In this document: positions 1 to 64,000 of the stretch, piece after piece | Layout of the letters: each line of letters starts with the position of its first letter | How positions within the stretch are numbered: position 1 is the stretch's first letter | Assembly (NCBI GenBank): GCA_017428545.1 | Contig: JAFRQR010000002.1 | Span: forward strand, 124,001 to 188,000 | Reading direction: 5' to 3' | Length of the DNA: 64,000 nucleotides | DNA from: Clostridiales bacterium | GTDB taxonomy: Bacteria > Bacillota > Clostridia > Saccharofermentanales > Saccharofermentanaceae | Made by a program: the position numbers and the translations under genes | Notes under the pieces: generated by a model | Database searches by the model: none | The model's input: only the letters and a program-made list of their open reading frames with translations | What the model was told of the DNA's origin: nothing

Positions 1-804
1 GACGATATGAAGCAGGCTTTTGCGAAGGGTATCCGCGAACAGTATCTTGCCGAGTACGCTACTAAGATGGAGCAGGAACTCGCGACAAAGACTCCTGCTG
101 AACTATCCGCGGCCCTTGATCAGAATATGGATAAGTTCACGGATGAAGAGTGTGCAGGATTCTACGACAGTGTGCTTGAGTTCTCCGCGTTCACATACGA
201 TTACAATCTGATCCGTCTGGGTGGCCTGGATCTGGATAAGCCGTCTGCGATCCGCCTTTATGCGAACTCTTTCGAGAATAAAGATACTGTCGTTGACTGC
301 ATCGACGAGTACAATGAGTCCGTTCCGGAACTTCAGAAGATCAAGTACACAGATTACATCGGTATCCTGATGTCTTCGGTAACAACGATCATCGACGCGA
401 TCACATATGTCCTTATCGCATTCGTTGCTGTATCCCTTATCGTATCCTCGATCATGATCGGTGTTATCACATTGATCTCGGTTCAGGAAAGAACAAAGGA
501 GATCGGTATCCTGCGTTCTCTCGGTGCTTCTAAGAAGAATGTCTCCAGAATGTTTAACGCTGAGACGATCATTATCGGATTCACATCAGGCTTACTTGGT
601 GTATTGATCACGTATCTGTTATTGATACCGATCAACATTATCGTTCATACGCTGACGGGACTTAACAACCTTACAGGCGTTCTGCCGATCCCGACAGCGA
701 TCATCCTTATCATCATCAGTATGCTTCTGACATTGATCGCCGGTATCATCCCGTCCAGATCTGCTGCGAAGAAGGATCCTGTTGTAGCACTCAGAACAGA
801 GTAA
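1..804 (+). CDS. ABC transporter permease, C-terminal part (FtsX/MacB type), 5' partial
   Basis: The reading frame is open to the left edge, so only the last 267 residues are present. The visible part has an extracytoplasmic stretch of about 115 residues, then three or four hydrophobic membrane segments. Between the first two lies the cytoplasmic motif QERTKEIGILRSLGASK, typical of FtsX/MacB permeases (known family feature). It ends with the usual PSRSAAKKDPVVALR tail. Such permeases work with an ATPase, often in export of peptides or lipids or in envelope stress; the partner and substrate lie outside the window. A strong terminator follows directly, so this is the last gene of its operon. 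Confidence 0.88.
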   Translation, partial: DDMKQAFAKGIREQYLAEYATKMEQELATKTPAELSAALDQNMDKFTDEECAGFYDSVLEFSAFTYDYNLIRLGGLDLDKPSAIRLYANSFENKDTVVDCIDEYNESVPELQKIKYTDYIGILMSSVTTIIDAITYVLIAFVAVSLIVSSIMIGVITLISVQERTKEIGILRSLGASKKNVSRMFNAETIIIGFTSGLLGVLITYLLLIPINIIVHTLTGLNNLTGVLPIPTAIILIIISMLLTLIAGIIPSRSAAKKDPVVALRTE

Positions 805-830
805 ACTTCATAAGATTTGATCAAAACGAA

Positions 831-877
831 AATGAGTTCTTCGTGCCGTCATTCTGTTGGCACGGAGAACTTTTTTC
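831..877 (+). terminator. Rho-independent terminator after the ABC permease
   Basis: A 13-bp stem, AGTTCTTCGTGCC (835-847) with GGCACGGAGAACT (859-871), has one T/G wobble and an 11-nt loop and is followed by a run of T to 876. It separates the permease from the cysteine desulfurase. Confidence 0.88.
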
Positions 878-933
878 ATGGCCGTAAATTACGATATAAT
901 ATGAGTATGCAAGGATTCAAATCTGGAGATAGT

Positions 934-2043
934 ATGGAACGCGTTTATCTGGACAATGCCGCAACCACCAAGATCCGTCCGGAAGTACTGGATGTGATGG
1001 TCCGCGCCTATTCCGAGTTCGGAAATCCATCTTCCGTGCATCGCGAAGGACAGCATGCAAAAAAAGCAATCGAAGAAGCGCGTGAAAGTATCGCTTTAAG
1101 TCTCAATTGTGATCCTGCCGAGATATATTTCACATCCGGCGGGACCGAGTCCGATAACTGGGCCGTGAAATGCGCCGCAAAAGGACATGTGATCACATCA
1201 AAGATCGAGCATCCTGCCGTTCTCCGTTCAGTTGAGATGCTAGAAAAGCACGGGCTGAAAGTTACATATCTTCCCGTAGATAAGAATGGCCTTATTTCTC
1301 CTGACTCTTTGGAAAAAGCACTTACTCCTGATACGTCTTTGGTATCGGTCATGATGGCGAACAACGAGATCGGAACGATCGAACCGATCCGAGAATTAAG
1401 TAGTATTGCCCATGATCATGGTACGCTTTTCCATACAGATGCCGTACAGGCCGTCGGAACCGTTCCGGTGGATATTCAAAAACTAGGAGTCGATCTTCTT
1501 TCGTTTTCCGCGCATAAGTTTTACGGACCCAAAGGTATCGGTGGTCTTTATGTGAAGAAGGGAACAGAGATCTCATCTCTGCTAAACGGCGGATCACAGG
1601 AGTTCAATAAGCGTGCCGGAACACAAAATGTCCCGGGGATCCTCGGAATGGCAGAAGCTCTCAGATTGTCCGTGTCTGAGCAAGAAAAAACTGTTGCACG
1701 CATCTCCGAATTGAGAGATCTTCTGAAAAAAGAGCTTGTCGATAAGATCCCTGCGGTGCTTTTCCATGGGGATGAATCATCATCTCTTCCCGGAATCGTC
1801 AACTTTTATATTCCGGGGATGGACGGGGAGAAGACCTTGCTTCTTTTAGATGTGAAGGGTTTTGCCTGTTCCGGCGGAGCTGCATGCTCATCCAAGGATA
1901 GTGCTGTTTCGCACGTGCTTTCTGCAATCGGCGCAACAAAGGAAGAAGCGAAGAATTCACTTCGCATCAGCATCGGTGCATATAATGAGAAAGAAGAGAT
2001 CCATTCTTTTGTTGATGTATTATCTTCCGTTTTAAGACCCTGA
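934..2043 (+). CDS. Cysteine desulfurase, NifS/IscS family
   Basis: A 369-residue PLP enzyme that takes sulfur from cysteine and passes it as a persulfide to acceptors for Fe-S clusters, tRNA thiolation or thiamine. Visible features are the N-terminal YLDNAATT motif, the PLP lysine in SFSAHKFYGPKG, and the flexible active-site loop FACSGGAACSS carrying the catalytic cysteine. The ATG at 934 is chosen because the family starts with this motif and GGAG sits just upstream (925-928); an upstream in-frame extension to 817 would run through the terminator. A TATAAT at 895-900 is a likely -10 box with no clear -35. It is convergent with the thiamine thiazole operon, so a sulfur-donor role there is possible but only inferred. 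Confidence 0.93.
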   Translation: MERVYLDNAATTKIRPEVLDVMVRAYSEFGNPSSVHREGQHAKKAIEEARESIALSLNCDPAEIYFTSGGTESDNWAVKCAAKGHVITSKIEHPAVLRSVEMLEKHGLKVTYLPVDKNGLISPDSLEKALTPDTSLVSVMMANNEIGTIEPIRELSSIAHDHGTLFHTDAVQAVGTVPVDIQKLGVDLLSFSAHKFYGPKGIGGLYVKKGTEISSLLNGGSQEFNKRAGTQNVPGILGMAEALRLSVSEQEKTVARISELRDLLKKELVDKIPAVLFHGDESSSLPGIVNFYIPGMDGEKTLLLLDVKGFACSGGAACSSKDSAVSHVLSAIGATKEEAKNSLRISIGAYNEKEEIHSFVDVLSSVLRP

Positions 2044-2066
2044 AATAAGAAGTCTTCTATTTAAGT

Positions 2067-2636
2067 CTACAGGAGCATGGCAGATGACATTATGCAGGCC
2101 CCGGCCGCGCCTGTTTCTGATATTTCGGAAATACGTTCTTTCGTTATTCCTCCTATGGCAAAAACAGGAACCGATGACTCATTGCATATATCGTATAAGA
2201 AGCTGATACCACGAGGGTTTAGGCCTTTCTTGCAATCAGTAGCAAATATATGGCCGCATGTTACGTAACTGACGTTTAGCGATTCCGCCTGTTTCAATTG
2301 TTGCAAACTGTGTATGGACGTGCCTGCCGTTTCAAACTCATGTGTGGTATTTACGTTTAGTAGCGGTAACGGCATATGGATTCTTGAGATTCCGAGTTTT
2401 TTCGCCACTTGAGGATAATTGTGGATCGTAAGTTCTACATTATTTTCCACACAAGCTCGAAATACTTTCTCTGCAAGGCGCAGATAGTCGTCTTCCGAAA
2501 GGTCCTTTTCACGAAGAATGATGGATGATATTCCTGCCTGACGGATCCTCGGGATCTGTTCCCATAGTGGCCGCGGGCATAATTGACGCGAAGTAACGGC
2601 GATAATTTTCAAACGATCAGATGAATACATAATCAT
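2067..2636 (-). CDS. tenI: TenI-like thiazole tautomerase / ThiE-family protein
   Basis: A 189-residue TIM-barrel protein of the thiamine phosphate synthase family. It has the early LREK motif and a C-terminal FAIGGI phosphate-binding loop. The stretch GHIFATDCKKG matches the TenI signature GHVFETDCKKG, whose histidine belongs to the tautomerase active site, rather than the equivalent region of ThiE (established family knowledge). TenI aromatises the thiazole carboxylate made by ThiG. The gene overlaps thiH by 20 nt and is last in thiS-thiF-thiG-thiH-tenI, which fits. A ThiE synthase role cannot be excluded; automated pipelines often name this gene thiE. Confidence 0.85.
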   Translation of the reverse strand: MIMYSSDRLKIIAVTSRQLCPRPLWEQIPRIRQAGISSIILREKDLSEDDYLRLAEKVFRACVENNVELTIHNYPQVAKKLGISRIHMPLPLLNVNTTHEFETAGTSIHSLQQLKQAESLNVSYVTCGHIFATDCKKGLNPRGISFLYDICNESSVPVFAIGGITKERISEISETGAAGACIMSSAMLL

Positions 2637-3774
2637 TTAGAACGGGCTGAAGACCTCTTCCTTTTATTGCATTAATGACTTCGTCGAGACTTCTTACATC
2701 GCTGATCTCGAACTGAGAATCTCCGACTTCGCCAGATTCCTCGACGTGGCTTCCGATTCCGGTACTGACGCCTGCAGAGATCTTCGTTGCGCACATTCCG
2801 ATCACGTGATCTCGAAATCCTGCGCGTTCTCTCGTCGAAATCGTAAGACCGGCAAAAGGCATAAAAATACGATATGCGCACATGACCTGAAGCAACTGCT
2901 TTTCATGCACATCTTTCGGATTTATCTTATCATTGTTGATGATCGGACGAAGCCTCGGACAACTGAAAGAGATTTCGGCATGTGGATATTTTCTTTGCAG
3001 AAGATATGCATGTGTTCCGACTGCAAAAGCATCTTTCCTAAAGTCGGAAAGACCGAGAAGCGCTGCAAAAGCAACTCCGCGCATTCCGCCTCGGATCGCT
3101 CTTTCCTGAGCGTTTAACCTGTATGGGAAGATCCTCTTGTGGCCTGCCAGATGAAGCTGTTCATACCTATCACTGTCATAGGTCTCTTGAAAAACGGTCA
3201 CAAAATCTGCGCCGCATTCATGAATATACGCGTATTCGTCTGTATTCATCGGATATACCTCGATACCGACATTTTTGAAATACTCATGAGCGATCCTGCA
3301 TGCATTCCCGATATATTCAACATTACTCATATTCCGGCTTTCACCGGTCAGTATAAGCACTTCCTCCATTCCTGTCTTTGCGATGGCTTCCATTTCGCGC
3401 CTTATACCATCTTCGTCCAGTTTTGCCCGGCGGATCTTGTTCATACAATTGAAGCCGCAGTAGATGCAATGGTTCTCGCAGTAGTTTGAGATATAAAGCG
3501 GAGTAAAAAGAAGGACAGAGTTTCCAAAGTGCTTCTGTGTTTCTTTTGTAGCTCTTTCAGCGATAAGTTCCAGAAAAGGTTCGGCCGCAGGGGAGAGAAG
3601 AGCCCCGAAATCATGAAGTGAGAGAGATTCTTTTCGAAGTGCCCTCATGACATCAGATGCGGAATATTCCTGGTAGTCGAAATGATGCATTGCATCAATA
3701 ACCCGGTCCTGGATATCAGAATCCGGAAGGATCTCCATATCCGGGAGGTATTTCATATGATCGATTTTATCCAT
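2617..3774 (-). CDS. thiH: 2-iminoacetate synthase ThiH (radical SAM)
   Basis: A 385-residue radical SAM enzyme that cleaves tyrosine to dehydroglycine (2-iminoacetate), the glycine-derived precursor of the thiamine thiazole in anaerobes. The CxxxCxxC cluster motif is visible as CENHCIYC near residue 105, followed by GFNCMNKI. Length fits ThiH (about 370-390). A GTG at 3789 is in frame, but ATG at 3774 is preferred because GAGG lies 9 nt upstream of it and the GTG has no site. The preceding thiG ends at 3786, so the genes are translationally close. Having ThiH rather than ThiO fits an anaerobe. Confidence 0.95.
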   Translation of the reverse strand: MDKIDHMKYLPDMEILPDSDIQDRVIDAMHHFDYQEYSASDVMRALRKESLSLHDFGALLSPAAEPFLELIAERATKETQKHFGNSVLLFTPLYISNYCENHCIYCGFNCMNKIRRAKLDEDGIRREMEAIAKTGMEEVLILTGESRNMSNVEYIGNACRIAHEYFKNVGIEVYPMNTDEYAYIHECGADFVTVFQETYDSDRYEQLHLAGHKRIFPYRLNAQERAIRGGMRGVAFAALLGLSDFRKDAFAVGTHAYLLQRKYPHAEISFSCPRLRPIINNDKINPKDVHEKQLLQVMCAYRIFMPFAGLTISTRERAGFRDHVIGMCATKISAGVSTGIGSHVEESGEVGDSQFEISDVRSLDEVINAIKGRGLQPVLNDYVFI

Positions 3775-3785
3775 GATGCTCAACC

Positions 3786-4559
3786 TCACTCTTGAAGAAA
3801 TCCGGTCAGCGGAGAAGAAGCAGATGCCCGGTCAAGTACACGGCCGGTTCTGGACAGGTATGCCATTCTTCCTGCGATGATCGCATGACGGAAAGCTTCT
3901 GCCATATCAATGATGTTACCGGCAGTTGCGATCGCCGTATTCGCCATGATTGCGGAAGCGCCCATCTCCATGGCCTCACATGCCTGAGAAGGTTTACCAA
4001 TACCGGCATCTACGATGATCGGCAGATCGATCTCTTCAATCAGAATACGGATAAATTGTCTGGTTGAAAGGCCCTGGTTAGATCCTATCGGCGCTGCAAG
4101 CGGCATGATGGCAGCTGCGCCGGCATTAGCCATATCTCTTGCGGCATTTAGATCCGGGTACATATACGGCATCGGTATAAAACCGTCTTTGGCGAGCATT
4201 TCACAGGCTTTTGCCGTTTCGTAATTGTCAGGAAGCAGATACTTGGAGTCGTGAATAACTTCAATCTTTATAAACTTCCCGCATCCGGCTTCTCGAGCGA
4301 GCCTTGCGATTTTTACCGCTTCCTCTGCATTTCTTGCTCCAGAGGTATTGGGAAGAAGAGTCACATCTTCCGGAATATGTTCAAGGATGTTACCGCTGAA
4401 ACTGTTAACTCTTCTAAGTGCAAGAGTGATCATCTGCGCGCCGGCATGGTCAACTGCCGCCTTTATAAGTTCGGGATCATATTTGCCAGACCCAAGGATA
4501 AACCTTGAGGTGAATTCATGACCTCCGATAATCAGTTTGTCTTGTTTTTGATCGTACAT
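3786..4559 (-). CDS. thiG: Thiazole synthase ThiG
   Basis: A 257-residue TIM-barrel enzyme that joins deoxyxylulose phosphate, 2-iminoacetate and sulfur from ThiS thiocarboxylate into the thiazole phosphate. Typical motifs are RFILGSGKY near the N-terminus, [14 protein letters not shown] in the middle, and the phosphate-binding region [22 protein letters not shown] and ANTAIA towards the end. The start ATG is preceded by GGAGG with good spacing. It lies between thiF and thiH in the expected order. Confidence 0.96.
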
Positions 4560-4577
4560 TTTTATCCTCCTGATTGA

Positions 4578-5207
4578 TTATTGATCCAATATTATTTCAA
4601 TGGCGCGGGAAGCCATATGTCCGGCGCAAATGAGAACTCGTGAAGCCGTTAGGCCGACACCATCTTCCACATCGGAAATTCCGTCTCCACATATTGTCAG
4701 ATGATCGGTAATCCTTTTTGTGGTTATCGCATTTGCATTACCGTATCCGGCCATTCCGATCCCTGAGATAACATGCTTATCCGGCATTGTTTCTAATACG
4801 CAATTTACCAGCATCGCTTTTGCCTCCGGCTTATCAAAGGCCTCGATGATAATGTCGCAATCTGAAAAGATCCTCTTACAGTTATTTTCAGATATCCGTT
4901 CATCATAAGATCTGATCTTGCAAAATGGGTTTATCTCCTGAATCTTTCGTGGAAGAGCTTCTGCTTTCTTTTCTCCGATATCTGAAAGAGTATATATCTG
5001 GCGGTTAATATTTGATAGTTCGACTACATCAAAGTCAGCAAGTGTCAGATATCCGATACCGCTTCTTGCCAGCGCACAGACTATATTAGATCCAAGACCT
5101 CCCAGTCCCGCTACGCCGATATGTGCATGTTTCATGATGTGATAGATCGGACGATCAGACCTTGAATCTATGGCTGATTCATATTCCTTTTCTGTGACCG
5201 GATCCAT
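4578..5207 (-). CDS. thiF: ThiF-family sulfur carrier adenylyltransferase (short form)
   Basis: A 209-residue E1-like enzyme that adenylates the C-terminal glycine of ThiS so that sulfur can be loaded. It shows the nucleotide-binding loop GVAGLGGLGSN, the LADFDVVELSNINRQ stretch and DIIIEAFDKPEAK. It is shorter than E. coli ThiF (about 250) and has no obvious paired CxxC zinc motif, which fits the short clostridial ThiF family 2. Its ATG shares one base with the thiS stop (TGATG), indicating translational coupling. Confidence 0.92.
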   Translation of the reverse strand: MDPVTEKEYESAIDSRSDRPIYHIMKHAHIGVAGLGGLGSNIVCALARSGIGYLTLADFDVVELSNINRQIYTLSDIGEKKAEALPRKIQEINPFCKIRSYDERISENNCKRIFSDCDIIIEAFDKPEAKAMLVNCVLETMPDKHVISGIGMAGYGNANAITTKRITDHLTICGDGISDVEDGVGLTASRVLICAGHMASRAIEIILDQ

Positions 5208-5398
5208 CAGCCGCCCCCTACAAAGCCGACGATATCAACTTCATCGCCATCTTTAAGTTCTCTGTTATAGTTGCTTTTCGGAAGGATCTCTCCGCATATC
5301 ATGACAGCGGTTCTTCCCGTATCGAGATTCATATCGCGAAGAATGTTTAAAACAGTCATTCCTTGATAAGGCTTTTCTTCGCCGTTGATCGTAACCAA
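5207..5398 (-). CDS. thiS: Sulfur carrier protein ThiS
   Basis: A 63-residue ubiquitin-like protein ending in GFVGGG, the glycine tail that becomes the thiocarboxylate. The start is set by the ribosome binding site: AAGGGAG (5413-5407) lies 8 nt before a TTG at 5398, whereas an in-frame ATG at 5416 would sit upstream of and inside the site. The resulting N-terminus, MVTINGEEK, matches the normal ThiS start and length (62-66 residues). It is the first gene of the thiazole operon, behind a leader with an internal terminator. Confidence 0.92.
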   Translation of the reverse strand: MVTINGEEKPYQGMTVLNILRDMNLDTGRTAVMICGEILPKSNYNRELKDGDEVDIVGFVGGG

Positions 5399-5426
5399 AA
5401 AGATCACTCCCTTCATTTTTCAGTGC

Positions 5427-5484
5427 AAAAAAAATACAGCACGTCCGGATCTTGCACCGATGGTGGTACACCCCGGACACGCTG
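5427..5484 (-). terminator. Intrinsic terminator inside the thiS leader (candidate attenuator)
   Basis: Read on the minus strand, CAGCGTGTCCGG (5484-5473) pairs with CCGGACGTGCTG (5448-5437), followed by TA and eight T (to 5427). The two non-Watson-Crick positions are G-U pairs in minus-strand RNA but A-C mismatches in plus-strand RNA, so the structure belongs to the thiS transcript. The 24-nt apical region holds two short competing hairpins (GGTG-TAC-CACC or CACC-ATC-GGTG). It lies between the promoter and thiS, so read-through must be controlled or partial. No THI-box (TPP riboswitch) sequence is recognisable. Confidence 0.75.
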
Positions 5485-5504
5485 CTTCCAACGGTCTGGA
5501 AAAT

Positions 5505-5533
5505 AGTACACCACTATTTCGATGTGATGTCAA
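5505..5533 (-). promoter_or_regulatory. Promoter of the thiS operon
   Basis: On the minus strand, TTGACA (5533-5528) is a perfect -35 box, with a 17-nt spacer and TGTACT (5510-5505) as a 4/6 -10 box. The predicted leader is about 100 nt and contains the intrinsic terminator. The sequence GGTGTAC occurs both across the -10 box and in the terminator loop. Confidence 0.68.
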
Positions 5534-5615
5534 GCAGTCAAAAACTGAGACTGTATATACTTCCTTAAGCGATGCTATAATAGAAAAAAGTGTAAGCGAC
5601 GGGGAGACACAGAAT

Positions 5616-6638
5616 ATGAGAGAGATCACACTTGGAAAAACAGGAATCACAGTACCTCAGAACGCTTTTGGCGCACTTCCGATCCAGCGTGTCGACCAGG
5701 ATACGGCCGTAAAACTTCTTCGAAAAGCCTATGATGGCGGAATGCGTTTTTTTGATACCGCAAGAGCATATACCGATAGTGAAGTGAAGGTGGGTGCCGC
5801 CTTTGACGGGATGCGTGACAAAGTCTTCATTGCCTCAAAGACCCAGGCAAAAGATCCTGATCAATTCTGGAAGGATCTGGATACGACCCTTAAGAATCTT
5901 CGGACCGATTATCTCGATATCTACCAGTTCCATTGTGCCAATAAGTGCTATCGCCCGGGAGACGGAAGTGGTATGTATGAGGCAATGCTGGAAGCGAAAA
6001 AACAGGGCAAGATCCGTCATATCAGTATCACTGCCCATTTGATCGGAGTTGCGGAAGAAATCGTTTCCTCCGGTCTTTATGAGACCCTTCAGTTTCCTTT
6101 TTCTTACCTTGCTTCTGACCGTGATATTGCTTTGGTAAAAGCATGTAATGAGGCGGATATGGGCTTTATCGCCATGAAAGGACTTGCCGGCGGACTTTTG
6201 ACGAACAGCCGTGCATGTATGGCTTTTATGAGTGAATACAATGTTCTTCCTATATGGGGCATCCAGAGAGAAGCGGAACTGGATCAGTGGCTCTCGTTCT
6301 TTAACGAAGATTATGAAATGACCGATGAGATCAAGGAGTTTATCGAAAAAGATAAATTGAACCTTCAGGGTGATTTCTGCCGTGGATGCGGATATTGCAT
6401 GCCGTGCACAGTCGATATCCAGATCAACCAGTGCGCGCGAATGTCCCAGCTGATCCGCCGTTCACCATCGGAAAATTTCAAAGGTGAATTCTGGCAGGGA
6501 GAAATGGCGAAGATCGAAAACTGCGTCGATTGCGGGATCTGTAAGACAAAATGCCCTTATGGACTGGACACACCGAGTCTTCTTCGTAAGAACCTTGCAG
6601 ATTACAAAAAGATCATCCGTTGCGAGATCGAAGTTTAA
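5616..6638 (+). CDS. Aldo/keto reductase with C-terminal 4Fe-4S motifs
   Basis: A 340-residue protein. The N-terminal about 260 residues are an aldo/keto reductase barrel with the tetrad residues visible (D and Y in FFDTARAYTDSE, K in IASKTQ, H in YQFHC). The C-terminus has a cysteine-rich region with CRGCGYCMPC and CVDCGICKTKCPYG, so it probably carries iron-sulfur clusters, as in a widespread anaerobe family of unknown substrate. ATG 5616 is chosen because GGGGAG (5601-5606) precedes it and the family begins with the LGKTGI motif; an in-frame extension to 5385 would cross the divergent thiS promoter. TATAAT at 5576-5581 is a likely -10 box. The exact reaction is not known. Confidence 0.9.
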   Translation: MREITLGKTGITVPQNAFGALPIQRVDQDTAVKLLRKAYDGGMRFFDTARAYTDSEVKVGAAFDGMRDKVFIASKTQAKDPDQFWKDLDTTLKNLRTDYLDIYQFHCANKCYRPGDGSGMYEAMLEAKKQGKIRHISITAHLIGVAEEIVSSGLYETLQFPFSYLASDRDIALVKACNEADMGFIAMKGLAGGLLTNSRACMAFMSEYNVLPIWGIQREAELDQWLSFFNEDYEMTDEIKEFIEKDKLNLQGDFCRGCGYCMPCTVDIQINQCARMSQLIRRSPSENFKGEFWQGEMAKIENCVDCGICKTKCPYGLDTPSLLRKNLADYKKIIRCEIEV

Positions 6639-7453
6639 ACCAGCGGCTCCGCATGACGCTTTCTTGCGACATAGTATGAGTTTTCGGTAAATCCAAACGT
6701 ACTCAGATATTCTGCGACTTCTTTAAAGTGTATGCAGAGGGTATCGCTGCTGTGTGAATCAGATCCGAGAGAAATGTTTCTTCCCCCGAGTTCATAGTAA
6801 CGCTTCAGGATCTCAGGATCCGGAAGTACATCTTCCAGACCTTTTTTACGCATCTTGTCAACGGATCTCGTATTGATCTCCAGGCACTTGTCTTTATTTA
6901 CGATTGCAGTAAGGAACCGGTCAAAACTTTCGGGGCACTGGCTGTACTTGATCTGAGGTTTTTCGTAAGGCGCATATCGGTTAATGTAGTCATAATGACC
7001 GACGATATCAAAATTATTGCAGCCCTCGACAAGATCCGCCATTTCTTCAATGTAGCGTGTATAAACCGTTACCATGGGATCTTCGTAGCCGTCACGGAAG
7101 AAGTACGGATCTTTTCCTTTATAAAGGTGATTGGACATGATGACGCTGTCAAACGGGTATTGGGCGATCATATCGTCGTAAAAAGCACATAGATGCTTCT
7201 GATAACCAAGTTCGATCCCTCGGTAAAGCGGAAGATCTCTTGCATATTCGATCCAGGATTTGGATTCTTCAAAGAAAGAAGGGAGATCAAAGATCTGGGA
7301 GACACCGATGTCGTGAGGATAGTCACCCTCATAGTGTTCGGTTACTGCAACACCATTCATGCCAAGTGCTTTACAAGCATCGATAAGTTCAATGGCAGAC
7401 ATTTTTGCGTCTGAACTATAGTGTTTCGTGTGATTATGGTTATCTATATACAT
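6635..7453 (-). CDS. PHP-domain phosphoesterase, histidinol-phosphatase-like
   Basis: A 272-residue protein of the PHP family. It starts with the metal-binding motif DNHNHTKH and continues with VAVTEHYEGD, a histidine-containing RGIELGY region, and a C-terminal SLGSDSH motif, all normal PHP metal ligands. This subgroup is often called HisK-type histidinol phosphatase, but no his genes are nearby, so the substrate is unproven. ATG 7453 is preferred over the upstream GTG at 7492 because GAGG lies 6 nt before it and the family starts with this motif. Its stop overlaps that of the convergent aldo/keto reductase by 4 nt. Confidence 0.85.
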   Translation of the reverse strand: MYIDNHNHTKHYSSDAKMSAIELIDACKALGMNGVAVTEHYEGDYPHDIGVSQIFDLPSFFEESKSWIEYARDLPLYRGIELGYQKHLCAFYDDMIAQYPFDSVIMSNHLYKGKDPYFFRDGYEDPMVTVYTRYIEEMADLVEGCNNFDIVGHYDYINRYAPYEKPQIKYSQCPESFDRFLTAIVNKDKCLEINTRSVDKMRKKGLEDVLPDPEILKRYYELGGRNISLGSDSHSSDTLCIHFKEVAEYLSTFGFTENSYYVARKRHAEPLV

Positions 7454-7484
7454 AAATGCCTCAATTTCTAAGTGGTCAGTCGAG

Positions 7485-7513
7485 TTTACCACGACATTAT
7501 GGTATCATATATT
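7485..7513 (+). promoter_or_regulatory. Putative promoter of the M18 aminopeptidase gene
   Basis: TTTACC (7485-7490), a 17-nt spacer and TATATT (7508-7513) form a plausible sigma-A promoter 42 nt upstream of the start codon. Confidence 0.45.
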
Positions 7514-7554
7514 CGTATTTTTTGTTTAATTTCTTTCTTAGAAGGAGTGATTAT

Positions 7555-9012
7555 ATGGCTAAAGAAAAGAAGTCAGAAAAAGAACTTAAAGAGAAGAAGA
7601 CCAAGGTCTCCAAAAAGGAGAAAAAGGAGCTTTTCGCCGAGTATCCGAACCTTTGGGAAGTACGTTCCCAGGACGACATCGACCATACGATGGCCTTCGC
7701 CGAGGAGTATATGGCATTTCTTGATATCTCTAAGACCGAACGCGAGTTCGTGAAAAATGCCGTTGAAGCTTTAACAGATAAGGGCTTTGTTGATATTGAT
7801 ACTAAAAAAGCACTTAAACCCGGCGATAAAGTCTATTCTTCCATCAAGGGCAAGGGCCTGATGTTTGCTGTTGTAGGTAAGGAAGATATCGTAAAGGGTA
7901 TGAACATTCTCGGCGCCCATATCGATTCTCCGCGTCTGGATCTTAAGCCGAATCCGCTTTATGAAGAGGATGAGCTTGTTTTCTTTAAGACCCATTATTA
8001 CGGCGGTATCAAGAAGTATCAGTGGACGACCATTCCGCTGGCGATCCATGGTGTTGTCATGAAGAAAGACGGCACAAAACTGGAGCTTTGCGTCGGTGAA
8101 AAGGATGATGATCCGATCTTCTATATCTCCGACCTGCTGCCGCATCTTGGTTCTGAGCAGATGAGCCAGAAGGCAAACGAATTCATTAAGGGCGAGGATC
8201 TCAATGTCATGATCGGTGCCAGCAAGCTTCCGGACGACGATTCTTCCAATGCCTGCAAATACGCTATTCTGAAGCTGCTTAACAGCGAGTATGGTATTGA
8301 TGAAAAAGATTTTGTCTCTGCCGAGATCGAGATCGTTCCTGCCATGAAGGCTCGTGATGTAGGATTTGACCGTGCACTTATCGCGGCTTACGGCCATGAC
8401 GACAAGGTATGTGCTTATCCGGCACTGATGGCGCTTATGGCGCAGGAAGCTCCTACAAGAACATGCGTATGCATGCTTTCAGATAAGGAAGAGATCGGAT
8501 CTTACGGTAACTCCGGTGCGCAGTCCCGCCTTTATGAGAACTTCCTCGTTGAAGTATTCGCCAAGGCGAACGGCGGCTATGATGAACTTGGATACAGAAA
8601 GTGCATCGCTAATACCAAGATGCTTTCCACCGACGTATCCAATGCATTTGATCCGAAGTACGCAAATGTTTCCGATAAGAGAAACACCGCTTATCTCAAT
8701 AAGGGCGTCAAGATGGAGAAGTATACAGGTGCAAGAGGTAAGTCCGGTGCCAGTGACGCTAACTCCGAGTTCTTTGCTTCCATTCTCCGTATCTTTGCCG
8801 AGAACGATATCCCGTGGCAGACCGGCGAACTTGGTAAGGTCGACGCAGGCGGCGGCGGAACGATCTCCGCTTATCTTGCCAAACTTGGTATGGAAGTCAT
8901 CGACTGCGGAGTTCCGGTACTCTCGATGCACGCTCCTTATGAAGTCATCAGCAAGATCGATCTGTATTTCACATATCTTGCCTATAAATGCTTTATTGAA
9001 AACATAAAATAA
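7555..9012 (+). CDS. M18-family zinc aminopeptidase
   Basis: A 485-residue metallo-aminopeptidase of peptidase family M18 (aminopeptidase I / DNPEP type), which removes N-terminal, often acidic or neutral, residues from peptides in the cytoplasm. Metal ligands are visible in GAHIDSPRLDLKPNP, SDKEEIGSYGNSGAQS and SMHAPYEV. The first about 25 residues are a lysine/glutamate-rich extension (EKKSEKELKEKKTK). The start ATG 7555 follows GAAGGAG with 8-nt spacing; a longer frame from 7456 lacks a site and overlaps the divergent PHP gene. It stands alone with its own promoter. Confidence 0.93.
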   Translation: MAKEKKSEKELKEKKTKVSKKEKKELFAEYPNLWEVRSQDDIDHTMAFAEEYMAFLDISKTEREFVKNAVEALTDKGFVDIDTKKALKPGDKVYSSIKGKGLMFAVVGKEDIVKGMNILGAHIDSPRLDLKPNPLYEEDELVFFKTHYYGGIKKYQWTTIPLAIHGVVMKKDGTKLELCVGEKDDDPIFYISDLLPHLGSEQMSQKANEFIKGEDLNVMIGASKLPDDDSSNACKYAILKLLNSEYGIDEKDFVSAEIEIVPAMKARDVGFDRALIAAYGHDDKVCAYPALMALMAQEAPTRTCVCMLSDKEEIGSYGNSGAQSRLYENFLVEVFAKANGGYDELGYRKCIANTKMLSTDVSNAFDPKYANVSDKRNTAYLNKGVKMEKYTGARGKSGASDANSEFFASILRIFAENDIPWQTGELGKVDAGGGGTISAYLAKLGMEVIDCGVPVLSMHAPYEVISKIDLYFTYLAYKCFIENIK

Positions 9013-9045
9013 GGCAAAGTTCTTTATTCCAAGGATAAAATGCGT

Positions 9046-9092
9046 TATAATCCTTGTTCGTAGTATGGTAGGTGTGGTACATGGAGTACCAC
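9046..9092 (+). promoter_or_regulatory. aroF -10 box and leader dyad
   Basis: TATAAT (9046-9051) is a good -10 box; the -35 region is weak. About 22 nt downstream is a perfect 7-bp inverted repeat, GTGGTAC (9074-9080) with GTACCAC (9086-9092), which would form a hairpin in the leader shortly before the ribosome binding site or could be a protein operator. Which of the two is not known. Confidence 0.45.
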
Positions 9093-9109
9093 GAGAAAGA
9101 AGGTAAAGT

Positions 9110-10132
9110 ATGATTATTGTTGTAAAACCGGGTGCCAGTGACTCTCAGGTACATGAGATCATTGACGTTTTGGAAAAAAACGAACTGAAGGCGCATGTCT
9201 CCGAAGGTTCCGAGCGTTTGATCATCGGTGTTATCGGTGACAAATCGCGTCTGACTCCGGGGTCGCTTGAAGTTCTCAGCGGCGTAGAGAAAATCGTTCC
9301 GATCATGGAGTCGTATAAGCTCGCGTCCCGCCAGTTCCGTCCGGAAGGCACTTCGTTCAACGTCAAAGGTGTCACGTTCGGAGGCAAGGAACTGGTCATG
9401 ATGGCTGGTCCGTGCGCTGTTGAGAGTGAAGAGCAGGTAGAAGCCGTAGCTTCAAAAATGGTTGAATGCGGCGTAAAAGTCCTGCGTGGTGGCGCTTACA
9501 AGCCGAGAACTTCTCCTTATGCTTTCCAGGGCCTGGAAAAAGAAGGACTTAAGATCCTCCGCCGTGTCGCTGACCGTTATGGTCTTTTGGTCATCAGTGA
9601 AGTTACTTCTGAAAATGATATCGAATATGCATCGAATTACCTGGATATCATCCAGATCGGTGCCAGAAACGCCCAGAACTTCCGTCTTTTGTCCGCTGTC
9701 GGTAAGTCCGGAATCCCGGTCATGCTCAAGCGTGGTATTGCGGAAACGATCGATGAGTGGCTCGGTTCTGCCGAATATATCATGAGTGAAGGTAATTACC
9801 ACATCATGATGTGCGAACGTGGTATCCGTACATTTGAAACCGCAACAAGATCCACATTGGATATCAGCGCAGTTCCTGTTCTTAAAGGCAAGACACATCT
9901 TCCGATCATCGTTGATCCCAGCCATGCCGCAGGAAAAGCACAGTACGTGCAGCCTTTGGCTCTTGCCGCTGTTGCTGCAGGTGCAGATGGTCTCATCATC
10001 GAAGTTCATCCGGATCCGAAACACGCTCTTTCCGATGCCGCCCAGCAGCTTACGCCGGAAGCATATGCTGAACTTGCACTGAGAGTCAAGGAAATGGCAG
10101 CGATCGTTAAACGTTCTTATCCGAAGAACTGA
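9110..10132 (+). CDS. aroF: 3-deoxy-7-phosphoheptulonate synthase (DAHP synthase, type I-beta)
   Basis: A 340-residue enzyme for the first step of the shikimate pathway: phosphoenolpyruvate plus erythrose 4-phosphate gives DAHP. Residues 1 to about 70 form a ferredoxin-like regulatory domain (starts MIIVVKPGASDSQV), as in Thermotoga-type enzymes where it mediates feedback control (family knowledge). The catalytic barrel shows MAGPCAVES, LRGGAYKPRTSPY, LKRGIAET and PIIVDPSHAAG. It is monocistronic, with its own promoter and terminator. The symbol aroF is by convention; isozyme specificity cannot be told. Confidence 0.95.
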   Translation: MIIVVKPGASDSQVHEIIDVLEKNELKAHVSEGSERLIIGVIGDKSRLTPGSLEVLSGVEKIVPIMESYKLASRQFRPEGTSFNVKGVTFGGKELVMMAGPCAVESEEQVEAVASKMVECGVKVLRGGAYKPRTSPYAFQGLEKEGLKILRRVADRYGLLVISEVTSENDIEYASNYLDIIQIGARNAQNFRLLSAVGKSGIPVMLKRGIAETIDEWLGSAEYIMSEGNYHIMMCERGIRTFETATRSTLDISAVPVLKGKTHLPIIVDPSHAAGKAQYVQPLALAAVAAGADGLIIEVHPDPKHALSDAAQQLTPEAYAELALRVKEMAAIVKRSYPKN

Positions 10133-10155
10133 ACAATCTGTAAAACATAGCAATA

Positions 10156-10190
10156 AAAATGGTTGTCCGAATGGGCAGCCATTTTTGTTT
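10156..10190 (+). terminator. Rho-independent terminator after aroF
   Basis: AAAATGGTTGTCC (10157-10169) pairs with GGGCAGCCATTTT around a short GAAT loop with one G-U wobble, followed by T-rich sequence to 10190. Confidence 0.88.
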
Positions 10191-10244
10191 CGGAATTATT
10201 TGCGACTTGCCAAGGTGATTTGTTTATGATACTTTAAATGAGTA

Positions 10245-10520
10245 ATCACAGTGAAGGGGATCAGTAGAGATCTTCCACTTCTTATAGAGAGCCCGGGACG
10301 GTGGAAGCCGGGTAGAAGAAAGGTTTTGAACTCGCCCTGGAGTGCGCTTCATTGAAAAAGACAGGTAGTAGATGAAGTCGGAGGCTCACCGTTATCAGAG
10401 AGCAGGATATCGGAATTTGCTCCCGTATCCGATGAGTGCATCACATAGTTGTGATGAAAAAGAGTGGTACCGCGGAAGTTATGGCTTTCGTCTCTTATTT
10501 GAGACGGAAGCCTTTTTGTT
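10245..10520 (+). ncRNA. T-box leader, leucine-specific (CTC specifier)
   Basis: The untranslated region before leuA has the T-box signature GAGTGGTACCGCGG (10462-10475), then a terminator hairpin GGCTTTCGTCTC (10483-10494) with GAGACGGAAGCC (10501-10512) and a T run. Upstream are a typical stem I with AGTAGA (10263-10268) and the specifier-loop context GAACTC, in which CTC (10331-10333) is a leucine codon, matching the downstream leucine-biosynthesis gene. Known mechanism: uncharged tRNA-Leu binds the specifier and T-box bulge and stabilises the antiterminator, so leuA is expressed when leucine is scarce. Promoter elements near 10207-10235 are weak. Confidence 0.93.
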
Positions 10521-10564
10521 TTGACATTTTTGCTTTATACAGCAGAAGAAGAGGAGGGAAGAAG

Positions 10565-12217
10565 ATGAATACAGGTAAGTATCGAATGCCGGCGATGATT
10601 GATTTTCCGGATAGAACATGGCCGAACAACAAGATCACAAAAGCTCCGATCTGGTGCAGTGTGGATCTTCGTGACGGAAATCAGGCTTTAGAGGTTCCGA
10701 TGGATCTAAATCAGAAAGTCCAGTTTTTCGATTACCTTGTAAAGCTCGGCTTTAAAGAGATCGAGATCGGCTATCCGGCTGCATCTGAAACCGAATACGA
10801 GTTTACACGTTACTTGATCGATAATGACCTGATCCCCAAGGATGTCACGGTTCAGGTTTTAACAATGGCTCGCGAAGACGTCATCAGGAAAACGTTTGAT
10901 GCCGCCAAGGGCGCAAGATCAGCTATCGTGCATCTTTACAACTCGACATCGAAACTTCAGCGCGAAGTCGTTTTCGGCTTTGATAAAGATCAGTGCAAAG
11001 CTCTGGCTGTTAAAGGCGCACAGATGATCCAGGCAGAGATTGATTCGGATGAAAGCAATACTGACTGGCATCTGGAATATTCACCGGAAAACTTCTCCGA
11101 AACGGAGCCTGAGTTTGCCGTTGAGATCATTGATGCTGTTCTGGATGTGTGGAAACCGACACCTGATAATAAAGTTATCATCAATCTTCCTGAAACCGTT
11201 GAAATGACCTATCCAAATGTGTTTGCTGATCAGGTGGAGTACTTTGCCACACATACGAAATACAGAGATTCGATCATCATTTCCGTGCATACGCATAATG
11301 ATCGCGGAACGGGTGTGGCATCGTCTGAAATGGCTTTGCTTGCGGGCGCAGACCGTGTGGAAGGAACGCTCTTTGGCAATGGTGAAAGAACCGGAAACGC
11401 TGATATTGTAACGATCGCAATGAATATGTTTATGCAGGGTGTGGATCCTAAATTGGATTTTTCCAACATAGATGAAGTCATTGATATGTATGAAGGCTGC
11501 ACCGGAATGCGTATCGGAGACCGTCAGCCATGGGCCGGAAGGCTTGTATTTACGGCGTTTTCAGGCACACATCAGAATGCGATCCAAAAAGGTATGGAAA
11601 ATGTCAAAAAAATAAATAATTGGTATGTTCCGTATCTGCCGATCGATCCGAAGGATGTCGGAAGAAATTATGATCCGATCATCCGTATTAACAGTCAGTC
11701 CGGCAAAAACGGCCTGGCATATATCATGGAGCGCAATTATGGATTGCACCTGCCAAAATCGTTCCAGAAAGACTTTATGCAGATCGTTACGGCCGAGTCT
11801 GAAAACCGTCATAGCGATCTGATGCCTCAGGAGCTTTTCGAGCTGTTTGATGATGTTTATGTAAATGTAATGACGCCATATAACATGATCGGATATCGTG
11901 AAGAATCTCTTGGAGATAAAAAAGCGCATGTGAATGTGAAATTAAAATATGCGGATGACATCATCGAGGTCAACGGTAACGGTATCGGTCTGTTGGATGC
12001 ATTCTGTAATGGTATCGAAAAAACTCTCAACATTAAGATCTCGATCAGAATGTATAACGAGCATGCTATCAAGAGCGGATCAGATTCAGCAGCTATCACA
12101 TATGTACAGATCGCAGATAAGGATGGAAACCTGCATCTTGGAGCGGGCATTTCAAGTTCCGTAACCAAATCATCACTGAGAGCTGTCGTATGCGCATTAA
12201 ATAGAATGATCCGTTAA
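10565..12217 (+). CDS. leuA: 2-isopropylmalate synthase, long form
   Basis: A 550-residue enzyme that condenses acetyl-CoA with 2-oxoisovalerate, the committed step to leucine. It belongs to the longer LeuA type (as in actinobacteria): N-terminal WCSVDLRDGNQAL catalytic motif, HTHNDRGTG metal-binding region, and a C-terminal leucine-sensing domain from about residue 430. ATG 10565 is preceded by GGAGG (10553-10557) at 7 nt; the frame runs upstream to 10436, but that part is the T-box RNA. Regulation is by the T-box and probably by leucine feedback. No leuB, leuC or leuD is adjacent. Confidence 0.95.
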   Translation: MNTGKYRMPAMIDFPDRTWPNNKITKAPIWCSVDLRDGNQALEVPMDLNQKVQFFDYLVKLGFKEIEIGYPAASETEYEFTRYLIDNDLIPKDVTVQVLTMAREDVIRKTFDAAKGARSAIVHLYNSTSKLQREVVFGFDKDQCKALAVKGAQMIQAEIDSDESNTDWHLEYSPENFSETEPEFAVEIIDAVLDVWKPTPDNKVIINLPETVEMTYPNVFADQVEYFATHTKYRDSIIISVHTHNDRGTGVASSEMALLAGADRVEGTLFGNGERTGNADIVTIAMNMFMQGVDPKLDFSNIDEVIDMYEGCTGMRIGDRQPWAGRLVFTAFSGTHQNAIQKGMENVKKINNWYVPYLPIDPKDVGRNYDPIIRINSQSGKNGLAYIMERNYGLHLPKSFQKDFMQIVTAESENRHSDLMPQELFELFDDVYVNVMTPYNMIGYREESLGDKKAHVNVKLKYADDIIEVNGNGIGLLDAFCNGIEKTLNIKISIRMYNEHAIKSGSDSAAITYVQIADKDGNLHLGAGISSSVTKSSLRAVVCALNRMIR

Positions 12218-12230
12218 GTACAATTTATCG

Positions 12231-12386
12231 TTGAGAAGAAAATAAAACGCTCCTGAGCGGTCATTATTAAAAAGCGTAAATCCACGTCGCTGGTCCTCGG
12301 ACGAAAGTCCTGCGGAATCGCTCCTAAGGATTACGCTTTTTAATATGTATATCTGTTTGTTATCATTCTGTTTTTCTTCTTCTCAA
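12231..12386. repeat. Nested inverted-repeat element between convergent leuA and a membrane-protein gene
   Basis: Outer arms TTGAGAAGAA (12231-12240) and TTCTTCTCAA (12377-12386) are perfectly complementary. Inside are a small hairpin CGCTC-CT-GAGCG (12248-12259) and a long stem TTAAAAAGCGTAAATCC (12267-12283) with GGATTACGCTTTTTAA (12328-12343), which encloses GGAC-GAAA-GTCC, a GNRA-type tetraloop hairpin. The long stem is flanked by A and T tracts and can terminate transcription in both directions. The nested architecture is more than a terminator needs, so a structured RNA or a palindromic repeat is possible. Confidence 0.6.
12267..12343. terminator. Probable leuA terminator (long-stem hairpin)
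   Basis: The AAAAAGCGTAAATCC/GGATTACGCTTTTT stem, with one bulged A, ends in a T tract (12337-12341). It lies 50 nt after the leuA stop and is the simplest terminator candidate for leuA. Confidence 0.6.
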
Positions 12387-12415
12387 TTAAACAAAACTGT
12401 GATTTTGTTTAATTG
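12384..12415. repeat. Perfect 13-bp AT-rich inverted repeat
   Basis: CAATTAAACAAAA (12384-12396) and TTTTGTTTAATTG (12403-12415) are perfectly complementary around a 6-nt loop. It overlaps the right outer arm of the preceding element, so the two folds exclude each other. It may be a second bidirectional terminator. Confidence 0.55.
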
Positions 12416-12473
12416 CATATGTAATTTTCGAAGGCTTCTTTTTTATTTCAGAATCAGACGGCCTCTTCTTCTT

Positions 12474-12506
12474 TCAAAAAAATAATGGATCAATCAATGA
12501 TCCATT
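12474..12506 (-). terminator. Terminator overlapping the stop codon of the 189-residue membrane protein gene
   Basis: On the minus strand AATGGATCA (12506-12498) pairs with TGATCCATT (12492-12484), followed by A and a run of T. The left arm includes the last base pairs of the stop codon. Confidence 0.8.
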
Positions 12507-13074
12507 AAGTAGCCGGCTGTGTTGCAGATGTTTCTGATGCACTGGTATTGGATGGGATCGGTGTGACATTTTGTACGTCCGGAGCAATTGCGTTGTTTGT
12601 CGTTTCTGTAGCAAACGGATCGCTCTGGGTCAATTCATCTAATTCGTTTACGCCGATCATCTGTTTGTATTCAGTATAATCAACTTTTGGTTTGAACCAG
12701 CGATATGTCATAACCAGCACTAAGAAAATGATGCATGCGATCAAAATCTTACGAATGACCATTAATGCCCGTTCTTTTCTGTACTTCTTATCTACATATT
12801 CTTTTGTGGTATATCCGACAAGTACATATACTTTTGAGATGGATTTTCTTTTCGGCATACGTCTATGCTCAGCGATCTTAGCTTTTACGCGGTTTCTGAT
12901 CGCATCCGGAAGATTTTTGAAAAACTGTACGGTCGTTCTGCCAAGGAACGCAAAGAAACCGCCGATAGTGTCCAGACTATCGACCGAAACGTCTTCTTCA
13001 TCTAAAAGGTCATCTTCTTCGAAGACTTCCTCTTCCGTCGGAACTGTATTCTCATTAAGTCTTTCTTCTTCCAT
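12505..13074 (-). CDS. Hypothetical single-pass membrane protein, acidic N-terminus
   Basis: A 189-residue protein of unknown function. Residues 1-40 are very acidic (runs of E and D). A basic amphipathic stretch follows (RNRVKAKIAEHRRMPKRK), then one membrane segment at about 108-125 (KILIACIIFLVLVMTYRWF) and a Thr/Ser/Asn-rich C-terminal tail ending TSATQPAT. The orientation is probably N-in, with the low-complexity tail outside. It follows a small membrane protein gene 25 nt upstream on the same strand and is closed by a terminator. I do not recognise a family. Confidence 0.72.
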   Translation of the reverse strand: MEEERLNENTVPTEEEVFEEDDLLDEEDVSVDSLDTIGGFFAFLGRTTVQFFKNLPDAIRNRVKAKIAEHRRMPKRKSISKVYVLVGYTTKEYVDKKYRKERALMVIRKILIACIIFLVLVMTYRWFKPKVDYTEYKQMIGVNELDELTQSDPFATETTNNAIAPDVQNVTPIPSNTSASETSATQPAT

Positions 13075-13098
13075 GTGTTAGATTATAGCACATTTATG

Positions 13099-13281
13099 CT
13101 ATTCTTCAGGAAGTTTTCCGTCACATACGGTTAATTTTCCAAGCTCATAATCGATGACTTCTTCTTTATTTCTCACATCTATGTGATGTTTCAGAACAGT
13201 TGCGCTTAAAAGAACGATCAGTACAAGTGATATGATCAGTATCCATTTACCTATGAATAGCATCCGGTCATAGTATTTCAT
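13099..13281 (-). CDS. Small hypothetical membrane protein (60 residues)
   Basis: The start is supported by AAGGAG five nt before the ATG. A single hydrophobic segment at about residues 11-30 (WILIISLVLIVLLSATVL) is followed by a charged tail of about 30 residues. It lies 25 nt upstream of the 189-residue membrane protein gene, so the two probably form an operon divergent from lexA. Function unknown. Confidence 0.6.
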   Translation of the reverse strand: MKYYDRMLFIGKWILIISLVLIVLLSATVLKHHIDVRNKEEVIDYELGKLTVCDGKLPEE

Positions 13282-13339
13282 TTTTACTCCTTATATTTCC
13301 AGCGGCTGAAATTGCCTGATATCAATTATGAACGCAATT

Positions 13340-13379
13340 CGAACAATCGTTTGACAAGGGATTGACGTAATGTTAAGAT
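13340..13379 (+). promoter_or_regulatory. lexA promoter with overlapping SOS (LexA) box
   Basis: CGAACAATCGTTTG (13340-13353) matches the Gram-positive LexA box (CGAAC-N4-GTTYG). It overlaps the -35 box TTGACA (13351-13356); a 17-nt spacer leads to TAAGAT (13374-13379). This placement predicts autorepression by LexA, relieved on DNA damage. Confidence 0.88.
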
Positions 13380-13409
13380 AACTATAAATATACTTACGGA
13401 GGCAGGAAT

Positions 13410-14051
13410 ATGAGCACTTACAAGTTTACTAAAAGCAATTTGAAAGAAACTCTTGAGATCATCTACGCTTTTATTGTCAATTTCGTAAAGACCGAAGGGT
13501 ATCCGCCGTCCGTACGTGAGATCTGCCAGGGTGTCGGTATCCGCTCTACTTCAACGGTTCACGCGCATCTTCACCGCCTGATGGAAGAAGGCAAGATCGA
13601 GTATATTCCCGGCAAACGCCGTGCGATCATGATCAAGGAAACCAATACCGACGAGCATTCTTCCGCCGCGAAGAGAATTCCGCTTGTCGGAACGGTTACG
13701 GCCGGTGTTCCGATCCTTGCCGAGGAAAATATCGATCACTACATGCCCTTCCCTTCCGAGTATTTTAATACTTCTGAGTATTATCTTTTGAAAGTCCGCG
13801 GCGACAGTATGATCAATGCGCATATCTGTGACGGTGATTATGTCATTGTACGCCGTAAAAACATGGCAAACATTAACCAGATCGTAGTTGCCCTGATCGG
13901 TAACGAAGCTACCGTTAAGCGTCTTGTTTATAAAAGAGGCCATGCAGCGCTTCATCCTGAAAATCCGGCTTATAGCGACATTCCGTTCGAAGATGATGAC
14001 TGTAAGATCATCGGCATCGTAGACGGTGTCTTCAGAACAAAAGTCAACTAA
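13410..14051 (+). CDS. lexA: LexA repressor
   Basis: A 213-residue SOS regulator. The N-terminal winged helix-turn-helix contains GYPPSVREICQGVGIRS; the linker holds the Ala-Gly autocleavage site in VTAGVP. The peptidase domain has the catalytic serine in GDSM and the lysine in NEATVKRL. RecA filaments on single-stranded DNA trigger self-cleavage (known). GGAGG sits upstream of the ATG, and a LexA box lies in its own promoter. The 3' end overlaps hfq tail to tail by 4 nt. Confidence 0.96.
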   Translation: MSTYKFTKSNLKETLEIIYAFIVNFVKTEGYPPSVREICQGVGIRSTSTVHAHLHRLMEEGKIEYIPGKRRAIMIKETNTDEHSSAAKRIPLVGTVTAGVPILAEENIDHYMPFPSEYFNTSEYYLLKVRGDSMINAHICDGDYVIVRRKNMANINQIVVALIGNEATVKRLVYKRGHAALHPENPAYSDIPFEDDDCKIIGIVDGVFRTKVN

Positions 14052-14365
14052 ACCGCATTAGCGGAAATAAATACAGCGGTTCTTCTTTGCGTGTCACTTC
14101 TCTGTTTCGGTATTTCCGGGAGTAAGACACGCATTCCGTTTCTTGGGGCAATATAACAGATCGAATGCTTAAAGAGCATGATCTGTGTCATTTCGTTATG
14201 GATGATGATCGTGTCTTTGTCATAACAGTCGATGATCCCTTCAATGATCTCACCCGTCCGGGTCAGGATCTCAACTGTGATGTAGTCTTTTCTGCATTTG
14301 TTTAAGAAGTAATCGTGTGCTTTTATCGGGTTTCTTTTCTGCTCTGTTATCGTGTCCGGGATCAT
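14048..14365 (-). CDS. hfq: RNA chaperone Hfq
   Basis: A 105-residue Sm-like protein. The core at about residues 17-75 carries the first Sm motif (VEILTRTGEIIEGIIDCYDKDT) and the second, LFKHSICYI, which matches the Hfq (Y/F)KHA motif. Short N- and C-terminal extensions flank it. The start ATG 14365 is set by AAGGAGG 9 nt upstream; the frame extends to 14398 without a better site. It is the last gene after miaA, the classic miaA-hfq neighbourhood. It presumably forms a hexamer that helps sRNA-mRNA pairing, less well defined in Bacillota than in enterics. Confidence 0.9.
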   Translation of the reverse strand: MIPDTITEQKRNPIKAHDYFLNKCRKDYITVEILTRTGEIIEGIIDCYDKDTIIIHNEMTQIMLFKHSICYIAPRNGMRVLLPEIPKQRSDTQRRTAVFISANAV

Positions 14366-14470
14366 AAGTTTGTACCTCCTTAGAATATTGGTGTACAAAC
14401 TATACCATGTTCTAAAAAGGATATCTGTATGTTATATGCCAACTTTTATTCCCGTTTCTTATATTGTGAT

Positions 14471-15427
14471 CTAAATATATGAAGCGATCTTATAATCAAG
14501 AAGATCATCCGATGAGATCCAGTGGACATCATCCATATGCCGAAACCATGTAAGCTGTCTTTTGGCATAGTTTCTTGAATGCTGCTTCAAAAGATCCACG
14601 CATGATTCCAAAGATTTTTCGCCTTTCAAATACGGGAAAAATTCTTTGTACCCGATAGCCTGCATCGCCGTGCAGTCAGATGGAAGATGCTGATTAAACA
14701 GCCATTCGGCCTCCTTTAGGATGCCTTCTTTCATCATGATGTCGACACGCTGGTCGATCCTCTGATAAAGCACTTCTCTGGGCCAGTCGATCGCAAACAG
14801 AACAAACGGATATCTCGGGCCGTTCTGTGTCGAAGCTTCACGTATTTCTTTCGTCGTTCCTGAAACCGTTTCCAGAAGCGCCAGAGTATGAATGACGCGC
14901 TTAGTGTTGTTGGGATGGATCTTTTCCTTACAATCCGGATCAAGAGAGATCAAGCGCGCATAGATGCCATCAATGCCGTCCTTTTCAAATTCCCGACGAA
15001 GTGCTTCTTCTTTTTCGTGATCTATAGGGGCTCCTGAAAAATCGAATCCTTTCTGAAGCGCCTGAACATACTGTCCGGTTCCTCCGCAAAAAACGGGAAG
15101 AACATTTCGGGAAAGAAGTTCTTCGATCTTCTCATATGCGTTCTCAAGATAAGAAGCGACATTAAACGGCTGATCCGGATCCACAAGATCGATCAGGTGA
15201 TGTGGTACTTCCCTCTTCTCTTCCTCTGTCGGTTTTGCCGTTCCGACGGTAAGATGACGATAGATCTGCATAGAGTCGCAGCAACAGATCTCACCATTAA
15301 GTTCTTTTGCAGCGCGGATAGAAAGCGAAGTCTTTCCGCTAGCCGTGGGACCGCAGATCACGGGGATCGCTTTATAGCCTGTCTTTTCAAGTTTTTGCAT
15401 CACGTCCGGATCCATAAAAATCACCAT
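14471..15427 (-). CDS. miaA: tRNA dimethylallyltransferase MiaA
   Basis: A 318-residue enzyme that adds a dimethylallyl group to A37 of tRNAs reading U-starting codons. It has the P-loop GPTASGKTSLS, the substrate motif CCDSMQIYR, TVGTAKPT, and CGGTGQYVQAL. The ATG at 15427 shares a base with the mutL stop (TAATG); an alternative ATG lies 12 nt downstream. MiaB, which acts on the MiaA product, is encoded in the same cluster, so both steps to ms2i6A37 are co-located. Confidence 0.95.
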   Translation of the reverse strand: MVIFMDPDVMQKLEKTGYKAIPVICGPTASGKTSLSIRAAKELNGEICCCDSMQIYRHLTVGTAKPTEEEKREVPHHLIDLVDPDQPFNVASYLENAYEKIEELLSRNVLPVFCGGTGQYVQALQKGFDFSGAPIDHEKEEALRREFEKDGIDGIYARLISLDPDCKEKIHPNNTKRVIHTLALLETVSGTTKEIREASTQNGPRYPFVLFAIDWPREVLYQRIDQRVDIMMKEGILKEAEWLFNQHLPSDCTAMQAIGYKEFFPYLKGEKSLESCVDLLKQHSRNYAKRQLTWFRHMDDVHWISSDDLLDYKIASYI

Positions 15428-17388
15428 TACACGATACGTTTAAACTCTTTTTCGATCTCTTTTTCAGAAAGCCGGATCACGATCGGACGTCCATGAGGAC
15501 AGTGGTACGGATCGTTAAGTTTGGAAAGATCCTCCAAAAGACCCTTTATCTCGATATCATGAAGCTTGTCATGACCTTTGACCGCAGCTTTGCAGGCGCT
15601 GGTTGCCAGAGAAAGGATAAGTGCATCATTTCTGGTTTTACTGGCGTTCATCCATTCGTCGACCATATCGATAAAAGCACTGGAGACGTTCTGCGGGTCG
15701 ATCTGCGCGGGAACGGATCTGATCGCAAGTTCGTTGTCTCCGAGAGAGGAGATCTCAAAACCGATCTCGGATAGTTCCTGTTCATGCTCTTCGATGAAAT
15801 TGATGTCGGATCTGGACATGGAAACGACAGCCGGCGCAAGGAGAGGCTGGGATACGACCTTCTTCTCCATCTCCATTGCCACAAGTTTCTCGTAGAGTAC
15901 TTTTTCATGCGCAGCGTGCTGGTCGACCATGATAAGCGTTCTATCCGGGCTTTCCATCAGAATATACGTGTCAAATAGAGTTCCGATCACACGAGAAGAA
16001 ACAAGCTCGTGAAGGCTCTCTTCTCTTGACTGAGGAACGAGCTCCTGTACTTGAGGCAAAGATTCATTCTGTATCTCGGGAATATCGGAAGGCGCGGAAC
16101 TCAAATTGACATCCGGAAGCTCCGGCATAGACGGTTCGGATGTAGCAGGCGTACTGATAACAGGTGCTTTTGGCGTGGTATCAGAAACAGAATACTCCGG
16201 CTTCGGTTCATTGAAATAAAGATTCTGAAAACCGATATTCTTGGAATAATCCGTCTTTGGCGCATCTGATTTTGGAGCAGGCGAGTAAGGTTTTGAAACA
16301 GGAGCTGCGGAAACAGTAGGTGCAGTTTGTGCAGAAGGAACTTCTGAGGAAGATGATTTTTCCGAAGCAGACTTACCAAAAGAATAATCTACACTCATGG
16401 CTTCCTGCGACAGCGTGTTCACCAGAGCATGATAAACCGCTCTGTAGATCATAGATTCATTACTGAAACGGACCTCTGCTTTTTGCGGATGCACGTTGAC
16501 ATCGAGATCCTGGGACGGAATATAGATGTCCAGGATGACAAAGGCGTATTTTCCCTTCATCAGCATATTTGTATACGCCGCATCGATCGCTGACGTGATC
16601 GTTTTACTTCTGATCAGGCGCTGGTTAACAAAGATGATCTGCTCGGAGCGCGAAGCTCTGGAGATATTCGGAAGACCGGCAAAACCTTTGACCGTGATCC
16701 CGTCGATCGAACTGTCGATCGGGCGGCAGGAACTGACGATCTCTTTACCGTAAACACTGTACAACGCTGACTGCGGATCGCAGTTTCCGGGGCTTTGAAG
16801 AACAGTCTTGCCATTCTTTATGAACTTGAAAGAAACATCGGTATGACAAAGGATAAAGCGCTCAACAAGTACCTGGATGTAATTCGCTTCCGTCTGATCC
16901 TTCTTCAGGAATTTAAAACGGGCAGGAAGATTATAGAACAGATCACGCACTTCTACTGTCGTTCCGGAGGGCATTCCGATCGGTTCACAGGAAATAAACT
17001 GACCGCCTTCGTACTTTACGCATGTGCCCTTTTCGGCCATCGGCTCTTTTGTAGAAAGCGTCACACGGGAAGCCGCGGCGATACTGGCCAGAGCCTCTCC
17101 ACGGAAACCCATGGAATGAAGTGAAAACAGTTCATCCAGTGTTCTGATCTTACTGGTTGCATGGACAATAAAAGAGGCCTTTGCATCTTCTTCGTCCATA
17201 CCGCATCCGTTATCACGGACACGGATCAGACGGATGCCTCCGTCCTGGATCTCGACGGTGATCTGGGTCGCTCCGGCGTCGAGTGAGTTCTCCATAAGTT
17301 CTTTGACAATAGACATCGGCCTTTCAATGACTTCACCGGCGGCGATGGCATTGGAGGTAGCGGTATCTAAGATGTGAATTCTTGACAT
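15427..17388 (-). CDS. mutL: DNA mismatch repair protein MutL (endonuclease type)
   Basis: A 653-residue protein. The N-terminal GHKL ATPase shows ELMENSLDAGA, DNGCGM and GFRGEAL. A long Pro/Ser/Ala-rich linker (about residues 350-450) follows. The C-terminal domain has the nuclease motif DQHAAHEKVLYE plus ACKAAVKGHDKL and CPHGRP, so this MutL should nick DNA itself, as in bacteria lacking MutH. It lies two nt after mutS. Confidence 0.96.
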   Translation of the reverse strand: MSRIHILDTATSNAIAAGEVIERPMSIVKELMENSLDAGATQITVEIQDGGIRLIRVRDNGCGMDEEDAKASFIVHATSKIRTLDELFSLHSMGFRGEALASIAAASRVTLSTKEPMAEKGTCVKYEGGQFISCEPIGMPSGTTVEVRDLFYNLPARFKFLKKDQTEANYIQVLVERFILCHTDVSFKFIKNGKTVLQSPGNCDPQSALYSVYGKEIVSSCRPIDSSIDGITVKGFAGLPNISRASRSEQIIFVNQRLIRSKTITSAIDAAYTNMLMKGKYAFVILDIYIPSQDLDVNVHPQKAEVRFSNESMIYRAVYHALVNTLSQEAMSVDYSFGKSASEKSSSSEVPSAQTAPTVSAAPVSKPYSPAPKSDAPKTDYSKNIGFQNLYFNEPKPEYSVSDTTPKAPVISTPATSEPSMPELPDVNLSSAPSDIPEIQNESLPQVQELVPQSREESLHELVSSRVIGTLFDTYILMESPDRTLIMVDQHAAHEKVLYEKLVAMEMEKKVVSQPLLAPAVVSMSRSDINFIEEHEQELSEIGFEISSLGDNELAIRSVPAQIDPQNVSSAFIDMVDEWMNASKTRNDALILSLATSACKAAVKGHDKLHDIEIKGLLEDLSKLNDPYHCPHGRPIVIRLSEKEIEKEFKRIV

Positions 17389-17390
17389 AA

Positions 17391-20090
17391 CTATTCGTCT
17401 CCTTTTGCTTTTTCAATAAGTGAATAAAGTATATTCATCGCCTCCAGTGGCGTAATTCTGGAAATGTCCAAATTGACCAGTTCGGTTCTCAGAGAATGAG
17501 AATCGGCCGGCTCTGTCCGGTTCGGAGAAAACAGCGGGATCTGACCTGAGATCGGACCTTCAAACGTCTCCCCTTCCCCATCGGTATAGCTGATCTGCAT
17601 CTTTTTCTTATCAAGTTCGGAAAGGATCACATTCGCTCTTTCCACGACCTCGGTCGGAACGCCTGCAAGACGGGCTACTTCGATACCGTAGCTGTCTGAG
17701 GTACCGCCGGTTGAGATCTTATGGAGGAAGGATACTTCCTTATTCTTCTCTTCTACTTCAACATGGGCATTGTATACACCCGTCAAAGTGTTCTCGAGCT
17801 GGTTCAGTTCGTGATAATGTGTCGCGAAGATCGTTCTTGCAAACATGATCGAACGGTTCGCAATGAATTCTATAATGGCCCAGGCGATCGCTAAACCGTC
17901 ATAGGTGCTCGTACCGCGTCCTACTTCATCCAAAAGCAGAAGGCTCTTATAGGTACCGTTTCGAAGGATTCCGGACACTTCGTTCATTTCGACCATAAAT
18001 GTTGATTGGCCAAGAGAGATATCGTCTGAAGCACCGATCCTTGTAAAGATTCGGTCAACGATACCGATATGTGCAAACGAAGCGGGAACAAAAGATCCGA
18101 TCTGGGCAAGAAGCACGATCAGAGCAGTCTGTCGCATATAAGTCGATTTACCGGCCATGTTCGGGCCTGTCAGGATCATGATGCGGTGAGACTCTTCATC
18201 CATGGAGATTCCGTTCGGAACAAATTCGCCTTCTTTAAGCATCTTCTCAACAACAGGATGGCGTCCGTTTTCGATCACAAGTGCGGTCGTATCGTCGACT
18301 TTCGGACGGCAGTAGTTGTTTCTTTCCGCCAGTTCGCCAAGCGACATGATGACATCAAGGACAGCAAGTGCAGATGCGACACGATACAGACGATGGACCT
18401 CGGAAGCGATCTTTTCACGAAGTTCACAGAACAGATCATACTCCAGAGAAACGAGTTTAGCCGTAGATCCGACGATCGTATCCTCGATGCTCTTAAGTTC
18501 TTCCGTGATATAACGCTCACCTGTGGTCAGTGTCTGCTTTCTGATATAGCGGTCCGGAACCAGCGGAACGTTTCCTTTGGAAACTTCGATATAGTAGCCG
18601 AAGACCTTGTTATAGCTGATCCTGAGGTTCTTGATCCCGGTCTCTTCTTTTTCCTTGGCTTCCATCTCCAAAATGATGGATTTACCGTCTTTGCTTGCAC
18701 GGCGGAGTCTGTCGGCTTCTTCGTTATAACCGTCTTTGAACATCCCGCCCTCTTTCACGGAGATCGGGGGATCTTCGCAAAGTGCCGCATCAAGAAGCGC
18801 ATGGATATCCGACAGATCTTCAAGGTCGGAAACGGTGTCTTTTAGAACACCCGCCGAAAAGTGTCCGGCGCATTCCTGGATATATGGAAGCTTTGAAAGC
18901 GTATTCCTTAGATTTAGAAGGTCTCTGGCATTGACGGAAGAAAGCGCTATACGAGATGCCAGTCTTTCCATGTCATGTACACCAAGCAATGCTTCACGAA
19001 GCTCCTGGCGGTGAATAAAGTCGTTTTTCGCCTGCTCAACGGCATCAAGTCGTGCCGTGATCGAAGAAACATCGATCAGGGGTTCTTCGATATACTCACG
19101 AAGTCTTCTTCCGCCCATGGAAGTCTGTGTCATGTCGATTGCCCAAAGAAGGCTGCCCTTCTTCTGCTTCGAGCGGATGGTAGAGGTGATCTCGAGATTG
19201 GTTCTTGTTGCCACATCGAGTTCCATCGTATCGGATACTTCATAGATGCGGGCGGTTGAGAAATGCGTGACCTGCGCCTGCTGTGTCTCATCAAGATAAG
19301 AAAGGATCGCATCGATCGCGGAAGTTAAAAGGATGTTTTTGGTTTCTTCGGCAAAAGAACTCTTTCCCTTTTTCTTTCCCGTGTTTTCTTTCTTATAGTT
19401 ATCCGGAAGCACACGTTCGGAAAGACCAGCCGAAAAATCCGCGTTTGGACGTAATGTCACGGAAGATACGAGATTATCGCAAACGTAATTGAAAAGCTCA
19501 TCCTTACTGAAATCTTCGTTAAAGATCAGCTCGGAAGCCCTGTATTTCGAAAGAAGATTTACCAGGTGCTGTGCTGTGTTTCCGGTGATCAGCTGAGTTG
19601 CCTCCATCGTTCCGGTGGTGATATCAGCTGCTGCCAGTCCATATTGCATGCCGACCTTATAGACACACACGAGGAAGTTATTCTTCTTCTCATCCAGGCC
19701 ATTGGTGTCAATGACGGTACCCGGTGTTAAAACACGCGTGATCGAACGCTTGACAAGTCCTTTTGCCAAGGCCGGATCTTCCATCTGCTCACATATGGCA
19801 ACTTTATAGCCTTGGGTGATCAGGCGCTGCATATAAGATGATGCCGAGTGGTGCGGAACTCCGCACATCGGAGCCCGCTTTTCAAGACCGCAGTCTCTAG
19901 ATGTCAAAGTCAGCTCCAAAAGCCTGGATACAAGGATCGCGTCATCGAAGAACATCTCGTAGAAGTCTCCGAGACGGAACATCAGTATTGCATCGCCGGC
20001 AAGTTTTTTCATCTCGAAGTACTGGCGCATCATCGGCGATAGCGTCGATACATCAACAGCTGCATATGTTAAAAGATCGTCGTTATTCAT
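17391..20090 (-). CDS. mutS: DNA mismatch repair protein MutS
   Basis: An 899-residue mismatch sensor. Near the N-terminus FRLGDFYEMFFDDA holds the mismatch-contacting Phe-x-Glu. The ATPase has Walker A GPNMAGKSTYMRQ, Walker B LLLDEVGRGTSTYDG and the FATHYHEL region. Length is normal for MutS1. GAGG precedes the ATG and the gene overlaps miaB by 8 nt. A C-terminal extension includes KKMQISYTDGEGE, of no known role. Confidence 0.97.
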   Translation of the reverse strand: MNNDDLLTYAAVDVSTLSPMMRQYFEMKKLAGDAILMFRLGDFYEMFFDDAILVSRLLELTLTSRDCGLEKRAPMCGVPHHSASSYMQRLITQGYKVAICEQMEDPALAKGLVKRSITRVLTPGTVIDTNGLDEKKNNFLVCVYKVGMQYGLAAADITTGTMEATQLITGNTAQHLVNLLSKYRASELIFNEDFSKDELFNYVCDNLVSSVTLRPNADFSAGLSERVLPDNYKKENTGKKKGKSSFAEETKNILLTSAIDAILSYLDETQQAQVTHFSTARIYEVSDTMELDVATRTNLEITSTIRSKQKKGSLLWAIDMTQTSMGGRRLREYIEEPLIDVSSITARLDAVEQAKNDFIHRQELREALLGVHDMERLASRIALSSVNARDLLNLRNTLSKLPYIQECAGHFSAGVLKDTVSDLEDLSDIHALLDAALCEDPPISVKEGGMFKDGYNEEADRLRRASKDGKSIILEMEAKEKEETGIKNLRISYNKVFGYYIEVSKGNVPLVPDRYIRKQTLTTGERYITEELKSIEDTIVGSTAKLVSLEYDLFCELREKIASEVHRLYRVASALAVLDVIMSLGELAERNNYCRPKVDDTTALVIENGRHPVVEKMLKEGEFVPNGISMDEESHRIMILTGPNMAGKSTYMRQTALIVLLAQIGSFVPASFAHIGIVDRIFTRIGASDDISLGQSTFMVEMNEVSGILRNGTYKSLLLLDEVGRGTSTYDGLAIAWAIIEFIANRSIMFARTIFATHYHELNQLENTLTGVYNAHVEVEEKNKEVSFLHKISTGGTSDSYGIEVARLAGVPTEVVERANVILSELDKKKMQISYTDGEGETFEGPISGQIPLFSPNRTEPADSHSLRTELVNLDISRITPLEAMNILYSLIEKAKGDE

Positions 20091-21576
20091 CGATAAACCT
20101 CACCAATTCTCCTTCTACTGAGTATGGCTTGGCACGGGTGATAGAAACCATGGCAAGCATGCCCTCGAACTGATCTGCATTAAAATCCGGGGCCGAACTG
20201 TCGATTTCTTTCCCGTTTAACTTAATGCCTGCAGGGATCCGGAAATTGACAAGCCGGTTGGAATTCGTTCTTCCCGTAAGTACATCCGGAGCCGTAGCAC
20301 TCTTTCCTTCAATGAGGATCTCTTCGGTGTTTCCTACGCAAGACTCATTGGAGGCAAATGTCAGGGCATTCTGCAGTTCCAGAAGTCTTCCGAAACGCTC
20401 GGTAACGACATCCTGCGGGATCTGATCCGGATAATCGGCGGCCTTGGTGCCCGGACGGCGACTGTACTGGAAAGTAAATGCGCTGTCGAACCTGCACTTT
20501 TCGACGACATCAAGCGTGGCTTGGAAGTCCTCTTCTGTCTCACCCGGGAATCCGACGATGATGTCCGTTGTCAAAGTCGCGTCGGGAAGTTCTTTTCGAA
20601 ATAAAAGCGCGGTCTTGAGATACTGTTCCTGATCATAGTGACGGTTCATACGTTTAAGAACAGCACTGGATCCGGATTGCATCGGAAGATGCAGGTGTCT
20701 TTCGATATTCGGATATTTTTTCATGGTATAGATAACTTCTTCGGAAATGTCTTTCGGATGCGAAGTCATAAAACGGATGCGCGAAAATCCGGGGATCTTT
20801 GCAGCCTCTTCAAGAAGCTTGGCAAAGGAGATCTCGTCTTCTTTGTCGTTACCATAGGAATTAACATTCTGTCCTAAAAGCATGACTTCTTTATAACCGG
20901 CAGACGCCAGTTCCCGTAATTGGGAAAGGATCTGTACAGAAGATCTGGAGCGCTCACGGCCACGTGTATAAGGTACGACACAGTATGTACAGAAATTATT
21001 ACATCCGTACATGATCGGGACCAGAGCGCGGAACTTTCTTTTATGAAGGACCGGAACATCTACGTCGTCGACGAGATAATCCTCGTCGGATACGGCAAAT
21101 ACACGCTTTCTCTGATTCAGCTTCTTATCGAGGATCGCCGGGAGCATATGGATATCGGCGGGCCCGAAACAGGCGTCTACGTAAGGGAAACTCTTCTTAA
21201 TGCGGTCGATGTTTTCCTGCTGTTTCATCATGCAGCCGCAAACCGCGATAAACATGTCACGGTTCTGCTTCTTTTGCGCTTTATAAGCACCGAGGTTGCC
21301 GAAAAGACGGATGTCGGCATTTTCCCTGATCGTACATGTGTTAAAGATAAGAAAGTCCGGAGACTGATCTTCCGAAGCCTCGATGAGACCGATGCTCTGA
21401 AGGATGCCCTCGATCTTTTCGCTGTCGGATTCATTTAGCTGGCATCCGTAAGTCTTCACACGGTAAGTTAACGGCTGACCACGGTCGATACCCGCTTCGG
21501 TAAGGCGCTTTTTCAGCGACGGAATAAGAGAGTTATAGCGCGATAACTCATCTTGCGATACAATAACAGTTGACAC
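20083..21576 (-). CDS. miaB: tRNA-2-methylthio-N6-dimethylallyladenosine synthase MiaB
   Basis: A 497-residue radical SAM methylthiotransferase. It has the N-terminal UPF0004 domain with KTYGCQLNESDSEKI and two further cysteines (FNTCTIRE, VCGCMMKQ), the radical SAM motif CNNFCTYC followed by VVPYTRGRERSR, and a C-terminal TRAM domain. The start is GTG, with GAGG 8 nt upstream. It is first in miaB-mutS-mutL-miaA-hfq, divergent from the carboxypeptidase homologue. Confidence 0.95.
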   Translation of the reverse strand: MSTVIVSQDELSRYNSLIPSLKKRLTEAGIDRGQPLTYRVKTYGCQLNESDSEKIEGILQSIGLIEASEDQSPDFLIFNTCTIRENADIRLFGNLGAYKAQKKQNRDMFIAVCGCMMKQQENIDRIKKSFPYVDACFGPADIHMLPAILDKKLNQRKRVFAVSDEDYLVDDVDVPVLHKRKFRALVPIMYGCNNFCTYCVVPYTRGRERSRSSVQILSQLRELASAGYKEVMLLGQNVNSYGNDKEDEISFAKLLEEAAKIPGFSRIRFMTSHPKDISEEVIYTMKKYPNIERHLHLPMQSGSSAVLKRMNRHYDQEQYLKTALLFRKELPDATLTTDIIVGFPGETEEDFQATLDVVEKCRFDSAFTFQYSRRPGTKAADYPDQIPQDVVTERFGRLLELQNALTFASNESCVGNTEEILIEGKSATAPDVLTGRTNSNRLVNFRIPAGIKLNGKEIDSSAPDFNADQFEGMLAMVSITRAKPYSVEGELVRFIDE

Positions 21577-21700
21577 GTAAATGACCTCGATTTCTATTTC
21601 GATTTATTTTCGTTGTTTTTGACTCTTTAATGATACATGAACAACGCCGATTTGTGAACGAGATCGAGCAACATTTTTAATGATTCGGGGATATGGTTTT

Positions 21701-23125
21701 ATGCGCAAAAAGCACTTAATACGGTCAATATGCTCTTTCTTTTTGTCATTTACCATTCTCTTTTTGATTTTCCCTGTTTCTTCTCTTCGTTCTGACGATG
21801 AAACACAGATTTCTTCAGAGAATCAATCCACGGAACTTCAAAATCCGGTCGAAGGTCTTCTTGATCCGTGTCCTTCCGGCCTTCCGATACCCGGAGCGGA
21901 TTCCTATCTGGTTTATGATGCTCTTTCCGATACGATGCTGATCGGTTATCAGTATGATTCTCCAAAAGCGCCTGCAGCCATTACACAGATCATGACGGTC
22001 CTGCTTTCTATGGAGAGCCTGGAATTATCCGATACGATCACGATCACAAAAGAAATGTATGAATCGATTCCGGAGGATTATGTCAGGATCGGCTTTTCTG
22101 AGGGTGAGGTCGTGACCGTGGAACAGTGCATCTACGCCAGCCTTTTAAAATCCGCAAATGATGCATGTCTGGCTTTGGCGATAAAGACGAGCGGCAGTGA
22201 AAGTGCTTTTGTCGAAGCCATGAATCGGCGTGCCGCGGAATTGGGCTGCACAAACACGCATTTTACGAATCCCTATGGGCTTTCGGACGGCGAACATAAG
22301 ACGACATGTCAGGATATGTCTTTGATCTTAAAAGAAGCCCTTCGTCATCCTGATTTTACGAAGATCAGTACAAGCACATCGTATACTATAGAACCGACGA
22401 ACACGTTTAATGACAGACGTGTCCTGAATAATGCGAACCGCTTTATTTCCACGCCTTCTACGGCCTATGAGTACTACATCGGAGGAAAGACCGGTTATAC
22501 TTCAGAATCCGGTTATACGATCATAGCCGGCGCGGAAAAAGACGGCCGCGAACTGATCGGGATCCTTCTCGGAGCCAATGACGCAGAAAGCCGGTATCTG
22601 GCACTCAGCGAGCTTTTTGAGTACTGTTTTGCGAATTATACGACGACCATGATCGAGGAAAATGAAATGAGCGGAATTGTCAAAAATACGACATCTCAGA
22701 TCGAAAATTCGATCCTCGGCACGACACTTAAGATCGATAGTACTTCCCTTCAGCTCCTTGAGTACTATACCGTCCAAACTTCTATCGCAAACGGTGGTTA
22801 CAGTAATGATATCGATCTGTCCGAAGTTGTGATCGATCCGCTTGCCAAAAGACAGGAATTAAAACTCCCCATCAACCGTACCTTTAGCAACAATTCGTCT
22901 TATAAGATCGGATATCTGACGGTTACAATCGTTGACGAGACAAGGCTGAATGAAGAGATCGAGACGATTGCTTCTTCTGAAAAGAAAGATAGGGCCGGCA
23001 TTCTTCTGACAATAGCCATCGTCACCGGACTTGTTATTGTTTCAGGCCTCGCGGTCCTTCTGTTTGTTAAAATGGTCAAAAAGAGACGGTTTAACAAGAA
23101 CCACAGAAATCCGAGGATTCTTTAA
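21701..23125 (+). CDS. D-Ala-D-Ala carboxypeptidase homologue (S11 family) lacking catalytic Ser and Lys
   Basis: A 474-residue protein with a signal peptide (about residues 1-30), an S11/DacF-like domain and a C-terminal membrane anchor (about residues 433-455) followed by basic KKRRF. Motif 1, normally SxxK within PASITKIMT, reads APAAITQIMT here: the nucleophile position is Ala (codon GCC, 21977-21979) and the lysine is Gln (CAG, 21986-21988). Motif 2 (SAN, residues 151-153) and motif 3 (KTG, 263-265) are intact at the normal spacing. It is therefore predicted to bind but not cleave peptidoglycan stem peptides. ATG 21701 has GGGGA upstream and directly precedes the signal peptide; an upstream ATG at 21680 is possible. 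Confidence 0.9.
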   Translation: MRKKHLIRSICSFFLSFTILFLIFPVSSLRSDDETQISSENQSTELQNPVEGLLDPCPSGLPIPGADSYLVYDALSDTMLIGYQYDSPKAPAAITQIMTVLLSMESLELSDTITITKEMYESIPEDYVRIGFSEGEVVTVEQCIYASLLKSANDACLALAIKTSGSESAFVEAMNRRAAELGCTNTHFTNPYGLSDGEHKTTCQDMSLILKEALRHPDFTKISTSTSYTIEPTNTFNDRRVLNNANRFISTPSTAYEYYIGGKTGYTSESGYTIIAGAEKDGRELIGILLGANDAESRYLALSELFEYCFANYTTTMIEENEMSGIVKNTTSQIENSILGTTLKIDSTSLQLLEYYTVQTSIANGGYSNDIDLSEVVIDPLAKRQELKLPINRTFSNNSSYKIGYLTVTIVDETRLNEEIETIASSEKKDRAGILLTIAIVTGLVIVSGLAVLLFVKMVKKRRFNKNHRNPRIL

Positions 23126-23128
23126 AAA

Positions 23129-24487
23129 TCACTCGCCTGCGATGGAAACATCCGGGATCAGAAGACTCGGCGACTGTGTGTGCGTAGCTTCCGGAGAAGT
23201 ATATTCCACATCATTTCCCAGGGCTTCCACTTTCATAAGAACATCGAAGAAATTATCTGCGATCGTGATCTGATTTACAGGTTCGCAAAGCTTTCCGTCA
23301 CGGATCACAAAGCCTTCCGTCATCAGTGAGAACTCACCGGAAATGCTGTTGATACCGGCGTGCAGCCCGTGAAGTGCAGTGATAAAGATACCGTTTCCGG
23401 CCTTTTTGATCAGTTCTTCCTGGCTGAACGGTCCGTTTTCAAAATGAAGATTTGTCGAAGAGACTCCGATCGAAGATTTCGCACCGGCGCGAAAACCATT
23501 ACCTGTAGACGAAACGCCTGCAGCGAGAGCAGTTTTTCTGTTATGAAGTTCCGAGGAAAAAACACCTTTGTCAATCAGAACGGTTCTTTTTGAGCTGACA
23601 CCTTCACTGTCAAACGGGATGCTCAGCGGACTTCCTTCGATCATTCCTTCATCGATCAATGTGATCTTCTCATCTGCGATCTTCTCGCCGAGCTTTCCAA
23701 CAAGACGTGAAAGGCCCTTCTGGATCGCCTCCGCGGAAAAAGCACCGGCAAAGGACGAAAGGAGCGAATTTGCAGCAAAACGGTCAAGAACAACATTCAT
23801 CTTTTCAGAAGCGACCGGCTTGGCACCAAGTTTGGATATGATCTTCTTACCGACGTGATCGGCACATTTTTTCAGGTCAAACTGGGAAAGATCCGAGAAT
23901 ACCCAGCCTTTCCCTGCAGTCTGAACGTCATCTCCGTCTTTTGCACGGCATCCCAGATACACGTCAAAGCAGTTATCTCTGGATTCGCAGATCATGCCCT
24001 TACTGTTCCGGATATAAAGCTCACCTTCGGAATATGAGGTATAGCAGTCATCGACGGCTTCGATACGCTTATCGTAGGACAAAAGTGCTTTTTCCAGATC
24101 CAAAGCGGTCTTAGAAAGAAAGTCGTAATCGATCTTCGTCAGTTCTTCGTTATATCCGTTAAACTCAGGGTAGTCCTTCTCACCTTCATAAACGGTGATC
24201 TTCTCTTTTACTTCAAGAACGGCGCAGTTATCTTTGGCCTGAGACAGTAAAAACGGGATCATTTCTTCCTGAAGATCTTCCGTATAAGCATATCCCATCT
24301 GGCCATTCATAAGGCCCCTGAAAGAAAGCCCTGCCCCGTCGGAACTTTCGAACTGAATGATCTGACCTTCTCTGGCCGCGATAGTCATGGATGAGTCAGA
24401 TTCATAATAGACTTCCGATTCGAGGAAGCCTTCCTTTTCTGCCTGTTTGATAAGATCATCGATCAATGTGCGAATTTTATTGTCCAT
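23129..24487 (-). CDS. tldE: TldE/PmbA-family metalloprotease subunit
   Basis: A 452-residue member of the TldD/PmbA family without the HExxxH motif, so the non-catalytic partner (TldE). Characteristic stretches are AAREGQIIQFESSDGAGLSF near the N-terminus and ISGEFSLMTEGFVIRDGK near the C-terminus. In enterobacteria TldD and TldE form a hetero-oligomeric protease that threads and cuts unfolded peptides, such as the microcin B17 leader (known). It lies 24 nt after tldD. Confidence 0.9.
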   Translation of the reverse strand: MDNKIRTLIDDLIKQAEKEGFLESEVYYESDSSMTIAAREGQIIQFESSDGAGLSFRGLMNGQMGYAYTEDLQEEMIPFLLSQAKDNCAVLEVKEKITVYEGEKDYPEFNGYNEELTKIDYDFLSKTALDLEKALLSYDKRIEAVDDCYTSYSEGELYIRNSKGMICESRDNCFDVYLGCRAKDGDDVQTAGKGWVFSDLSQFDLKKCADHVGKKIISKLGAKPVASEKMNVVLDRFAANSLLSSFAGAFSAEAIQKGLSRLVGKLGEKIADEKITLIDEGMIEGSPLSIPFDSEGVSSKRTVLIDKGVFSSELHNRKTALAAGVSSTGNGFRAGAKSSIGVSSTNLHFENGPFSQEELIKKAGNGIFITALHGLHAGINSISGEFSLMTEGFVIRDGKLCEPVNQITIADNFFDVLMKVEALGNDVEYTSPEATHTQSPSLLIPDVSIAGE

Positions 24488-24511
24488 ATCTGCTCCAAAT
24501 TCTAATCTGTT

Positions 24512-25897
24512 TTATGCCTGACCACCGACAGTGATCTCGGAAACACGGATCGTCGGCTGACCGACGTCGACCGGTATGTTTCCGCTGACGGAGCCGCACA
24601 TGCCCTGAGCAAGCTTCAGATCGTTTCCGACGCGATCGATATTCATCAGGACCTCACCGCCCTTACCGATGAGAGTTGCACCCTTTACAGGCTCACAGAC
24701 TTTACCGTTTCTGATGATATACGCTTCATTAACGGCGAAGTTAAAATCACCGGTCGTGGTATCGACGGAACCGCCGCCCATATTTGCTGCATAGATTCCG
24801 TACTCCGTATCGGAAATGATCTGTTCCGGAGTACTCTTTCCTGCCGCGATGAAAGTATTGGACATACGAGATGTCGGCGCATAGGCGTAGTTTTGTCTTC
24901 TTGCGCAACCGGTAGACGGTACATTCATCCTTCTGCTGCCGATCTTATCGACCAGGTAACTATTGAGGATACCATCTTTGATCAAAAGATTCGTGGTCGA
25001 AGGAGTTCCTTCGTCATCCACTTCATAGCTGCCCCATTCCTTTGCGATCTTTGCATCGTCATAGGCCGTTACGAGCGGGCTTGCGATCCTTTGTCCCTGC
25101 ATATCGGTAAAGCAGGAAGCCTTGATACCGACTGCCGTTGCTTCCAGAGAATGACCGCATGCTTCATGGAAAATGACACCGCCGAATCCGTTGCCGATAA
25201 CGACAGGCATTTTACCTGACGGACAAGGCTTGGCACTGATCATGGTAACGGCAACACTTGCAGCTTTTTCTGCAATTGCGTCTATATCTGTCCTTTCGAA
25301 GAATTCATATCCTTCCCCGCTTCCCGGTGCATAGTATCCGGTCTGCTTGTCATCTTCGGAACTTGCGACCGCCTGCACCATAATACGCGTACGGCAGCGG
25401 TTATCTTTGATATAAAGTCCGTCAGAATTGGCGATCCAGACATCTCTTTCCAGATCAGCCGTCGAAGTACCCGTCTGGGTGATCAGCTCCGAATAAGCTT
25501 TGGCGGTCTCAGAAGCTTTTCTGAGTTTTTCTACTTTCAGGGATTTCGAAACGTCGGTCGGCGCGATCTCATATTTCTGTGAAAAATACTCCATCATCGG
25601 CTTTAGCACTGTCGTCTTTCCGGAAGGCGCTTCTTTTAAAGAAGCGGATGCATTTTTTGCCATGCGGATGAGTTTGTCCTCATGCAACAGGTCATTCGAA
25701 TACACATAAACGCATTTGTCGCCTTCGAGGATACGGATACCGATACCCAGATCCAAACTGGAACCGGTGCTTTCGACAATACCATTTAGAAGCGAAACAG
25801 AAGATACTTTGCTCCGCTCGATATACACCTCGGAAAAATCACCGCCGTGCGAGAGCGCCGCAGCGAGGATCCTTTCGATACTTGTTTTACTCAGCAT
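24512..25897 (-). CDS. tldD: TldD-family metalloprotease (catalytic subunit)
   Basis: A 461-residue protease with the zinc motif in IFHEACGHSLEA. It also has GIGIRILEG in the N-terminal domain and TTGDFNFAVNEAYIIRNGKV in the C-terminal domain. It works with the adjacent TldE. AGGAGG precedes the ATG. It lies 28 nt downstream of the acyl-CoA synthetase gene on the same strand, so the three may share a transcript. No ribosomal peptide precursor was recognised nearby; the substrate is unknown. Confidence 0.93.
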   Translation of the reverse strand: MLSKTSIERILAAALSHGGDFSEVYIERSKVSSVSLLNGIVESTGSSLDLGIGIRILEGDKCVYVYSNDLLHEDKLIRMAKNASASLKEAPSGKTTVLKPMMEYFSQKYEIAPTDVSKSLKVEKLRKASETAKAYSELITQTGTSTADLERDVWIANSDGLYIKDNRCRTRIMVQAVASSEDDKQTGYYAPGSGEGYEFFERTDIDAIAEKAASVAVTMISAKPCPSGKMPVVIGNGFGGVIFHEACGHSLEATAVGIKASCFTDMQGQRIASPLVTAYDDAKIAKEWGSYEVDDEGTPSTTNLLIKDGILNSYLVDKIGSRRMNVPSTGCARRQNYAYAPTSRMSNTFIAAGKSTPEQIISDTEYGIYAANMGGGSVDTTTGDFNFAVNEAYIIRNGKVCEPVKGATLIGKGGEVLMNIDRVGNDLKLAQGMCGSVSGNIPVDVGQPTIRVSEITVGGQA

Positions 25898-25925
25898 TAG
25901 GAAATGCCTCCTGACTAATTAGGTC

Positions 25926-27629
25926 TTATTGCTTGTACTGTCTTCTGATCTTCTTACTTGTCGTCTTATCGAACTCAGTATCACGGAGAACCACACGCTT
26001 GATGTGCTTGTAATTGACGAGGTTCTTATTGACCTTGGCAACTTCATCTTCCATGAGCTGCTGGACCGCATCGTCATCCGGATTATCTCCGAGGAGCTTT
26101 TTGACTTCTTCCATGCACGGGAAGATCGTTACTGTAATGATAACGTCATCGTTCTCTTCTTCACCGGAAACGAGGCACTCTTCAACATAATCAGACATGC
26201 AGAGCATGGTCTCGATCTCTTCCGGGAAAACGTTCTTACCGTTCTTGGCGATAATGACGTTCTTCTTACGGCCCGTTATGATGCAGAAACCGTCTTTGTC
26301 GATATATCCGAGATCACCGGTATGGTAATAACCGTTCTCATCGATCGCTTCTTTTGTGGCTTCTTCGTTCTTGTAGTAGCCCAGCATAACGTTATCGCCT
26401 TTAGCGATAAACTCGCCGATGCCGTTTTCATCCTGGTCGATAACCTTTACATCAACGTCCGGAAGCGGAAGACCGGCAGCGCGGTTATTAAAGTCACAGT
26501 CACGGTTCAACGCGAGGATCGGTGCACACTCCGTAAGGCCATAACCCTGGATGCAGGCAAAACCCATATCCTGCATATCCTGAAGGATCTGAGGATCGAT
26601 TCCGGCGCCGCCGCTGATGATCAGGCGAAGGCTTCCGCCGAAGGTCTCATGTACCTGCTTGAAGATCTTCTTTCTCTTGTCTATACCGAAGAACAAAAGG
26701 AACTTACAAAGTTTTCTGCCGAATTCGAACTTTCTGGCCATCTTTTTCGTTGCTTTTGCCTTGGACATGATGCTCTTATGGAACTTTTCGAGCATGAGCG
26801 GAACGACCAGGATGATCGTTACTTTCGACTGCTGCATGTTCGGAACGATGTAGCGAAGTCCCTCGCAGATCGCGATATGCGAGCCACGGTACACCTGACA
26901 GAGGAATCCGCATGTGCATTCATATGTGTGATGCAACGGAAGGACCGAAAGGAACATATCGTTTTGGTCGATATATGTCATCGAGCACATGCCTTCGAGG
27001 TTTTTGCAGATATTCTTCTGGCTGAGCATTACGGCCTTCGACTGGGCTGTCGTACCGCTTGTGAACAGCAAAACGGTCATCGCTTCGCGGTCGAGCGGAG
27101 CATCGAGGAAAAGGCGGTCACCTTCATCCAGGAGCTTCTGTCCGTTATCTAATACATCGTAGAAATATTGAACTCCCTCACGATCCGTTTTATCCATGCA
27201 GATATAGGTCTTTACATTCGGGATCTGGTCTTTGATCTCATCTAGGACCTTCTGCTTCGAGGAAGAATAGATCACGCAGTTAACTTCGGCACGGATCAGG
27301 CAGGAAGCAACTTCATCCGGCGGGAGTTCCTTATCAAGAGGAACCACGATTCCTGTTCCGTTAGTCGTTGCCAGGTAAGAGATATACCATTCATATCTGG
27401 TCTCCGCCAGGATCGCGATCCTCGAGCCCAGCCCGCAAAGATGCGAAAGGCCTGTACCCATTGCCTGAACGGCTTTGTTATATTCATTGAAGGTGTAATA
27501 CTCGTAGTCCCCACCCTTCACTTTCTTGTAATAAAACAGCGGAAGATCTCCGTAAAGCTCGACACTCTGCTTGAGCATGTCGCGAAGATCTTCGATATGT
27601 CTTACATCGTAAAGAGGAATATTCTTCAT
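25926..27629 (-). CDS. AMP-dependent acyl-CoA synthetase (long-chain fatty acid-CoA ligase type)
   Basis: A 567-residue ANL-superfamily enzyme that activates a carboxylate as acyl-AMP and transfers it to CoA. It has the P-loop motif LLFTSGTTAQSKAVMLS, the A5 region IQGYGLTECAPI, YHTGDLGYID and the lysine-containing C-terminal part DKTTSKKIRRQY. Length and motifs fit FadD-like long-chain ligases, but chain length cannot be told. It has its own upstream gap of about 100 nt and is followed closely by tldD and tldE. Confidence 0.9.
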   Translation of the reverse strand: MKNIPLYDVRHIEDLRDMLKQSVELYGDLPLFYYKKVKGGDYEYYTFNEYNKAVQAMGTGLSHLCGLGSRIAILAETRYEWYISYLATTNGTGIVVPLDKELPPDEVASCLIRAEVNCVIYSSSKQKVLDEIKDQIPNVKTYICMDKTDREGVQYFYDVLDNGQKLLDEGDRLFLDAPLDREAMTVLLFTSGTTAQSKAVMLSQKNICKNLEGMCSMTYIDQNDMFLSVLPLHHTYECTCGFLCQVYRGSHIAICEGLRYIVPNMQQSKVTIILVVPLMLEKFHKSIMSKAKATKKMARKFEFGRKLCKFLLFFGIDKRKKIFKQVHETFGGSLRLIISGGAGIDPQILQDMQDMGFACIQGYGLTECAPILALNRDCDFNNRAAGLPLPDVDVKVIDQDENGIGEFIAKGDNVMLGYYKNEEATKEAIDENGYYHTGDLGYIDKDGFCIITGRKKNVIIAKNGKNVFPEEIETMLCMSDYVEECLVSGEEENDDVIITVTIFPCMEEVKKLLGDNPDDDAVQQLMEDEVAKVNKNLVNYKHIKRVVLRDTEFDKTTSKKIRRQYKQ

Positions 27630-27732
27630 ACTGTCGGTCCCCGTATTTCCTAAAATGCCGTCAAATCAATATAATTCAACTACTTTATTTTATCCCAAAT
27701 ATGCCTTTCTGTTCAACCGATAATACCCATTT

Positions 27733-28308
27733 TTATTGTTTTTTAGGAATCTCGTATTTCCTTAGAGCCGCACGCTTTTGCTTGTAATCCGGACAGTATT
27801 TGGCAACCTGCGTCCAAAACTTTTCGGAATGGTTCATATAGTAAAGATGCGACAATTCATGAATCAATACATACTCGAAAAGCTCCGGCTCGACCTCAAG
27901 AAGATAAACATTTAAAGAAATGTTTCCTTTACTGCTGCAGGAACCCCAGCGGCTGGACATGTTCCTGACATAGATCTTTTGCGGCTTTTTGCCGTCATAT
28001 ACCGCGAGAAAAGCACTTGCCCTGGCCTTAATGATCCTTGCAAATCGTTTTTGCTCGTTAGAATCGATATACGGAAGATAAGTTTTGGAAAGCTGCTTGA
28101 CCCGGTGCTTTTCGATCCAATCAACATTCTGTTCGATAAAACGGTCGATATCTTTAAGCGGCATTTTGTTCGGCGCATGTGCGATCACATGTCCGTTTTC
28201 ATCGATATTGATACGCAGCCTTTTTAAGCGTGCATAACGAACTGTAACCGGGATCCGAAGAACCCCGGTTACATGTTCTTTTACTTCATATGTCTTACGG
28301 GCACGCAA
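27733..28308 (-). CDS. YgjP-like (M48-related) metallopeptidase
   Basis: A 191-residue protein of the YgjP/WLM family with the metal motif in LIHELSHLYYMNHSEKFW and the preceding SSRWGSCSSKGNISLN stretch typical of the group. Cellular role unknown. The only in-frame start near the N-terminus is TTG at 28308, placed 2 nt after the stop of the PyrE-like gene with a weak AGG in front, so it appears to be the last gene of the pyrimidine operon by read-through. Confidence 0.82.
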   Translation of the reverse strand: MRARKTYEVKEHVTGVLRIPVTVRYARLKRLRINIDENGHVIAHAPNKMPLKDIDRFIEQNVDWIEKHRVKQLSKTYLPYIDSNEQKRFARIIKARASAFLAVYDGKKPQKIYVRNMSSRWGSCSSKGNISLNVYLLEVEPELFEYVLIHELSHLYYMNHSEKFWTQVAKYCPDYKQKRAALRKYEIPKKQ

Positions 28309-28310
28309 GA

Positions 28311-29168
28311 TCAGGACCTGCCCGGAACATATCCGCGGGAGATCGCCATCTCCGCACGCTGCTTCGGCTTGCCGCCGAGTGCGATCTGTTCATCGATAAA
28401 GGAAGGATGCGAAGAAAGGAAAGCCTTCATGTAATCGATCGGGTTTTCCATGAAATGAGCGACCATATTGCGCTGTGCTTTCGTAAGGATCCCCTTCTCA
28501 ACTCCCTCATCAAAGAGAGAAAGCTCGATTTTTGCGAAGGTGTACATGTTTACGCCTTCTTTCTTGAGATTAGCTTCACCGCCCTGCAAACGGTCGATCA
28601 CGGCGATCGTATCGTTAATGGAAGCGCCTGTACCACGGATCGACGGGATCCATGCATTGGTGTACGAAGAAGCCTCGGTAATCAGGTCGGCAATATGCAG
28701 AGATACTTTACCGGAAAGATCCCCTTGACCTACTTTAACGGCTTTTTCTTCAACGTTTTCGGAATAATAGGTCTCTCCGTCTTTAAAGATGGAAAGGTGC
28801 GGCTTTCCGAGAAGATATGCCGGCATCAGCGAGAAGAAATAGTCGCGGCGCTCACCACCGGAAATAACATCGAAATCGAGTTCTTTTGCCTTGGAAACGA
28901 TCAGGTCGATCACGGCCTTATAAGATTCCGAAGTTTCATACTGTTTTTTTACAAAAGGAAGGATCGCCGTAAGAAAATCAGAACGGTCTGCTGAAGCAGC
29001 CTCTTCGATCAGGGCAAGAAGTTCATTGGCTTTTTGCTCGGACTCGAGAAGAAAGTGAGTATTTACGTAGAAAGGTCCGAGAGTTCCGGAAGCGTACCAG
29101 AACGGCTTTTCCGGGTCACTGACGCGTACGGCATTCGTTTCAAAAAGATAATCTGCGATTGATTTCAT
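28311..29168 (-). CDS. Divergent orotate phosphoribosyltransferase-like protein
   Basis: A 285-residue protein in the pyrE position of the operon. The C-proximal sequence TIAVIDRLQGGEANLKKEGV resembles the region after the PRPP loop in PyrE. The PRPP loop itself, normally VDDVITTG-like, is replaced by IADLITEASSYTNAWIPSIRGTG, an altered and longer segment, and the protein is about 70 residues longer than usual PyrE. It is probably the clostridial long PyrE-like form that makes OMP from orotate and PRPP; function rests mainly on context. Its ribosome binding site is formed by the last codons of pyrD (TGG AGG TAA). Confidence 0.72.
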   Translation of the reverse strand: MKSIADYLFETNAVRVSDPEKPFWYASGTLGPFYVNTHFLLESEQKANELLALIEEAASADRSDFLTAILPFVKKQYETSESYKAVIDLIVSKAKELDFDVISGGERRDYFFSLMPAYLLGKPHLSIFKDGETYYSENVEEKAVKVGQGDLSGKVSLHIADLITEASSYTNAWIPSIRGTGASINDTIAVIDRLQGGEANLKKEGVNMYTFAKIELSLFDEGVEKGILTKAQRNMVAHFMENPIDYMKAFLSSHPSFIDEQIALGGKPKQRAEMAISRGYVPGRS

Positions 29169-29171
29169 GAT

Positions 29172-30089
29172 TTACCTCCACAATTCAAGCGTTCCCGTTA
29201 AGGATGCTAATTCTTCGATATTATTCTCTTTACAGTAATTCTCAAGATCTTCCACGATTTCCGTAGGACGAGTCGGATGCACCAGCGTGATCGTTCCAAG
29301 TTCAACAGCTGATGCGCCGGCGATCATGAACTCCAGAACGTCTTCATATGTTGAAATACCGCCGCATCCGACGACAGGGATCTTTACTGCGTCATAGATA
29401 TCGTGCACCATACGAAGAGCAACAGGTTTTACGCACGGACCGGAAAGTCCGCCGGTATTATTATGAAGAAGCGGTCTTCTCGTTCGAATATCGATCGCCA
29501 TACCCAACATGGTGTTGATCGCAACGATCGCATCCGCGCCGCCTGCTTCTGCTCCTTTGGCTGTCTCAGCAATCGATGTGACATTCGGTGTCAGTTTGAT
29601 CCAAAGCGGAAGATCAGTTCTCTTTCGAAGATCGGAAACGAGGGATTCGATCGCTTTTGGAGAGGAACCGATGACCATGCAGCCTTCTTTTACGTTCGGG
29701 CAGGAAAAATTCAGTTCCAGAGCATCGATCTTCTCTTTATAAGGATCGAGTTTTTCGACCATGGCGATATAGTCTTCGTTGGAGTGTCCGGCAACATTTA
29801 CGACGACGCCGGCACCGCTATTTACCATAAAATCGAGTTCAGTCTTCAAAAAAGCATCTACACCGGGGTTCTGAAGTCCGACGCAGTTCAGCATTCCGGA
29901 TGGCGTTTCAGCGACGCGGACGCCCTGATTGCCATCTCTCGGAAGAAGCGTCAGTCCTTTGGAAGAAAGAGCACCGAGTTTACTAAGATCCATATATTCG
30001 GACAATTCTCTTCCGAATCCGCATGTTCCGGATGCAAGAATGATCGGGTTTTTCAGATCTACCTGACCTACTTTTACCGATATACTCAC
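29172..30089 (-). CDS. pyrD: Dihydroorotate dehydrogenase B, catalytic subunit
   Basis: A 305-residue class 1B enzyme that oxidises dihydroorotate to orotate with NAD+ through PyrK. The active-site cysteine lies in LNFSCPNVKEG; other motifs are NCVGLQNPG, WIKLTPNV and VGCGGISTYED. The start is GTG, overlapping the pyrK stop by 4 nt, with GGAGGTGATC just upstream. The N-terminus MSISVKVGQVDLKNP is normal for PyrDB. Confidence 0.95.
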   Translation of the reverse strand: MSISVKVGQVDLKNPIILASGTCGFGRELSEYMDLSKLGALSSKGLTLLPRDGNQGVRVAETPSGMLNCVGLQNPGVDAFLKTELDFMVNSGAGVVVNVAGHSNEDYIAMVEKLDPYKEKIDALELNFSCPNVKEGCMVIGSSPKAIESLVSDLRKRTDLPLWIKLTPNVTSIAETAKGAEAGGADAIVAINTMLGMAIDIRTRRPLLHNNTGGLSGPCVKPVALRMVHDIYDAVKIPVVGCGGISTYEDVLEFMIAGASAVELGTITLVHPTRPTEIVEDLENYCKENNIEELASLTGTLELWR

Positions 30090-30868
30090 CAGATCACCTC
30101 CTCGGCATTAAAAACAGGACCGTCTTTGCAGCAGCGTTTGTGAACAAACTCTTTGCCTTCCTGCTCTGCTTTGATCTTACAGATACATACGAGGCATGCG
30201 CCGATTCCGCAAGCCATTCTCTGCTCCAAAGATACATAACAGGTAAGTCCTTTTGCCTTCGCCCACTCAGAGACTTTTCTCATCATGATACCTGGGCCGA
30301 CGACCATAACGGTCGAGTCGGATAGTTCGCTGTCATCCATGGTTTCCAGGTATGCCATGACATTTCCTTTGACACCTAAGTCTCCGGCATCTGTCGTCGC
30401 GTGAAAAGCACCGCATGCGCAGCAAAACTGATCATAAAGGAATGCATCGTTTTTGCTTCTGTATCCGTTAACTACTTCGCACGGGATGTTGTTTTCTTTG
30501 GCATACTGCGCGGCAAAGAAGATCGGGAAGATTCCCGTGCCTCCGCCAACGAGAAGGAGCTTTTTTACGTTGCTGAAATCAAAACCGTTTCCTAAAGGAC
30601 CCAGTACGGTAAAGGTATCCCCTTCATTTGCCTTGATGATCTGTTCCGTCCCTTTTCCGACCTTGCGCACGCCGATACTGAAAGTTTTTTCGTCTCTATC
30701 GACAGACATGATGCCGAAAGGACGTTTCAGAAAATAGCTGCAGGAAAGATTTACAAATTGTCCCGGTTTTGCAGATAAAGCAATCTCAGGGCAGAAGAAC
30801 GTAAGGACAGCACATGTCTCTCCCAACAGTTCCTTTTTTACCAGACGAATGCCATATTCTTCTTTCAT
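30086..30868 (-). CDS. pyrK: Dihydroorotate dehydrogenase electron-transfer subunit
   Basis: A 260-residue flavoprotein of the ferredoxin reductase type. It has the FAD-binding FLKRPFGIMSV, the nucleotide-binding LLVGGGTGIFPIFF, and at the C-terminus the [2Fe-2S] ligand set CGIGACLVCIC plus a distant CC. It passes electrons from PyrD to NAD+. It is directly upstream of pyrD. Confidence 0.95.
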   Translation of the reverse strand: MKEEYGIRLVKKELLGETCAVLTFFCPEIALSAKPGQFVNLSCSYFLKRPFGIMSVDRDEKTFSIGVRKVGKGTEQIIKANEGDTFTVLGPLGNGFDFSNVKKLLLVGGGTGIFPIFFAAQYAKENNIPCEVVNGYRSKNDAFLYDQFCCACGAFHATTDAGDLGVKGNVMAYLETMDDSELSDSTVMVVGPGIMMRKVSEWAKAKGLTCYVSLEQRMACGIGACLVCICKIKAEQEGKEFVHKRCCKDGPVFNAEEVIW

Positions 30869-30887
30869 CTTTCAAATCCTCTTTGAA

Positions 30888-31904
30888 TTATGCATTAGCA
30901 GATTCTTTGATTGCATTATTCAGATCATCGCGCATACGGAGCGCTTCTTCCCTTGTTGCCTTCTGGAAGCCGAGAAGCGGTGCACCAGAAGGGCCGTGCA
31001 TTTGCGTAAGTTCCATAGGATCGATATCTTCTCTCTTTTTCCACGCACACATCAGGCTTCTGGAAGCGTTCACGATGCCGCCTTTACCATTTACAAAAGA
31101 AGCGACTGCGTCTTTTCCGGAACCGCCCTGTGCACCGTAGCCAGGTACAAGGATAAGAGCGTGAGGCATGATCTTACGTGCCTTTACGGCCTGCTCCGGC
31201 CAGGTGGCACCCACAACGGCACCGACAGAGGAGAATCCGCTCTCACCGATAAGCTCCTGTCCCCATTTTTCGACATTTTCGGCCATTGCCTCAAAAACCT
31301 GACGGCCGTCTTCCAGTTTCAGATCCTGAAGATCGCCGGCGGAAGGATTCGATGTTCTTACGAGAACATAAAGTCCTTTGCCCTTCTCTTTGGCAACATC
31401 CATAAAAGGCTTGATACCGTCGATTCCGAGATATCCGTTTACGGTAATGCAGTCACAGTCAAACATAGCCGCCGTTGTTTCATCGATGATCTTTGTTTCG
31501 CCGATGATTGCATTTGCATAAGCGGTAGCCGTGGTGCCGATATCGTTTCTTTTCGCGTCGGCGATAACAAGCATGCCTTTATCATGTGCATACTGGATCG
31601 TCTTACGAAGCGCCATGATACCGTGGATACCGTACATTTCATAATAAGCAAACTGCGGCTTGATCGCAGGAACGATGTCATAGACGGAATCGATCAGAAG
31701 ACGGTTATAATCAAAGATCGCCATTCCCGTAGCCATCTGCATATTTGCGCGTTCACCGCTGTTCTCTTCATGTTTCTTAGCTTCGTCCAGCCATTCGGTT
31801 AACATTGCGGACGGAAGATATTCAAGCTTCGGGTCAAGGCCCATTACCGTCGGATTATTGCACTCTTCGATTCTTTTTGTCAGTCTGTCAGCGAAGTTCA
31901 TCAT
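30888..31904 (-). CDS. pyrF: Orotidine 5'-phosphate decarboxylase (long type)
   Basis: A 338-residue OMP decarboxylase making UMP. The catalytic Lys/Asp array is visible as VIADAKRNDIGTTA. It is longer than the about 240-residue E. coli type and matches the second subfamily (N-terminus NFADRLTKRIEE, ending ALRMRDDLNNAI). It overlaps pyrC by 17 nt. Confidence 0.93.
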   Translation of the reverse strand: MMNFADRLTKRIEECNNPTVMGLDPKLEYLPSAMLTEWLDEAKKHEENSGERANMQMATGMAIFDYNRLLIDSVYDIVPAIKPQFAYYEMYGIHGIMALRKTIQYAHDKGMLVIADAKRNDIGTTATAYANAIIGETKIIDETTAAMFDCDCITVNGYLGIDGIKPFMDVAKEKGKGLYVLVRTSNPSAGDLQDLKLEDGRQVFEAMAENVEKWGQELIGESGFSSVGAVVGATWPEQAVKARKIMPHALILVPGYGAQGGSGKDAVASFVNGKGGIVNASRSLMCAWKKREDIDPMELTQMHGPSGAPLLGFQKATREEALRMRDDLNNAIKESANA

Positions 31905-33147
31905 AAGTGATACTTCCTCCTGCGATAGTAAGTTTTACCCGGCCGGTAAGTTCTTCACCGATATATGGTGAATTTTCGGCCTTGCTGAGGATCTCTTCTT
32001 TTGTATATACGAAGGTCTCGTTAAGATCTGCGAGCATGACATCGGCAGGCATTCCCTTGTCCATCGTTCCTCTTCCGAGTTTAAGGATTTCGGAAGGATT
32101 CGTTGTCATGGTCTTGATCATATCCGTAAGAGAGATCGAACCGGTCTTTACCAGATAAGTATAGCCGACTGCAAAGGCAGTTTCAAAGCCGATGATTCCG
32201 TTATTGGCCAAAGAGAATTCCAGATCCTTTTCATCGATATGATGCGGAGCGTGATCTGTAACGATGCAGTCGATCGTTCCGTCCTTAATGCCTTCGATCA
32301 CGGCAAGACGGTCATCTTCGGTTCGAAGCGGCGGATTCATCTTAAAGTTCGTGTCATAGGTCTGGCAGCATTCTTCTGTAAGGGAGAAATAGTGCGGGCA
32401 TGTTTCACAAGTGACCTTTACACCGCGCTTTTTCGCCTGACGGATGATCTCGATGCCTTTTCTTGTGCTGACATGGCAGATATGTATCGGCATATCCAGA
32501 TACTCTGCGGTCTGAATATCTCTTGAGATCATTATCTCTTCGGCGATCGCCGGGATTCCACGAAGTCCGAGAGCCGTTGAGATCGCACCTTCATTCATGG
32601 CGCCTTCAGAGATCGACATCTCCTCACAGTGGTTTAATACCGGAATATCAAAGTCAGAAGCATATTCCAGTACTTTCTTAAGAAGATTGGCCGTAGCGAT
32701 CGGCTTGCCGTCATCAGATACGGCTACGATTCCCGCTTCCTTCATAAGTCCCATCTCTGAGATCTCTTTTCCTTCGAGGCCCTTGCTTGCAGCACCGATC
32801 GGGAATACATGACAGGAACCTACCTGTTCTGCTTTTCTCAAAATGCCTTCAACAACGGCTGCGTTATCACAGACCGGTTTTGTGTTCGGCATGCAGCAAA
32901 CACTTGTAAAACCGCCCTTTGCAGCACTTTTCGTACCGGACTTGATATCTTCTCTATATTCAAAACCCGGCTCACGAAGATGACAGTGCATGTCAATAAG
33001 TCCCGGAAATACGGTAAGTCCTTCCGCATCGATCACTTCGTCGGCGTCCGCTGACAGAGAATCTGTAAATACACCATTTTCGATGTAGATAGTTACTTTC
33101 TCACCGGAAGCGAAATGCTTTGCGTTTTTTATCTCAATTCTTTTCAT
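31888..33147 (-). CDS. pyrC: Dihydroorotase
   Basis: A 419-residue amidohydrolase that closes carbamoyl aspartate to dihydroorotate. It has the zinc motif DMHCHLREPGFEYRED near residue 52, further histidines in VLNHCEE and IHICHVST, and the catalytic Asp in IVTDHAPH. It is the class I dihydroorotase common in Bacillota. It overlaps pyrB by 14 nt. Confidence 0.95.
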   Translation of the reverse strand: MKRIEIKNAKHFASGEKVTIYIENGVFTDSLSADADEVIDAEGLTVFPGLIDMHCHLREPGFEYREDIKSGTKSAAKGGFTSVCCMPNTKPVCDNAAVVEGILRKAEQVGSCHVFPIGAASKGLEGKEISEMGLMKEAGIVAVSDDGKPIATANLLKKVLEYASDFDIPVLNHCEEMSISEGAMNEGAISTALGLRGIPAIAEEIMISRDIQTAEYLDMPIHICHVSTRKGIEIIRQAKKRGVKVTCETCPHYFSLTEECCQTYDTNFKMNPPLRTEDDRLAVIEGIKDGTIDCIVTDHAPHHIDEKDLEFSLANNGIIGFETAFAVGYTYLVKTGSISLTDMIKTMTTNPSEILKLGRGTMDKGMPADVMLADLNETFVYTKEEILSKAENSPYIGEELTGRVKLTIAGGSITYDELR

Positions 33148-34071
33148 TCTGGTTTCTCCTTGCCATCAGTAAGTATAAGACTGCCATTCGAACCGCGACA
33201 CCGTTGGTGACCTGCTCATTGATCACTGACTGATCGCAGTCATATACACATGTCGGAAGCTCGACTCCGTGGTTGCACGGACCCGGGTGAAGCAGATAAG
33301 CACCCGGTTTTGCAAGCTTCAGAATGTCCTCGGAGATGGAGTAGAATTTGGAGTATTCCGCTACCGAGGGGAACAGAGACTTCTGCTGGCGCTCAAGCTG
33401 AACGCGAAGGCCCATGACCGCATCGGCATCTTTCACAGCCTCTGCTACAGACTTGCAGACAGTGCATCCCATCTTATCAAGTCCGACAGGTACCATGGTC
33501 CTCGGTCCGGCAACACTGACCGTTGCACCAAGTTTGGTAAGACCGATGACGTTGCTTCTAACTACGCGGCTGTGATACAGATCGCCGCAGATCGCAACTT
33601 TCAAACCGTCGATGTGGCCATATTTTTCATAAAGAGTAAACATATCAAGTAACGCCTGAGTCGGATGTTCATTCATTCCGTCACCGGCATTTACGATGGA
33701 AGCCTTAACGCGAGGGGCAAGATAATGCGGTGCACCGGACTGGCTATGGCGCATGATGATGATGTCCGTTGCCATCATATCGATCGTTCTGGCCGTATCC
33801 AGGAGTGACTCGCCTTTATTCACGGAGCTTCCCGAAGTAGTGATATTTGCACTTGCCGAACCCATGTACTTCGAAGCAAGTTCGAAAGAAAGTCTGGTCC
33901 TCGTGCTGTTTTCGTAAAAGAGCGTAACAACTGATTTACCCTGAAGGTGCGATGTCTTCTTGTTTCCGGAAGTCAGCACCATTTTCATCATTTTGGCAGT
34001 ATCCAGGATCTCCATGATCTCTTCTGCCGTAAGCTGCTTAAGTCCAAGCAGATCTTTACTTCTAAGTCCCA

Positions 34072-34072
<1 letters not shown>
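33134..34072 (-). CDS. pyrB: Aspartate carbamoyltransferase catalytic subunit
   Basis: A 312-residue enzyme with the carbamoyl-phosphate motif FYENSTRTRLSFE and the HPTQALLD motif. It makes carbamoyl aspartate. No pyrI regulatory chain gene follows, as expected for Bacillota where PyrR controls the operon. Its ATG shares one base with the pyrR stop (TAATG). Confidence 0.96.
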
Positions 34073-34638
<566 letters not shown>

Positions 34639-34655
34639 CTATCATTACAGGGTAC

Positions 34656-34702
34656 AAAAAACCGACCCTGAAAATACCTTGTGGTACCCTTCAAAAGCCG
34701 GT
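34656..34702 (-). terminator. Attenuator terminator of the pyr leader
   Basis: On the minus strand a long imperfect stem starting ACCGG (34702-34698), with an ACAA apical loop and many G-U pairs, ends CGGT followed by six or more T (to 34656). It lies between the PyrR-binding hairpin and pyrR. Confidence 0.75.
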
Positions 34703-34755
34703 CTTACATATATAAGCCTCCCTAAAGGAAGCGGTATAACACTTTCGACATACGA

Positions 34756-34788
34756 CCTTTCTGTTCTCTCATGGAACAGACTTAAAGG
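34756..34788 (-). ncRNA. PyrR-binding anti-antiterminator hairpin
   Basis: On the minus strand CCTTTAAGTCTGTTC is followed by CATGAGAG and AACAGAAAGG. CTGTTC pairs with GAACAG, and CCTTT pairs with AAAGG. The loop and bulge resemble the PyrR binding loop (ARUCC...GAGAGG). With the downstream terminator this is a PyrR attenuator: UMP-bound PyrR stabilises this hairpin and the terminator forms. Confidence 0.75.
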
Positions 34789-34801
34789 ATACGTTGTTAA
34801 G

Positions 34802-34830
34802 ATAATAATCCAACTGTCGATAATAAGCAA
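34802..34830 (-). promoter_or_regulatory. pyr operon promoter
   Basis: On the minus strand TTGCTT (34830-34825), a 17-nt spacer and TATTAT (34807-34802). It lies immediately after the Bat-like operon. No clear terminator separates that operon from this promoter, so some read-through into the pyr leader is possible. Confidence 0.6.
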
Positions 34831-34871
34831 CCGTCAAAATGCCGAATGGACGAAAATATTTTTCAGGCAGA

Positions 34872-35645
34872 TCACCATACCGGATGATCATCATAATACC
34901 AGTTCCAATCCTCGGCATTCTCCTGGTTTTCTTTTCTTTCCTGCTGACGCTGATCGTTGGCCGAAGACATCTTTCTTTCCATCTCGTCTTCGATCTCGCT
35001 CTGTCTTTGTTCGATAGATTCAGACTGGCTCTGGGATTCAGAAGGATCCTGAGAAGATTCTCCCTGTCCGGACTGACTCTGATTCGAATCAGACTGGTTA
35101 CTGGAATCGGAGGAATCAGAAGAATCCGATGGTTCAGTCTCCTGCTGCTCTTTTTCTTTCTTTAATTCTTCGAGCAGATCTTTAATTTCATTATAAAGTC
35201 TCTGGGCACGGTTGTTATGGCCGGTTCCTTCATCGTTAGCGCAATCATCTTCGGAAAGGATATCCAGACATTCTTCAAGAAGTTCGATCGATTTATCGAT
35301 ATTCTGTGGCATCATGAAATCATCGCCGAGAAATTCAAGTTTCGTCAGCGCAAGATTGATTCTGATCGCACATTCTTTTCCTTCCGGCGGATTATGCTCA
35401 AGTGCCTGGACATAGTAATCGACTGCAGCTTCATAATCCATTCTCTGGTACATCACATTACCATTATTGTAGTAAACGATATAGGGCTCGTTTACATTCA
35501 TTACTTCGAGAAGAGCAAAATTCTCGGAATAGTCCTCTTCTTCATACTTGGAGATGACCCACTCGTTATAGCCGTAAGTAAAGGCAAACTTAAACAGCAG
35601 AAGGCCGAGAATAACATATACAGTAATAATGATGGTCTTTCTCAT
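34872..35645 (-). CDS. TPR protein with Ser/Gln-rich acidic tail (BatC-like)
   Basis: A 257-residue protein. It has an N-terminal membrane anchor (about residues 5-22) and then a TPR-like region (YNNGNVMYQRMDYEAAVDYY, ALEHNPP). After about residue 160 a low-complexity Ser/Asp/Gln-rich stretch follows (SDSSDSSDSSNQSDSNQ), with glutamate/arginine-rich helix and an aromatic end WNWYYDDHPVW. TPR proteins at the end of MoxR-VWA operons are usually called BatC. It overlaps the VWA gene upstream by 4 nt. The role is presumed to be assembly of a membrane complex. Confidence 0.78.
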   Translation of the reverse strand: MRKTIIITVYVILGLLLFKFAFTYGYNEWVISKYEEEDYSENFALLEVMNVNEPYIVYYNNGNVMYQRMDYEAAVDYYVQALEHNPPEGKECAIRINLALTKLEFLGDDFMMPQNIDKSIELLEECLDILSEDDCANDEGTGHNNRAQRLYNEIKDLLEELKKEKEQQETEPSDSSDSSDSSNQSDSNQSQSGQGESSQDPSESQSQSESIEQRQSEIEDEMERKMSSANDQRQQERKENQENAEDWNWYYDDHPVW

Positions 35646-36607
35646 TCTTTCACCTTCCTCTTGTAGTAGATAAGATCGTAGAGCAATAGTGCGGCCAGCG
35701 CGATCGCAAACCAGTAATAGATATCGATATATCCTTCGGTTCCGGCTGCGCCTTCGGAAGCATATGCATCGATGGCATCAGAAATGTCAGTTACGACGTC
35801 ACGGGCATCCGTTGCTTCTTCAATATGGTAATAACCGATACCCATATCATCGGCTATGCTCTGAAGGTTATCTTCGTCGATCTTAGAGATGGCGTCTACC
35901 ATCTTTCCGCTCTTATCTCTGGTCTGCATATAAAACGGTGTGGAAAGATCGCCGGCATATGAATGAACCAGCATTTTGCCGCCCTTCTCCGTTCCGAATC
36001 CCAGAACGGCTCCGGTTCCGATGTATTCTGCAGCATCTTCATAAGAAGCAAGTTTTTCATTCTTACTCGTGATCTCGCCATCACTGAAAAAGAACACGAC
36101 CTGCATACGGTCGCCGTCTTTATCATAATTGTTTTCCAAAGTCTCGAGCATCGTCTGATAAGGAAGATTCAGAGAAGTTCCCTGGGCAACATACTTGGTC
36201 TGGCCCTCAAGATTATTAATGGCCGAACTTACTACATTTATGTCGCTTGTGTAAGGGACGAGACGATATGCATAGTTACCGAAGGAAATGACCGAGAAAC
36301 GGCATCCTTCCATTTTATCCATAATATACTCACAGGTCTCCTTAACGGCATCGATACGTCTGCCATCACCGTCAAAGTCCTCTGCCAGCATACTCATGGA
36401 ATCGTCAATGACAAAAAGGACATCCACATTGAGTTCCAGCTTTTCTACTTCGTGTGAAAATACCATAATGCGCAGGTTCAGCGTGAAAAGCAGGGAGACG
36501 ATGAGGATCTGACGTATGAAATTCCATACGCCTTTTCTCTTCATCACCAACATGCCGATGCATATGATCGCCATGAGCCAGATTGGAATGATCGGATTGG
36601 TCTTCAT
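35642..36607 (-). CDS. VWA-domain membrane protein (BatB-like)
   Basis: A 321-residue protein with hydrophobic segments at the N-terminus (about residues 5-22 and 28-48) and one at the C-terminus (about 296-314), and a von Willebrand factor A domain between them. The MIDAS motif appears as DDSMSM rather than the usual DxSGS: the metal-binding D, S and S positions are kept but Gly is Met. A second MIDAS part is GTSLNLP and a third FFFSDGEIT. It pairs with the adjacent VWA protein, as BatA and BatB do. Confidence 0.82.
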   Translation of the reverse strand: MKTNPIIPIWLMAIICIGMLVMKRKGVWNFIRQILIVSLLFTLNLRIMVFSHEVEKLELNVDVLFVIDDSMSMLAEDFDGDGRRIDAVKETCEYIMDKMEGCRFSVISFGNYAYRLVPYTSDINVVSSAINNLEGQTKYVAQGTSLNLPYQTMLETLENNYDKDGDRMQVVFFFSDGEITSKNEKLASYEDAAEYIGTGAVLGFGTEKGGKMLVHSYAGDLSTPFYMQTRDKSGKMVDAISKIDEDNLQSIADDMGIGYYHIEEATDARDVVTDISDAIDAYASEGAAGTEGYIDIYYWFAIALAALLLYDLIYYKRKVKE

Positions 36608-37623
36608 AGCTTCACCCTTCTTGTTGCCACAAAATGTACACAGAGCGCGATCGTCAGGAAACCGACGAGTGCTTCCGGATACTCTGTGGTCGTCTTTTCA
36701 CTCTTATAAATAACTGAAGTATCGGTCTTCTCTACAGCATTGATCAAATCTTTCGGCATATCATCATCTGCGAGAGTAAACAGATCTCCGCCGGTGCTCT
36801 TAATACAACGCTCATAATCGTCATAATCAACAACATACTCCGGAGCCGCTGCAAAACATGTAATGCCGTATTTAACACATAGATCCGTAGCTTCATTGAG
36901 CTGTACGAATGGTTCACCGTAAAGCTCGTTATCGGTGGCAAGAATGATGACTCTGGTACGGTCGACATCCTCGTCTTTAATATCCGGGAACTGGAAAACA
37001 GTTGATGCCAGACCATCACCGATCAGTGAAGAACCGGCATTGTAATTATCATTCAAAGTTCCATCGATGATAAAACGGTATTTATTTGCTTTTTCGGCAT
37101 CATAATACTCGCCGCGCTCCTCAACACCGATCGCGATATTACAGGCCTCTTTGATATCATCAAGGACTTCGATGATATATTCATAGTCCGTCGTCAAAGG
37201 AACCATGGTGACTGTCTGCATGTTAAAGATCGTAATGCCGAAACGCTCGCCGTGAAGTCCGGAAACGAAATCCTTTAACTTTTCGCATACTTCAAGATCA
37301 ACTTCAAGCATGGATCCGGAGGTATCCAGGCAAAGGAAAATATCACGGTTGTGGATCTCGGTGATCGTCTGCTTGGTACGGAAAGGACGCGCGATAAGTC
37401 CCATCAGGATACAAAGCGCAAGGACCAGACTGACGATGATAACGATCGTAAAGCACTTGTACTCAATGAGTTTGTTCTTAAAGTATCTTGACTGCTCAAC
37501 AAATTCCGTGTTGGCGACTTTTCGGCCGTTCTTGAATTTCTTGCTGTATCCGAATGTAATGAGTCCTAAGACGATGATCACAGGGATACCGATCATAATG
37601 GCTAATGGGTACATCAATTCCAT
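36604..37623 (-). CDS. VWA-domain membrane protein (BatA-like)
   Basis: A 339-residue protein with two N-terminal membrane segments, a VWA domain with a canonical MIDAS (CLDTSGSM), GSSLIGDG as the second metal motif and ILATDNE as the third, and a C-terminal membrane segment. It overlaps both neighbours. Such VWA proteins work with MoxR ATPases in metal-dependent assembly or maturation of envelope proteins (family-level knowledge). Confidence 0.84.
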   Translation of the reverse strand: MELMYPLAIMIGIPVIIVLGLITFGYSKKFKNGRKVANTEFVEQSRYFKNKLIEYKCFTIVIIVSLVLALCILMGLIARPFRTKQTITEIHNRDIFLCLDTSGSMLEVDLEVCEKLKDFVSGLHGERFGITIFNMQTVTMVPLTTDYEYIIEVLDDIKEACNIAIGVEERGEYYDAEKANKYRFIIDGTLNDNYNAGSSLIGDGLASTVFQFPDIKDEDVDRTRVIILATDNELYGEPFVQLNEATDLCVKYGITCFAAAPEYVVDYDDYERCIKSTGGDLFTLADDDMPKDLINAVEKTDTSVIYKSEKTTTEYPEALVGFLTIALCVHFVATRRVKL

Positions 37624-38096
37624 TTATAGATCACCTCCCTCGCATCGCGGATAGAATCATCTGCCTGCTTTTCTGTTCTTTCGGCAAATTCAGGTGCATA
37701 GAATTCTTCGATCAGACCGCTGATCTGGTTGATATTGCTCGCTTTTAGTTCATTCAAAGAAAAGTTTTGTGCCTTGACTCCGGTAATGTCATAAACAAAC
37801 ATACGGACAATAGCGGAAAGCTCTTGGTGAACCGTTCTTACGTCGATCTGCTGGCTGCGGTACTGCTGTTCCACGGCAGCGATCTTAGCAAGATACAGTT
37901 TCTGAGCATCAGCAAGCGTCTTCGGTCTGAAGATCTCAGCAACAGGCTGTTTCGGTTTCGCCGGGCCTTTTCGCATACGCAAAAGAATCGAAATCGTCAC
38001 AAGCGCAATAAGAGACGCGACAATAACGATGATCACGATCACGATCGGCCAGACACTGTAAGAATATGGATCTTGTAATTCAACGGATACCGGCAT
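37614..38096 (-). CDS. Small membrane protein of MoxR/VWA operon (DUF4381-like)
   Basis: A 160-residue protein with one membrane segment near the N-terminus (about residues 16-39, rich in I and V) and a cytoplasmic helical part. The position between the DUF58 and VWA genes and this architecture match the DUF4381 proteins of MoxR-Bat operons; assignment is by context and pattern. It overlaps DUF58 by 17 nt and the VWA gene by 10 nt. Confidence 0.68.
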   Translation of the reverse strand: MPVSVELQDPYSYSVWPIVIVIIVIVASLIALVTISILLRMRKGPAKPKQPVAEIFRPKTLADAQKLYLAKIAAVEQQYRSQQIDVRTVHQELSAIVRMFVYDITGVKAQNFSLNELKASNINQISGLIEEFYAPEFAERTEKQADDSIRDAREVIYKWN

Positions 38097-38955
38097 ACTT
38101 GTGTCTCTCCAATAGTTCTGTGATCTTCATTGCGATATTCTCTTTGCTGTTGATATCTATACTGATAATCGCGTGATGCTTCAGTTTTTTCTCATTTTCC
38201 AAAGAAATTTTTTCTTTGATATCGTGCTCCATTTTGATGAGTTTCTTGTCCATGGTGACAAATTTCGGCAGATATCTGTTCTTTTCAACCTTATATGCCC
38301 GGTCTCCTGTCAGATCAGCATCTTTAATATTGATAAACAGAATATCGTGCTGGCAGATCAGTTTCTTTAGTACCTGCTCGGATACGGACGATGCGCCCTT
38401 CATATCGGTGACGACAAAGACGACCATCTTGCGTCTGAAGTTCTTAAGCAGATACTCAAGCGTCTTATTCAGATCAGAAGTCTTGGAGCTTTGAACGTCC
38501 TTATCATACTTTGAAAGGAAGTTCTCAATATCATAAAGACGAGTCCGAAGCGGGAAAAACCGCATCTTTCCGTCGATGTTGTAGATAGATCCGACAAAAT
38601 CACCGTTCGTGTAAGCAAGATAAGCAAGAGTTCCGCCTGCAAAAATGGCGACATCTTTTTTTGTCTCACCTGTATCGGTATCCGCAAGCATCTTCACGCC
38701 GGAATCAAATACGATCATGATGTTGTGCTTCTTCTCTGCAATATAACGCTTTACGAGCAGCATACGGCTTCTGGAAGAGGCCTTCCAGTCAATATCACGG
38801 ATATTATCGCCGGGAATATACTCGCGAAGATCTTCGAAGTTAAGGCTTTTACCCATAAAGACGGATTTATAGGAACCGTCAAGGATACTTGTGGCCTTTA
38901 TCTTCGTATGAATCGCGATATTCGACTTGATTCTCGTAATATAGTCTAGGATCAT
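38080..38955 (-). CDS. DUF58-domain protein
   Basis: A 291-residue soluble protein with the DUF58 core: LREYIPGDNIRDIDWKASSR, then VKRYIAEKKHNIMIVFDSG. It contains a degenerate VWA-like fold in this family. It always accompanies MoxR ATPases in such operons and is thought to be an adaptor. It overlaps moxR by 4 nt. Confidence 0.87.
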   Translation of the reverse strand: MILDYITRIKSNIAIHTKIKATSILDGSYKSVFMGKSLNFEDLREYIPGDNIRDIDWKASSRSRMLLVKRYIAEKKHNIMIVFDSGVKMLADTDTGETKKDVAIFAGGTLAYLAYTNGDFVGSIYNIDGKMRFFPLRTRLYDIENFLSKYDKDVQSSKTSDLNKTLEYLLKNFRRKMVVFVVTDMKGASSVSEQVLKKLICQHDILFINIKDADLTGDRAYKVEKNRYLPKFVTMDKKLIKMEHDIKEKISLENEKKLKHHAIISIDINSKENIAMKITELLERHKYAGIR

Positions 38956-39941
38956 GGTGTCTGGATAGCTCCTACGATCTTATCGATGATATGTTCAGAT
39001 GTGACACCATCTGCAACAGCTGCGAAATTCAGGGATACACGGTGGCGGAGTACACTATGGATCAAAGTCTTAACGTCGTCCGGAGTTACATAGCTTCTTC
39101 CGTTAATGAGAGCGACAGCTTTGGCAACTTCCATCAAAGCGATACATCCACGGGTACTGGAACCGAGAGTAACGTAATCGGCAAGTTCTTTTCCGATCAC
39201 GCCGGCAGGATTTCGTGTCGCACTGACGATATTGATGATATATCTCTTGATCGCATCGTCGAGATAGACTTTTCTTGCCATCTGCTGGAGGAAGTAAACA
39301 TCTTCGAGTTCGACGACCGCTTCAGAATGAGCAAATACATCTTTTTCAATACGATTCAGGATCTCAAACTCTTCGTCTTTTGTCGGATAATCGATCTTCT
39401 CTTTCAAAAGGAAACGGTCCAGCTGAGCTTCCGAGAGGAGATAAGTACCTTCCTGCTCGATCGGGTTCTGAGTCGCAATAACCGTGAAGATCTTAGGCAT
39501 TGCATAGTTGTAACCGCCGATCGTCGTCTGGTGCTCCTGCATGACTTCAAGCATGGCGCTCTGCGTCTTAGCACTACTTCTGTTGATCTCGTCAAGGAGA
39601 ACGAAGTTTGCATATACCGGACCAAGTTTTGTCTCAAAGGTATTTGTTGTGTAATTGAAGATCTGTGTACCGATAATATCACTCGGCAAAAGGTCAGGTG
39701 TGCACTGGATACGTGAGAACTTACCATTTACGGCATCTGTAAGTGTTTTAGCAGCCGTCGTCTTGGCAAGACCCGGAACAGACTCCAAAAGGATATGTCC
39801 GTTGGAAATGATGGCGATCAGCAAAGACCAGCCGAGACGGGTCTGTCCTACCATCTTCTTGTAGTAGCAATCTGTGATCTTTGAAATGATCATCTTGCTC
39901 TTTTCAAGCTCTACGTTCGTGATTTCTGAGCGATTTTCCAT
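38952..39941 (-). CDS. MoxR-family AAA+ ATPase
   Basis: A 329-residue ATPase with Walker A in VPGLAKTTAAKTL, Walker B NFVLLDEINRSSAKTQSAMLE, sensor 1 VIATQNPIEQEGTY and the GSSTRG arginine region. It is first of six genes (MoxR, DUF58, small membrane protein, two VWA proteins, TPR). ATG 39941 is chosen over 39968 because AGGAG lies upstream of it and the family begins near this point. MoxR chaperone activity is coupled to the VWA proteins in better studied systems. Confidence 0.9.
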   Translation of the reverse strand: MENRSEITNVELEKSKMIISKITDCYYKKMVGQTRLGWSLLIAIISNGHILLESVPGLAKTTAAKTLTDAVNGKFSRIQCTPDLLPSDIIGTQIFNYTTNTFETKLGPVYANFVLLDEINRSSAKTQSAMLEVMQEHQTTIGGYNYAMPKIFTVIATQNPIEQEGTYLLSEAQLDRFLLKEKIDYPTKDEEFEILNRIEKDVFAHSEAVVELEDVYFLQQMARKVYLDDAIKRYIINIVSATRNPAGVIGKELADYVTLGSSTRGCIALMEVAKAVALINGRSYVTPDDVKTLIHSVLRHRVSLNFAAVADGVTSEHIIDKIVGAIQTP

Positions 39942-40075
39942 CCTTCTTCTCCTCTCAATAAATCTCAAGATTCATTGTTTAAATTACTTATAACTAATAT
40001 ATACTATTCCATAAAACGACATAATGCAAATGACTAAAAATTCACATATTTGCGCCTATTTCCTATATATGACGA

Positions 40076-40094
40076 AACAAATCAGAGATTTGTT
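40076..40094 (-). terminator. Possible terminator at the end of the polysaccharide locus
   Basis: A perfect 8-bp inverted repeat, AACAAATC-AGA-GATTTGTT, lies 20 nt after the stop of the last acyltransferase. The following T tract on the minus strand is short, so the call is tentative. Confidence 0.4.
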
Positions 40095-40113
40095 GCACTT
40101 TCTCCAAGAAAAA

Positions 40114-41193
40114 TTACAGTTTTACGGATTTTGCCGAGATTTTCGTAATCAGAAGCAATTTTGTAATGAGCGCACTACACAAAAATACGATAACAGCAAG
40201 TACGAATACAGACGCCTCTGTCGCAAATGACAAAGTGGAAACGTCAAATCTGTTCAGGACCTCAAGAATGAATGGATGAATAAGGTATATACCAAAACTT
40301 AAAGGCGAAACCTTTGAAATGCAGTGAGTAAAGCCGCAATCACCCAGTTGCTGAAAAATTACGAAAACCCCGATGGCCTGAAGCAAAATACCAAACTGAT
40401 AATACTTTAGATAAGTAAGCGCCATTTCTGTCGAACCGGAAGCCCGAAGGCCAAGAAAAACAATGACTGTCCCGAATAATAGAAGGAGAATGCCGCAGAT
40501 CATTGCTTTCTTCTTATTCTTGAACCGGATCTGGTGGATGGCATATCCAACTGCGAAATAACCGACAAAACCAAGTACCAGATGCAAATGAAGATCTTCG
40601 GTAATATTGGCCAGCGCCCTGTAAACAGCACCGATGAGCGGCACAGAAAGGACCTTCCTGAATCTTTCGATCATCATCAGATCTTGAACGGATGGCCAGA
40701 AAAAACCAAAGAGAAAAGACAGGATAAGGAAAGCCTTAAGAAGCTTTTTGTCTGAAACGACCGGTTTAATAAACGGAACAACAAGATACAGACCGAAAAG
40801 CATGATCAGGTACCACATATGATAATGCCCCTGAAGAAAGACCTGAAGCCATATAAAGTCTTTCGTAAAAGCGGAGGGTCCATGGATACACATATCGGAG
40901 ATAAGATAAATAAATGACCAGATAAAGAACACCACGGCAACTTTTCCGGCCTTTTTCAGAACATCCTTGTAACTATACTCCTTTGAGAGCATCATGGCAC
41001 CGGAGATCATAACAAAGACAGGCACTGCCCAATTGGTAAGAGACTCAAAAACCATGAAAACTTTCCAGTCATGTGATTTAAATGAAACGTCTGTCGTCTT
41101 AAAGGCAGCTACATGAAGAATGACCACCGCAAAACATGCAAGAGTTCTAAGAGCATCGATATATGCAATTCTTGAACCGGTCTTCTTTTCCAT
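40114..41193 (-). CDS. Acyltransferase family 3 membrane protein
   Basis: A 359-residue protein with about ten membrane segments. The N-terminus RIAYIDALRTLACFAVVILHVAA has the family's conserved Asp-x-Leu-Arg and His. It likely O-acetylates a surface sugar at the membrane. It lies last in the polysaccharide locus, 12 nt after a second protein of the same family. Confidence 0.85.
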   Translation of the reverse strand: MEKKTGSRIAYIDALRTLACFAVVILHVAAFKTTDVSFKSHDWKVFMVFESLTNWAVPVFVMISGAMMLSKEYSYKDVLKKAGKVAVVFFIWSFIYLISDMCIHGPSAFTKDFIWLQVFLQGHYHMWYLIMLFGLYLVVPFIKPVVSDKKLLKAFLILSFLFGFFWPSVQDLMMIERFRKVLSVPLIGAVYRALANITEDLHLHLVLGFVGYFAVGYAIHQIRFKNKKKAMICGILLLLFGTVIVFLGLRASGSTEMALTYLKYYQFGILLQAIGVFVIFQQLGDCGFTHCISKVSPLSFGIYLIHPFILEVLNRFDVSTLSFATEASVFVLAVIVFLCSALITKLLLITKISAKSVKL

Positions 41194-41205
41194 AATCTTC
41201 TCTGC

Positions 41206-42288
41206 TCAATTATCCGTAGCCGGCGTATTTTCAACCTTTCGATCCAAAAGCACCTTTGTGGCCAGCTTTTTAATCGGCATATCAAAACACATATACATCA
41301 AGAAAGAGATGATCGTGCAGCTTATAAGAGATACTGCGATCTTTGCTTTATTGCCGGAAACGTCAAGGATCTTCATGACTTTAGAAGAAACATCCCAGAG
41401 GATCAGCTGGACCAGGAAGAAATGATAGGACATTCCCGAAAGAACACGGATCACCTTATTCCCTTTCCACTTAATACTTCGGGAAATCAGCAAAACGAAG
41501 GATACCCCGGGTATAGTGAGCCTGAGAATAGTGATATTGAACGGATAATGCATCGCAAAACGCATTATAAAAGCGGCTGCTGCTGTAAAGGTTAAACCGA
41601 TAAATGCACATAACAGGGCTTTTTTCTCTGTCATCTTAAACATCAGCGAACAGACGATCACACCGATAACGAATTCTAGGATCCTAAACCAGGGATTGGA
41701 ATAATTTGTATCCAGATCATATCTGAATACAAGATACTCCGAATAGTACTGCGCCAAAAGAAGTGCGGTTCCTAAGACGATCAGACTCTTTGTCGAACAT
41801 TTCGATATGAGTGTATGGATCATCGGATACAGTAAATAACAGAATAGGATACAGCTGACAAACCATGTACCACCGTTATGAAGGATGCCGAAGAAAGAAC
41901 TGTATACACTCTGTGTTCCGGTAAACTCCATAGGAGACATGATCAGCCATTCCTTAAATTGGCCCCTGTTAAAGATAAGCCAGAGAAAATGGATCAGGTA
42001 GTAAGAAGGAATGATCGTAATCAGCCTTTTCAGCCAGAACTTCTTCATGGAAGAAGCATTTTCCAGGTTCTTACCTGAATAGGAATAGTACATGGCAAAG
42101 CCTGAAAGAAGGAAGAATCCTGTCATGATCGGACGAGTAAGATATTTAATACGATAATTCAACGCGCCGCCATAAGAACATCCGAACATGGTGATAGAAT
42201 GCCTTGCGTAAATCAAAAGCGCAAAGACGATCCTCAACAAGTCCAATAGTATCAGACGCTGCTTTTTTACCACCCCGTCAGAAGACAT
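41206..42288 (-). CDS. Acyltransferase family 3 membrane protein
   Basis: A 360-residue multi-pass protein. The N-terminus ILLDLLRIVFALLIYARHS has the Arg and His pattern of OafA/NodX-type acyltransferases. It differs clearly from its neighbour, so it is not a recent duplicate and probably modifies another position or sugar. GGGGAGAG precedes the ATG. Confidence 0.83.
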   Translation of the reverse strand: MSSDGVVKKQRLILLDLLRIVFALLIYARHSITMFGCSYGGALNYRIKYLTRPIMTGFFLLSGFAMYYSYSGKNLENASSMKKFWLKRLITIIPSYYLIHFLWLIFNRGQFKEWLIMSPMEFTGTQSVYSSFFGILHNGGTWFVSCILFCYLLYPMIHTLISKCSTKSLIVLGTALLLAQYYSEYLVFRYDLDTNYSNPWFRILEFVIGVIVCSLMFKMTEKKALLCAFIGLTFTAAAAFIMRFAMHYPFNITILRLTIPGVSFVLLISRSIKWKGNKVIRVLSGMSYHFFLVQLILWDVSSKVMKILDVSGNKAKIAVSLISCTIISFLMYMCFDMPIKKLATKVLLDRKVENTPATDN

Positions 42289-42303
42289 GTATCTCTCCCC
42301 TGA

Positions 42304-42807
42304 TTATTTTACTCTTTTAACGATATCTCCCTGTTCATTCACATAAGCAATGATCTTCGCCGGAACACCTGCAACCAGTGCATATTCAGGAACATCTTTG
42401 GTAACGACGGCACCGGCCGCAACCATGGAATATCTGCCGAGGTTATGTCCGCAGACGATCGTCGCATTGGCACCGATGCTGGCTCCCTTACCGATAATGG
42501 TCTTACCGTAATTCTCATGGCCCTTCGGGAAAGTCGCTCTCGGAGTGAGGTCATTCGTGAAAACACAGGACGGTCCGCAGAAAACATCATCTTCAAGAGT
42601 TACACCTTCATAAAGGGAAACGTTGTTTTGGATCCTGCAGTTGTCTCCGATCGTAACATTATTGGATACGTTGACATTCTGCCCCATCGAACAGTTCTTT
42701 CCGATCCTGGCACCGCTCTGGATATGACAGAAATACCAGATCTTGGTACCCTCACCGATTACTACATCATCATCAATGTAACTGCTTTCATGTACAAAAT
42801 AAGACAT
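42304..42807 (-). CDS. Hexapeptide-repeat N-acetyltransferase (WbpD/WlbB-like)
   Basis: A 167-residue left-handed beta-helix protein. The repeats begin at VIGEGTKIWYFCHIQSGARIG and continue through NVTIGDNCRIQNNVSLYEG; the C-terminal part has GANATIVCGHNLG and AAGAVVTKDVPEYALVAGVPA. This matches WbpD, which acetylates the 3-amino group of UDP-2-acetamido-3-amino-2,3-dideoxy-glucuronate (known). The WbpE-like aminotransferase that would make this substrate is in the same operon. ATG 42807 is set by GGAGGAG upstream. Confidence 0.88.
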   Translation of the reverse strand: MSYFVHESSYIDDDVVIGEGTKIWYFCHIQSGARIGKNCSMGQNVNVSNNVTIGDNCRIQNNVSLYEGVTLEDDVFCGPSCVFTNDLTPRATFPKGHENYGKTIIGKGASIGANATIVCGHNLGRYSMVAAGAVVTKDVPEYALVAGVPAKIIAYVNEQGDIVKRVK

Positions 42808-42842
42808 TTGATTCTCCTCCTTTGATTCGGCCCGGCCGTGGA

Positions 42843-43931
42843 TCATTTATTTCTCTTTAAGTCTTCGATTACCTGTTTGGCGCGATTGATCCAAAGATTA
42901 TTGTCTCTCGCTTCTTTCATATTATCACGGATATTCAAAACTTCATCCGGATTCTCACATAAATGGATGATTCTTTCACAAACGCTTTCAACGTTATCAT
43001 CAGTGACCCATCCGGCATGATTATCATTAACGATCCTTGCGGTCTCCGTACAGTTTGTTACCAGCATCGGCTTTAAATACGAGCAGTACTCGAAAACTTT
43101 GATCGGGACGGCAAAATCACGATAGAAAGTCTTCGGGGCCGTCAAAAGAGCGACATCGGATTTTTCATAGTAAGGCGTAAGGGCACTTCCTGAAGCATGA
43201 ACGATATCGAGCCATTCGCTGTACTTTTCTTTATCGATCCCAAGACCGTCCCACTGCTCTTTGGGACAGATATAGGTGACTTTGGCGCGGACTTTATCGC
43301 TGTTTACCTTCTCAAAAGCTTCCAGCGTCAGATGAGTCCCGTGGTTTTTGGCAGCACCGCCGACAAATATGAACGTAAGCGGATCCGAAAGGGTGGTCTT
43401 TTCGGTAAAATCCGGAACGAAAGATCCCGGCGGCAATATCTTCTTGTTTTCAAAATCAAATTCATTCGCCATCGTAAGAGAAGGAAAATAGATGATGTCC
43501 ATCGTTTTCTTAAACACATTCCACTGATGCTGCTGCATGCACTTGATGACCTTGTGCTTAAGAACGTCGATCTTCGGTGTATCTTTGTTGATATAGTATT
43601 CCGGATACTTCCAATAAGCATCGCGATAGAAGATCGACATCGGGATCCCCTTGCGATGGATATATTTCACCAGGCCGACATCTCCGTGATAGAAAAACGG
43701 TCCCGTAGGAGGTTCAATATAGCAAAGATCAGGAGTCCAGGTCTTAAGTTTGTTCTTGATCTCTTTAACGGCCTTTTTGCGGGCCTTGAGATTGTTATTC
43801 ATCCCGCTTACGGTAACGACCTCGACACCAAGTGCTTCGAAGGCCTCGAGCATTTTTAAAGGCCTTACGGATGATCCTGTAGAAGGAGCATCATTCATAT
43901 CGATAAATGTGATATACAGAAGTTTCATCAT
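42843..43931 (-). CDS. Glycosyltransferase (GT4-like)
   Basis: A 362-residue predicted cytoplasmic GT-B fold enzyme. Its N-terminal domain starts LLYITFIDMNDAPSTGSSVRP. Its C-terminal donor domain has the FIFVGGAAKNHGTH motif and a VFEYCSYLKPMLVTN region that stands in for the family E-x7-E. Acceptor and donor unknown. It overlaps the flippase gene by 4 nt. Confidence 0.78.
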   Translation of the reverse strand: MMKLLYITFIDMNDAPSTGSSVRPLKMLEAFEALGVEVVTVSGMNNNLKARKKAVKEIKNKLKTWTPDLCYIEPPTGPFFYHGDVGLVKYIHRKGIPMSIFYRDAYWKYPEYYINKDTPKIDVLKHKVIKCMQQHQWNVFKKTMDIIYFPSLTMANEFDFENKKILPPGSFVPDFTEKTTLSDPLTFIFVGGAAKNHGTHLTLEAFEKVNSDKVRAKVTYICPKEQWDGLGIDKEKYSEWLDIVHASGSALTPYYEKSDVALLTAPKTFYRDFAVPIKVFEYCSYLKPMLVTNCTETARIVNDNHAGWVTDDNVESVCERIIHLCENPDEVLNIRDNMKEARDNNLWINRAKQVIEDLKRNK

Positions 43932-45415
43932 GCTTCTCCTTCTACTGCTACTGCTTCTTCCTCTTCCGGCTTCTTTTTCTTGGACTTCATCTTTTCTTTA
44001 GCAAATTTCACCACATCGGAAATGACTTTTCTAAAGAGGAACAAAGATACTCCGGCACATGCGCACCAGATCGGGATCTTATACATAAGCGAAAGTTCAG
44101 ATGTAAAGTAAGAAACGGCATAAAGACAGATCAGGACCAATGTCACTTTCAGTTCGCCGTACTGACATGGGAAAACCTTCTTTGAAAAGTACATGGTGAT
44201 GAAATAATGAAGTGCATAACCGATCAAAGTGGTCAGCGCCGCGGCGATGATACCGTATTTCGGTACCAGGATAAGATTGAGGCCGAGATTTACGATCGCG
44301 CCGGTAGAAACAGAGATCAGTGAATAAATACTCTTCTTTGCAAAGTAGATTCCGTAACCGATGATCGTCGTCATCGCATAAAGTGACTGGGCAAACATCA
44401 GGTCACGAAGTGTCTGATATGCCTCATGATACGAATGCTCGGTCATAAGACCGACGATTTCTTTTCCAAAGAGAGAAACGGTGAACGAAACGCCAAGAAG
44501 GACCACAGAAATAATATTGAACACATAGTAGTACATCTTCTTGGCATTACTGTCATCTTTACTACTGAAAGCAAAAGTCGTATAAGCAACGGAAACCGCT
44601 GAAATAACAACATTCAGAAGGCTCGCGAAACGAAGGCCGATACCATATATACCGACAGCGTCTTCTCCATGATGGCTCAAAATGACATACTGGTCGGAAA
44701 GAGACAGGATCCACATCATGATGCTCATTGGCATAAGCGGGATCGCAAACTTGAGCATAGGCTTCATCAGACTCTTCTGATAGAATTCCTTCTGCGGCTT
44801 CTGCTTGACCATAAACAAAAGGATCAGGAGCATCTCGCAGTGAACGATCGCCATACTCAGGATAAGAGACATAGCACCGAGATGCAGAACACTGACAAAC
44901 AAAACGTTCAGAAGGATCATCGAAAGTGATGAGATCAGATTCGAAAGACCGAAAAGAAACATCTTGTTCTTTAAGCGAAGTTCAAGAGAATACGGAAGAT
45001 ACCAGAGGTTAAACGCTACGGATACCAGTGCAAAAGATACGATATAGAAATAATCGGTCTGATGGAAAAGTATCTGTGAGATCACAGGTGACGCAGCAAT
45101 CATCAGGATCGGGATAAATCCGATCATAAAGAAGAAACGCGTCAGAGTATGAAATACCTTCTTGGAACGGTCCGGGTCTTCTTTATCGAAATAAAAAGCA
45201 CTGAATGCAGAATCCAATCCCATCGTCAAAAGCGGCAAAAGGATGCCCGTGAGGTTGGTGATCGAATCGGAAACGCCGAGCATTTCAGTAGTCAGATTAT
45301 CTGTATATAACGGCAAAAGGAAGAAGTTGATCGCCTTTAAGCACATATTGCTTAAAACAAGGATCGTACTTCCCTTTATAAAACTGCCTATTTTACTGCT
45401 GGACTTTTCTGCCAT
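43928..45415 (-). CDS. Wzx-type polysaccharide flippase
   Basis: A 495-residue multi-pass protein of the MOP superfamily, with about 14 hydrophobic segments and the usual N-terminus (IGSFIKGSTILVLSNM). It would flip undecaprenyl-linked repeat units across the membrane for polymerisation. The C-terminus is a charged tail with a lysine run and acidic EEEEA. No wzx symbol is assigned because the repeat unit is unknown. Confidence 0.85.
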   Translation of the reverse strand: MAEKSSSKIGSFIKGSTILVLSNMCLKAINFFLLPLYTDNLTTEMLGVSDSITNLTGILLPLLTMGLDSAFSAFYFDKEDPDRSKKVFHTLTRFFFMIGFIPILMIAASPVISQILFHQTDYFYIVSFALVSVAFNLWYLPYSLELRLKNKMFLFGLSNLISSLSMILLNVLFVSVLHLGAMSLILSMAIVHCEMLLILLFMVKQKPQKEFYQKSLMKPMLKFAIPLMPMSIMMWILSLSDQYVILSHHGEDAVGIYGIGLRFASLLNVVISAVSVAYTTFAFSSKDDSNAKKMYYYVFNIISVVLLGVSFTVSLFGKEIVGLMTEHSYHEAYQTLRDLMFAQSLYAMTTIIGYGIYFAKKSIYSLISVSTGAIVNLGLNLILVPKYGIIAAALTTLIGYALHYFITMYFSKKVFPCQYGELKVTLVLICLYAVSYFTSELSLMYKIPIWCACAGVSLFLFRKVISDVVKFAKEKMKSKKKKPEEEEAVAVEGEA

Positions 45416-45419
45416 TTAT

Positions 45420-46511
45420 TCAACTCTTCTTCAATTTAAGTTCTTTTACCTGAGCAAAAGCTTCTCTGCCCGAAAGCGGCTTACCGGTTCCGTCATATAC
45501 ACCTTTGAGAACGTTCGCCACGATACGGTAATCGTGATAGTTTTCCGCATATTCACGGCCGGCTCTTCCCTTTTCGACACGAAGTTCGGGATCGTTTACA
45601 AGCATTTCGATCGCATCTTTGATCGTTTTCGTGCTTGCGCTAACGATCGGAAGATCCTCAGGAAGACGCTCTTTCATCGCATCGCTGATATATGTGATGA
45701 CCGGTTTTCCGAGCGCCATGCTCTCAATTGCGAAAACACCGTATGTTCCGGCCCAAAGCTGATCGATAATGATATCCGCAGTCTTATAGATCTCAAAAGC
45801 TTCCTTCTGGGTCTTTCCTTCCACAAGAACAAGTTCGATGTTATCGTACTTCTTTTTCAGTTCTTCAACAGCGTCCAAAACGAACTGAGTTCCTTTGATC
45901 GCCCTTTTACTCGGGGCGTGAACGATACGGATACTTGAATTATCCGCCTTCGGATAACAAGGTTCGAACTGGGAAATATCGACCCTCAGAGGTACTACGT
46001 AGAGATTGTTCTTAATCGGCGGAAGATACGGGATCAGCTCGTCATCATGAATGACGATACCATCTGCATATTTACAGATCTTACGGTTGCGCTTATGCAT
46101 TCTGGGACTGCTTGCGTCCTTCTCATCGAACGGCATGCCCATGATCTCGCAAGCCTTCTTCTGGTCGCGGAGATCACTTCCGTGAAACTCAAAAAACAGA
46201 TTTTTACGGAACAGTTTGTATGTCCACAATTCTGTTCCGTAAAGAGTGCTATACCCGAAATGGAAATGAAAAGTCTTGTACTTAAACATCGAAGAAATAT
46301 AGAAACCAAGCATCTTCAACGCATTTAAAGGAAGAAGGATGCGCTTGGATCTGTCGATGTTCAGACAACGATCATATTTATATGCGAAAGGATGCTTACA
46401 GTAAATTACTGTTTCAGCATTCTCTCCGATCTGCTTTAAGCCCTGGACCGAGTAGGAGTTCTGCCCCGCTACTTCGGTCAGGCCATGCATGATACGACGT
46501 TTTTTCCCCAT
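45420..46511 (-). CDS. Glycosyltransferase (GT4-like)
   Basis: A 363-residue GT-B enzyme. Visible features are FFEFHGSDLRD in the acceptor domain, RIVHAPSKRAIKGTQ at the start of the donor domain and GVFAIESMALGKPVITY, the E-x7-E-like GT4 motif. It lies between flippase and aminotransferase. The specific linkage is unknown. Confidence 0.8.
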   Translation of the reverse strand: MGKKRRIMHGLTEVAGQNSYSVQGLKQIGENAETVIYCKHPFAYKYDRCLNIDRSKRILLPLNALKMLGFYISSMFKYKTFHFHFGYSTLYGTELWTYKLFRKNLFFEFHGSDLRDQKKACEIMGMPFDEKDASSPRMHKRNRKICKYADGIVIHDDELIPYLPPIKNNLYVVPLRVDISQFEPCYPKADNSSIRIVHAPSKRAIKGTQFVLDAVEELKKKYDNIELVLVEGKTQKEAFEIYKTADIIIDQLWAGTYGVFAIESMALGKPVITYISDAMKERLPEDLPIVSASTKTIKDAIEMLVNDPELRVEKGRAGREYAENYHDYRIVANVLKGVYDGTGKPLSGREAFAQVKELKLKKS

Positions 46512-46540
46512 CTTGCTGTCCCCTAAGAAGATAACTCCTA

Positions 46541-47668
46541 TTAAAGACCTGCAGCAACGGAGTTAAGAGCCTCGCAGATCTGCTTAACTTCTTCTTCCTT
46601 CAGATACGGGTGCATCGGAAGGCTGAATACGCGCTTAGCAACGGACTCGCAGTACGGAAGGCTAACATCGCCGTAACCGAGATTCTTGTAAGCTGTCTGC
46701 TGGTGAAGCGGGATCGGATAATAGATCATTACCGGGATATCCTTTTCCTTCATGCCGGCTACGATCTTGGATCTCTGCTCTTCATCTTTAGCCAGAACCG
46801 TATACTGTGCCCATGCGGAGAAATACTCTTTGTCACGGAGCGGACGGTCGAAAGATGCATCCAGATACTTGTCATACCAGTCTGCTACATCCTGTCTTGC
46901 CTTCAGCTCTTCTTCGAAAACAGTAAGTTTAGCAAGAACAACAGCGCACTGGATCGTATCCATACGGCCATTCAGGCCAAGTCTTACGTTATCGTACTTG
47001 TCGCTGCCCTGACCGTGAACACGGATAGAGTGCATAACATTATAGAGTTCTTCGTTATCTGTGAAGATCGCACCGCCGTCACCATAGCATCCCAGAGGCT
47101 TTGCCGGGAAGAAAGATGTAGCTGCTACATCGCCGAAAGAACCGTTTCTCTTGCCATGGAGGCTGCCGCCGAAGCCCTGAGCTGCGTCTTCAAGAACGAA
47201 AAGACCGTTTTCTTCAGCGATCGGGAGAAGTTCATCGTAGTTAGCACTACGGCCGAAAAGGTCTACGATGATCAGTCCGCGCGGATTGAGCTTACCTTCA
47301 GCCTTCACACGTGCGATCTCGCGCTTTAAGCTTTCCGGATCCATGTTAAATGTTCTGTCGGAGTCAACGAATACCGGTGTACCACCTGCCAGGTTGATGC
47401 TTTCCGCAGAAGCAAAGAATGTGAAAGACGGAACAAATACAGCATCAGTCTTTTCAAGCTTATAAGCCATAAGCGGGATGATCAGAGCTTCTGTACCGCT
47501 GCTGCAGGTAAGGCAGTACTTGCTGCCTGCAAACTTAGCCAGCTGCTCTTCAAGTTCTTTTACCTCAGGACCCATGATGTAGTGCTGGGATTCAACAACA
47601 TTCTTAATACCGGCATCAACTTTTTCCTTGATGCATTCATACTGTCTTCCAAGATCAATAAAATTCAT
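46541..47668 (-). CDS. PLP aminotransferase, WbpE/WlbC-like
   Basis: A 375-residue DegT/DnrJ/EryC1/StrS aminotransferase. Motifs are FIDLGRQY at the start, CLTCSSGTEAL, VLEDAAQGFGGSLHGKRNG, and FFPAKPLGCYGDGGA containing the PLP lysine. The sequence closely resembles Pseudomonas WbpE, which transfers an amino group to C3 of UDP-3-keto-GlcNAc-uronate (known). The 3-keto substrate would come from the Gfo/Idh oxidase next door. Confidence 0.87.
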   Translation of the reverse strand: MNFIDLGRQYECIKEKVDAGIKNVVESQHYIMGPEVKELEEQLAKFAGSKYCLTCSSGTEALIIPLMAYKLEKTDAVFVPSFTFFASAESINLAGGTPVFVDSDRTFNMDPESLKREIARVKAEGKLNPRGLIIVDLFGRSANYDELLPIAEENGLFVLEDAAQGFGGSLHGKRNGSFGDVAATSFFPAKPLGCYGDGGAIFTDNEELYNVMHSIRVHGQGSDKYDNVRLGLNGRMDTIQCAVVLAKLTVFEEELKARQDVADWYDKYLDASFDRPLRDKEYFSAWAQYTVLAKDEEQRSKIVAGMKEKDIPVMIYYPIPLHQQTAYKNLGYGDVSLPYCESVAKRVFSLPMHPYLKEEEVKQICEALNSVAAGL

Positions 47669-47685
47669 TTTTCCTTCTCCTTTTC

Positions 47686-48684
47686 TTATTCAGAAACGAT
47701 CATGTTTTTATCTGCTTCTTCAAGAACTGTCAGAACACGGATGGCAGCATCCGGGCCGGACAGAGATTCTTTCTTCTCAATAATGCACTGACGGAAGTGC
47801 TCCAGGCTGTTAAACAGAGCATCGCCGACTTCAAGCTTCGGGATGATCGCGTCGCCGCTTCTTGTCTTAACGACAAACTCCGAATACTCGATCGGATCAC
47901 TGGATTTGATCACATCAAAGCCCTTATCGTAAACGATAAGCTTATTGAGAACATCAACATCATCATAAACGATCATCTTCTTCGTACCTGCGATGATGAG
48001 TTTTCTCTCCTTGATCGGAGAGATCCAGTTAGCTTTGATGTTTGCAATAAATGAACCGTAATCAGCAGTAATGAATGTTACCGAAGGCCTTGTGCTGTAG
48101 ATGATACGGCCCATAGAGCGAACCGCCTGAACTTCTGCACCATTGGAAAGATAATCGATAATGGAAAGATCGTGAACGCTTAAGTCCCACATGGCACTTA
48201 CATCATTTTTCACCTTACCGAGATTCATTCTGGAGCAGTCCATGTAAATAATGTCACCGAGTTCGCCGCGGTCAATGATCTCCTTGATCTTGACGATCGC
48301 CGGGTGGTAGATCATGATGTGGTCAACATGGATCGTGACACCTTTTTCAGCGGCAAGCGCCTTTAGCTCACGAGCCTGCTCGACGTTATCCGTGAACGGC
48401 TTTTCTACGTAAAGGTTCTTTCCTGCTTCGATAACTCTTTTTCCGAGTTCAAAGTGAGCGCTGGTCTCAACAGCAAGGCAGACAGCATCGATACTGTCGT
48501 CAGCGATGACCTCGTCAAAGCTCTGTGTATATTGAACATCGTTTGCATAAAGATCTTTCGCCAGATCAAGACGATCCTGCTTCAGATCGCAAATGTACTT
48601 AAAATCGATCTGCTTATTCTTGTAAAGGTTTCTGGCAACGTTCGGTCCCCAATAACCATATCCGATAAGTGCAAAGTTAAGCAT
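47686..48684 (-). CDS. Gfo/Idh/MocA oxidoreductase (candidate WbpB-type 3-oxidase)
   Basis: A 332-residue NAD-dependent oxidoreductase with the Rossmann motif IGYGYWGPNVARN and the catalytic-region YVEKPFTDN. It directly precedes the WbpE-like gene, which makes it the best candidate for oxidising UDP-GlcNAc-uronate at C3. ATG 48684 is chosen because AGGAGG lies 7 nt before it; the frame reaches to a TTG at 48690. It overlaps the polymerase by 8 nt. Confidence 0.85.
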   Translation of the reverse strand: MLNFALIGYGYWGPNVARNLYKNKQIDFKYICDLKQDRLDLAKDLYANDVQYTQSFDEVIADDSIDAVCLAVETSAHFELGKRVIEAGKNLYVEKPFTDNVEQARELKALAAEKGVTIHVDHIMIYHPAIVKIKEIIDRGELGDIIYMDCSRMNLGKVKNDVSAMWDLSVHDLSIIDYLSNGAEVQAVRSMGRIIYSTRPSVTFITADYGSFIANIKANWISPIKERKLIIAGTKKMIVYDDVDVLNKLIVYDKGFDVIKSSDPIEYSEFVVKTRSGDAIIPKLEVGDALFNSLEHFRQCIIEKKESLSGPDAAIRVLTVLEEADKNMIVSE

Positions 48685-49978
48685 ACTCAATCCTCCTGTT
48701 TTTTGTTATATCCAATCTGATACAGCAAAGAGCCAGTATCAGCCATTGATATGCATATCCCAGAAAAGCGCTCGGCGCAAATCCGACGATGACATAGACG
48801 ATGATGATCATCATTATCATCATGAACTGCTTTTTGTTATCTCTGTTATCATCACAATTATAACAATGCAGAGCCTTTTTGAATATCATAATGATCATCC
48901 CGACATACCAAACGAATATGATAATACCATACTCAAACAAGATTTCCACAAGTAGAGCATGCGGATTGACCAGATGTGACGCAGACGGGTGCTTCGCAAA
49001 GTATGTTGCGAAGCTGCTTGGTCCGTTTCCTATACATTTACTGTTAATAAATCCAGAAAACGAATCCTTATAGATCGTGACGCGCTTCCAAAGAGAACCG
49101 TTACTGTTTTTCAGGTTGGTCACCTGCCTGGACAAAGATCCGAGTATATCGTTTCTGTTTCCAAGAAACGACTGCCCGAAAAGCACTATGAACGCTCCGG
49201 CAAGTGCGGCCGCGATCACAAGACCTTTACGGATGAAACGTCTTCCCTGTCCGATCTTATCATTAGTGATGAAATAGAACATCAGGCAGGCGATGATCGC
49301 AAGATTACATGCAGTCGCATCATTAATAAAATTGACTGCCATGAGAGCTGCGATCGAGATCCAGCGAAGTTTACTCTTCCAGCATACAAGCACGACCGGG
49401 AAAAGACATGTGATCATGGCACTGAAGTCATTTACGTTATAAAGGAATCCCGTCGCCGCATGCGGGCTGATGCCGTTATACGCATTTGCCTTCGTATCAT
49501 AAAAGAAGGATGTCGGAAGGTGCTTGGCCGTAATGATTTCGAAGAAAGCCATTAAAAGTAATGCATTCAGCGAAAATACGATCACTTGGGAGATCTTTTT
49601 AAATCCGTCTTCCGAGATACCGATCATACCGATGATCACAAATACAAAGAATCCGTTTGCGAGCGCTAAAAGCTCGATAAATCCTGCATGCCTGTCGGAA
49701 TAATTCGAGATCAGAAGCAGTGCAATTCCATAGACGACCCAAAATCCCATGAGCATAGTCATATAAAATGACATGGAAGACTTTTTCACCAGGCTTTTCC
49801 CCTGACAAAGGACAAAAGCAAAGACCAAAGAAACCGGAATAACGAATCGATAGAGTGTCCAGACGAACCCCATCGTCGTTATCCGAAATCCGATGTCCGG
49901 GATTATGGAGGCAAATGCAACAAAGGTCAGAACCAAACCTGCTAACACTTTGCCGTCATGTTTTGCAGTCGAATCCAT
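48677..49978 (-). CDS. O-antigen ligase/Wzy-like polysaccharide polymerase
   Basis: A 433-residue membrane protein with about 11-12 hydrophobic segments and a large extracytoplasmic loop in the C-terminal half (around GNGPSSFATYFAKHPSASHLVNPHA). The H-x-N-x-x-H pattern there (SHLVNPHALLVEI) is typical of the WaaL/Wzy superfamily. It probably polymerises repeat units on the outer face. Confidence 0.82.
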   Translation of the reverse strand: MDSTAKHDGKVLAGLVLTFVAFASIIPDIGFRITTMGFVWTLYRFVIPVSLVFAFVLCQGKSLVKKSSMSFYMTMLMGFWVVYGIALLLISNYSDRHAGFIELLALANGFFVFVIIGMIGISEDGFKKISQVIVFSLNALLLMAFFEIITAKHLPTSFFYDTKANAYNGISPHAATGFLYNVNDFSAMITCLFPVVLVCWKSKLRWISIAALMAVNFINDATACNLAIIACLMFYFITNDKIGQGRRFIRKGLVIAAALAGAFIVLFGQSFLGNRNDILGSLSRQVTNLKNSNGSLWKRVTIYKDSFSGFINSKCIGNGPSSFATYFAKHPSASHLVNPHALLVEILFEYGIIIFVWYVGMIIMIFKKALHCYNCDDNRDNKKQFMMIMMIIIVYVIVGFAPSAFLGYAYQWLILALCCIRLDITKNRRIEYA

Positions 49979-49982
49979 TAAA

Positions 49983-51311
49983 TTACAGTCTCCAGAACCT
50001 CATTCCCGAAGCTTTCAATTCATCCATTCTGTAAAGGCTCTTAACATCGATGAGGACTTTCTCTTCGTCCTTCAGTTCATCCTTGAACAGGGACTTGAGT
50101 TTCATCATGGACATAGAGCGGTATTCGTTGTGGCCAACAGCTACGATCACGCAGTCTGCCTTCGGAACATTTTCTTCAGGAGTAAGCTGGATACCGTACT
50201 CGTGCTCAGCAACGACCGGATCTGCCCAGGAGTCTGTAACGATCGGATCGATGTCATATTCGCGAAGTCTCTTAACGATATCAACGACCTTACTGTTTCT
50301 TGTATCCGGGCAATTCTCCTTAAAAGTCAGACCCTTGATAACAACGGTCGCCTTCTTCGGAGCCATACCTGCTTCGATCATCTCTTTGATGGCTGCATCA
50401 GCAACGAAAGCACCCATGGAGTCATTTACCTGACGGCCGTTTAAGATGATCTGGCTGTGATAACCGAGTTTCTCGGAAACGTTTGTGAGATAGTAAGGAT
50501 CAACACCGATGCAGTGACCGCCGACAAGACCCGGCTTAAAACCAAGAGCATTCCACTTTGTGTTCATGCCCGCAAGAACTTCGTCTGTATCGATCTTCAG
50601 CTTATCGCAGATGATCGCGATCTCGTTCATAAAAGCGATGTTGATGTCACGCTGGCTGTTTTCAACGACCTTAACAGCCTCAGCTGTCTTGATATTGGAT
50701 ACCGGGAAAGTACCGGCTTTGATTACGATATCGTAAACCTTTTTGATTTCATTTGCGGACTCAGCGTCCATACCGGAAACAACCTTACGGATGTTGGTAA
50801 GTGTATGAACACGGTCACCCGGGTTGATACGCTCAGGGCTGTAGCCGATCTTCCAGTCAACACCGCACTTCAGGCCGGACTCTTTTTCAATGATCGGAAC
50901 ACATACATCCTCTGTAACACCCGGATATACTGTGGATTCAAAAACAACGATAGATCCCGGAGCCAGATTCTGGCCAACGGTTCTGGAAGCTCCCTCGACA
51001 GGACGGAGGTCCGGGCTGTTGTCATCGTTAACAGGAGTCGGTACGGCAACAACAATGAACTTGGCCTCTTTGATCTTTGCCGGATCTGCGGTGAACTCAA
51101 CGGTTGTATCCTTAATGGCTTCACCGACTTCGTTGGTAGCATCGATACCGTTCTGGTACTCTTCTACTCTCTTCTTATTAATATCAAATCCGATTACTTT
51201 AATATGTTTTGCAAATTCAACTGCGATCGGCATACCTACATAACCGAGACCGACCAGGCACAGCTTCTCATTTCCAGAGATAAGACCTTGATAAATGTTA
51301 TTAAACTCCAT
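49983..51311 (-). CDS. UDP-N-acetylhexosamine 6-dehydrogenase (WbpA/TviB type)
   Basis: A 442-residue nucleotide sugar dehydrogenase that oxidises C6 to a carboxylate using NAD+. It has the Rossmann motif LVGLGYVGMPIAVEFA, the active-site cysteine in GGHCIGVDPYYL, and the WKIGYSPERINPGD stretch typical of the UDP-HexNAc branch (WbpO/TviB/WbpA) rather than UDP-glucose dehydrogenase. ATG 51311 follows AAGGAG; the frame extends three codons upstream to a TTG. It would supply UDP-GlcNAc-uronate for the WbpB/E/D-like enzymes. Confidence 0.9.
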   Translation of the reverse strand: MEFNNIYQGLISGNEKLCLVGLGYVGMPIAVEFAKHIKVIGFDINKKRVEEYQNGIDATNEVGEAIKDTTVEFTADPAKIKEAKFIVVAVPTPVNDDNSPDLRPVEGASRTVGQNLAPGSIVVFESTVYPGVTEDVCVPIIEKESGLKCGVDWKIGYSPERINPGDRVHTLTNIRKVVSGMDAESANEIKKVYDIVIKAGTFPVSNIKTAEAVKVVENSQRDINIAFMNEIAIICDKLKIDTDEVLAGMNTKWNALGFKPGLVGGHCIGVDPYYLTNVSEKLGYHSQIILNGRQVNDSMGAFVADAAIKEMIEAGMAPKKATVVIKGLTFKENCPDTRNSKVVDIVKRLREYDIDPIVTDSWADPVVAEHEYGIQLTPEENVPKADCVIVAVGHNEYRSMSMMKLKSLFKDELKDEEKVLIDVKSLYRMDELKASGMRFWRL

Positions 51312-51326
51312 AACGATCAACTCCTT

Positions 51327-52397
51327 TTAGTTAAAACGTCCTACGAAATCCATTGTGCTGCACTCATCGAGCGGAAGTTTGACCGGACGATGCTCGGCAG
51401 CAGATTTATAGATAGCCAGGACAAGCTCGAGAGCACGCTTGCCTGCTTCTGCATCAACCAGCGGAGCTCTTCCAGTCTTGATGGCGTCGATTACGTCAGC
51501 GTAAAGCGGAGTGTGTCCGAAACCGTAAACATTCGGCGGATTCTCGCTGAACTGTTCTTTAACTTCCTCGGAATTATCAAGTTCATCGGCAAAACGCCAC
51601 TCTTCGATAATGTTATCGGAAGTTCCTGCAGCCTTTGCAGTACCCTTTTCACCGAAAAGATAAAGTGTTTCTTCCAGATTCTTCGGGAATACGTTTGTCG
51701 TACCCTCGATCAGGCCGTAAGAACCATTAGAGAACTTAACGAGCGCCATACCGAGATCCTCAGCTTCGAGGTAATTGTGCTGAAGCTGATCTGTATAAGC
51801 CATAACTTCATCAATGTCATCGCCCATCATCCAACGAAGAAGGTCGATGTTGTGAATGCACTGGTTCATAAGGCATCCGCCGTCCTGAGCCCAGGTTCCG
51901 CGCCACGGAGCCTGATCATAGTAGCTCTTGCCGCGGTTCCAGCGGACGTGGGCAGCACCATGGGAAAGTTTACCGAAGCGGCCTTCTTCAAGTGCTTTAC
52001 GAATATACTGAACAGATTTGTTGAAACGGTTCTGGTGGTTGGCGCAAACTACGACACCGGCTTTCTTTCCGGCATCTACGATCGCCTGAGCATCTGCAAT
52101 GGAAAGTGCGATCGGCTTTTCAATAATGACATTGCAACCGGCTGCAATACAATCAAGTGCGATAGCGGCATGCTTACCGGATTCGGTAGCGATGGCAACG
52201 AGTTCCGGCTTCTCGTTTTCAAGTAATTCATGGTAATCTGTGTACTTCTTGACATCAGCCAGATCGAATTTCTCCGATTTTTCCTTCATTACCTCAGGAT
52301 CGATGTCACACATGGCAACAAACTCAAGCTTGTTGTTCTTCGCTGCCTCAATGTGGTTGGGGCTGATACGTCCGCATCCGATAAGTGCATATTTCAT
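51327..52397 (-). CDS. Gfo/Idh/MocA-family oxidoreductase
   Basis: A 356-residue NAD(P)-dependent oxidoreductase (ALIGCGRISPNHIEA Rossmann motif, EKPIALSIADAQ, GCLMNQCIHNIDLLRWMMG). The GRISPNH start is reminiscent of the WlbA/WbpB group, so it could equally be the 3-oxidase, or it may make another sugar. It lies directly upstream of the 6-dehydrogenase and is the first gene after a 134-nt gap. Confidence 0.85.
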   Translation of the reverse strand: MKYALIGCGRISPNHIEAAKNNKLEFVAMCDIDPEVMKEKSEKFDLADVKKYTDYHELLENEKPELVAIATESGKHAAIALDCIAAGCNVIIEKPIALSIADAQAIVDAGKKAGVVVCANHQNRFNKSVQYIRKALEEGRFGKLSHGAAHVRWNRGKSYYDQAPWRGTWAQDGGCLMNQCIHNIDLLRWMMGDDIDEVMAYTDQLQHNYLEAEDLGMALVKFSNGSYGLIEGTTNVFPKNLEETLYLFGEKGTAKAAGTSDNIIEEWRFADELDNSEEVKEQFSENPPNVYGFGHTPLYADVIDAIKTGRAPLVDAEAGKRALELVLAIYKSAAEHRPVKLPLDECSTMDFVGRFN

Positions 52398-52413
52398 ATT
52401 GTTATTCCTTTCC

Positions 52414-52442
52414 TAGTACATCCATTTCGTTCTAATGTACTA
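52414..52442. promoter_or_regulatory. Leader dyad in the 134-nt gap of the polysaccharide locus
   Basis: TAGTACAT (52414-52421) and ATGTACTA (52435-52442) are perfectly complementary around a 13-nt spacer, 17-45 nt upstream of the oxidoreductase start. A TTGACA (minus strand, 52474-52469) lies upstream, but no good -10 box follows at standard distance. This gap probably holds an internal promoter or regulatory site. Confidence 0.4.
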
Positions 52443-52531
52443 ATTTCAAGCATTTCAATATATCATCTGTCAAATTTTACACTAACTTATAATATAAGTA
52501 AACAAGTGCCTATACCATAGAATAGCCAAAT

Positions 52532-53767
52532 TTAGAACAGTTCAGAGAACTTTTCTGCTAGTTTTTCATAAGTGTATCCGTTAAGGACTTCCTCTTTTCC
52601 CTTTCGGCCCATCTGCTCTCTGGCGGAATTATCCATGGATCGCATCTGAGATATGGCGGAAACGATCGCATCCGGATCTTCCGGTTTGATGATCAGACCG
52701 CATCCGGTCCTCTCGACCAGAGTCGGCGGGGCATTGATCGCAAAGATGATCGGTTTTCCTGCCATCATACCATCGAACATCTTATTCATGCATACACCGA
52801 AACGGTAAAGTGGAGAATCGATCGCGCCAATATACACACAGTCGAAGTTTTCGGTCAGTGTCGGAACCGCGGTCTTTACGATCGGCGGAAGGAAACTGAT
52901 GTTTTTAAGATCGGCATCTTTTGCCTCTTTCATCAGATGTTCTTTAGTTACGCCATCTCCGACAAGCACGATATGTACATCCGAGTATTCACTGACCCCG
53001 TTCATCTTCTTTGCAGCGTCAAGAAGTGTTTCGAGGCAGTTCGAAAGTGCATGGCCGCCGAAGTATCCGACAACATACTTATTCTCATCCTTCAACTTCC
53101 TGAAAAGCTCAAGATGCTCAGATGGAAGTTCTTTGGGGGACTCCCATTCTTCGATAACGATACCATTCGGAATGCAATGGAACTTTTCAGGCTTTAAGCC
53201 ATGAGAAATCATATAATCCTTGGAGTACTCCAGAAGAGAAACGACGGCGTCTGCGTGCTTATAAGCAAAGTTTTCACCGTACTGCATCACGACGACAAAA
53301 GGATTCCACTTCGGCATACCGCCGATCTCGATCAGCGTGGACGGCCACATATCGTGTACTTCATGGATGTGCTTTGCCTTATTGGCTTTCTTGGCGATTT
53401 TACTTGCCGGGATCGAATCGATAGGATAAGTCGAAGAGGAAATCACGACATCCGGCTTGATCTCATTCACGATCCACTTTTTCCATTTGCGGAGTTTTCG
53501 GCAGAAACGAAGCATCGTCATGGCACGCTTGGCGCCATTTCCGGAGTACTGGCCGGTCTTCAGCCAGTAATAATCGATGCCGTCGATCGTTTCTTTTTGC
53601 ATATCGTGGTCAACGGTCGGGTTCTTTTTGCGAAGATGCGAATAATCCCCGGCGATCATTGTCACTTTATGCCCCTGCTTTACCCATTCACGGGCAAGAT
53701 AATAAGGACGGAATTCCATTCCCATCTCAGGTGATCCGGCATAATGTTCTATATACAGGATGTTCAT
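52532..53767 (-). CDS. Glycosyltransferase family 4 (WbuB-like)
   Basis: A 411-residue GT4 enzyme with the WbuB-type N-terminus YIEHYAGSPEMGMEFRPYYLA, EVHDMWPSTLIEIGG in the acceptor domain, VVGYFGGHALSNCLETL, and MFDGMMAGKPIIFA as donor-domain motif. WbuB-like enzymes often add the second sugar of the repeat unit. It overlaps the phosphoglycosyl transferase by 4 nt, supporting consecutive steps. Confidence 0.87.
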   Translation of the reverse strand: MNILYIEHYAGSPEMGMEFRPYYLAREWVKQGHKVTMIAGDYSHLRKKNPTVDHDMQKETIDGIDYYWLKTGQYSGNGAKRAMTMLRFCRKLRKWKKWIVNEIKPDVVISSSTYPIDSIPASKIAKKANKAKHIHEVHDMWPSTLIEIGGMPKWNPFVVVMQYGENFAYKHADAVVSLLEYSKDYMISHGLKPEKFHCIPNGIVIEEWESPKELPSEHLELFRKLKDENKYVVGYFGGHALSNCLETLLDAAKKMNGVSEYSDVHIVLVGDGVTKEHLMKEAKDADLKNISFLPPIVKTAVPTLTENFDCVYIGAIDSPLYRFGVCMNKMFDGMMAGKPIIFAINAPPTLVERTGCGLIIKPEDPDAIVSAISQMRSMDNSAREQMGRKGKEEVLNGYTYEKLAEKFSELF

Positions 53768-54462
53768 TTATACTCCTTCCCCAAAACAGCGGCTACTGTC
53801 CGGAACATAGTCAAAAAATCACGCCCGAAACTGAATCTTCTGATAGATTCGAGATTCCACTTCATCTTATCCGGCAGGATCTTTTCAACATATACGTCAT
53901 CAACGTTTGTCGTATCTTTTAAAAGCTTGTCTTCATCCTTATAACGGATGCTTGCTTCCGAGGTAATGCCGGCCGGCATAAGAAGCGTCGCGTTGAACTC
54001 CGGTATATATCGGTCCACATACTTGACCGCTTCCGGTCTGGTCCCGACAAAAGACATATCACCGAGGATAACATCGATCAGCTGAGGAAGCTCATCCAGA
54101 CGAAGTCCACGCAGCTTGCTTCCGATCTTAGTGATTCTGCTGTCGTTATCGACCGTGACTACAGAACCCTTCTTATCGGCATTATTGACCATAGTTCTGA
54201 ACTTATGGATACGGAAGTGCTTCCCGTAAGTCGTCACACGCTCCTGTCGGTAAAGGACAGGGCCTTCGGAATCCGCTTTGATGAGGATCGCGATAATGAT
54301 CATCGGGATCAAAAGAAGGATCAGCATGATCAGTGCGATAAGAAGATCGAAAAATCGTTTCAGGAAAAGCTGAAATCTTTTCTTTCGAAGGATATCCCAA
54401 TACTGACGGACTTCGGGCGTCCGCATAAAATCAGGTATGGCTTCCCATTTTCTTAACATCAT
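53764..54462 (-). CDS. Initiating phosphoglycosyl transferase (PglC/WcaJ catalytic domain type)
   Basis: A 232-residue membrane enzyme that transfers a sugar-1-phosphate to undecaprenyl phosphate. It has the re-entrant hydrophobic helix after KRFFDLLIALIML, RQERVTTYGKHFRIHKFRTM, and the catalytic Asp-Glu dyad in RLDELPQL, followed by GDMSFVGTRPE. It is the short monotopic form without the multi-pass N-terminal domain. It starts the glycan made by this locus. Confidence 0.92.
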   Translation of the reverse strand: MMLRKWEAIPDFMRTPEVRQYWDILRKKRFQLFLKRFFDLLIALIMLILLLIPMIIIAILIKADSEGPVLYRQERVTTYGKHFRIHKFRTMVNNADKKGSVVTVDNDSRITKIGSKLRGLRLDELPQLIDVILGDMSFVGTRPEAVKYVDRYIPEFNATLLMPAGITSEASIRYKDEDKLLKDTTNVDDVYVEKILPDKMKWNLESIRRFSFGRDFLTMFRTVAAVLGKEYK

Positions 54463-54495
54463 TCAATCAATCCCCAGCAGAATAAGTTTCAAAGC

Positions 54496-55827
54496 TCATT
54501 GCTTACCGCTTCTGAATTCTTTCATTACATCAGAAAGGTTCTCACAGATATACTCAACTTCTTCATCTGTAAGTAATGTATGAAGAGGTAAAGTGATCAG
54601 GTTGTGATAGTAATCGAAAGCATTCGGGAAATCCGCAATATCCCATCCGAGATTCTTATATGCCGTCATCATCGGAAGCGGTTTATAGTGTACGTTTGTG
54701 GTAACCCCTCTAAGTGCGAGCTGTTCGATGATCTTGTTTCTGTCTTCCTCACCGATCCCCGGGATCCTCATGAGGTAAAGATGATTCGAACTGCTGATAT
54801 TGTCAGTATGATGGATAAGATGCGAAATACCGAGTTCATCACAAATTTTGTCATACTTTTGGATGATCTGGCTTCTGCGCTCTAGAAGTGATGCATAACG
54901 GTCCAGCTGACGAAGACCGATCGCCGCCATGATATCAGTCATATTGCACTTATACCAAGGTCCGATAATATCATATTCCCACACGCCGACTTTCGTCTTA
55001 GCAAGTGCATCTTTATTCTGGCCGTGAAGGCTCAAAAGCTGAAAGAACTTATAGATCTCGCTGTTATCGATACCCGGGATCGTTTTCCAGGTGGCAGCAC
55101 CGCCCTCAGCGGTCGTAAAGTTCTTAACTGCATGGAAACTGAATCCGGTAAAGTCAGCAAGCGCACCGCAGTATTTGACGGAGCCTTCGAAGACGCGGCT
55201 TCCGCCCAAACCATGTGCACAGTCGGAAACAACAGCGACACGGCCGAGTGCTTTTTGAATACGGGAAGAAAAATCGTGAAGCGGTTCACCGTTTGGTTCC
55301 GTCGCGTGGAACAGGGATCTCTTCTCTTCTACGACTTTAAAGATCTTTTCATAGTCGCATACGATACCTGCAAGATCGACACAGACCACAGCTTTTGTCT
55401 TTTCGGTGATCATTTCGGAAAGCTTGTCATAGTCCATTTCCGGCATATGTGTCACGGGATCTCCGTCTTTTACGATATCTACGAACTTAACGGTCGCGCC
55501 GCAATGGATCGCGGCGGATGCAGAAGCGGAATAAGTGTAAGAAGGTACAAGTACTTCATCCCCTTCTGTTACACCGAGGATACGCAGATTCAATTCTTCT
55601 GCGGCAGTTGCAGAATTCAGGCAGACAACACGATTGCTCCAGCGGTCAGGATCCTGATCTACATCGACATCGTTTTTTCCTGTCTCAATATATGCGGCAA
55701 GTCTTCTTTCAAGCAACTTTGTTCTGGGACCTGTTGTGATCCAGCCGCTTCGTAAAGCCTCTACAACTTCAGAGATCTCGGCTTCTGTAATATCCGGCGG
55801 ACTGAACTTAATAACTCTTTTTTCCAT
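54496..55827 (-). CDS. DegT/DnrJ/EryC1/StrS-family aminotransferase, long form
   Basis: A 443-residue PLP enzyme, longer than the usual about 370. It has SGWITTGPRTKLLE, NSATAAEELNLRIL, VPSYTYSASASAA, DCAHGLGGS and the PLP lysine in GFSFHAVKNFTTAEGGA. Two insertions (about residues 50-65 and 165-190) account for the extra length. It is the first gene of the polysaccharide operon and probably makes an amino sugar, but no 4,6-dehydratase is present in the window to pair with it. Confidence 0.85.
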   Translation of the reverse strand: MEKRVIKFSPPDITEAEISEVVEALRSGWITTGPRTKLLERRLAAYIETGKNDVDVDQDPDRWSNRVVCLNSATAAEELNLRILGVTEGDEVLVPSYTYSASASAAIHCGATVKFVDIVKDGDPVTHMPEMDYDKLSEMITEKTKAVVCVDLAGIVCDYEKIFKVVEEKRSLFHATEPNGEPLHDFSSRIQKALGRVAVVSDCAHGLGGSRVFEGSVKYCGALADFTGFSFHAVKNFTTAEGGAATWKTIPGIDNSEIYKFFQLLSLHGQNKDALAKTKVGVWEYDIIGPWYKCNMTDIMAAIGLRQLDRYASLLERRSQIIQKYDKICDELGISHLIHHTDNISSSNHLYLMRIPGIGEEDRNKIIEQLALRGVTTNVHYKPLPMMTAYKNLGWDIADFPNAFDYYHNLITLPLHTLLTDEEVEYICENLSDVMKEFRSGKQ

Positions 55828-55871
55828 GGTACCTCGTTGGCATAAATCGCCTAATAACCTAGTTTAAAATC

Positions 55872-55900
55872 ATTATAACAATCATGTCTGAAATTGTGTA
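55872..55900 (-). promoter_or_regulatory. Promoter of the polysaccharide operon
   Basis: On the minus strand TACACA (55900-55895), a 17-nt spacer and a perfect TATAAT (55877-55872) lie 45 nt upstream of the aminotransferase start. Confidence 0.65.
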
Positions 55901-55911
55901 CTTACTATAAA

Positions 55912-55940
55912 TACAATAAAATCACCCATGTAAGGGTGAT
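55912..55940 (-). terminator. Terminator after tRNA-Leu
   Basis: ATCACCC (55921-55927) pairs with GGGTGAT (55934-55940) around a 6-nt loop. On the minus strand it is followed by TTTATT. It separates the tRNA from the polysaccharide promoter. Confidence 0.65.
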
Positions 55941-55960
55941 TCTATTGCAAAATAACAATA

Positions 55961-56045
55961 TGGTGGGGCTGATGGGACTTGAACCCATACGATTTAAGGT
56001 CGGCAGATTTTGAGTCTGCTGCGTCTGCCATTCCGCCACAACCCC
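55961..56045 (-). tRNA. tRNA-Leu (CAA)
   Basis: An 85-nt class II tRNA with a long variable arm. Acceptor stem GGGGTTG pairs with CAGCCCC; the anticodon loop CTCAAAA gives CAA; the T arm has GGTTCAAGTCC. CCA is encoded at the 3' end. Confidence 0.95.
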
Positions 56046-56122
56046 GAAATAGCGAAAATTATATTAGCATACCCATATCGGCGTGTCAAACCGCAAAAAG
56101 AACGGATACATCGTCAACAGGC

Positions 56123-57130
56123 TTATTTCAAGACGCTCTTTTTGACAAAGTTGTAGGAGTCTTTGCACATCTTCTCAAGGTCATACTGCGCCTTCCATCC
56201 AAGTTCTTTTTCTGCTTTGGAAGGATCAGAATAACAAGTCGCGATATCGCCGGGGCGGCGCTCAGTGACCTGGTAAGGAATGGACAACTGATTTGCTTTT
56301 TCAAAGGCATGAATGATATCAAGAACACTGTATCCTTTTCCGGTGCCGAGATTATAGATATAAACTCCGGGTTCATCGTTAAACTTCTTCATGACACTTA
56401 CATGTCCTTTGGCAAGATCGACAACGTGGATATAATCACGAACACCCGTTCCGTCAGGCGTTTCATAATCATTTCCGAAGACACGAAGGAAAGGAAGCTT
56501 TCCGGATACGACCTGCATGATATAAGGCATCAGATTATTCGGGATCCCATTCGGCTCCTCGCCGAGAAGGCCACTCTCATGGGCGCCGATCGGATTGAAA
56601 TATCGAAGCAGCATGACGTGCCAGGTCGGATTTGCTTTCTGATAATCCGAAAGGATCCTCTCAAGCATCTTCTTCGTCTCACCATAAGGATTTGTGGTCT
56701 CGCCAAGAGGACACTCTTCCGTAATCGGGATCGCGGCCGGATTTCCATACACGGTCGCAGATGAAGAAAAAACGATATTCTTAACGTCATACTCATTCAT
56801 AACACGTATCAGGTTCAACGTGCCCCCTACATTATTACTGTAGTATTCCCAAGGCTTTGCTACGCTCTCGCCTACTGCCTTTAAGCCGGCAAAATGAATG
56901 ACCGCATCAATATGGTTTTCAGAAAACACAGGACGCAGTGAATCAATATCGCGCATATCCGCCTGATAAAACTTCGGACGCTTTCCAGTGATCTTACAAA
57001 CATTATCTAAAGCGGACTCTTTGGAATTAGAAAGATTATCAAAAACTACAACATCAAAACCGGCATTAATCAGTTCAACGCAAGTATGAGAACCAATATA
57101 TCCGGTACCGCCGGTAACGAGAATCTGCAT
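56123..57130 (-). CDS. galE: UDP-glucose 4-epimerase
   Basis: A 335-residue SDR enzyme interconverting UDP-glucose and UDP-galactose (or the N-acetyl forms). It has the NAD motif [13 protein letters not shown], the SSSATVYG catalytic Ser/Thr region, and the YxxxK motif in NPYGETKK. It sits between tRNA genes, next to but transcribed separately from the polysaccharide locus, to which it may supply UDP-Gal or UDP-GalNAc. GGAGG precedes the ATG. Confidence 0.95.
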
Positions 57131-57152
57131 AAGGGACCTCCATAGCCGAAGA

Positions 57153-57181
57153 ATTATCTAACACAAAATCAATTTTATCAG
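57153..57181 (-). promoter_or_regulatory. Putative galE promoter
   Basis: On the minus strand CTGATA (57181-57176), a 17-nt spacer and GATAAT (57158-57153), 22 nt upstream of the start codon. Confidence 0.4.
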
Positions 57182-57197
57182 ATTATTGCCGTTTTTT

Positions 57198-57233
57198 ACA
57201 AAAAGAAAACCTCTTCTTTTGAAAGAAGAGGTT
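57198..57233 (-). terminator. Terminator after tRNA-Tyr
   Basis: AACCTCTTCTTT (57208-57219) and AAAGAAGAGGTT (57222-57233) are perfectly complementary. On the minus strand the hairpin is followed by TTCTTTTTG. Confidence 0.85.
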
Positions 57234-57235
57234 TC

Positions 57236-57320
57236 TGGTGGGAGAAGGTGGATTCGAACCACCGAAGTCGGTGACAACAGATTTACAGTCTGCCCCCTTT
57301 GGCCGCTCGGGAATTCTCCC
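57236..57320 (-). tRNA. tRNA-Tyr (GTA)
   Basis: An 85-nt class II tRNA. Acceptor GGGAGAA pairs with TTCTCCC; the anticodon loop CTGTAAA gives GTA; the T arm has GGTTCGAATCC; CCA is encoded. Confidence 0.96.
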
Positions 57321-57351
57321 TCATATATATGTATGTAAGTTGGCTTCGTAG

Positions 57352-57428
57352 TGGTGGGCCTTCAGGGACTCGAACCCAGGACCGACCGGTTATGAGCCGG
57401 TTGCTCTAACCAACTGAGCTAAAGGCCC
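57352..57428 (-). tRNA. tRNA with CAT anticodon, probably tRNA-Ile2 (lysidine-modified)
   Basis: A 77-nt class I tRNA with loop CTCATAA (anticodon CAT) and encoded CCA. The acceptor GGGCCTT pairs with AAGGCCC, so C4-G69 and C5-G68 are present, the pairs used by TilS to recognise tRNA-Ile2 (known in E. coli). The body also resembles Bacillus tRNA-Ile2 more than elongator tRNA-Met. Elongator Met remains possible. Confidence 0.85.
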
Positions 57429-57509
57429 GCTTGTTTTGAGTTTGTACCCATTTCTCAAAGCGCAAGAAAGATTATAGCGATAAAGATGTGTTTCGTCAAC
57501 ACCTTTTCG

Positions 57510-57568
57510 AAAAATACCGAGACTCGCTGAATATCCGGGAAATTTCAGACTTCAACGAGTCTCGGATC
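57510..57568 (-). terminator. Terminator after asd
   Basis: CCGAGACTCG (57518-57527) and CGAGTCTCGG (57556-57565) are perfectly complementary with a 28-nt loop. On the minus strand the stem is followed by TATTTTTCG. Confidence 0.7.
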
Positions 57569-57588
57569 AGTTTTTCCGAAACGGATGA

Positions 57589-58674
57589 TCAGTCTTTAGC
57601 AGACAGATAACCCTTCTTGTAAAGAAGCTCAGCTGTGAGCATCGCACCACCTGCAGCACCACGAAGAGTATTGTGGGAAAGGCAGGTAAACTTGTAATCG
57701 AAGATCGGATCCTCTCTCAAACGGCCGATCGAAACGCCCATGCCGCCTTCGAATTTTGCATCCAGAGCCGGCTGCGGACGGTTGTCCTCGTCGATGTACT
57801 GGAGGAACTGCTTCGGAGCATGCGGAAGTCCGAGTTCCTGCGGTGCGCCCTTATAGTTCTTCCAAGCCTCAAGCATTTCTTCCTTAGTCGGTTTCTTTTC
57901 GAACTTTACGGATACTGCAGCAGTATGACCTTCCTGAACAGCTACACGATAGCACTGAGCAGAGATGATCGGAGCATCTGCCTTAACGATCTCGTTACCT
58001 TCGATATGTCCCCATACTTTGAGCGGTTCCTGCTCACTCTTCTCTTCTTCACCGCCAATGTAAGGAATCATATTTCCTACCATTTCCGGCCAGTCCTTAA
58101 AGGTCTTACCGGCACCGGAGATCGCCTGGTAAGTACAAACATTGATGTACTTGATACCAAAACCGAGGAGCGGAGTTAATGCAGGAACATAACTCTGAAT
58201 GGAACAGTTGGGCTTAACTGCGATAAATCCGCGCTTTGTTCCAAGTCTTTCTCTCTGCTTTTCGATGATCGCCGCATGATCGGAATTGATCTCAGGAACC
58301 ATCATCGGAACATCAGAGGTCCATCTGTGAGCAGAGTTATTAGAAACAACAGGAGTCTCGAGCTTAGCGATCTTCTCTTCAAGCGCGCGGATCTCATCTT
58401 TCTTCATATCAACAGCGCAGAAAACAAAATCGACCTTCTCACAAACCTTTTCGATATCCTCAGTACTTTCTACGATCATATCCTTTACATAAGAAGGCAT
58501 ATCCACATCGATCTTCCAGCGGCCCTCAACTGCCTCAGCATATGGCTTTCCGGCAGAACGCGGAGAAGCAACTACTGCGACACATTCAAACCACGGATGA
58601 TCATCCAAAAGCGAGATGAATCTCTGTCCTACATAACCTGTTGCGCCAATGACGCCGACTCTTAACTTAGCCAT
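57589..58674 (-). CDS. asd: Aspartate-semialdehyde dehydrogenase (archaeal/fungal-type)
   Basis: A 361-residue enzyme reducing aspartyl phosphate to aspartate semialdehyde for lysine, threonine, methionine and peptidoglycan diaminopimelate. It has the NADP motif GVIGATGYVGQRF, the catalytic cysteine in VKPNCSIQSY, and ISGAGKTFKDWPEM. Its pattern follows the branch typical of archaea and fungi rather than the classic bacterial enzyme. ATG 58674 is set by GAGG upstream; the frame extends upstream to 58758 through the promoter. Confidence 0.93.
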   Translation of the reverse strand: MAKLRVGVIGATGYVGQRFISLLDDHPWFECVAVVASPRSAGKPYAEAVEGRWKIDVDMPSYVKDMIVESTEDIEKVCEKVDFVFCAVDMKKDEIRALEEKIAKLETPVVSNNSAHRWTSDVPMMVPEINSDHAAIIEKQRERLGTKRGFIAVKPNCSIQSYVPALTPLLGFGIKYINVCTYQAISGAGKTFKDWPEMVGNMIPYIGGEEEKSEQEPLKVWGHIEGNEIVKADAPIISAQCYRVAVQEGHTAAVSVKFEKKPTKEEMLEAWKNYKGAPQELGLPHAPKQFLQYIDEDNRPQPALDAKFEGGMGVSIGRLREDPIFDYKFTCLSHNTLRGAAGGAMLTAELLYKKGYLSAKD

Positions 58675-58692
58675 TCTCTTTTCCTCTTTCGT

Positions 58693-58711
58693 TGTCCACG
58701 TACGGTGGACA
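58693..58711. promoter_or_regulatory. Palindrome in the asd leader
   Basis: TGTCCAC (58694-58700) and GTGGACA (58705-58711) form a perfect 7-bp dyad with a 4-nt spacer. It lies between the predicted transcription start (about 58723) and the asd ribosome binding site. It could be an operator or a short hairpin. Confidence 0.5.
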
Positions 58712-58729
58712 TTTGTCTTTGATGGGTGT

Positions 58730-58758
58730 ATTATAGCGCAACCCAATATGGAAAGCAA
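58730..58758 (-). promoter_or_regulatory. asd promoter
   Basis: On the minus strand TTGCTT (58758-58753), a 17-nt spacer and a perfect TATAAT (58735-58730). It is back to back with the recombinase gene. Confidence 0.75.
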
Positions 58759-58823
58759 GTCATTTTTCGATATTTATGATAAGATTATCCTAACAGTTTA
58801 GTTTTGTTTAATCAGGAGATCGT

Positions 58824-59828
58824 ATGAGTCGTCCCAAAGGCAAATCATCAGGTGAAAACGCCACATTCCCGATTCTTGAACAGTACCTTCGCTATATGCA
58901 GGCTGTTCAGGAAAAATCGCCGCTGACGATTAAAGAATATAAATATGATCTTATTCTTCTTTTTAGATTCCTGAAACAGGACCGTGGTCTTGTAAAGACA
59001 TCCGAAGACTTTAAGTTTGAAGATATTCCGATCAATGACATTGACGAGAAATTCTTGAACAGTATCACTTCTGATGATCTTTTTGCATTCATGATCTTTC
59101 TTTCGCGTCAGAGAAAAGCCTCTTCTGCTACCCGCGCAAGAAAAGTTGCCACTGTGAAGTCTTTCTTTAAGTATCTGTCGCAGAAGAAAAGGATCGTTAA
59201 AGACGATCCTTCGTACGACCTGGAAACGCCGAGACGCGCCAAAAGGCTTCCGAAGTACCTGAACCTTGAACAGAGCCGGGATCTTCTGGAAGCGGCGGAA
59301 AAGTCAGAAAGCACCTATGCTTCAAGAGACTACTGCATCGTTACTTTATTTCTTAACTGCGGCATGCGTCTTTCCGAGCTCCGCAGTATCGACCTTTCCG
59401 ATATTTCGGAAGATACGCTGAGAGTCGTGGGTAAAGGCAACAAGGAACGGACGATTTATTTGAATGACGCCTGTATCCGAGCGCTTTCCGATTATTATCC
59501 AGAAAGAGATGCCATGAAAAAGAAAGATAAGGATGCGCTCTTTTTGAGCAGCCGCGGAACAAGGATCAGTGCGCCTATGATCCAGAATATCATCAAGCGC
59601 CTCTTCTCTGCTTCCGGGATCGATGCTTCCGCGTATTCCGTTCATAAGCTTAGACATACATGCGCAACACTTATGTATAAATACGGTCAGGTCGATATCA
59701 GAACACTTCAGGCGATCCTTGGACATCAGAGTGTCGCCACAACACAGATCTATACGCATGTCGACGAAGATTCTCTGCATGATGCCGTTTCTAAGAACCC
59801 GCTGGCGAACATTAAAAAAGACAGCTGA
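58824..59828 (+). CDS. XerC/XerD-type tyrosine recombinase
   Basis: A 334-residue recombinase. The N-terminal SAM-like core-binding domain includes LRYMQAVQEKSPLTIKEY. The catalytic domain shows the first Arg in NCGMRLSELRSIDL, then HKLRHTCATLMY, GHQSVATTQIYTHV with the final His and the nucleophile Tyr. Length and pattern fit chromosomal Xer proteins rather than phage integrases. GGAG precedes the ATG. It presumably acts in chromosome dimer resolution. Despite nearby tRNA genes, no attachment-site repeats were seen. Confidence 0.88.
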   Translation: MSRPKGKSSGENATFPILEQYLRYMQAVQEKSPLTIKEYKYDLILLFRFLKQDRGLVKTSEDFKFEDIPINDIDEKFLNSITSDDLFAFMIFLSRQRKASSATRARKVATVKSFFKYLSQKKRIVKDDPSYDLETPRRAKRLPKYLNLEQSRDLLEAAEKSESTYASRDYCIVTLFLNCGMRLSELRSIDLSDISEDTLRVVGKGNKERTIYLNDACIRALSDYYPERDAMKKKDKDALFLSSRGTRISAPMIQNIIKRLFSASGIDASAYSVHKLRHTCATLMYKYGQVDIRTLQAILGHQSVATTQIYTHVDEDSLHDAVSKNPLANIKKDS

Positions 59829-59850
59829 GATCACCCGGCTGTCTTTTAAA
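59815..59850. terminator. Bidirectional terminator between recombinase and esterase genes
   Basis: AAAAGACAGC (59816-59825) and GCTGTCTTTT (59838-59847) are perfectly complementary, with A and T tracts on both sides. It overlaps the recombinase stop codon and serves both convergent genes. Confidence 0.85.
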
Positions 59851-61461
59851 TCATTCATTCTTTAGATAACTCTCAAGGAACCTAAGCGCTACTTCCTTTT
59901 TATTCTGCGGATGCAGATCATTATAAAATCCAAGATCATAAGTCGGGATCAGGTAAGAATCCGGGATCTCGTTCACTATGCTTCTTTGCACTTCCCGTAA
60001 GCCGTCGAACGGATCGGAATCATAAACCGGACCATCTCCGAGCCAATATGTGACTTCAGCCATATAAAACGGCGTATTCTTTCCGAAAAGCTCTCTCCAC
60101 TCTTTTACCATATCCTTAAGAAGCGGGCCGTAATATTGCGGATATTCGCAGTTCGATTCGCCCTGGTAGAAAAGGATCGCCTTACAGGAAAGATTTCGGA
60201 TCGGGTAAAGCATGGAATTAAATAGTGCAGTCGGCGACCAGATAAAGAATGTCTGCCCTTCAAGCGGGCCCGATTCATAGCCGAAACGCATATTCCACGG
60301 ACCGGTCAGATCGATCTTTTTATCTTTAAGCTTCAGATAATACGGGCATTCTTTTACGGCGCCGCCGATATTCGTGTCTACGACGAGACGGATCGTGATC
60401 GTATTTTTGCCGGCTTTTAGCGTTCCCGGCGCAAGAAAATATCTTCTCGGAGGATATTTAAATCCGAATCCGCCGACCTGAACGCCGTTCACATATGTCG
60501 TATCAGCATCCATCAAGGTACCCAAGCGAAGCTCGACTTCCTGATCACACCAGTCAGAAGGCACTTCAACCTCTTTTTGGATCCAGAATACTCCCTTAAA
60601 GTTTTCATATTTTGTCTGATAGAAAGTCGAAGGAAGCGTAAATGTCTCATACTCCCCTTCTTCCCAAAGATCCTTCCAGTTCTCTTTAAGGCCGGTATCG
60701 TGATCATCAACATCTTTATGCCAAGCATCCAGCCTTGCCATATCTTCTGCTATCACGGATTCGACATATTTCATATCGGAATACTTCGAAAGCTTTTCTT
60801 TATAGCACCAAAGACAGCCTTTACTCTTATCATTATTACACTTACCCGAATTTGAATATTCAGGTTCAATGCGCGAAAAGGACTCCCTGAGATTCTCTTC
60901 GCTCATAAGGCTTTCTACAGGTGCTCCGCCGACTGCTGTCTGAACCAGACCGACCGGGATGTTATCTTTCAAATACTTATATTTTGCAAAATAGAATCCG
61001 ATCGCGCTGAAACCGTCGATATTCCCCTGATCGGCATTGACCCATTTGCCGCCGGTGAGCATATCTTCTTTTTTACCGAACAAAGGCAGCTTAGGGACTT
61101 CGAACTGACGGATCATGGTAAAATCTGCACTTCTTATCTCGTCATAATGGAAATCCGTTGTCCATATCAACGGAAGCTCCATGTTGGACTGACCGCCTAA
61201 TACAAAGACATCACCAAAAAGGATATCAGAGATCTTAGTCTCTATTCCGTTTGCTGAAATAGTTATCTCGTGAGGTCCGCCTTCCCGCATCGGAGGAATT
61301 ACCGCTTTCCACTTTAAGCTCTCCGGATCAGAAGTGACTTCAAGTGCTTTTCCATCAATAAAGACCTCGATATTTTCTCCGACGCCAAAAGAACCGGAGA
61401 TCTCGTTTTCACAGTTTCTCTGAAGGATCATTCCATTACTGAAAATACTTGAAAGCTTCAT
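59851..61461 (-). CDS. Sialate O-acetylesterase-like SGNH hydrolase
   Basis: A 536-residue protein of the sialate O-acetylesterase family. The nucleophile block is VFVLGGQSNMELPL; a second block is FYQGESNCEYPQYY; the C-terminal Asp/His pair probably lies in YNDLHPQNK. A beta-sandwich insertion (about residues 260-370) carries galactose-binding-like sequence. No signal peptide is visible, so it acts inside on imported glycans. It likely removes acetyl groups from sugars or xylan-type oligosaccharides; sialic acid itself is unproven. It shares a strand with a sugar ABC permease. Confidence 0.85.
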   Translation of the reverse strand: MKLSSIFSNGMILQRNCENEISGSFGVGENIEVFIDGKALEVTSDPESLKWKAVIPPMREGGPHEITISANGIETKISDILFGDVFVLGGQSNMELPLIWTTDFHYDEIRSADFTMIRQFEVPKLPLFGKKEDMLTGGKWVNADQGNIDGFSAIGFYFAKYKYLKDNIPVGLVQTAVGGAPVESLMSEENLRESFSRIEPEYSNSGKCNNDKSKGCLWCYKEKLSKYSDMKYVESVIAEDMARLDAWHKDVDDHDTGLKENWKDLWEEGEYETFTLPSTFYQTKYENFKGVFWIQKEVEVPSDWCDQEVELRLGTLMDADTTYVNGVQVGGFGFKYPPRRYFLAPGTLKAGKNTITIRLVVDTNIGGAVKECPYYLKLKDKKIDLTGPWNMRFGYESGPLEGQTFFIWSPTALFNSMLYPIRNLSCKAILFYQGESNCEYPQYYGPLLKDMVKEWRELFGKNTPFYMAEVTYWLGDGPVYDSDPFDGLREVQRSIVNEIPDSYLIPTYDLGFYNDLHPQNKKEVALRFLESYLKNE

Positions 61462-61473
61462 AAAAACCTCCTT

Positions 61474-62127
61474 TTACGAATAAAGGTACTCAACAAACTT
61501 CAAATTCAAGTCGTTCTGATTTTTCTTAATGGCGAAGACAAGATAAATATCCATATCGCTGACACCAAGCTTGGAGAGAGCCTCTTCGGACAACCGGATA
61601 CCGACCGTTTTGCCCTCAAAACCTGTTACATAGTCAAGTCCTGAAAATCTCGGATCTTCTTTTATATATGAAATATCCTGATATATATCCACATCGACAA
61701 AGTAGTCGAATTCTTTCTTTGCCATGAAAAGATAGTTGTACATTCCGGCGTTGACCTGGGCCACAAAAGCTGTCTCAACGTTATTTCTCTCATATTCCTG
61801 GCCTTCGGGGATCATTAGCGCATTACCGCCGAACTGGGCTTTCTTTCCTTTATAATCGTCGCCTAAGTAGTTAATAAATCCATCAGAGAGAAAAGCAAAC
61901 TTATCATCATACAGATCAAATCCGACAGTTCCGCCGGTATAGATCGTTTTGCTGTTCTTATATGCATCGCGGATAAATAAGCCGACAAACACAAGGGCTA
62001 ATAGTACAAGAACTACTTTTAAAAGATAATAATCCTTAAAATAGTCGATCTTCTGCCTGAAAGTCATCGGCTGCTTATTCTCTTTCTCGACCGATGCAGT
62101 CTCTTTTACCTGATCCGAGTCAGCCAT
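61474..62127 (-). CDS. Hypothetical single-pass membrane protein
   Basis: A 217-residue protein. The charged N-terminus (about 35 residues) is followed by one membrane segment (LLKVVLVLLALVFVGLFI) and an external domain of about 160 residues. I recognise no family. Its ATG shares one base with the YesL-like gene's stop (TAATG) and it precedes the esterase by 12 nt, so it belongs to the glycan-use operon. It may be a partner of the transporter. Confidence 0.7.
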   Translation of the reverse strand: MADSDQVKETASVEKENKQPMTFRQKIDYFKDYYLLKVVLVLLALVFVGLFIRDAYKNSKTIYTGGTVGFDLYDDKFAFLSDGFINYLGDDYKGKKAQFGGNALMIPEGQEYERNNVETAFVAQVNAGMYNYLFMAKKEFDYFVDVDIYQDISYIKEDPRFSGLDYVTGFEGKTVGIRLSEEALSKLGVSDMDIYLVFAIKKNQNDLNLKFVEYLYS

Positions 62128-62795
62128 TATGCCTGCTCCTCCTCAGATCCTGATTCTTCTTGATCATCATCTTCTGTACCGAATTGCTTTTCAAGCTTAT
62201 TAAAGCCCCTTTGCAGAACCAGACATAAGCAGAAAACAATGACAACATGTGAAAACACAAGTACCACAGGAAGGAGTCTGATGTACTTGATGCAAAGGAA
62301 AACGGCGCCGAACATCAAAACTATGATCGGAATGAGACTGTAAAAATACAGCATCGCAAAAAGAGCGGATGTCTTAAATGCTTCTTTTACGGTTACTTTG
62401 AATCTGGCAATGATCGGAAAAATCGTCATGATGATAAAAACAACGATAGTTGTAACAAATACCGTAGCTGCAAAATAGATGGCAGGTACATCAAGGAACC
62501 CGTGTTCAATGATCCAGGTCCAATCCATGCAAAGCAGAAGACATGCACCAAAAAGGATCATCCAAATGATGGTGGCCTGTTTGAAGTTTTCTTTAAAAGC
62601 CTTAAAGAAAGGCTTTAAGACAGTCGGCTCTTCTTTTCTGACGATGCGCATGGCCACATCATACTTTGCAGTAAGGGCGGCACCGATCGTGATGACCGGA
62701 ATACAGCAGATCAAACAAAGAAGATTCAGTATAAAAAGATCTGTTACCTTATTCAAAAATTGTATCAGAGGACTGTCATAGTTTAATAGATTCAT
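62127..62795 (-). CDS. YesL-like membrane protein (DUF624)
   Basis: A 222-residue protein with five or six membrane segments. The N-terminus LIQFLNKVTDLFILNLLCLICCIPVITIGAA-type pattern is characteristic of DUF624/YesL proteins, which accompany sugar ABC transporters in Bacillota. The C-terminus is acidic (EDDDQEESGSEEE). The role is unknown. A TATAAT on the minus strand (62833-62828) just after the permease terminator is a possible -10 box for this gene. Confidence 0.83.
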   Translation of the reverse strand: MNLLNYDSPLIQFLNKVTDLFILNLLCLICCIPVITIGAALTAKYDVAMRIVRKEEPTVLKPFFKAFKENFKQATIIWMILFGACLLLCMDWTWIIEHGFLDVPAIYFAATVFVTTIVVFIIMTIFPIIARFKVTVKEAFKTSALFAMLYFYSLIPIIVLMFGAVFLCIKYIRLLPVVLVFSHVVIVFCLCLVLQRGFNKLEKQFGTEDDDQEESGSEEEQA

Positions 62796-62844
62796 GTGTT
62801 TTTCTATCTCCTTACAACCATGAAAGTATTATACAACAAAGCAT

Positions 62845-62885
62845 AAAAAATACTACCTGCCCGAAAGAAGCTTTCGGGCAGGTAG
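62845..62885 (-). terminator. Terminator after the sugar ABC permease
   Basis: CTACCTGCCCGAAAG (62853-62867) and CTTTCGGGCAGGTAG (62871-62885) form a perfect 15-bp stem with a 3-nt loop. On the minus strand it is followed by TATTTTTT. Confidence 0.93.
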
Positions 62886-62904
62886 CACAACACAAAAGAC
62901 TTTT

Positions 62905-64000
62905 TTACTCTTTTACACCACCAAGCTGGATACCTGTTACAAAGTATCTCTGCAGGAACGGATACAGACAAATGATCGGAAGCATCGTCGCGATCGTTGC
63001 TGCGGAACGGACCTGAATGGAAGTCGTCGGAGACTGAGTTGTAGTCTTTCCGCCACTATCAGCAGAACCTGTCTTCTGCGTCAAACTTGCCAGAAGCTTC
63101 TGAAGCTCATACTGAAGGGTCGTCAGTTTGATGTTGAACTTGTTATAGATCAAAGCATCGAACCAGGAGTTCCAGTGACCAACTGCAACGAACAAGAAGA
63201 TCGTTGCGTAAACCGGCTTACAAAGAGGAGAAATGATCTTAGCAAAGATCGTCATATAACCTGCACCGTCAAGCTGTGCAGACTCTTCGTAAGACTCCGG
63301 GATACCATCCATGAATGTACGTAGTACCAAGATGTTAAAGGCACTTACCATACCCGGAATTACATATACCCAGAATGTACCTACAAAATGCAGTTTTGTC
63401 ATCAGGTAGATGGTCGGAATAAGACCACCGCTGGCATACATCGTGATTACCCAGAACAGCGAAAGACCATTTCTGAACAGGAACTTCTTTCTCGAAATAA
63501 TGAAAGCAAGAAGTGCATTTGCGGCAAGAGAAAGGATCGAACCGACTGCCGTACGGCCAACCGTCGTAAGAAGACCCCAACGGATACCGGGCATTTCGAA
63601 TACCTGCTTATAAGCCGCAGTAGTAAACTTCTTCGGGAGAAGATGAACGTTCTTCAGGATCGCTTCACGACCATCTGTAAACGAATAAGCTGCAGTATTG
63701 AGTACAGGATACAGCGTTACGATACAGAAGCAGATCAGGAAGATGGTATTGCAGATTACAAATGCCCAGTCCCAGCCGTTCATCTTGGCACGAGGTTTTT
63801 TGAACTTAATGTCCTTTATAACGGCTTCACCTGAAGCTACTGCAACTTGACCATCAGCACTTGTCTTTTCAGCTACTTCTTTAACAGCAGCACTTCTTGC
63901 CGCCATAGACTTTCTGGCTTCTCTTGCTTTTTCAAGTGCATCATCTTTTTCAACGTTCTCTTTCACCTCGTTCTGGAGAACTTCATTTTCATTGATTTTT
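62905..64000 (-). CDS. Carbohydrate ABC transporter permease (LplC/YtcP type), start uncertain
   Basis: A permease of at least 353 residues with six membrane segments. The EAA loop is visible as ESAQLDGAGYMTIFAKIISPLCKP, and the C-terminus FVTGIQLGGVKE is typical of the LplC group. The N-terminal about 65 residues are a charged cytoplasmic extension. A GTG at 63966 is the first start-like codon, but it has no properly spaced binding site and the frame is open to the right edge, so the true start may lie outside the window. Partner permease and binding protein are expected upstream. A strong terminator follows. Confidence 0.88.
   Translation of the reverse strand, partial: KINENEVLQNEVKENVEKDDALEKAREARKSMAARSAAVKEVAEKTSADGQVAVASGEAVIKDIKFKKPRAKMNGWDWAFVICNTIFLICFCIVTLYPVLNTAAYSFTDGREAILKNVHLLPKKFTTAAYKQVFEMPGIRWGLLTTVGRTAVGSILSLAANALLAFIISRKKFLFRNGLSLFWVITMYASGGLIPTIYLMTKLHFVGTFWVYVIPGMVSAFNILVLRTFMDGIPESYEESAQLDGAGYMTIFAKIISPLCKPVYATIFLFVAVGHWNSWFDALIYNKFNIKLTTLQYELQKLLASLTQKTGSADSGGKTTTQSPTTSIQVRSAATIATMLPIICLYPFLQRYFVTGIQLGGVKE

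Follow-up and report, generated by a model that had tools for sequence, protein, structure and literature searches.

The thiS gene that opens a thiazole synthesis operon in this Clostridiales genome is preceded by a leader that very probably constitutes an HMP-PP riboswitch (thiS motif) operating as a transcriptional ON switch, a reading in which ligand, sign of regulation, pseudoknot and pausing are carried over from the published class. Membership of the leader in this class is based on its sequence, structure, computed folds, conservation, covariation and gene context, and makes it a lineage-specific, newly recognised instance of a known device rather than a novel type. The thiS motif (Stav et al. 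2019; Atilho et al. 2019; PMC6478431, PMC6429828), for which 400 or 700 representatives are given in the published accounts, was reported in 2019 to be an HMP-PP riboswitch that acts as an ON switch and has its aptamer inside the terminator (PMC6478431). The initial annotation of the window, by which we mean the whole 64,000-nucleotide stretch analysed here, had tentatively pointed to a candidate "thiS motif"; the guess was right, and the motif is by now more than a candidate. Its proposal that the leader senses thiamine, thiazole or sulfur status gives way to HMP-PP, the ligand described for the class (PMC6478431), which the window leader is thus expected to bind.

Promoter, terminator and alternative folds of the leader

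All elements of the leader lie on the minus strand of the window. The perfect TTGACA -35 hexamer recognised in the initial annotation (5533-5528) is followed, after a spacing of 19 nt, by a probable -10 hexamer (5508-5503) that is imperfect because it reads TACTAT; both hexamers are the same in all seven aligned leaders of the genus. Transcription probably starts near 5498, which gives a leader of about 100 nt that extends to the thiS start codon (TTG, 5398), with a putative ribosome-binding site, GGGAG, at 5407-5411. This leader holds, as had been noted, a complete intrinsic terminator ahead of thiS: a hairpin spanning 5485-5436, in which 5485-5472 pairs with 5449-5436, then an A at 5435 and a run of eight U (5434-5427). 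The hairpin folds with -30.7 kcal/mol (z -4.6), and none of 200 shuffled sequences folded equally well. The initial annotation described two G-U pairs in the stem; the minimum-energy stem has four, two of which are adjacent in its lower part (21-60 and 22-59 in A2 numbering). Assignment of the attenuator to the thiS mRNA holds. The terminator is absent from the list produced by a terminator scanner because this program accepts loops of 3-8 nt only and the hairpin contains an internal loop.

Folding of truncated transcripts points to a second, proposed ON or aptamer state. In it, a stem termed P1 (5496-5476) would form upstream by pairing of 5496-5489 with 5484-5476, leaving base 5479 bulged. 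The dinucleotide CC (5476-5475) comes next, directly before GGGG (5474-5471), which by alignment and numbering corresponds to G24-G27 in the validated RNA; from the role given to those residues in PMC6478431, a pseudoknot between GGGG and the loop is proposed. The P2 hairpin UGUACC-ACCAUC-GGUGCA follows at 5470-5453, as indicated by the folds and by P2 covariation in other leaders, with 5463 at the position equivalent to C35. P1 is an alternative to the lower terminator stem, the two being exclusive in the computed folds, and its register differs from that of other members. The two mutually exclusive small loop hairpins reported earlier also appear in folds of short transcripts, one at a transcript length of 45 and the other from 46 on. 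As the transcript grows, the P1 and P2 fold gives way to a terminator-like arm at a length of 55-56 in the window (P1 and P2 up to 54, the arm from 56) and likewise at 55-56 in the Clostridium beijerinckii leader (L064); the change published from in vitro work is placed at a length of 52-54 (PMC6478431).

The leader could also be imagined as an attenuator in which ribosomes read a leader peptide and sense, for example, cysteine, given the open frames that cross it in the window. We consider this extremely unlikely: the frame opening at the ATG downstream of the -35 box is cut short by a single-base difference in two leaders (L005, L006), this ATG has no ribosome site ahead of it, and the riboswitch class explains the conserved loop. 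A terminator tipped by an aptamer, again with ON regulation, is also described for the guanidine-IV riboswitch (PMC8632094), which is likened here by its published description only and differs in its ligand and in the genes it controls.

Class membership within and beyond the genus

The covariance model R2 was derived from 21 non-genus leaders (alignment A4), picked for one spacer length among the 40 distinct ones collected, and matches the window leader at 5501-5426 on the minus strand with 27.6 bits (E 1.2e-5 within the window). In its own 2.9-Mb genome the leader is the sole R2 match at E<=1 (E 5.3e-4). Across the genus, leaders scoring at least 86 bits occur in exactly the eight of 23 genomes that carry thiG and are absent from the 15 without it, and R2 recovers the same eight genomes at 25.7-31 bits. 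Two further matches in the genus, in G019 and as an additional one in G010 (L047, L048), were weak, lacked the core and were set aside. Because the R2 score is moderate and is equalled by some ordinary hairpins, identification of the leader rests on score, core, spacing, context and conservation together. Hairpins devoid of the core scored about 23.5-32 bits in eight genomes of a phylum-wide R2 search, and these eight of the 21 genomes were dropped; in the order search, two coreless matches, in G025 (29.2 bits, before a ThrRS-like gene and T-box-like by eye) and G047 (28.0 bits), were dropped likewise.

That such hairpins come so close to the leader in score, ordinary terminators of like shape falling near the R2 threshold, is one of two points in favour of a plain terminator that lowers thiS expression with no ligand involved, the other being the strength of the stem. 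In the alignment of the genus leaders, however, conservation of the loop and of GGGG exceeds that of the adjacent spacer, the loop is conserved across the phylum, and the upstream arm has an alternative pairing. A plain terminator is therefore very unlikely, and the HMP-PP riboswitch is the reading that we retain.

The converse search, in which a model from the genus leaders (R1) was run against 391 genomes of the taxonomic class, matched 27 genomes, 22 of which (the genome studied here included) carry the core GGGGU..ACCACC. Matches in the other five (L029, L032, L034, L035, L038) lack the core and were discarded as ordinary terminators or other RNAs. Twenty of the 22 core-bearing leaders lie before a ThiS-like frame, as judged by eye with two of the frames tested by profile. 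A pattern scan of named genomes, including C. beijerinckii and one member of the Coriobacteriaceae, found 19 stretches with the core, every one of them before a ThiS-like frame. Invariance of the core in leaders gathered in this way is partly by construction because the patterns fix GGGG and ACCACC, a limitation not shared by the matches from the R1 class search and the R2 phylum search. The two remaining core-bearing leaders of the R1 search deserve mention in their own right. In one (L028; G190:C1:1362851-1362919) the motif precedes only a truncated thiS-like start and looks like a remnant left after loss of thi genes; in the other (L037; G369:C44:21117-21188) it precedes a gene for a thiamine-binding protein (PF01910, 85.8 bits) in place of thiS, possibly another member of the regulon.

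Stem covariation in relatives, named at the outset as a check on the attenuator, is present: eight of ten pairs of the lower (OFF) stem change on both sides among the 21 non-genus leaders. Within the genus, where the stem is too conserved, none of 20 stem pairs does so. For the whole structure, 99.4% of cells are paired in the 21 leaders, a value reached in none of 500 shuffles. A MAFFT alignment joining the genus and the class (A3) was left out of these pair counts because an 11-column gap fell in the stem. P2 pairs vary with compensation in five leaders examined by reading (L024, L075, L076, L077, L078). The test for P1 is a weak one, as a stem of at least three pairs can form in 37 of 41 anchored leaders but also in 69% of swapped arms.

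Comparison with the validated RNA was made through L064. When counting starts at the A that would be position 1 in the published scheme, this leader reproduces the quoted positions (G24-27, G26, C35, U46-49, the U run at 61-66 and an end near 66) and thus appears to be the validated Maddingley RNA, a match made by the quoted position numbers only. GGGG, then P2, and a C at the position equivalent to C35 follow with the same spacing in the window, in the genus and in L064.

The initial annotation had seen no sign of a TPP riboswitch in the leader, and this is borne out. No TPP match was obtained at the gathering score anywhere in the window or at seven leader loci of the genus, and none at E<=10 in 5200-5700. 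The argument for an intact or decayed TPP riboswitch comes from relatives in the order, two of which (L010, L011) have one before thiS instead of the motif, which a third relative (G037) does carry; with the leader itself refuting this reading at the sequence level, its probability is close to nil. The TPP riboswitch (RF00059) resembles the HMP-PP riboswitch in controlling thiamin genes, in this genome too, but is an OFF switch of unrelated sequence.

Scans with Rfam 15 gave nothing at the leader site in the window, only tRNA and one TPP match at the gathering score at 13 of the 19 named loci, and no credible match at E<=10 for L064. With no family for the class obtained from Rfam 15 here, these missing matches carry no weight, and Rfam-based annotation overlooks leaders of this kind.

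A CC variant in the leaders of the genus

The genus leaders share with the class a terminator with a conserved loop, GGGG before P2, the ACC loop, an alternative upstream P1, a probable start site immediately ahead of the aptamer and association with a thiS operon. They depart from the members gathered here in several respects. Among 55 distinct leaders compared (five from the genus and 50 from elsewhere), a set in which GGGG and nearly all of ACCACC are fixed by the patterns, every one of the five genus leaders has CC directly before GGGG, where all 50 others have AA (44) or AT (6), so that the window leader lacks a feature that is invariant in the non-genus sample but is not taken here to define the class. 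The 5' end reads AGACCG in the genus and AGAGUG in most others, and P1 of the genus is bulged. UUUU follows P2 in the validated RNA, whereas the genus leaders have no U run there and show AGAU or GACU; the published M3 mutant, from which three U of this run were removed, is reported to have kept its response (PMC6478431). The seven aligned genus leaders have the promoter hexamers in common, as well as most of the aptamer core, amid sequence that drifts. One leader (L008) has an A in place of the bulged U, which breaks a terminator pair and leaves P1 intact.

These differences raise the question of whether the genus leaders, with their rebuilt P1 and CC, form a distinct HMP-PP subclass of changed ligand affinity or specificity, which we regard as doubtful. 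A further step, in which the bases beside GGGG would have shifted recognition to another ligand, such as HMP-P or another thiamin precursor, is less probable still and in our view quite unlikely. The uniform CC could alter ligand contacts, and P1 is displaced in register and bulges a U or an A; on the other hand, GGGG, the ACC loop and P2 are all kept, the gene context is that of the class, and the matching GG in the terminator arm means that CC may amount to no more than an exchange of stem pairs. With HMP-PP retained as the expected ligand, the genus variant provides natural substitutions beside the proposed binding site.

The operon and the two branches of thiamin synthesis

Downstream of the leader, on the same strand, lie thiS (5398-5207; TTG start; TIGR01683, 50.8 bits and over the cut-off; PF02597), thiF (5207-4578; NF006395, 250 bits), thiG (4559-3786; PF05690, 334 bits), thiH (3789-2617; TIGR02351, 517 bits) and a gene of the TenI/ThiE family (2636-2067; PF02581, 133 bits). 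The product of the last is probably the thiazole tautomerase TenI: the family scores, neither of which reaches its own cut-off, lean slightly towards TenI (104.3 bits against 99.9 bits for ThiE), and a full thiE is present elsewhere in the genome. This other locus (G000:C16:163397-167276) consists of thiM-thiE-thiD-thiC preceded by a TPP riboswitch (L119). Besides the pyrimidine branch it includes genes for salvage and joining, and its regulation is separate from that of the thiazole branch. Over the genus, 22 of 23 genomes carry thiC and eight carry thiG; most of these genomes, having thiC without thiG, may depend on salvaged thiazole.

By analogy with the published class, the leader would work as follows. 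When HMP-PP is absent, the transcript would fold into the strong terminator and RNA polymerase would stop before thiS. With HMP-PP present during a polymerase pause in the U run, the exposed P1 and P2, with GGGG docked on the loop, would bind the ligand. The terminator's 5' arm would then stay paired upstream and transcription would proceed through thiS-thiF-thiG-thiH and the TenI/ThiE-family gene, which would limit thiazole synthesis to times when the partner pyrimidine is available. The gene order suggests that low TPP opens the pyrimidine branch and that its product, HMP-PP, opens the thiazole branch; most likely, then, HMP-PP supplied by the branch under TPP repression prevents termination and switches thiazole synthesis on. 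This would place the rare HMP-PP class in a genus with a TPP OFF switch on the pyrimidine branch and an HMP-PP ON switch on the thiazole branch. A tandem arrangement of the class is described as acting as a logic gate (PMC6478431), of which the arrangement in the genus may be seen as an untangled version.

Elsewhere in the window, the gene divergent from the thiS operon (5616-6638, plus strand) encodes an aldo/keto reductase with a C-terminal 4Fe-4S domain. Further along the same strand, a T-box leader (10242-10498; 130.7 bits) precedes a gene that, by eye, resembles that of 2-isopropylmalate synthase (leuA).

Follow-up and report, generated by a model that had tools for sequence, protein, structure and literature searches.

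A conserved S11 carboxypeptidase homolog that has repeatedly lost catalytic residues is probably kept as a membrane-tethered scaffold or regulator

In the 64,000-nucleotide stretch of DNA analyzed here (the window), we identified a gene of the D-Ala-D-Ala carboxypeptidase family S11 whose product lacks both catalytic residues of motif 1, yet which is conserved and under selection across its genus. Within the wider bacterial family, catalytic residues of this ortholog have been lost on at least three separate occasions, and an intact paralog accompanies the gene in its own genome. Judged from its sequence, the protein should be catalytically inactive. Catalysis lost repeatedly while the gene, its place, its fold, its anchor, and its constraint were kept would be best explained by a non-catalytic function older than the losses. 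We thus favor the reading that the protein is a membrane-tethered pseudoenzyme, descended from an active D,D-carboxypeptidase and probably retained as a non-catalytic scaffold or regulator, a role that its active ancestors would already have had. The genomes underlying this analysis are largely metagenome assembled, and those relatives that bear names belong to the Clostridia, most having been sampled from the rumen or another forestomach.

The gene sits in a forward-strand open reading frame (21680–23125) that stays open over 481 codons (481 amino acids). Met8 of this frame, at position 21701, is the likelier start, because near orthologs keep a methionine and a basic N terminus there (MRKKH-like context) and a GGGGA lies upstream; we therefore prefer this start, also chosen in the first-pass annotation, over the opening of the frame at 21680. 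It yields a protein of 474 amino acids. Promoter and terminator scans gave no signal beyond chance. Membership of the S11 family by fold and descent is indicated by Peptidase_S11 (PF00768, residues 73–300, 3.7e-44), the sole Pfam domain, and by the top Foldseek matches, which are 3mfd, PBP6, and PBP5. An AlphaFold model (mean pLDDT 75.7, with residues 256–273, up to KTG, modeled poorly) comprises an N-terminal hydrophobic helix, the S11 domain, a beta-rich C-terminal region, a C-terminal membrane helix, and a basic tail (Table 1). The signal peptide and C-terminal anchor that had been described as kept are both recognizable as helices in this model, the latter being hydrophobic across orthologs. 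The export helix evolves fast (dN/dS mostly 0.2–0.36 within the genus), and in the beta-rich region L350, G373, Q392, P397, and G411 are common to active and dead orthologs. Conservation of the last 15 residues in the genus equals that of the S11 domain despite the variable neighboring helix: mean entropy is 0.63 bits for the tail versus 1.79 for the adjoining membrane helix, whereas in active relatives from a fifth genus of the family the two vary alike (1.32 versus 1.34).

Table 1. Positions in the window of the S11 pseudoenzyme gene, its parts, and the neighboring miaB
Feature	Coordinates	Strand	Evidence
S11 pseudoenzyme gene	21701..23125	+	ORF calls, Pfam; ortholog in 22/23 genus genomes
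N-terminal signal peptide / export helix (approximate end)	21701..21790	+	hydrophobic helix in model m2a4e4b9d12d3
S11 D-Ala-D-Ala carboxypeptidase-like domain	21896..22579	+	PF00768; fold similar to B. subtilis DacB (3mfd) and E. coli PBP5/6
Degenerate motif 1, A-I-T-Q replacing S-x-x-K	21977..21988	+	alignment with solved S11 enzymes and orthologs
Motif 2, SAN, intact (residues 158-160)	22151..22159	+	
Motif 3, KTG, intact (residues 270-272)	22487..22495	+	
C-terminal beta-rich extracytoplasmic region, at the position of the PBP5 C-terminal domain	22580..22969	+	model secondary structure
C-terminal membrane helix	22991..23077	+	long helix 438-474 in model; hydrophobic across all orthologs
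Basic C-terminal tail (..NKNHRNPRIL), predicted cytosolic	23078..23122	+	unusual conservation within genus
miaB, first gene of the divergent miaB-mutS-mutL block marking the orthologous locus	20083..21576	-	synteny in family loci examined

Alignment places A-I-T-Q (A100 to Q103 in frame numbering, 93 and 96 counted from Met8) in the SxxK columns of B. subtilis DacB (3mfd), other solved S11 enzymes, and orthologs. This confirmed the observation that had drawn attention to the gene, namely that both motif-1 catalytic residues are lost while SAN and KTG are intact. Of the features expected of an active S11 enzyme, the SxxK nucleophile and general base are thus missing, and SxN (as SAN) and KTG are present. 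The serine-to-serine distance from the motif-1 site to SAN is 58, and SAN and KTG lie 112 apart. In a related enzyme of the penicillin-binding-protein family the SxxK lysine acts as the general base (PMC3347556), and for A. baumannii PBP5/6a and PBP6b, Ser-to-Ala mutants were used as catalytically inactive controls, PBP6b S122A having shown no activity (PMC13059705). With the acyl-acceptor serine and the general-base lysine both gone, the protein would be expected to form no acyl-enzyme with D-Ala-D-Ala or penicillin.

Of the 23 genus genomes, 22 carry an ortholog, the exception being a 79% complete genome without any S11 match, and the gene is never lost from genus genomes that are at least 90% complete. 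No ortholog among the 22 has SxxK, a finding that would have spoken against a selected pseudoenzyme. Whether the A..Q pair is conserved across the clade, a question raised by the first-pass annotation, receives a divided answer: the lysine position is Gln in all 22, but the serine position is Ala in 17, Gly in two, and Ser in three, so that 19/22 lack the serine. The three members with Ser alongside Gln may retain weak residual reactivity. SAN is invariant and KTG is kept in 21/22, and motif 1 aside, most positions invariant in active orthologs are also kept. Because Gln is invariant across the 22 orthologs, A-I-T-Q is not a product of chance or error, and the 22 genomes rule out sequencing error, frameshift, or contamination as its source. 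When 391 genomes from the class were scanned for [A/G]-I-T-Q, the window's own genome gave the only match; given the narrow pattern and the few genus members in this even draw, the result says merely that the exact form is rare. Separately, one genus ortholog (L009, genome G008) carries a single in-frame TGA inside its match, reflecting either an error or an altered start.

The codons GCC and CAG had been read correctly, and GCC is two steps from the AGY serine of the sister genera; the accompanying claim that neither residue lies a single slip away fails for CAG, which is only one substitution from the lysine codons (AAG/AAA) of intact orthologs. Serine codons in the genus are AGC or AGT, matching the sister genera, and the two glycine codons are GGC and GGA. 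These codons make Lys to Gln, followed by AGY to GGN to GCN, the simplest history, and the sequences accordingly suggest that Lys to Gln most likely occurred at the base of the genus, with Ser to Gly or Ala following.

Wherever a locus from the family was read together with its flanks, the gene and miaB are divergently oriented, and mutS and mutL follow miaB on contigs that extend far enough. Downstream, a pmbA-tldD pair is common to the closer genera bar one exception and absent in the fifth genus. The neighbors are housekeeping genes and give no hint of function. Two irregular loci were seen. Genome G061, assigned to the fifth genus, has a second S11 ortholog (L050/L117) identical to that of G017 and with the synteny of the window's genus; as this genome has 7% contamination, the extra ortholog is probably a binning error. 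In G103, the ortholog (L107) is split over two frames beside a normal miaB-mutS-mutL block, through a frameshift or an assembly error.

Pairwise dN/dS over the S11 domain is 0.02–0.07 within the genus for pairs whose dS is usable, 0.01–0.09 within another dead clade described below, and 0.01–0.05 between active pairs, all rough values since several pairs have high or saturated dS. This strong purifying selection, coupled with the absence of SxxK from genus orthologs, bears out the proposal that the gene encodes a selected pseudoenzyme and is not decaying, the inactivity itself being read from sequence.

We read 103 sequences of the bacterial family for motifs: the catalytic residues are complete in 60, a motif-1 residue is missing from 42, and one (L061) departs only in motif 2, as SxC, and was left out of the loss count. 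The 42 comprise 23 rows of the window genus type (one of them a duplicate from a contaminated bin assigned to another genus), 18 from a clade of the fifth genus, and one from a fourth genus. Most orthologs in the other genera keep SxxK, SxN, and KTG, as do relatives from a neighboring family, making an active ancestor the simplest reading; on sequence grounds, the family ancestor of this ortholog group was very probably active. On a tree from which the motif columns had been excluded, intact versus lost requires at least three changes, or four when the SxC species is counted; its root is uncertain because one outgroup row falls inside the family on a long branch. Constraining both large dead groups to cluster lowers the log-likelihood by 66 units (p-AU 0.00034), which rejects a single origin for them. 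The losses fall in the window's genus, in the 18-species clade of the fifth genus, where Ser was lost first and then often other motif residues, and in one fourth-genus species with Lys to Met and motif-2 Ser to Thr, which weighs less because it comes from one 78% complete genome. Motif-1 states in the fifth-genus clade are A..K, G..K, and T..I, and there the KTG lysine is replaced in 12/18 and the SxN asparagine in 8/18.

The window's own genome encodes one other S11 gene, with intact SMTK, SGN, and KTG, and a VanY-type homolog. A second S11 gene is found in all 22 genus genomes; its motifs were read whole in eight and are intact in each of these. In genome G020 this gene (L029) is split over two frames in a stretch with masked bases, owing to an assembly gap or a frameshift. 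In the fifth genus, a third S11 gene occurs alongside 14/18 dead versus 5/55 intact orthologs, with a small Fisher p, although this association is not independent evidence because the dead clade is one event and intact sisters also carry the gene. The five copies of this third gene that were read (L108–L112) have SVTK and KTG, but their motif 2 is S-G-A (RSGAECC), lacking the usual Asn, so its activity is unsure. The window's own genome also has a partial match to the Spo0A C-terminal domain (5e-12, 73/104 positions).

These observations are consistent with a model in which the protein would act as an extracytoplasmic scaffold or allosteric regulator of cell-wall machinery, tethered by its C-terminal helix; the S11 fold would offer the surface for docking, and the conserved basic tail would likely make contacts in the cytosol or at the membrane. 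Carboxypeptidase activity would be supplied by the second S11 enzyme, with the VanY-type homolog also there, and catalysis would have become dispensable repeatedly. The pocket kept in the genus (SAN and KTG) might still hold a pentapeptide stem non-covalently. A scaffold or regulator is nevertheless better supported than a peptidoglycan-binding protein, since the KTG lysine, and in many cases the SxN asparagine, are gone as well from a lineage that lost catalysis independently.

That same lineage bears on an alternative in which the protein senses uncrosslinked pentapeptide or a beta-lactam, its SAN/KTG side binding the ligand non-covalently and the membrane helix passing a signal to the tail. 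Retention of both motifs in the genus fits ligand binding, and a tail conserved like the S11 domain beside a variable membrane helix would suit signaling; however, the replacements in the fifth genus indicate that the dead lineages do not share a function based on pocket chemistry, and no signaling gene is adjacent in the loci read with flanks. We consider a sensor unlikely.

It is more doubtful still that the protein remains an enzyme whose chemistry has changed, working through another nucleophile or performing a different peptidoglycan reaction. Strong constraint on the domain and an otherwise preserved pocket are what such an enzyme would require, but we recognized no catalytic-looking residue that is newly invariant and confined to the genus, and the former serine site varies between A, G, and S. 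We also weighed a new cysteine nucleophile and rejected it, as the conspicuous cysteines 150, 210, and 316 also occur in relatives with S..K (L045–L048). The gene might instead be a neutral relic, a redundant carboxypeptidase heading for loss, as the second S11 gene and the distribution of the third in the fifth genus would allow. This is contradicted by the low dN/dS and a frame open across a divergent genus, and by the invariant Gln and the persistence of the gene in the more complete genomes, and we regard it as highly improbable.

These findings bear on what low-molecular-weight penicillin-binding proteins may do besides acting as carboxypeptidases. That one ortholog has lost catalysis repeatedly while the rest of it stays under strong selection provides natural evidence for a non-catalytic role, and matched active and dead orthologs are now at hand for testing it. 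We judge the chances to be evenly balanced that the losses reveal an ancient non-catalytic function in an ordinary-looking S11 carboxypeptidase found throughout a bacterial family, which would then be the first recognized S11 pseudoenzyme to regulate cell-wall synthesis; our literature search, with most subscription journals outside it, found nothing relevant on S11 pseudoenzymes. In the present sample, labeling the protein a "D-Ala-D-Ala carboxypeptidase" would misannotate about 40% of the ortholog group.

Among known systems, the protein resembles S11 enzymes of the DacB/DacF/PBP5 type in fold, domain order, SxN, KTG, export signal, and C-terminal membrane anchor, and its best solved relative is B. 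subtilis DacB (3mfd). It differs from them in the replacement of the motif-1 Ser and Lys, in an anchor made up of a complete membrane helix plus a basic tail, and in its locus beside miaB-mutS-mutL. DacF of B. subtilis is a sporulation carboxypeptidase encoded in the spoIIA neighborhood; the gene described here lies elsewhere, between miaB-mutS-mutL and pmbA-tldD. Closer in presumed mode of action is Helicobacter pylori Csd2, a non-enzymatic homolog of the hydrolase Csd1 with a scaffold or stability role (PMC9507126, PMC10151779). Both are retained dead homologs of cell-wall hydrolases, and by analogy a scaffold role may apply here; Csd2, however, has an M23 metallopeptidase fold rather than S11 and belongs to a known complex with a partner to which it is paralogous. 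EnvC, ActS, and other degenerate LytM factors likewise have a hydrolase fold, are in some cases inactive, and regulate active cell-wall enzymes (PMC8416486, PMC8360153), although theirs is an unrelated metallopeptidase fold and they are amidase activators. As S11 is the only domain found in our protein, with no M23/LytM domain, its likeness to Csd2 and the LytM factors would lie in mode of action alone.
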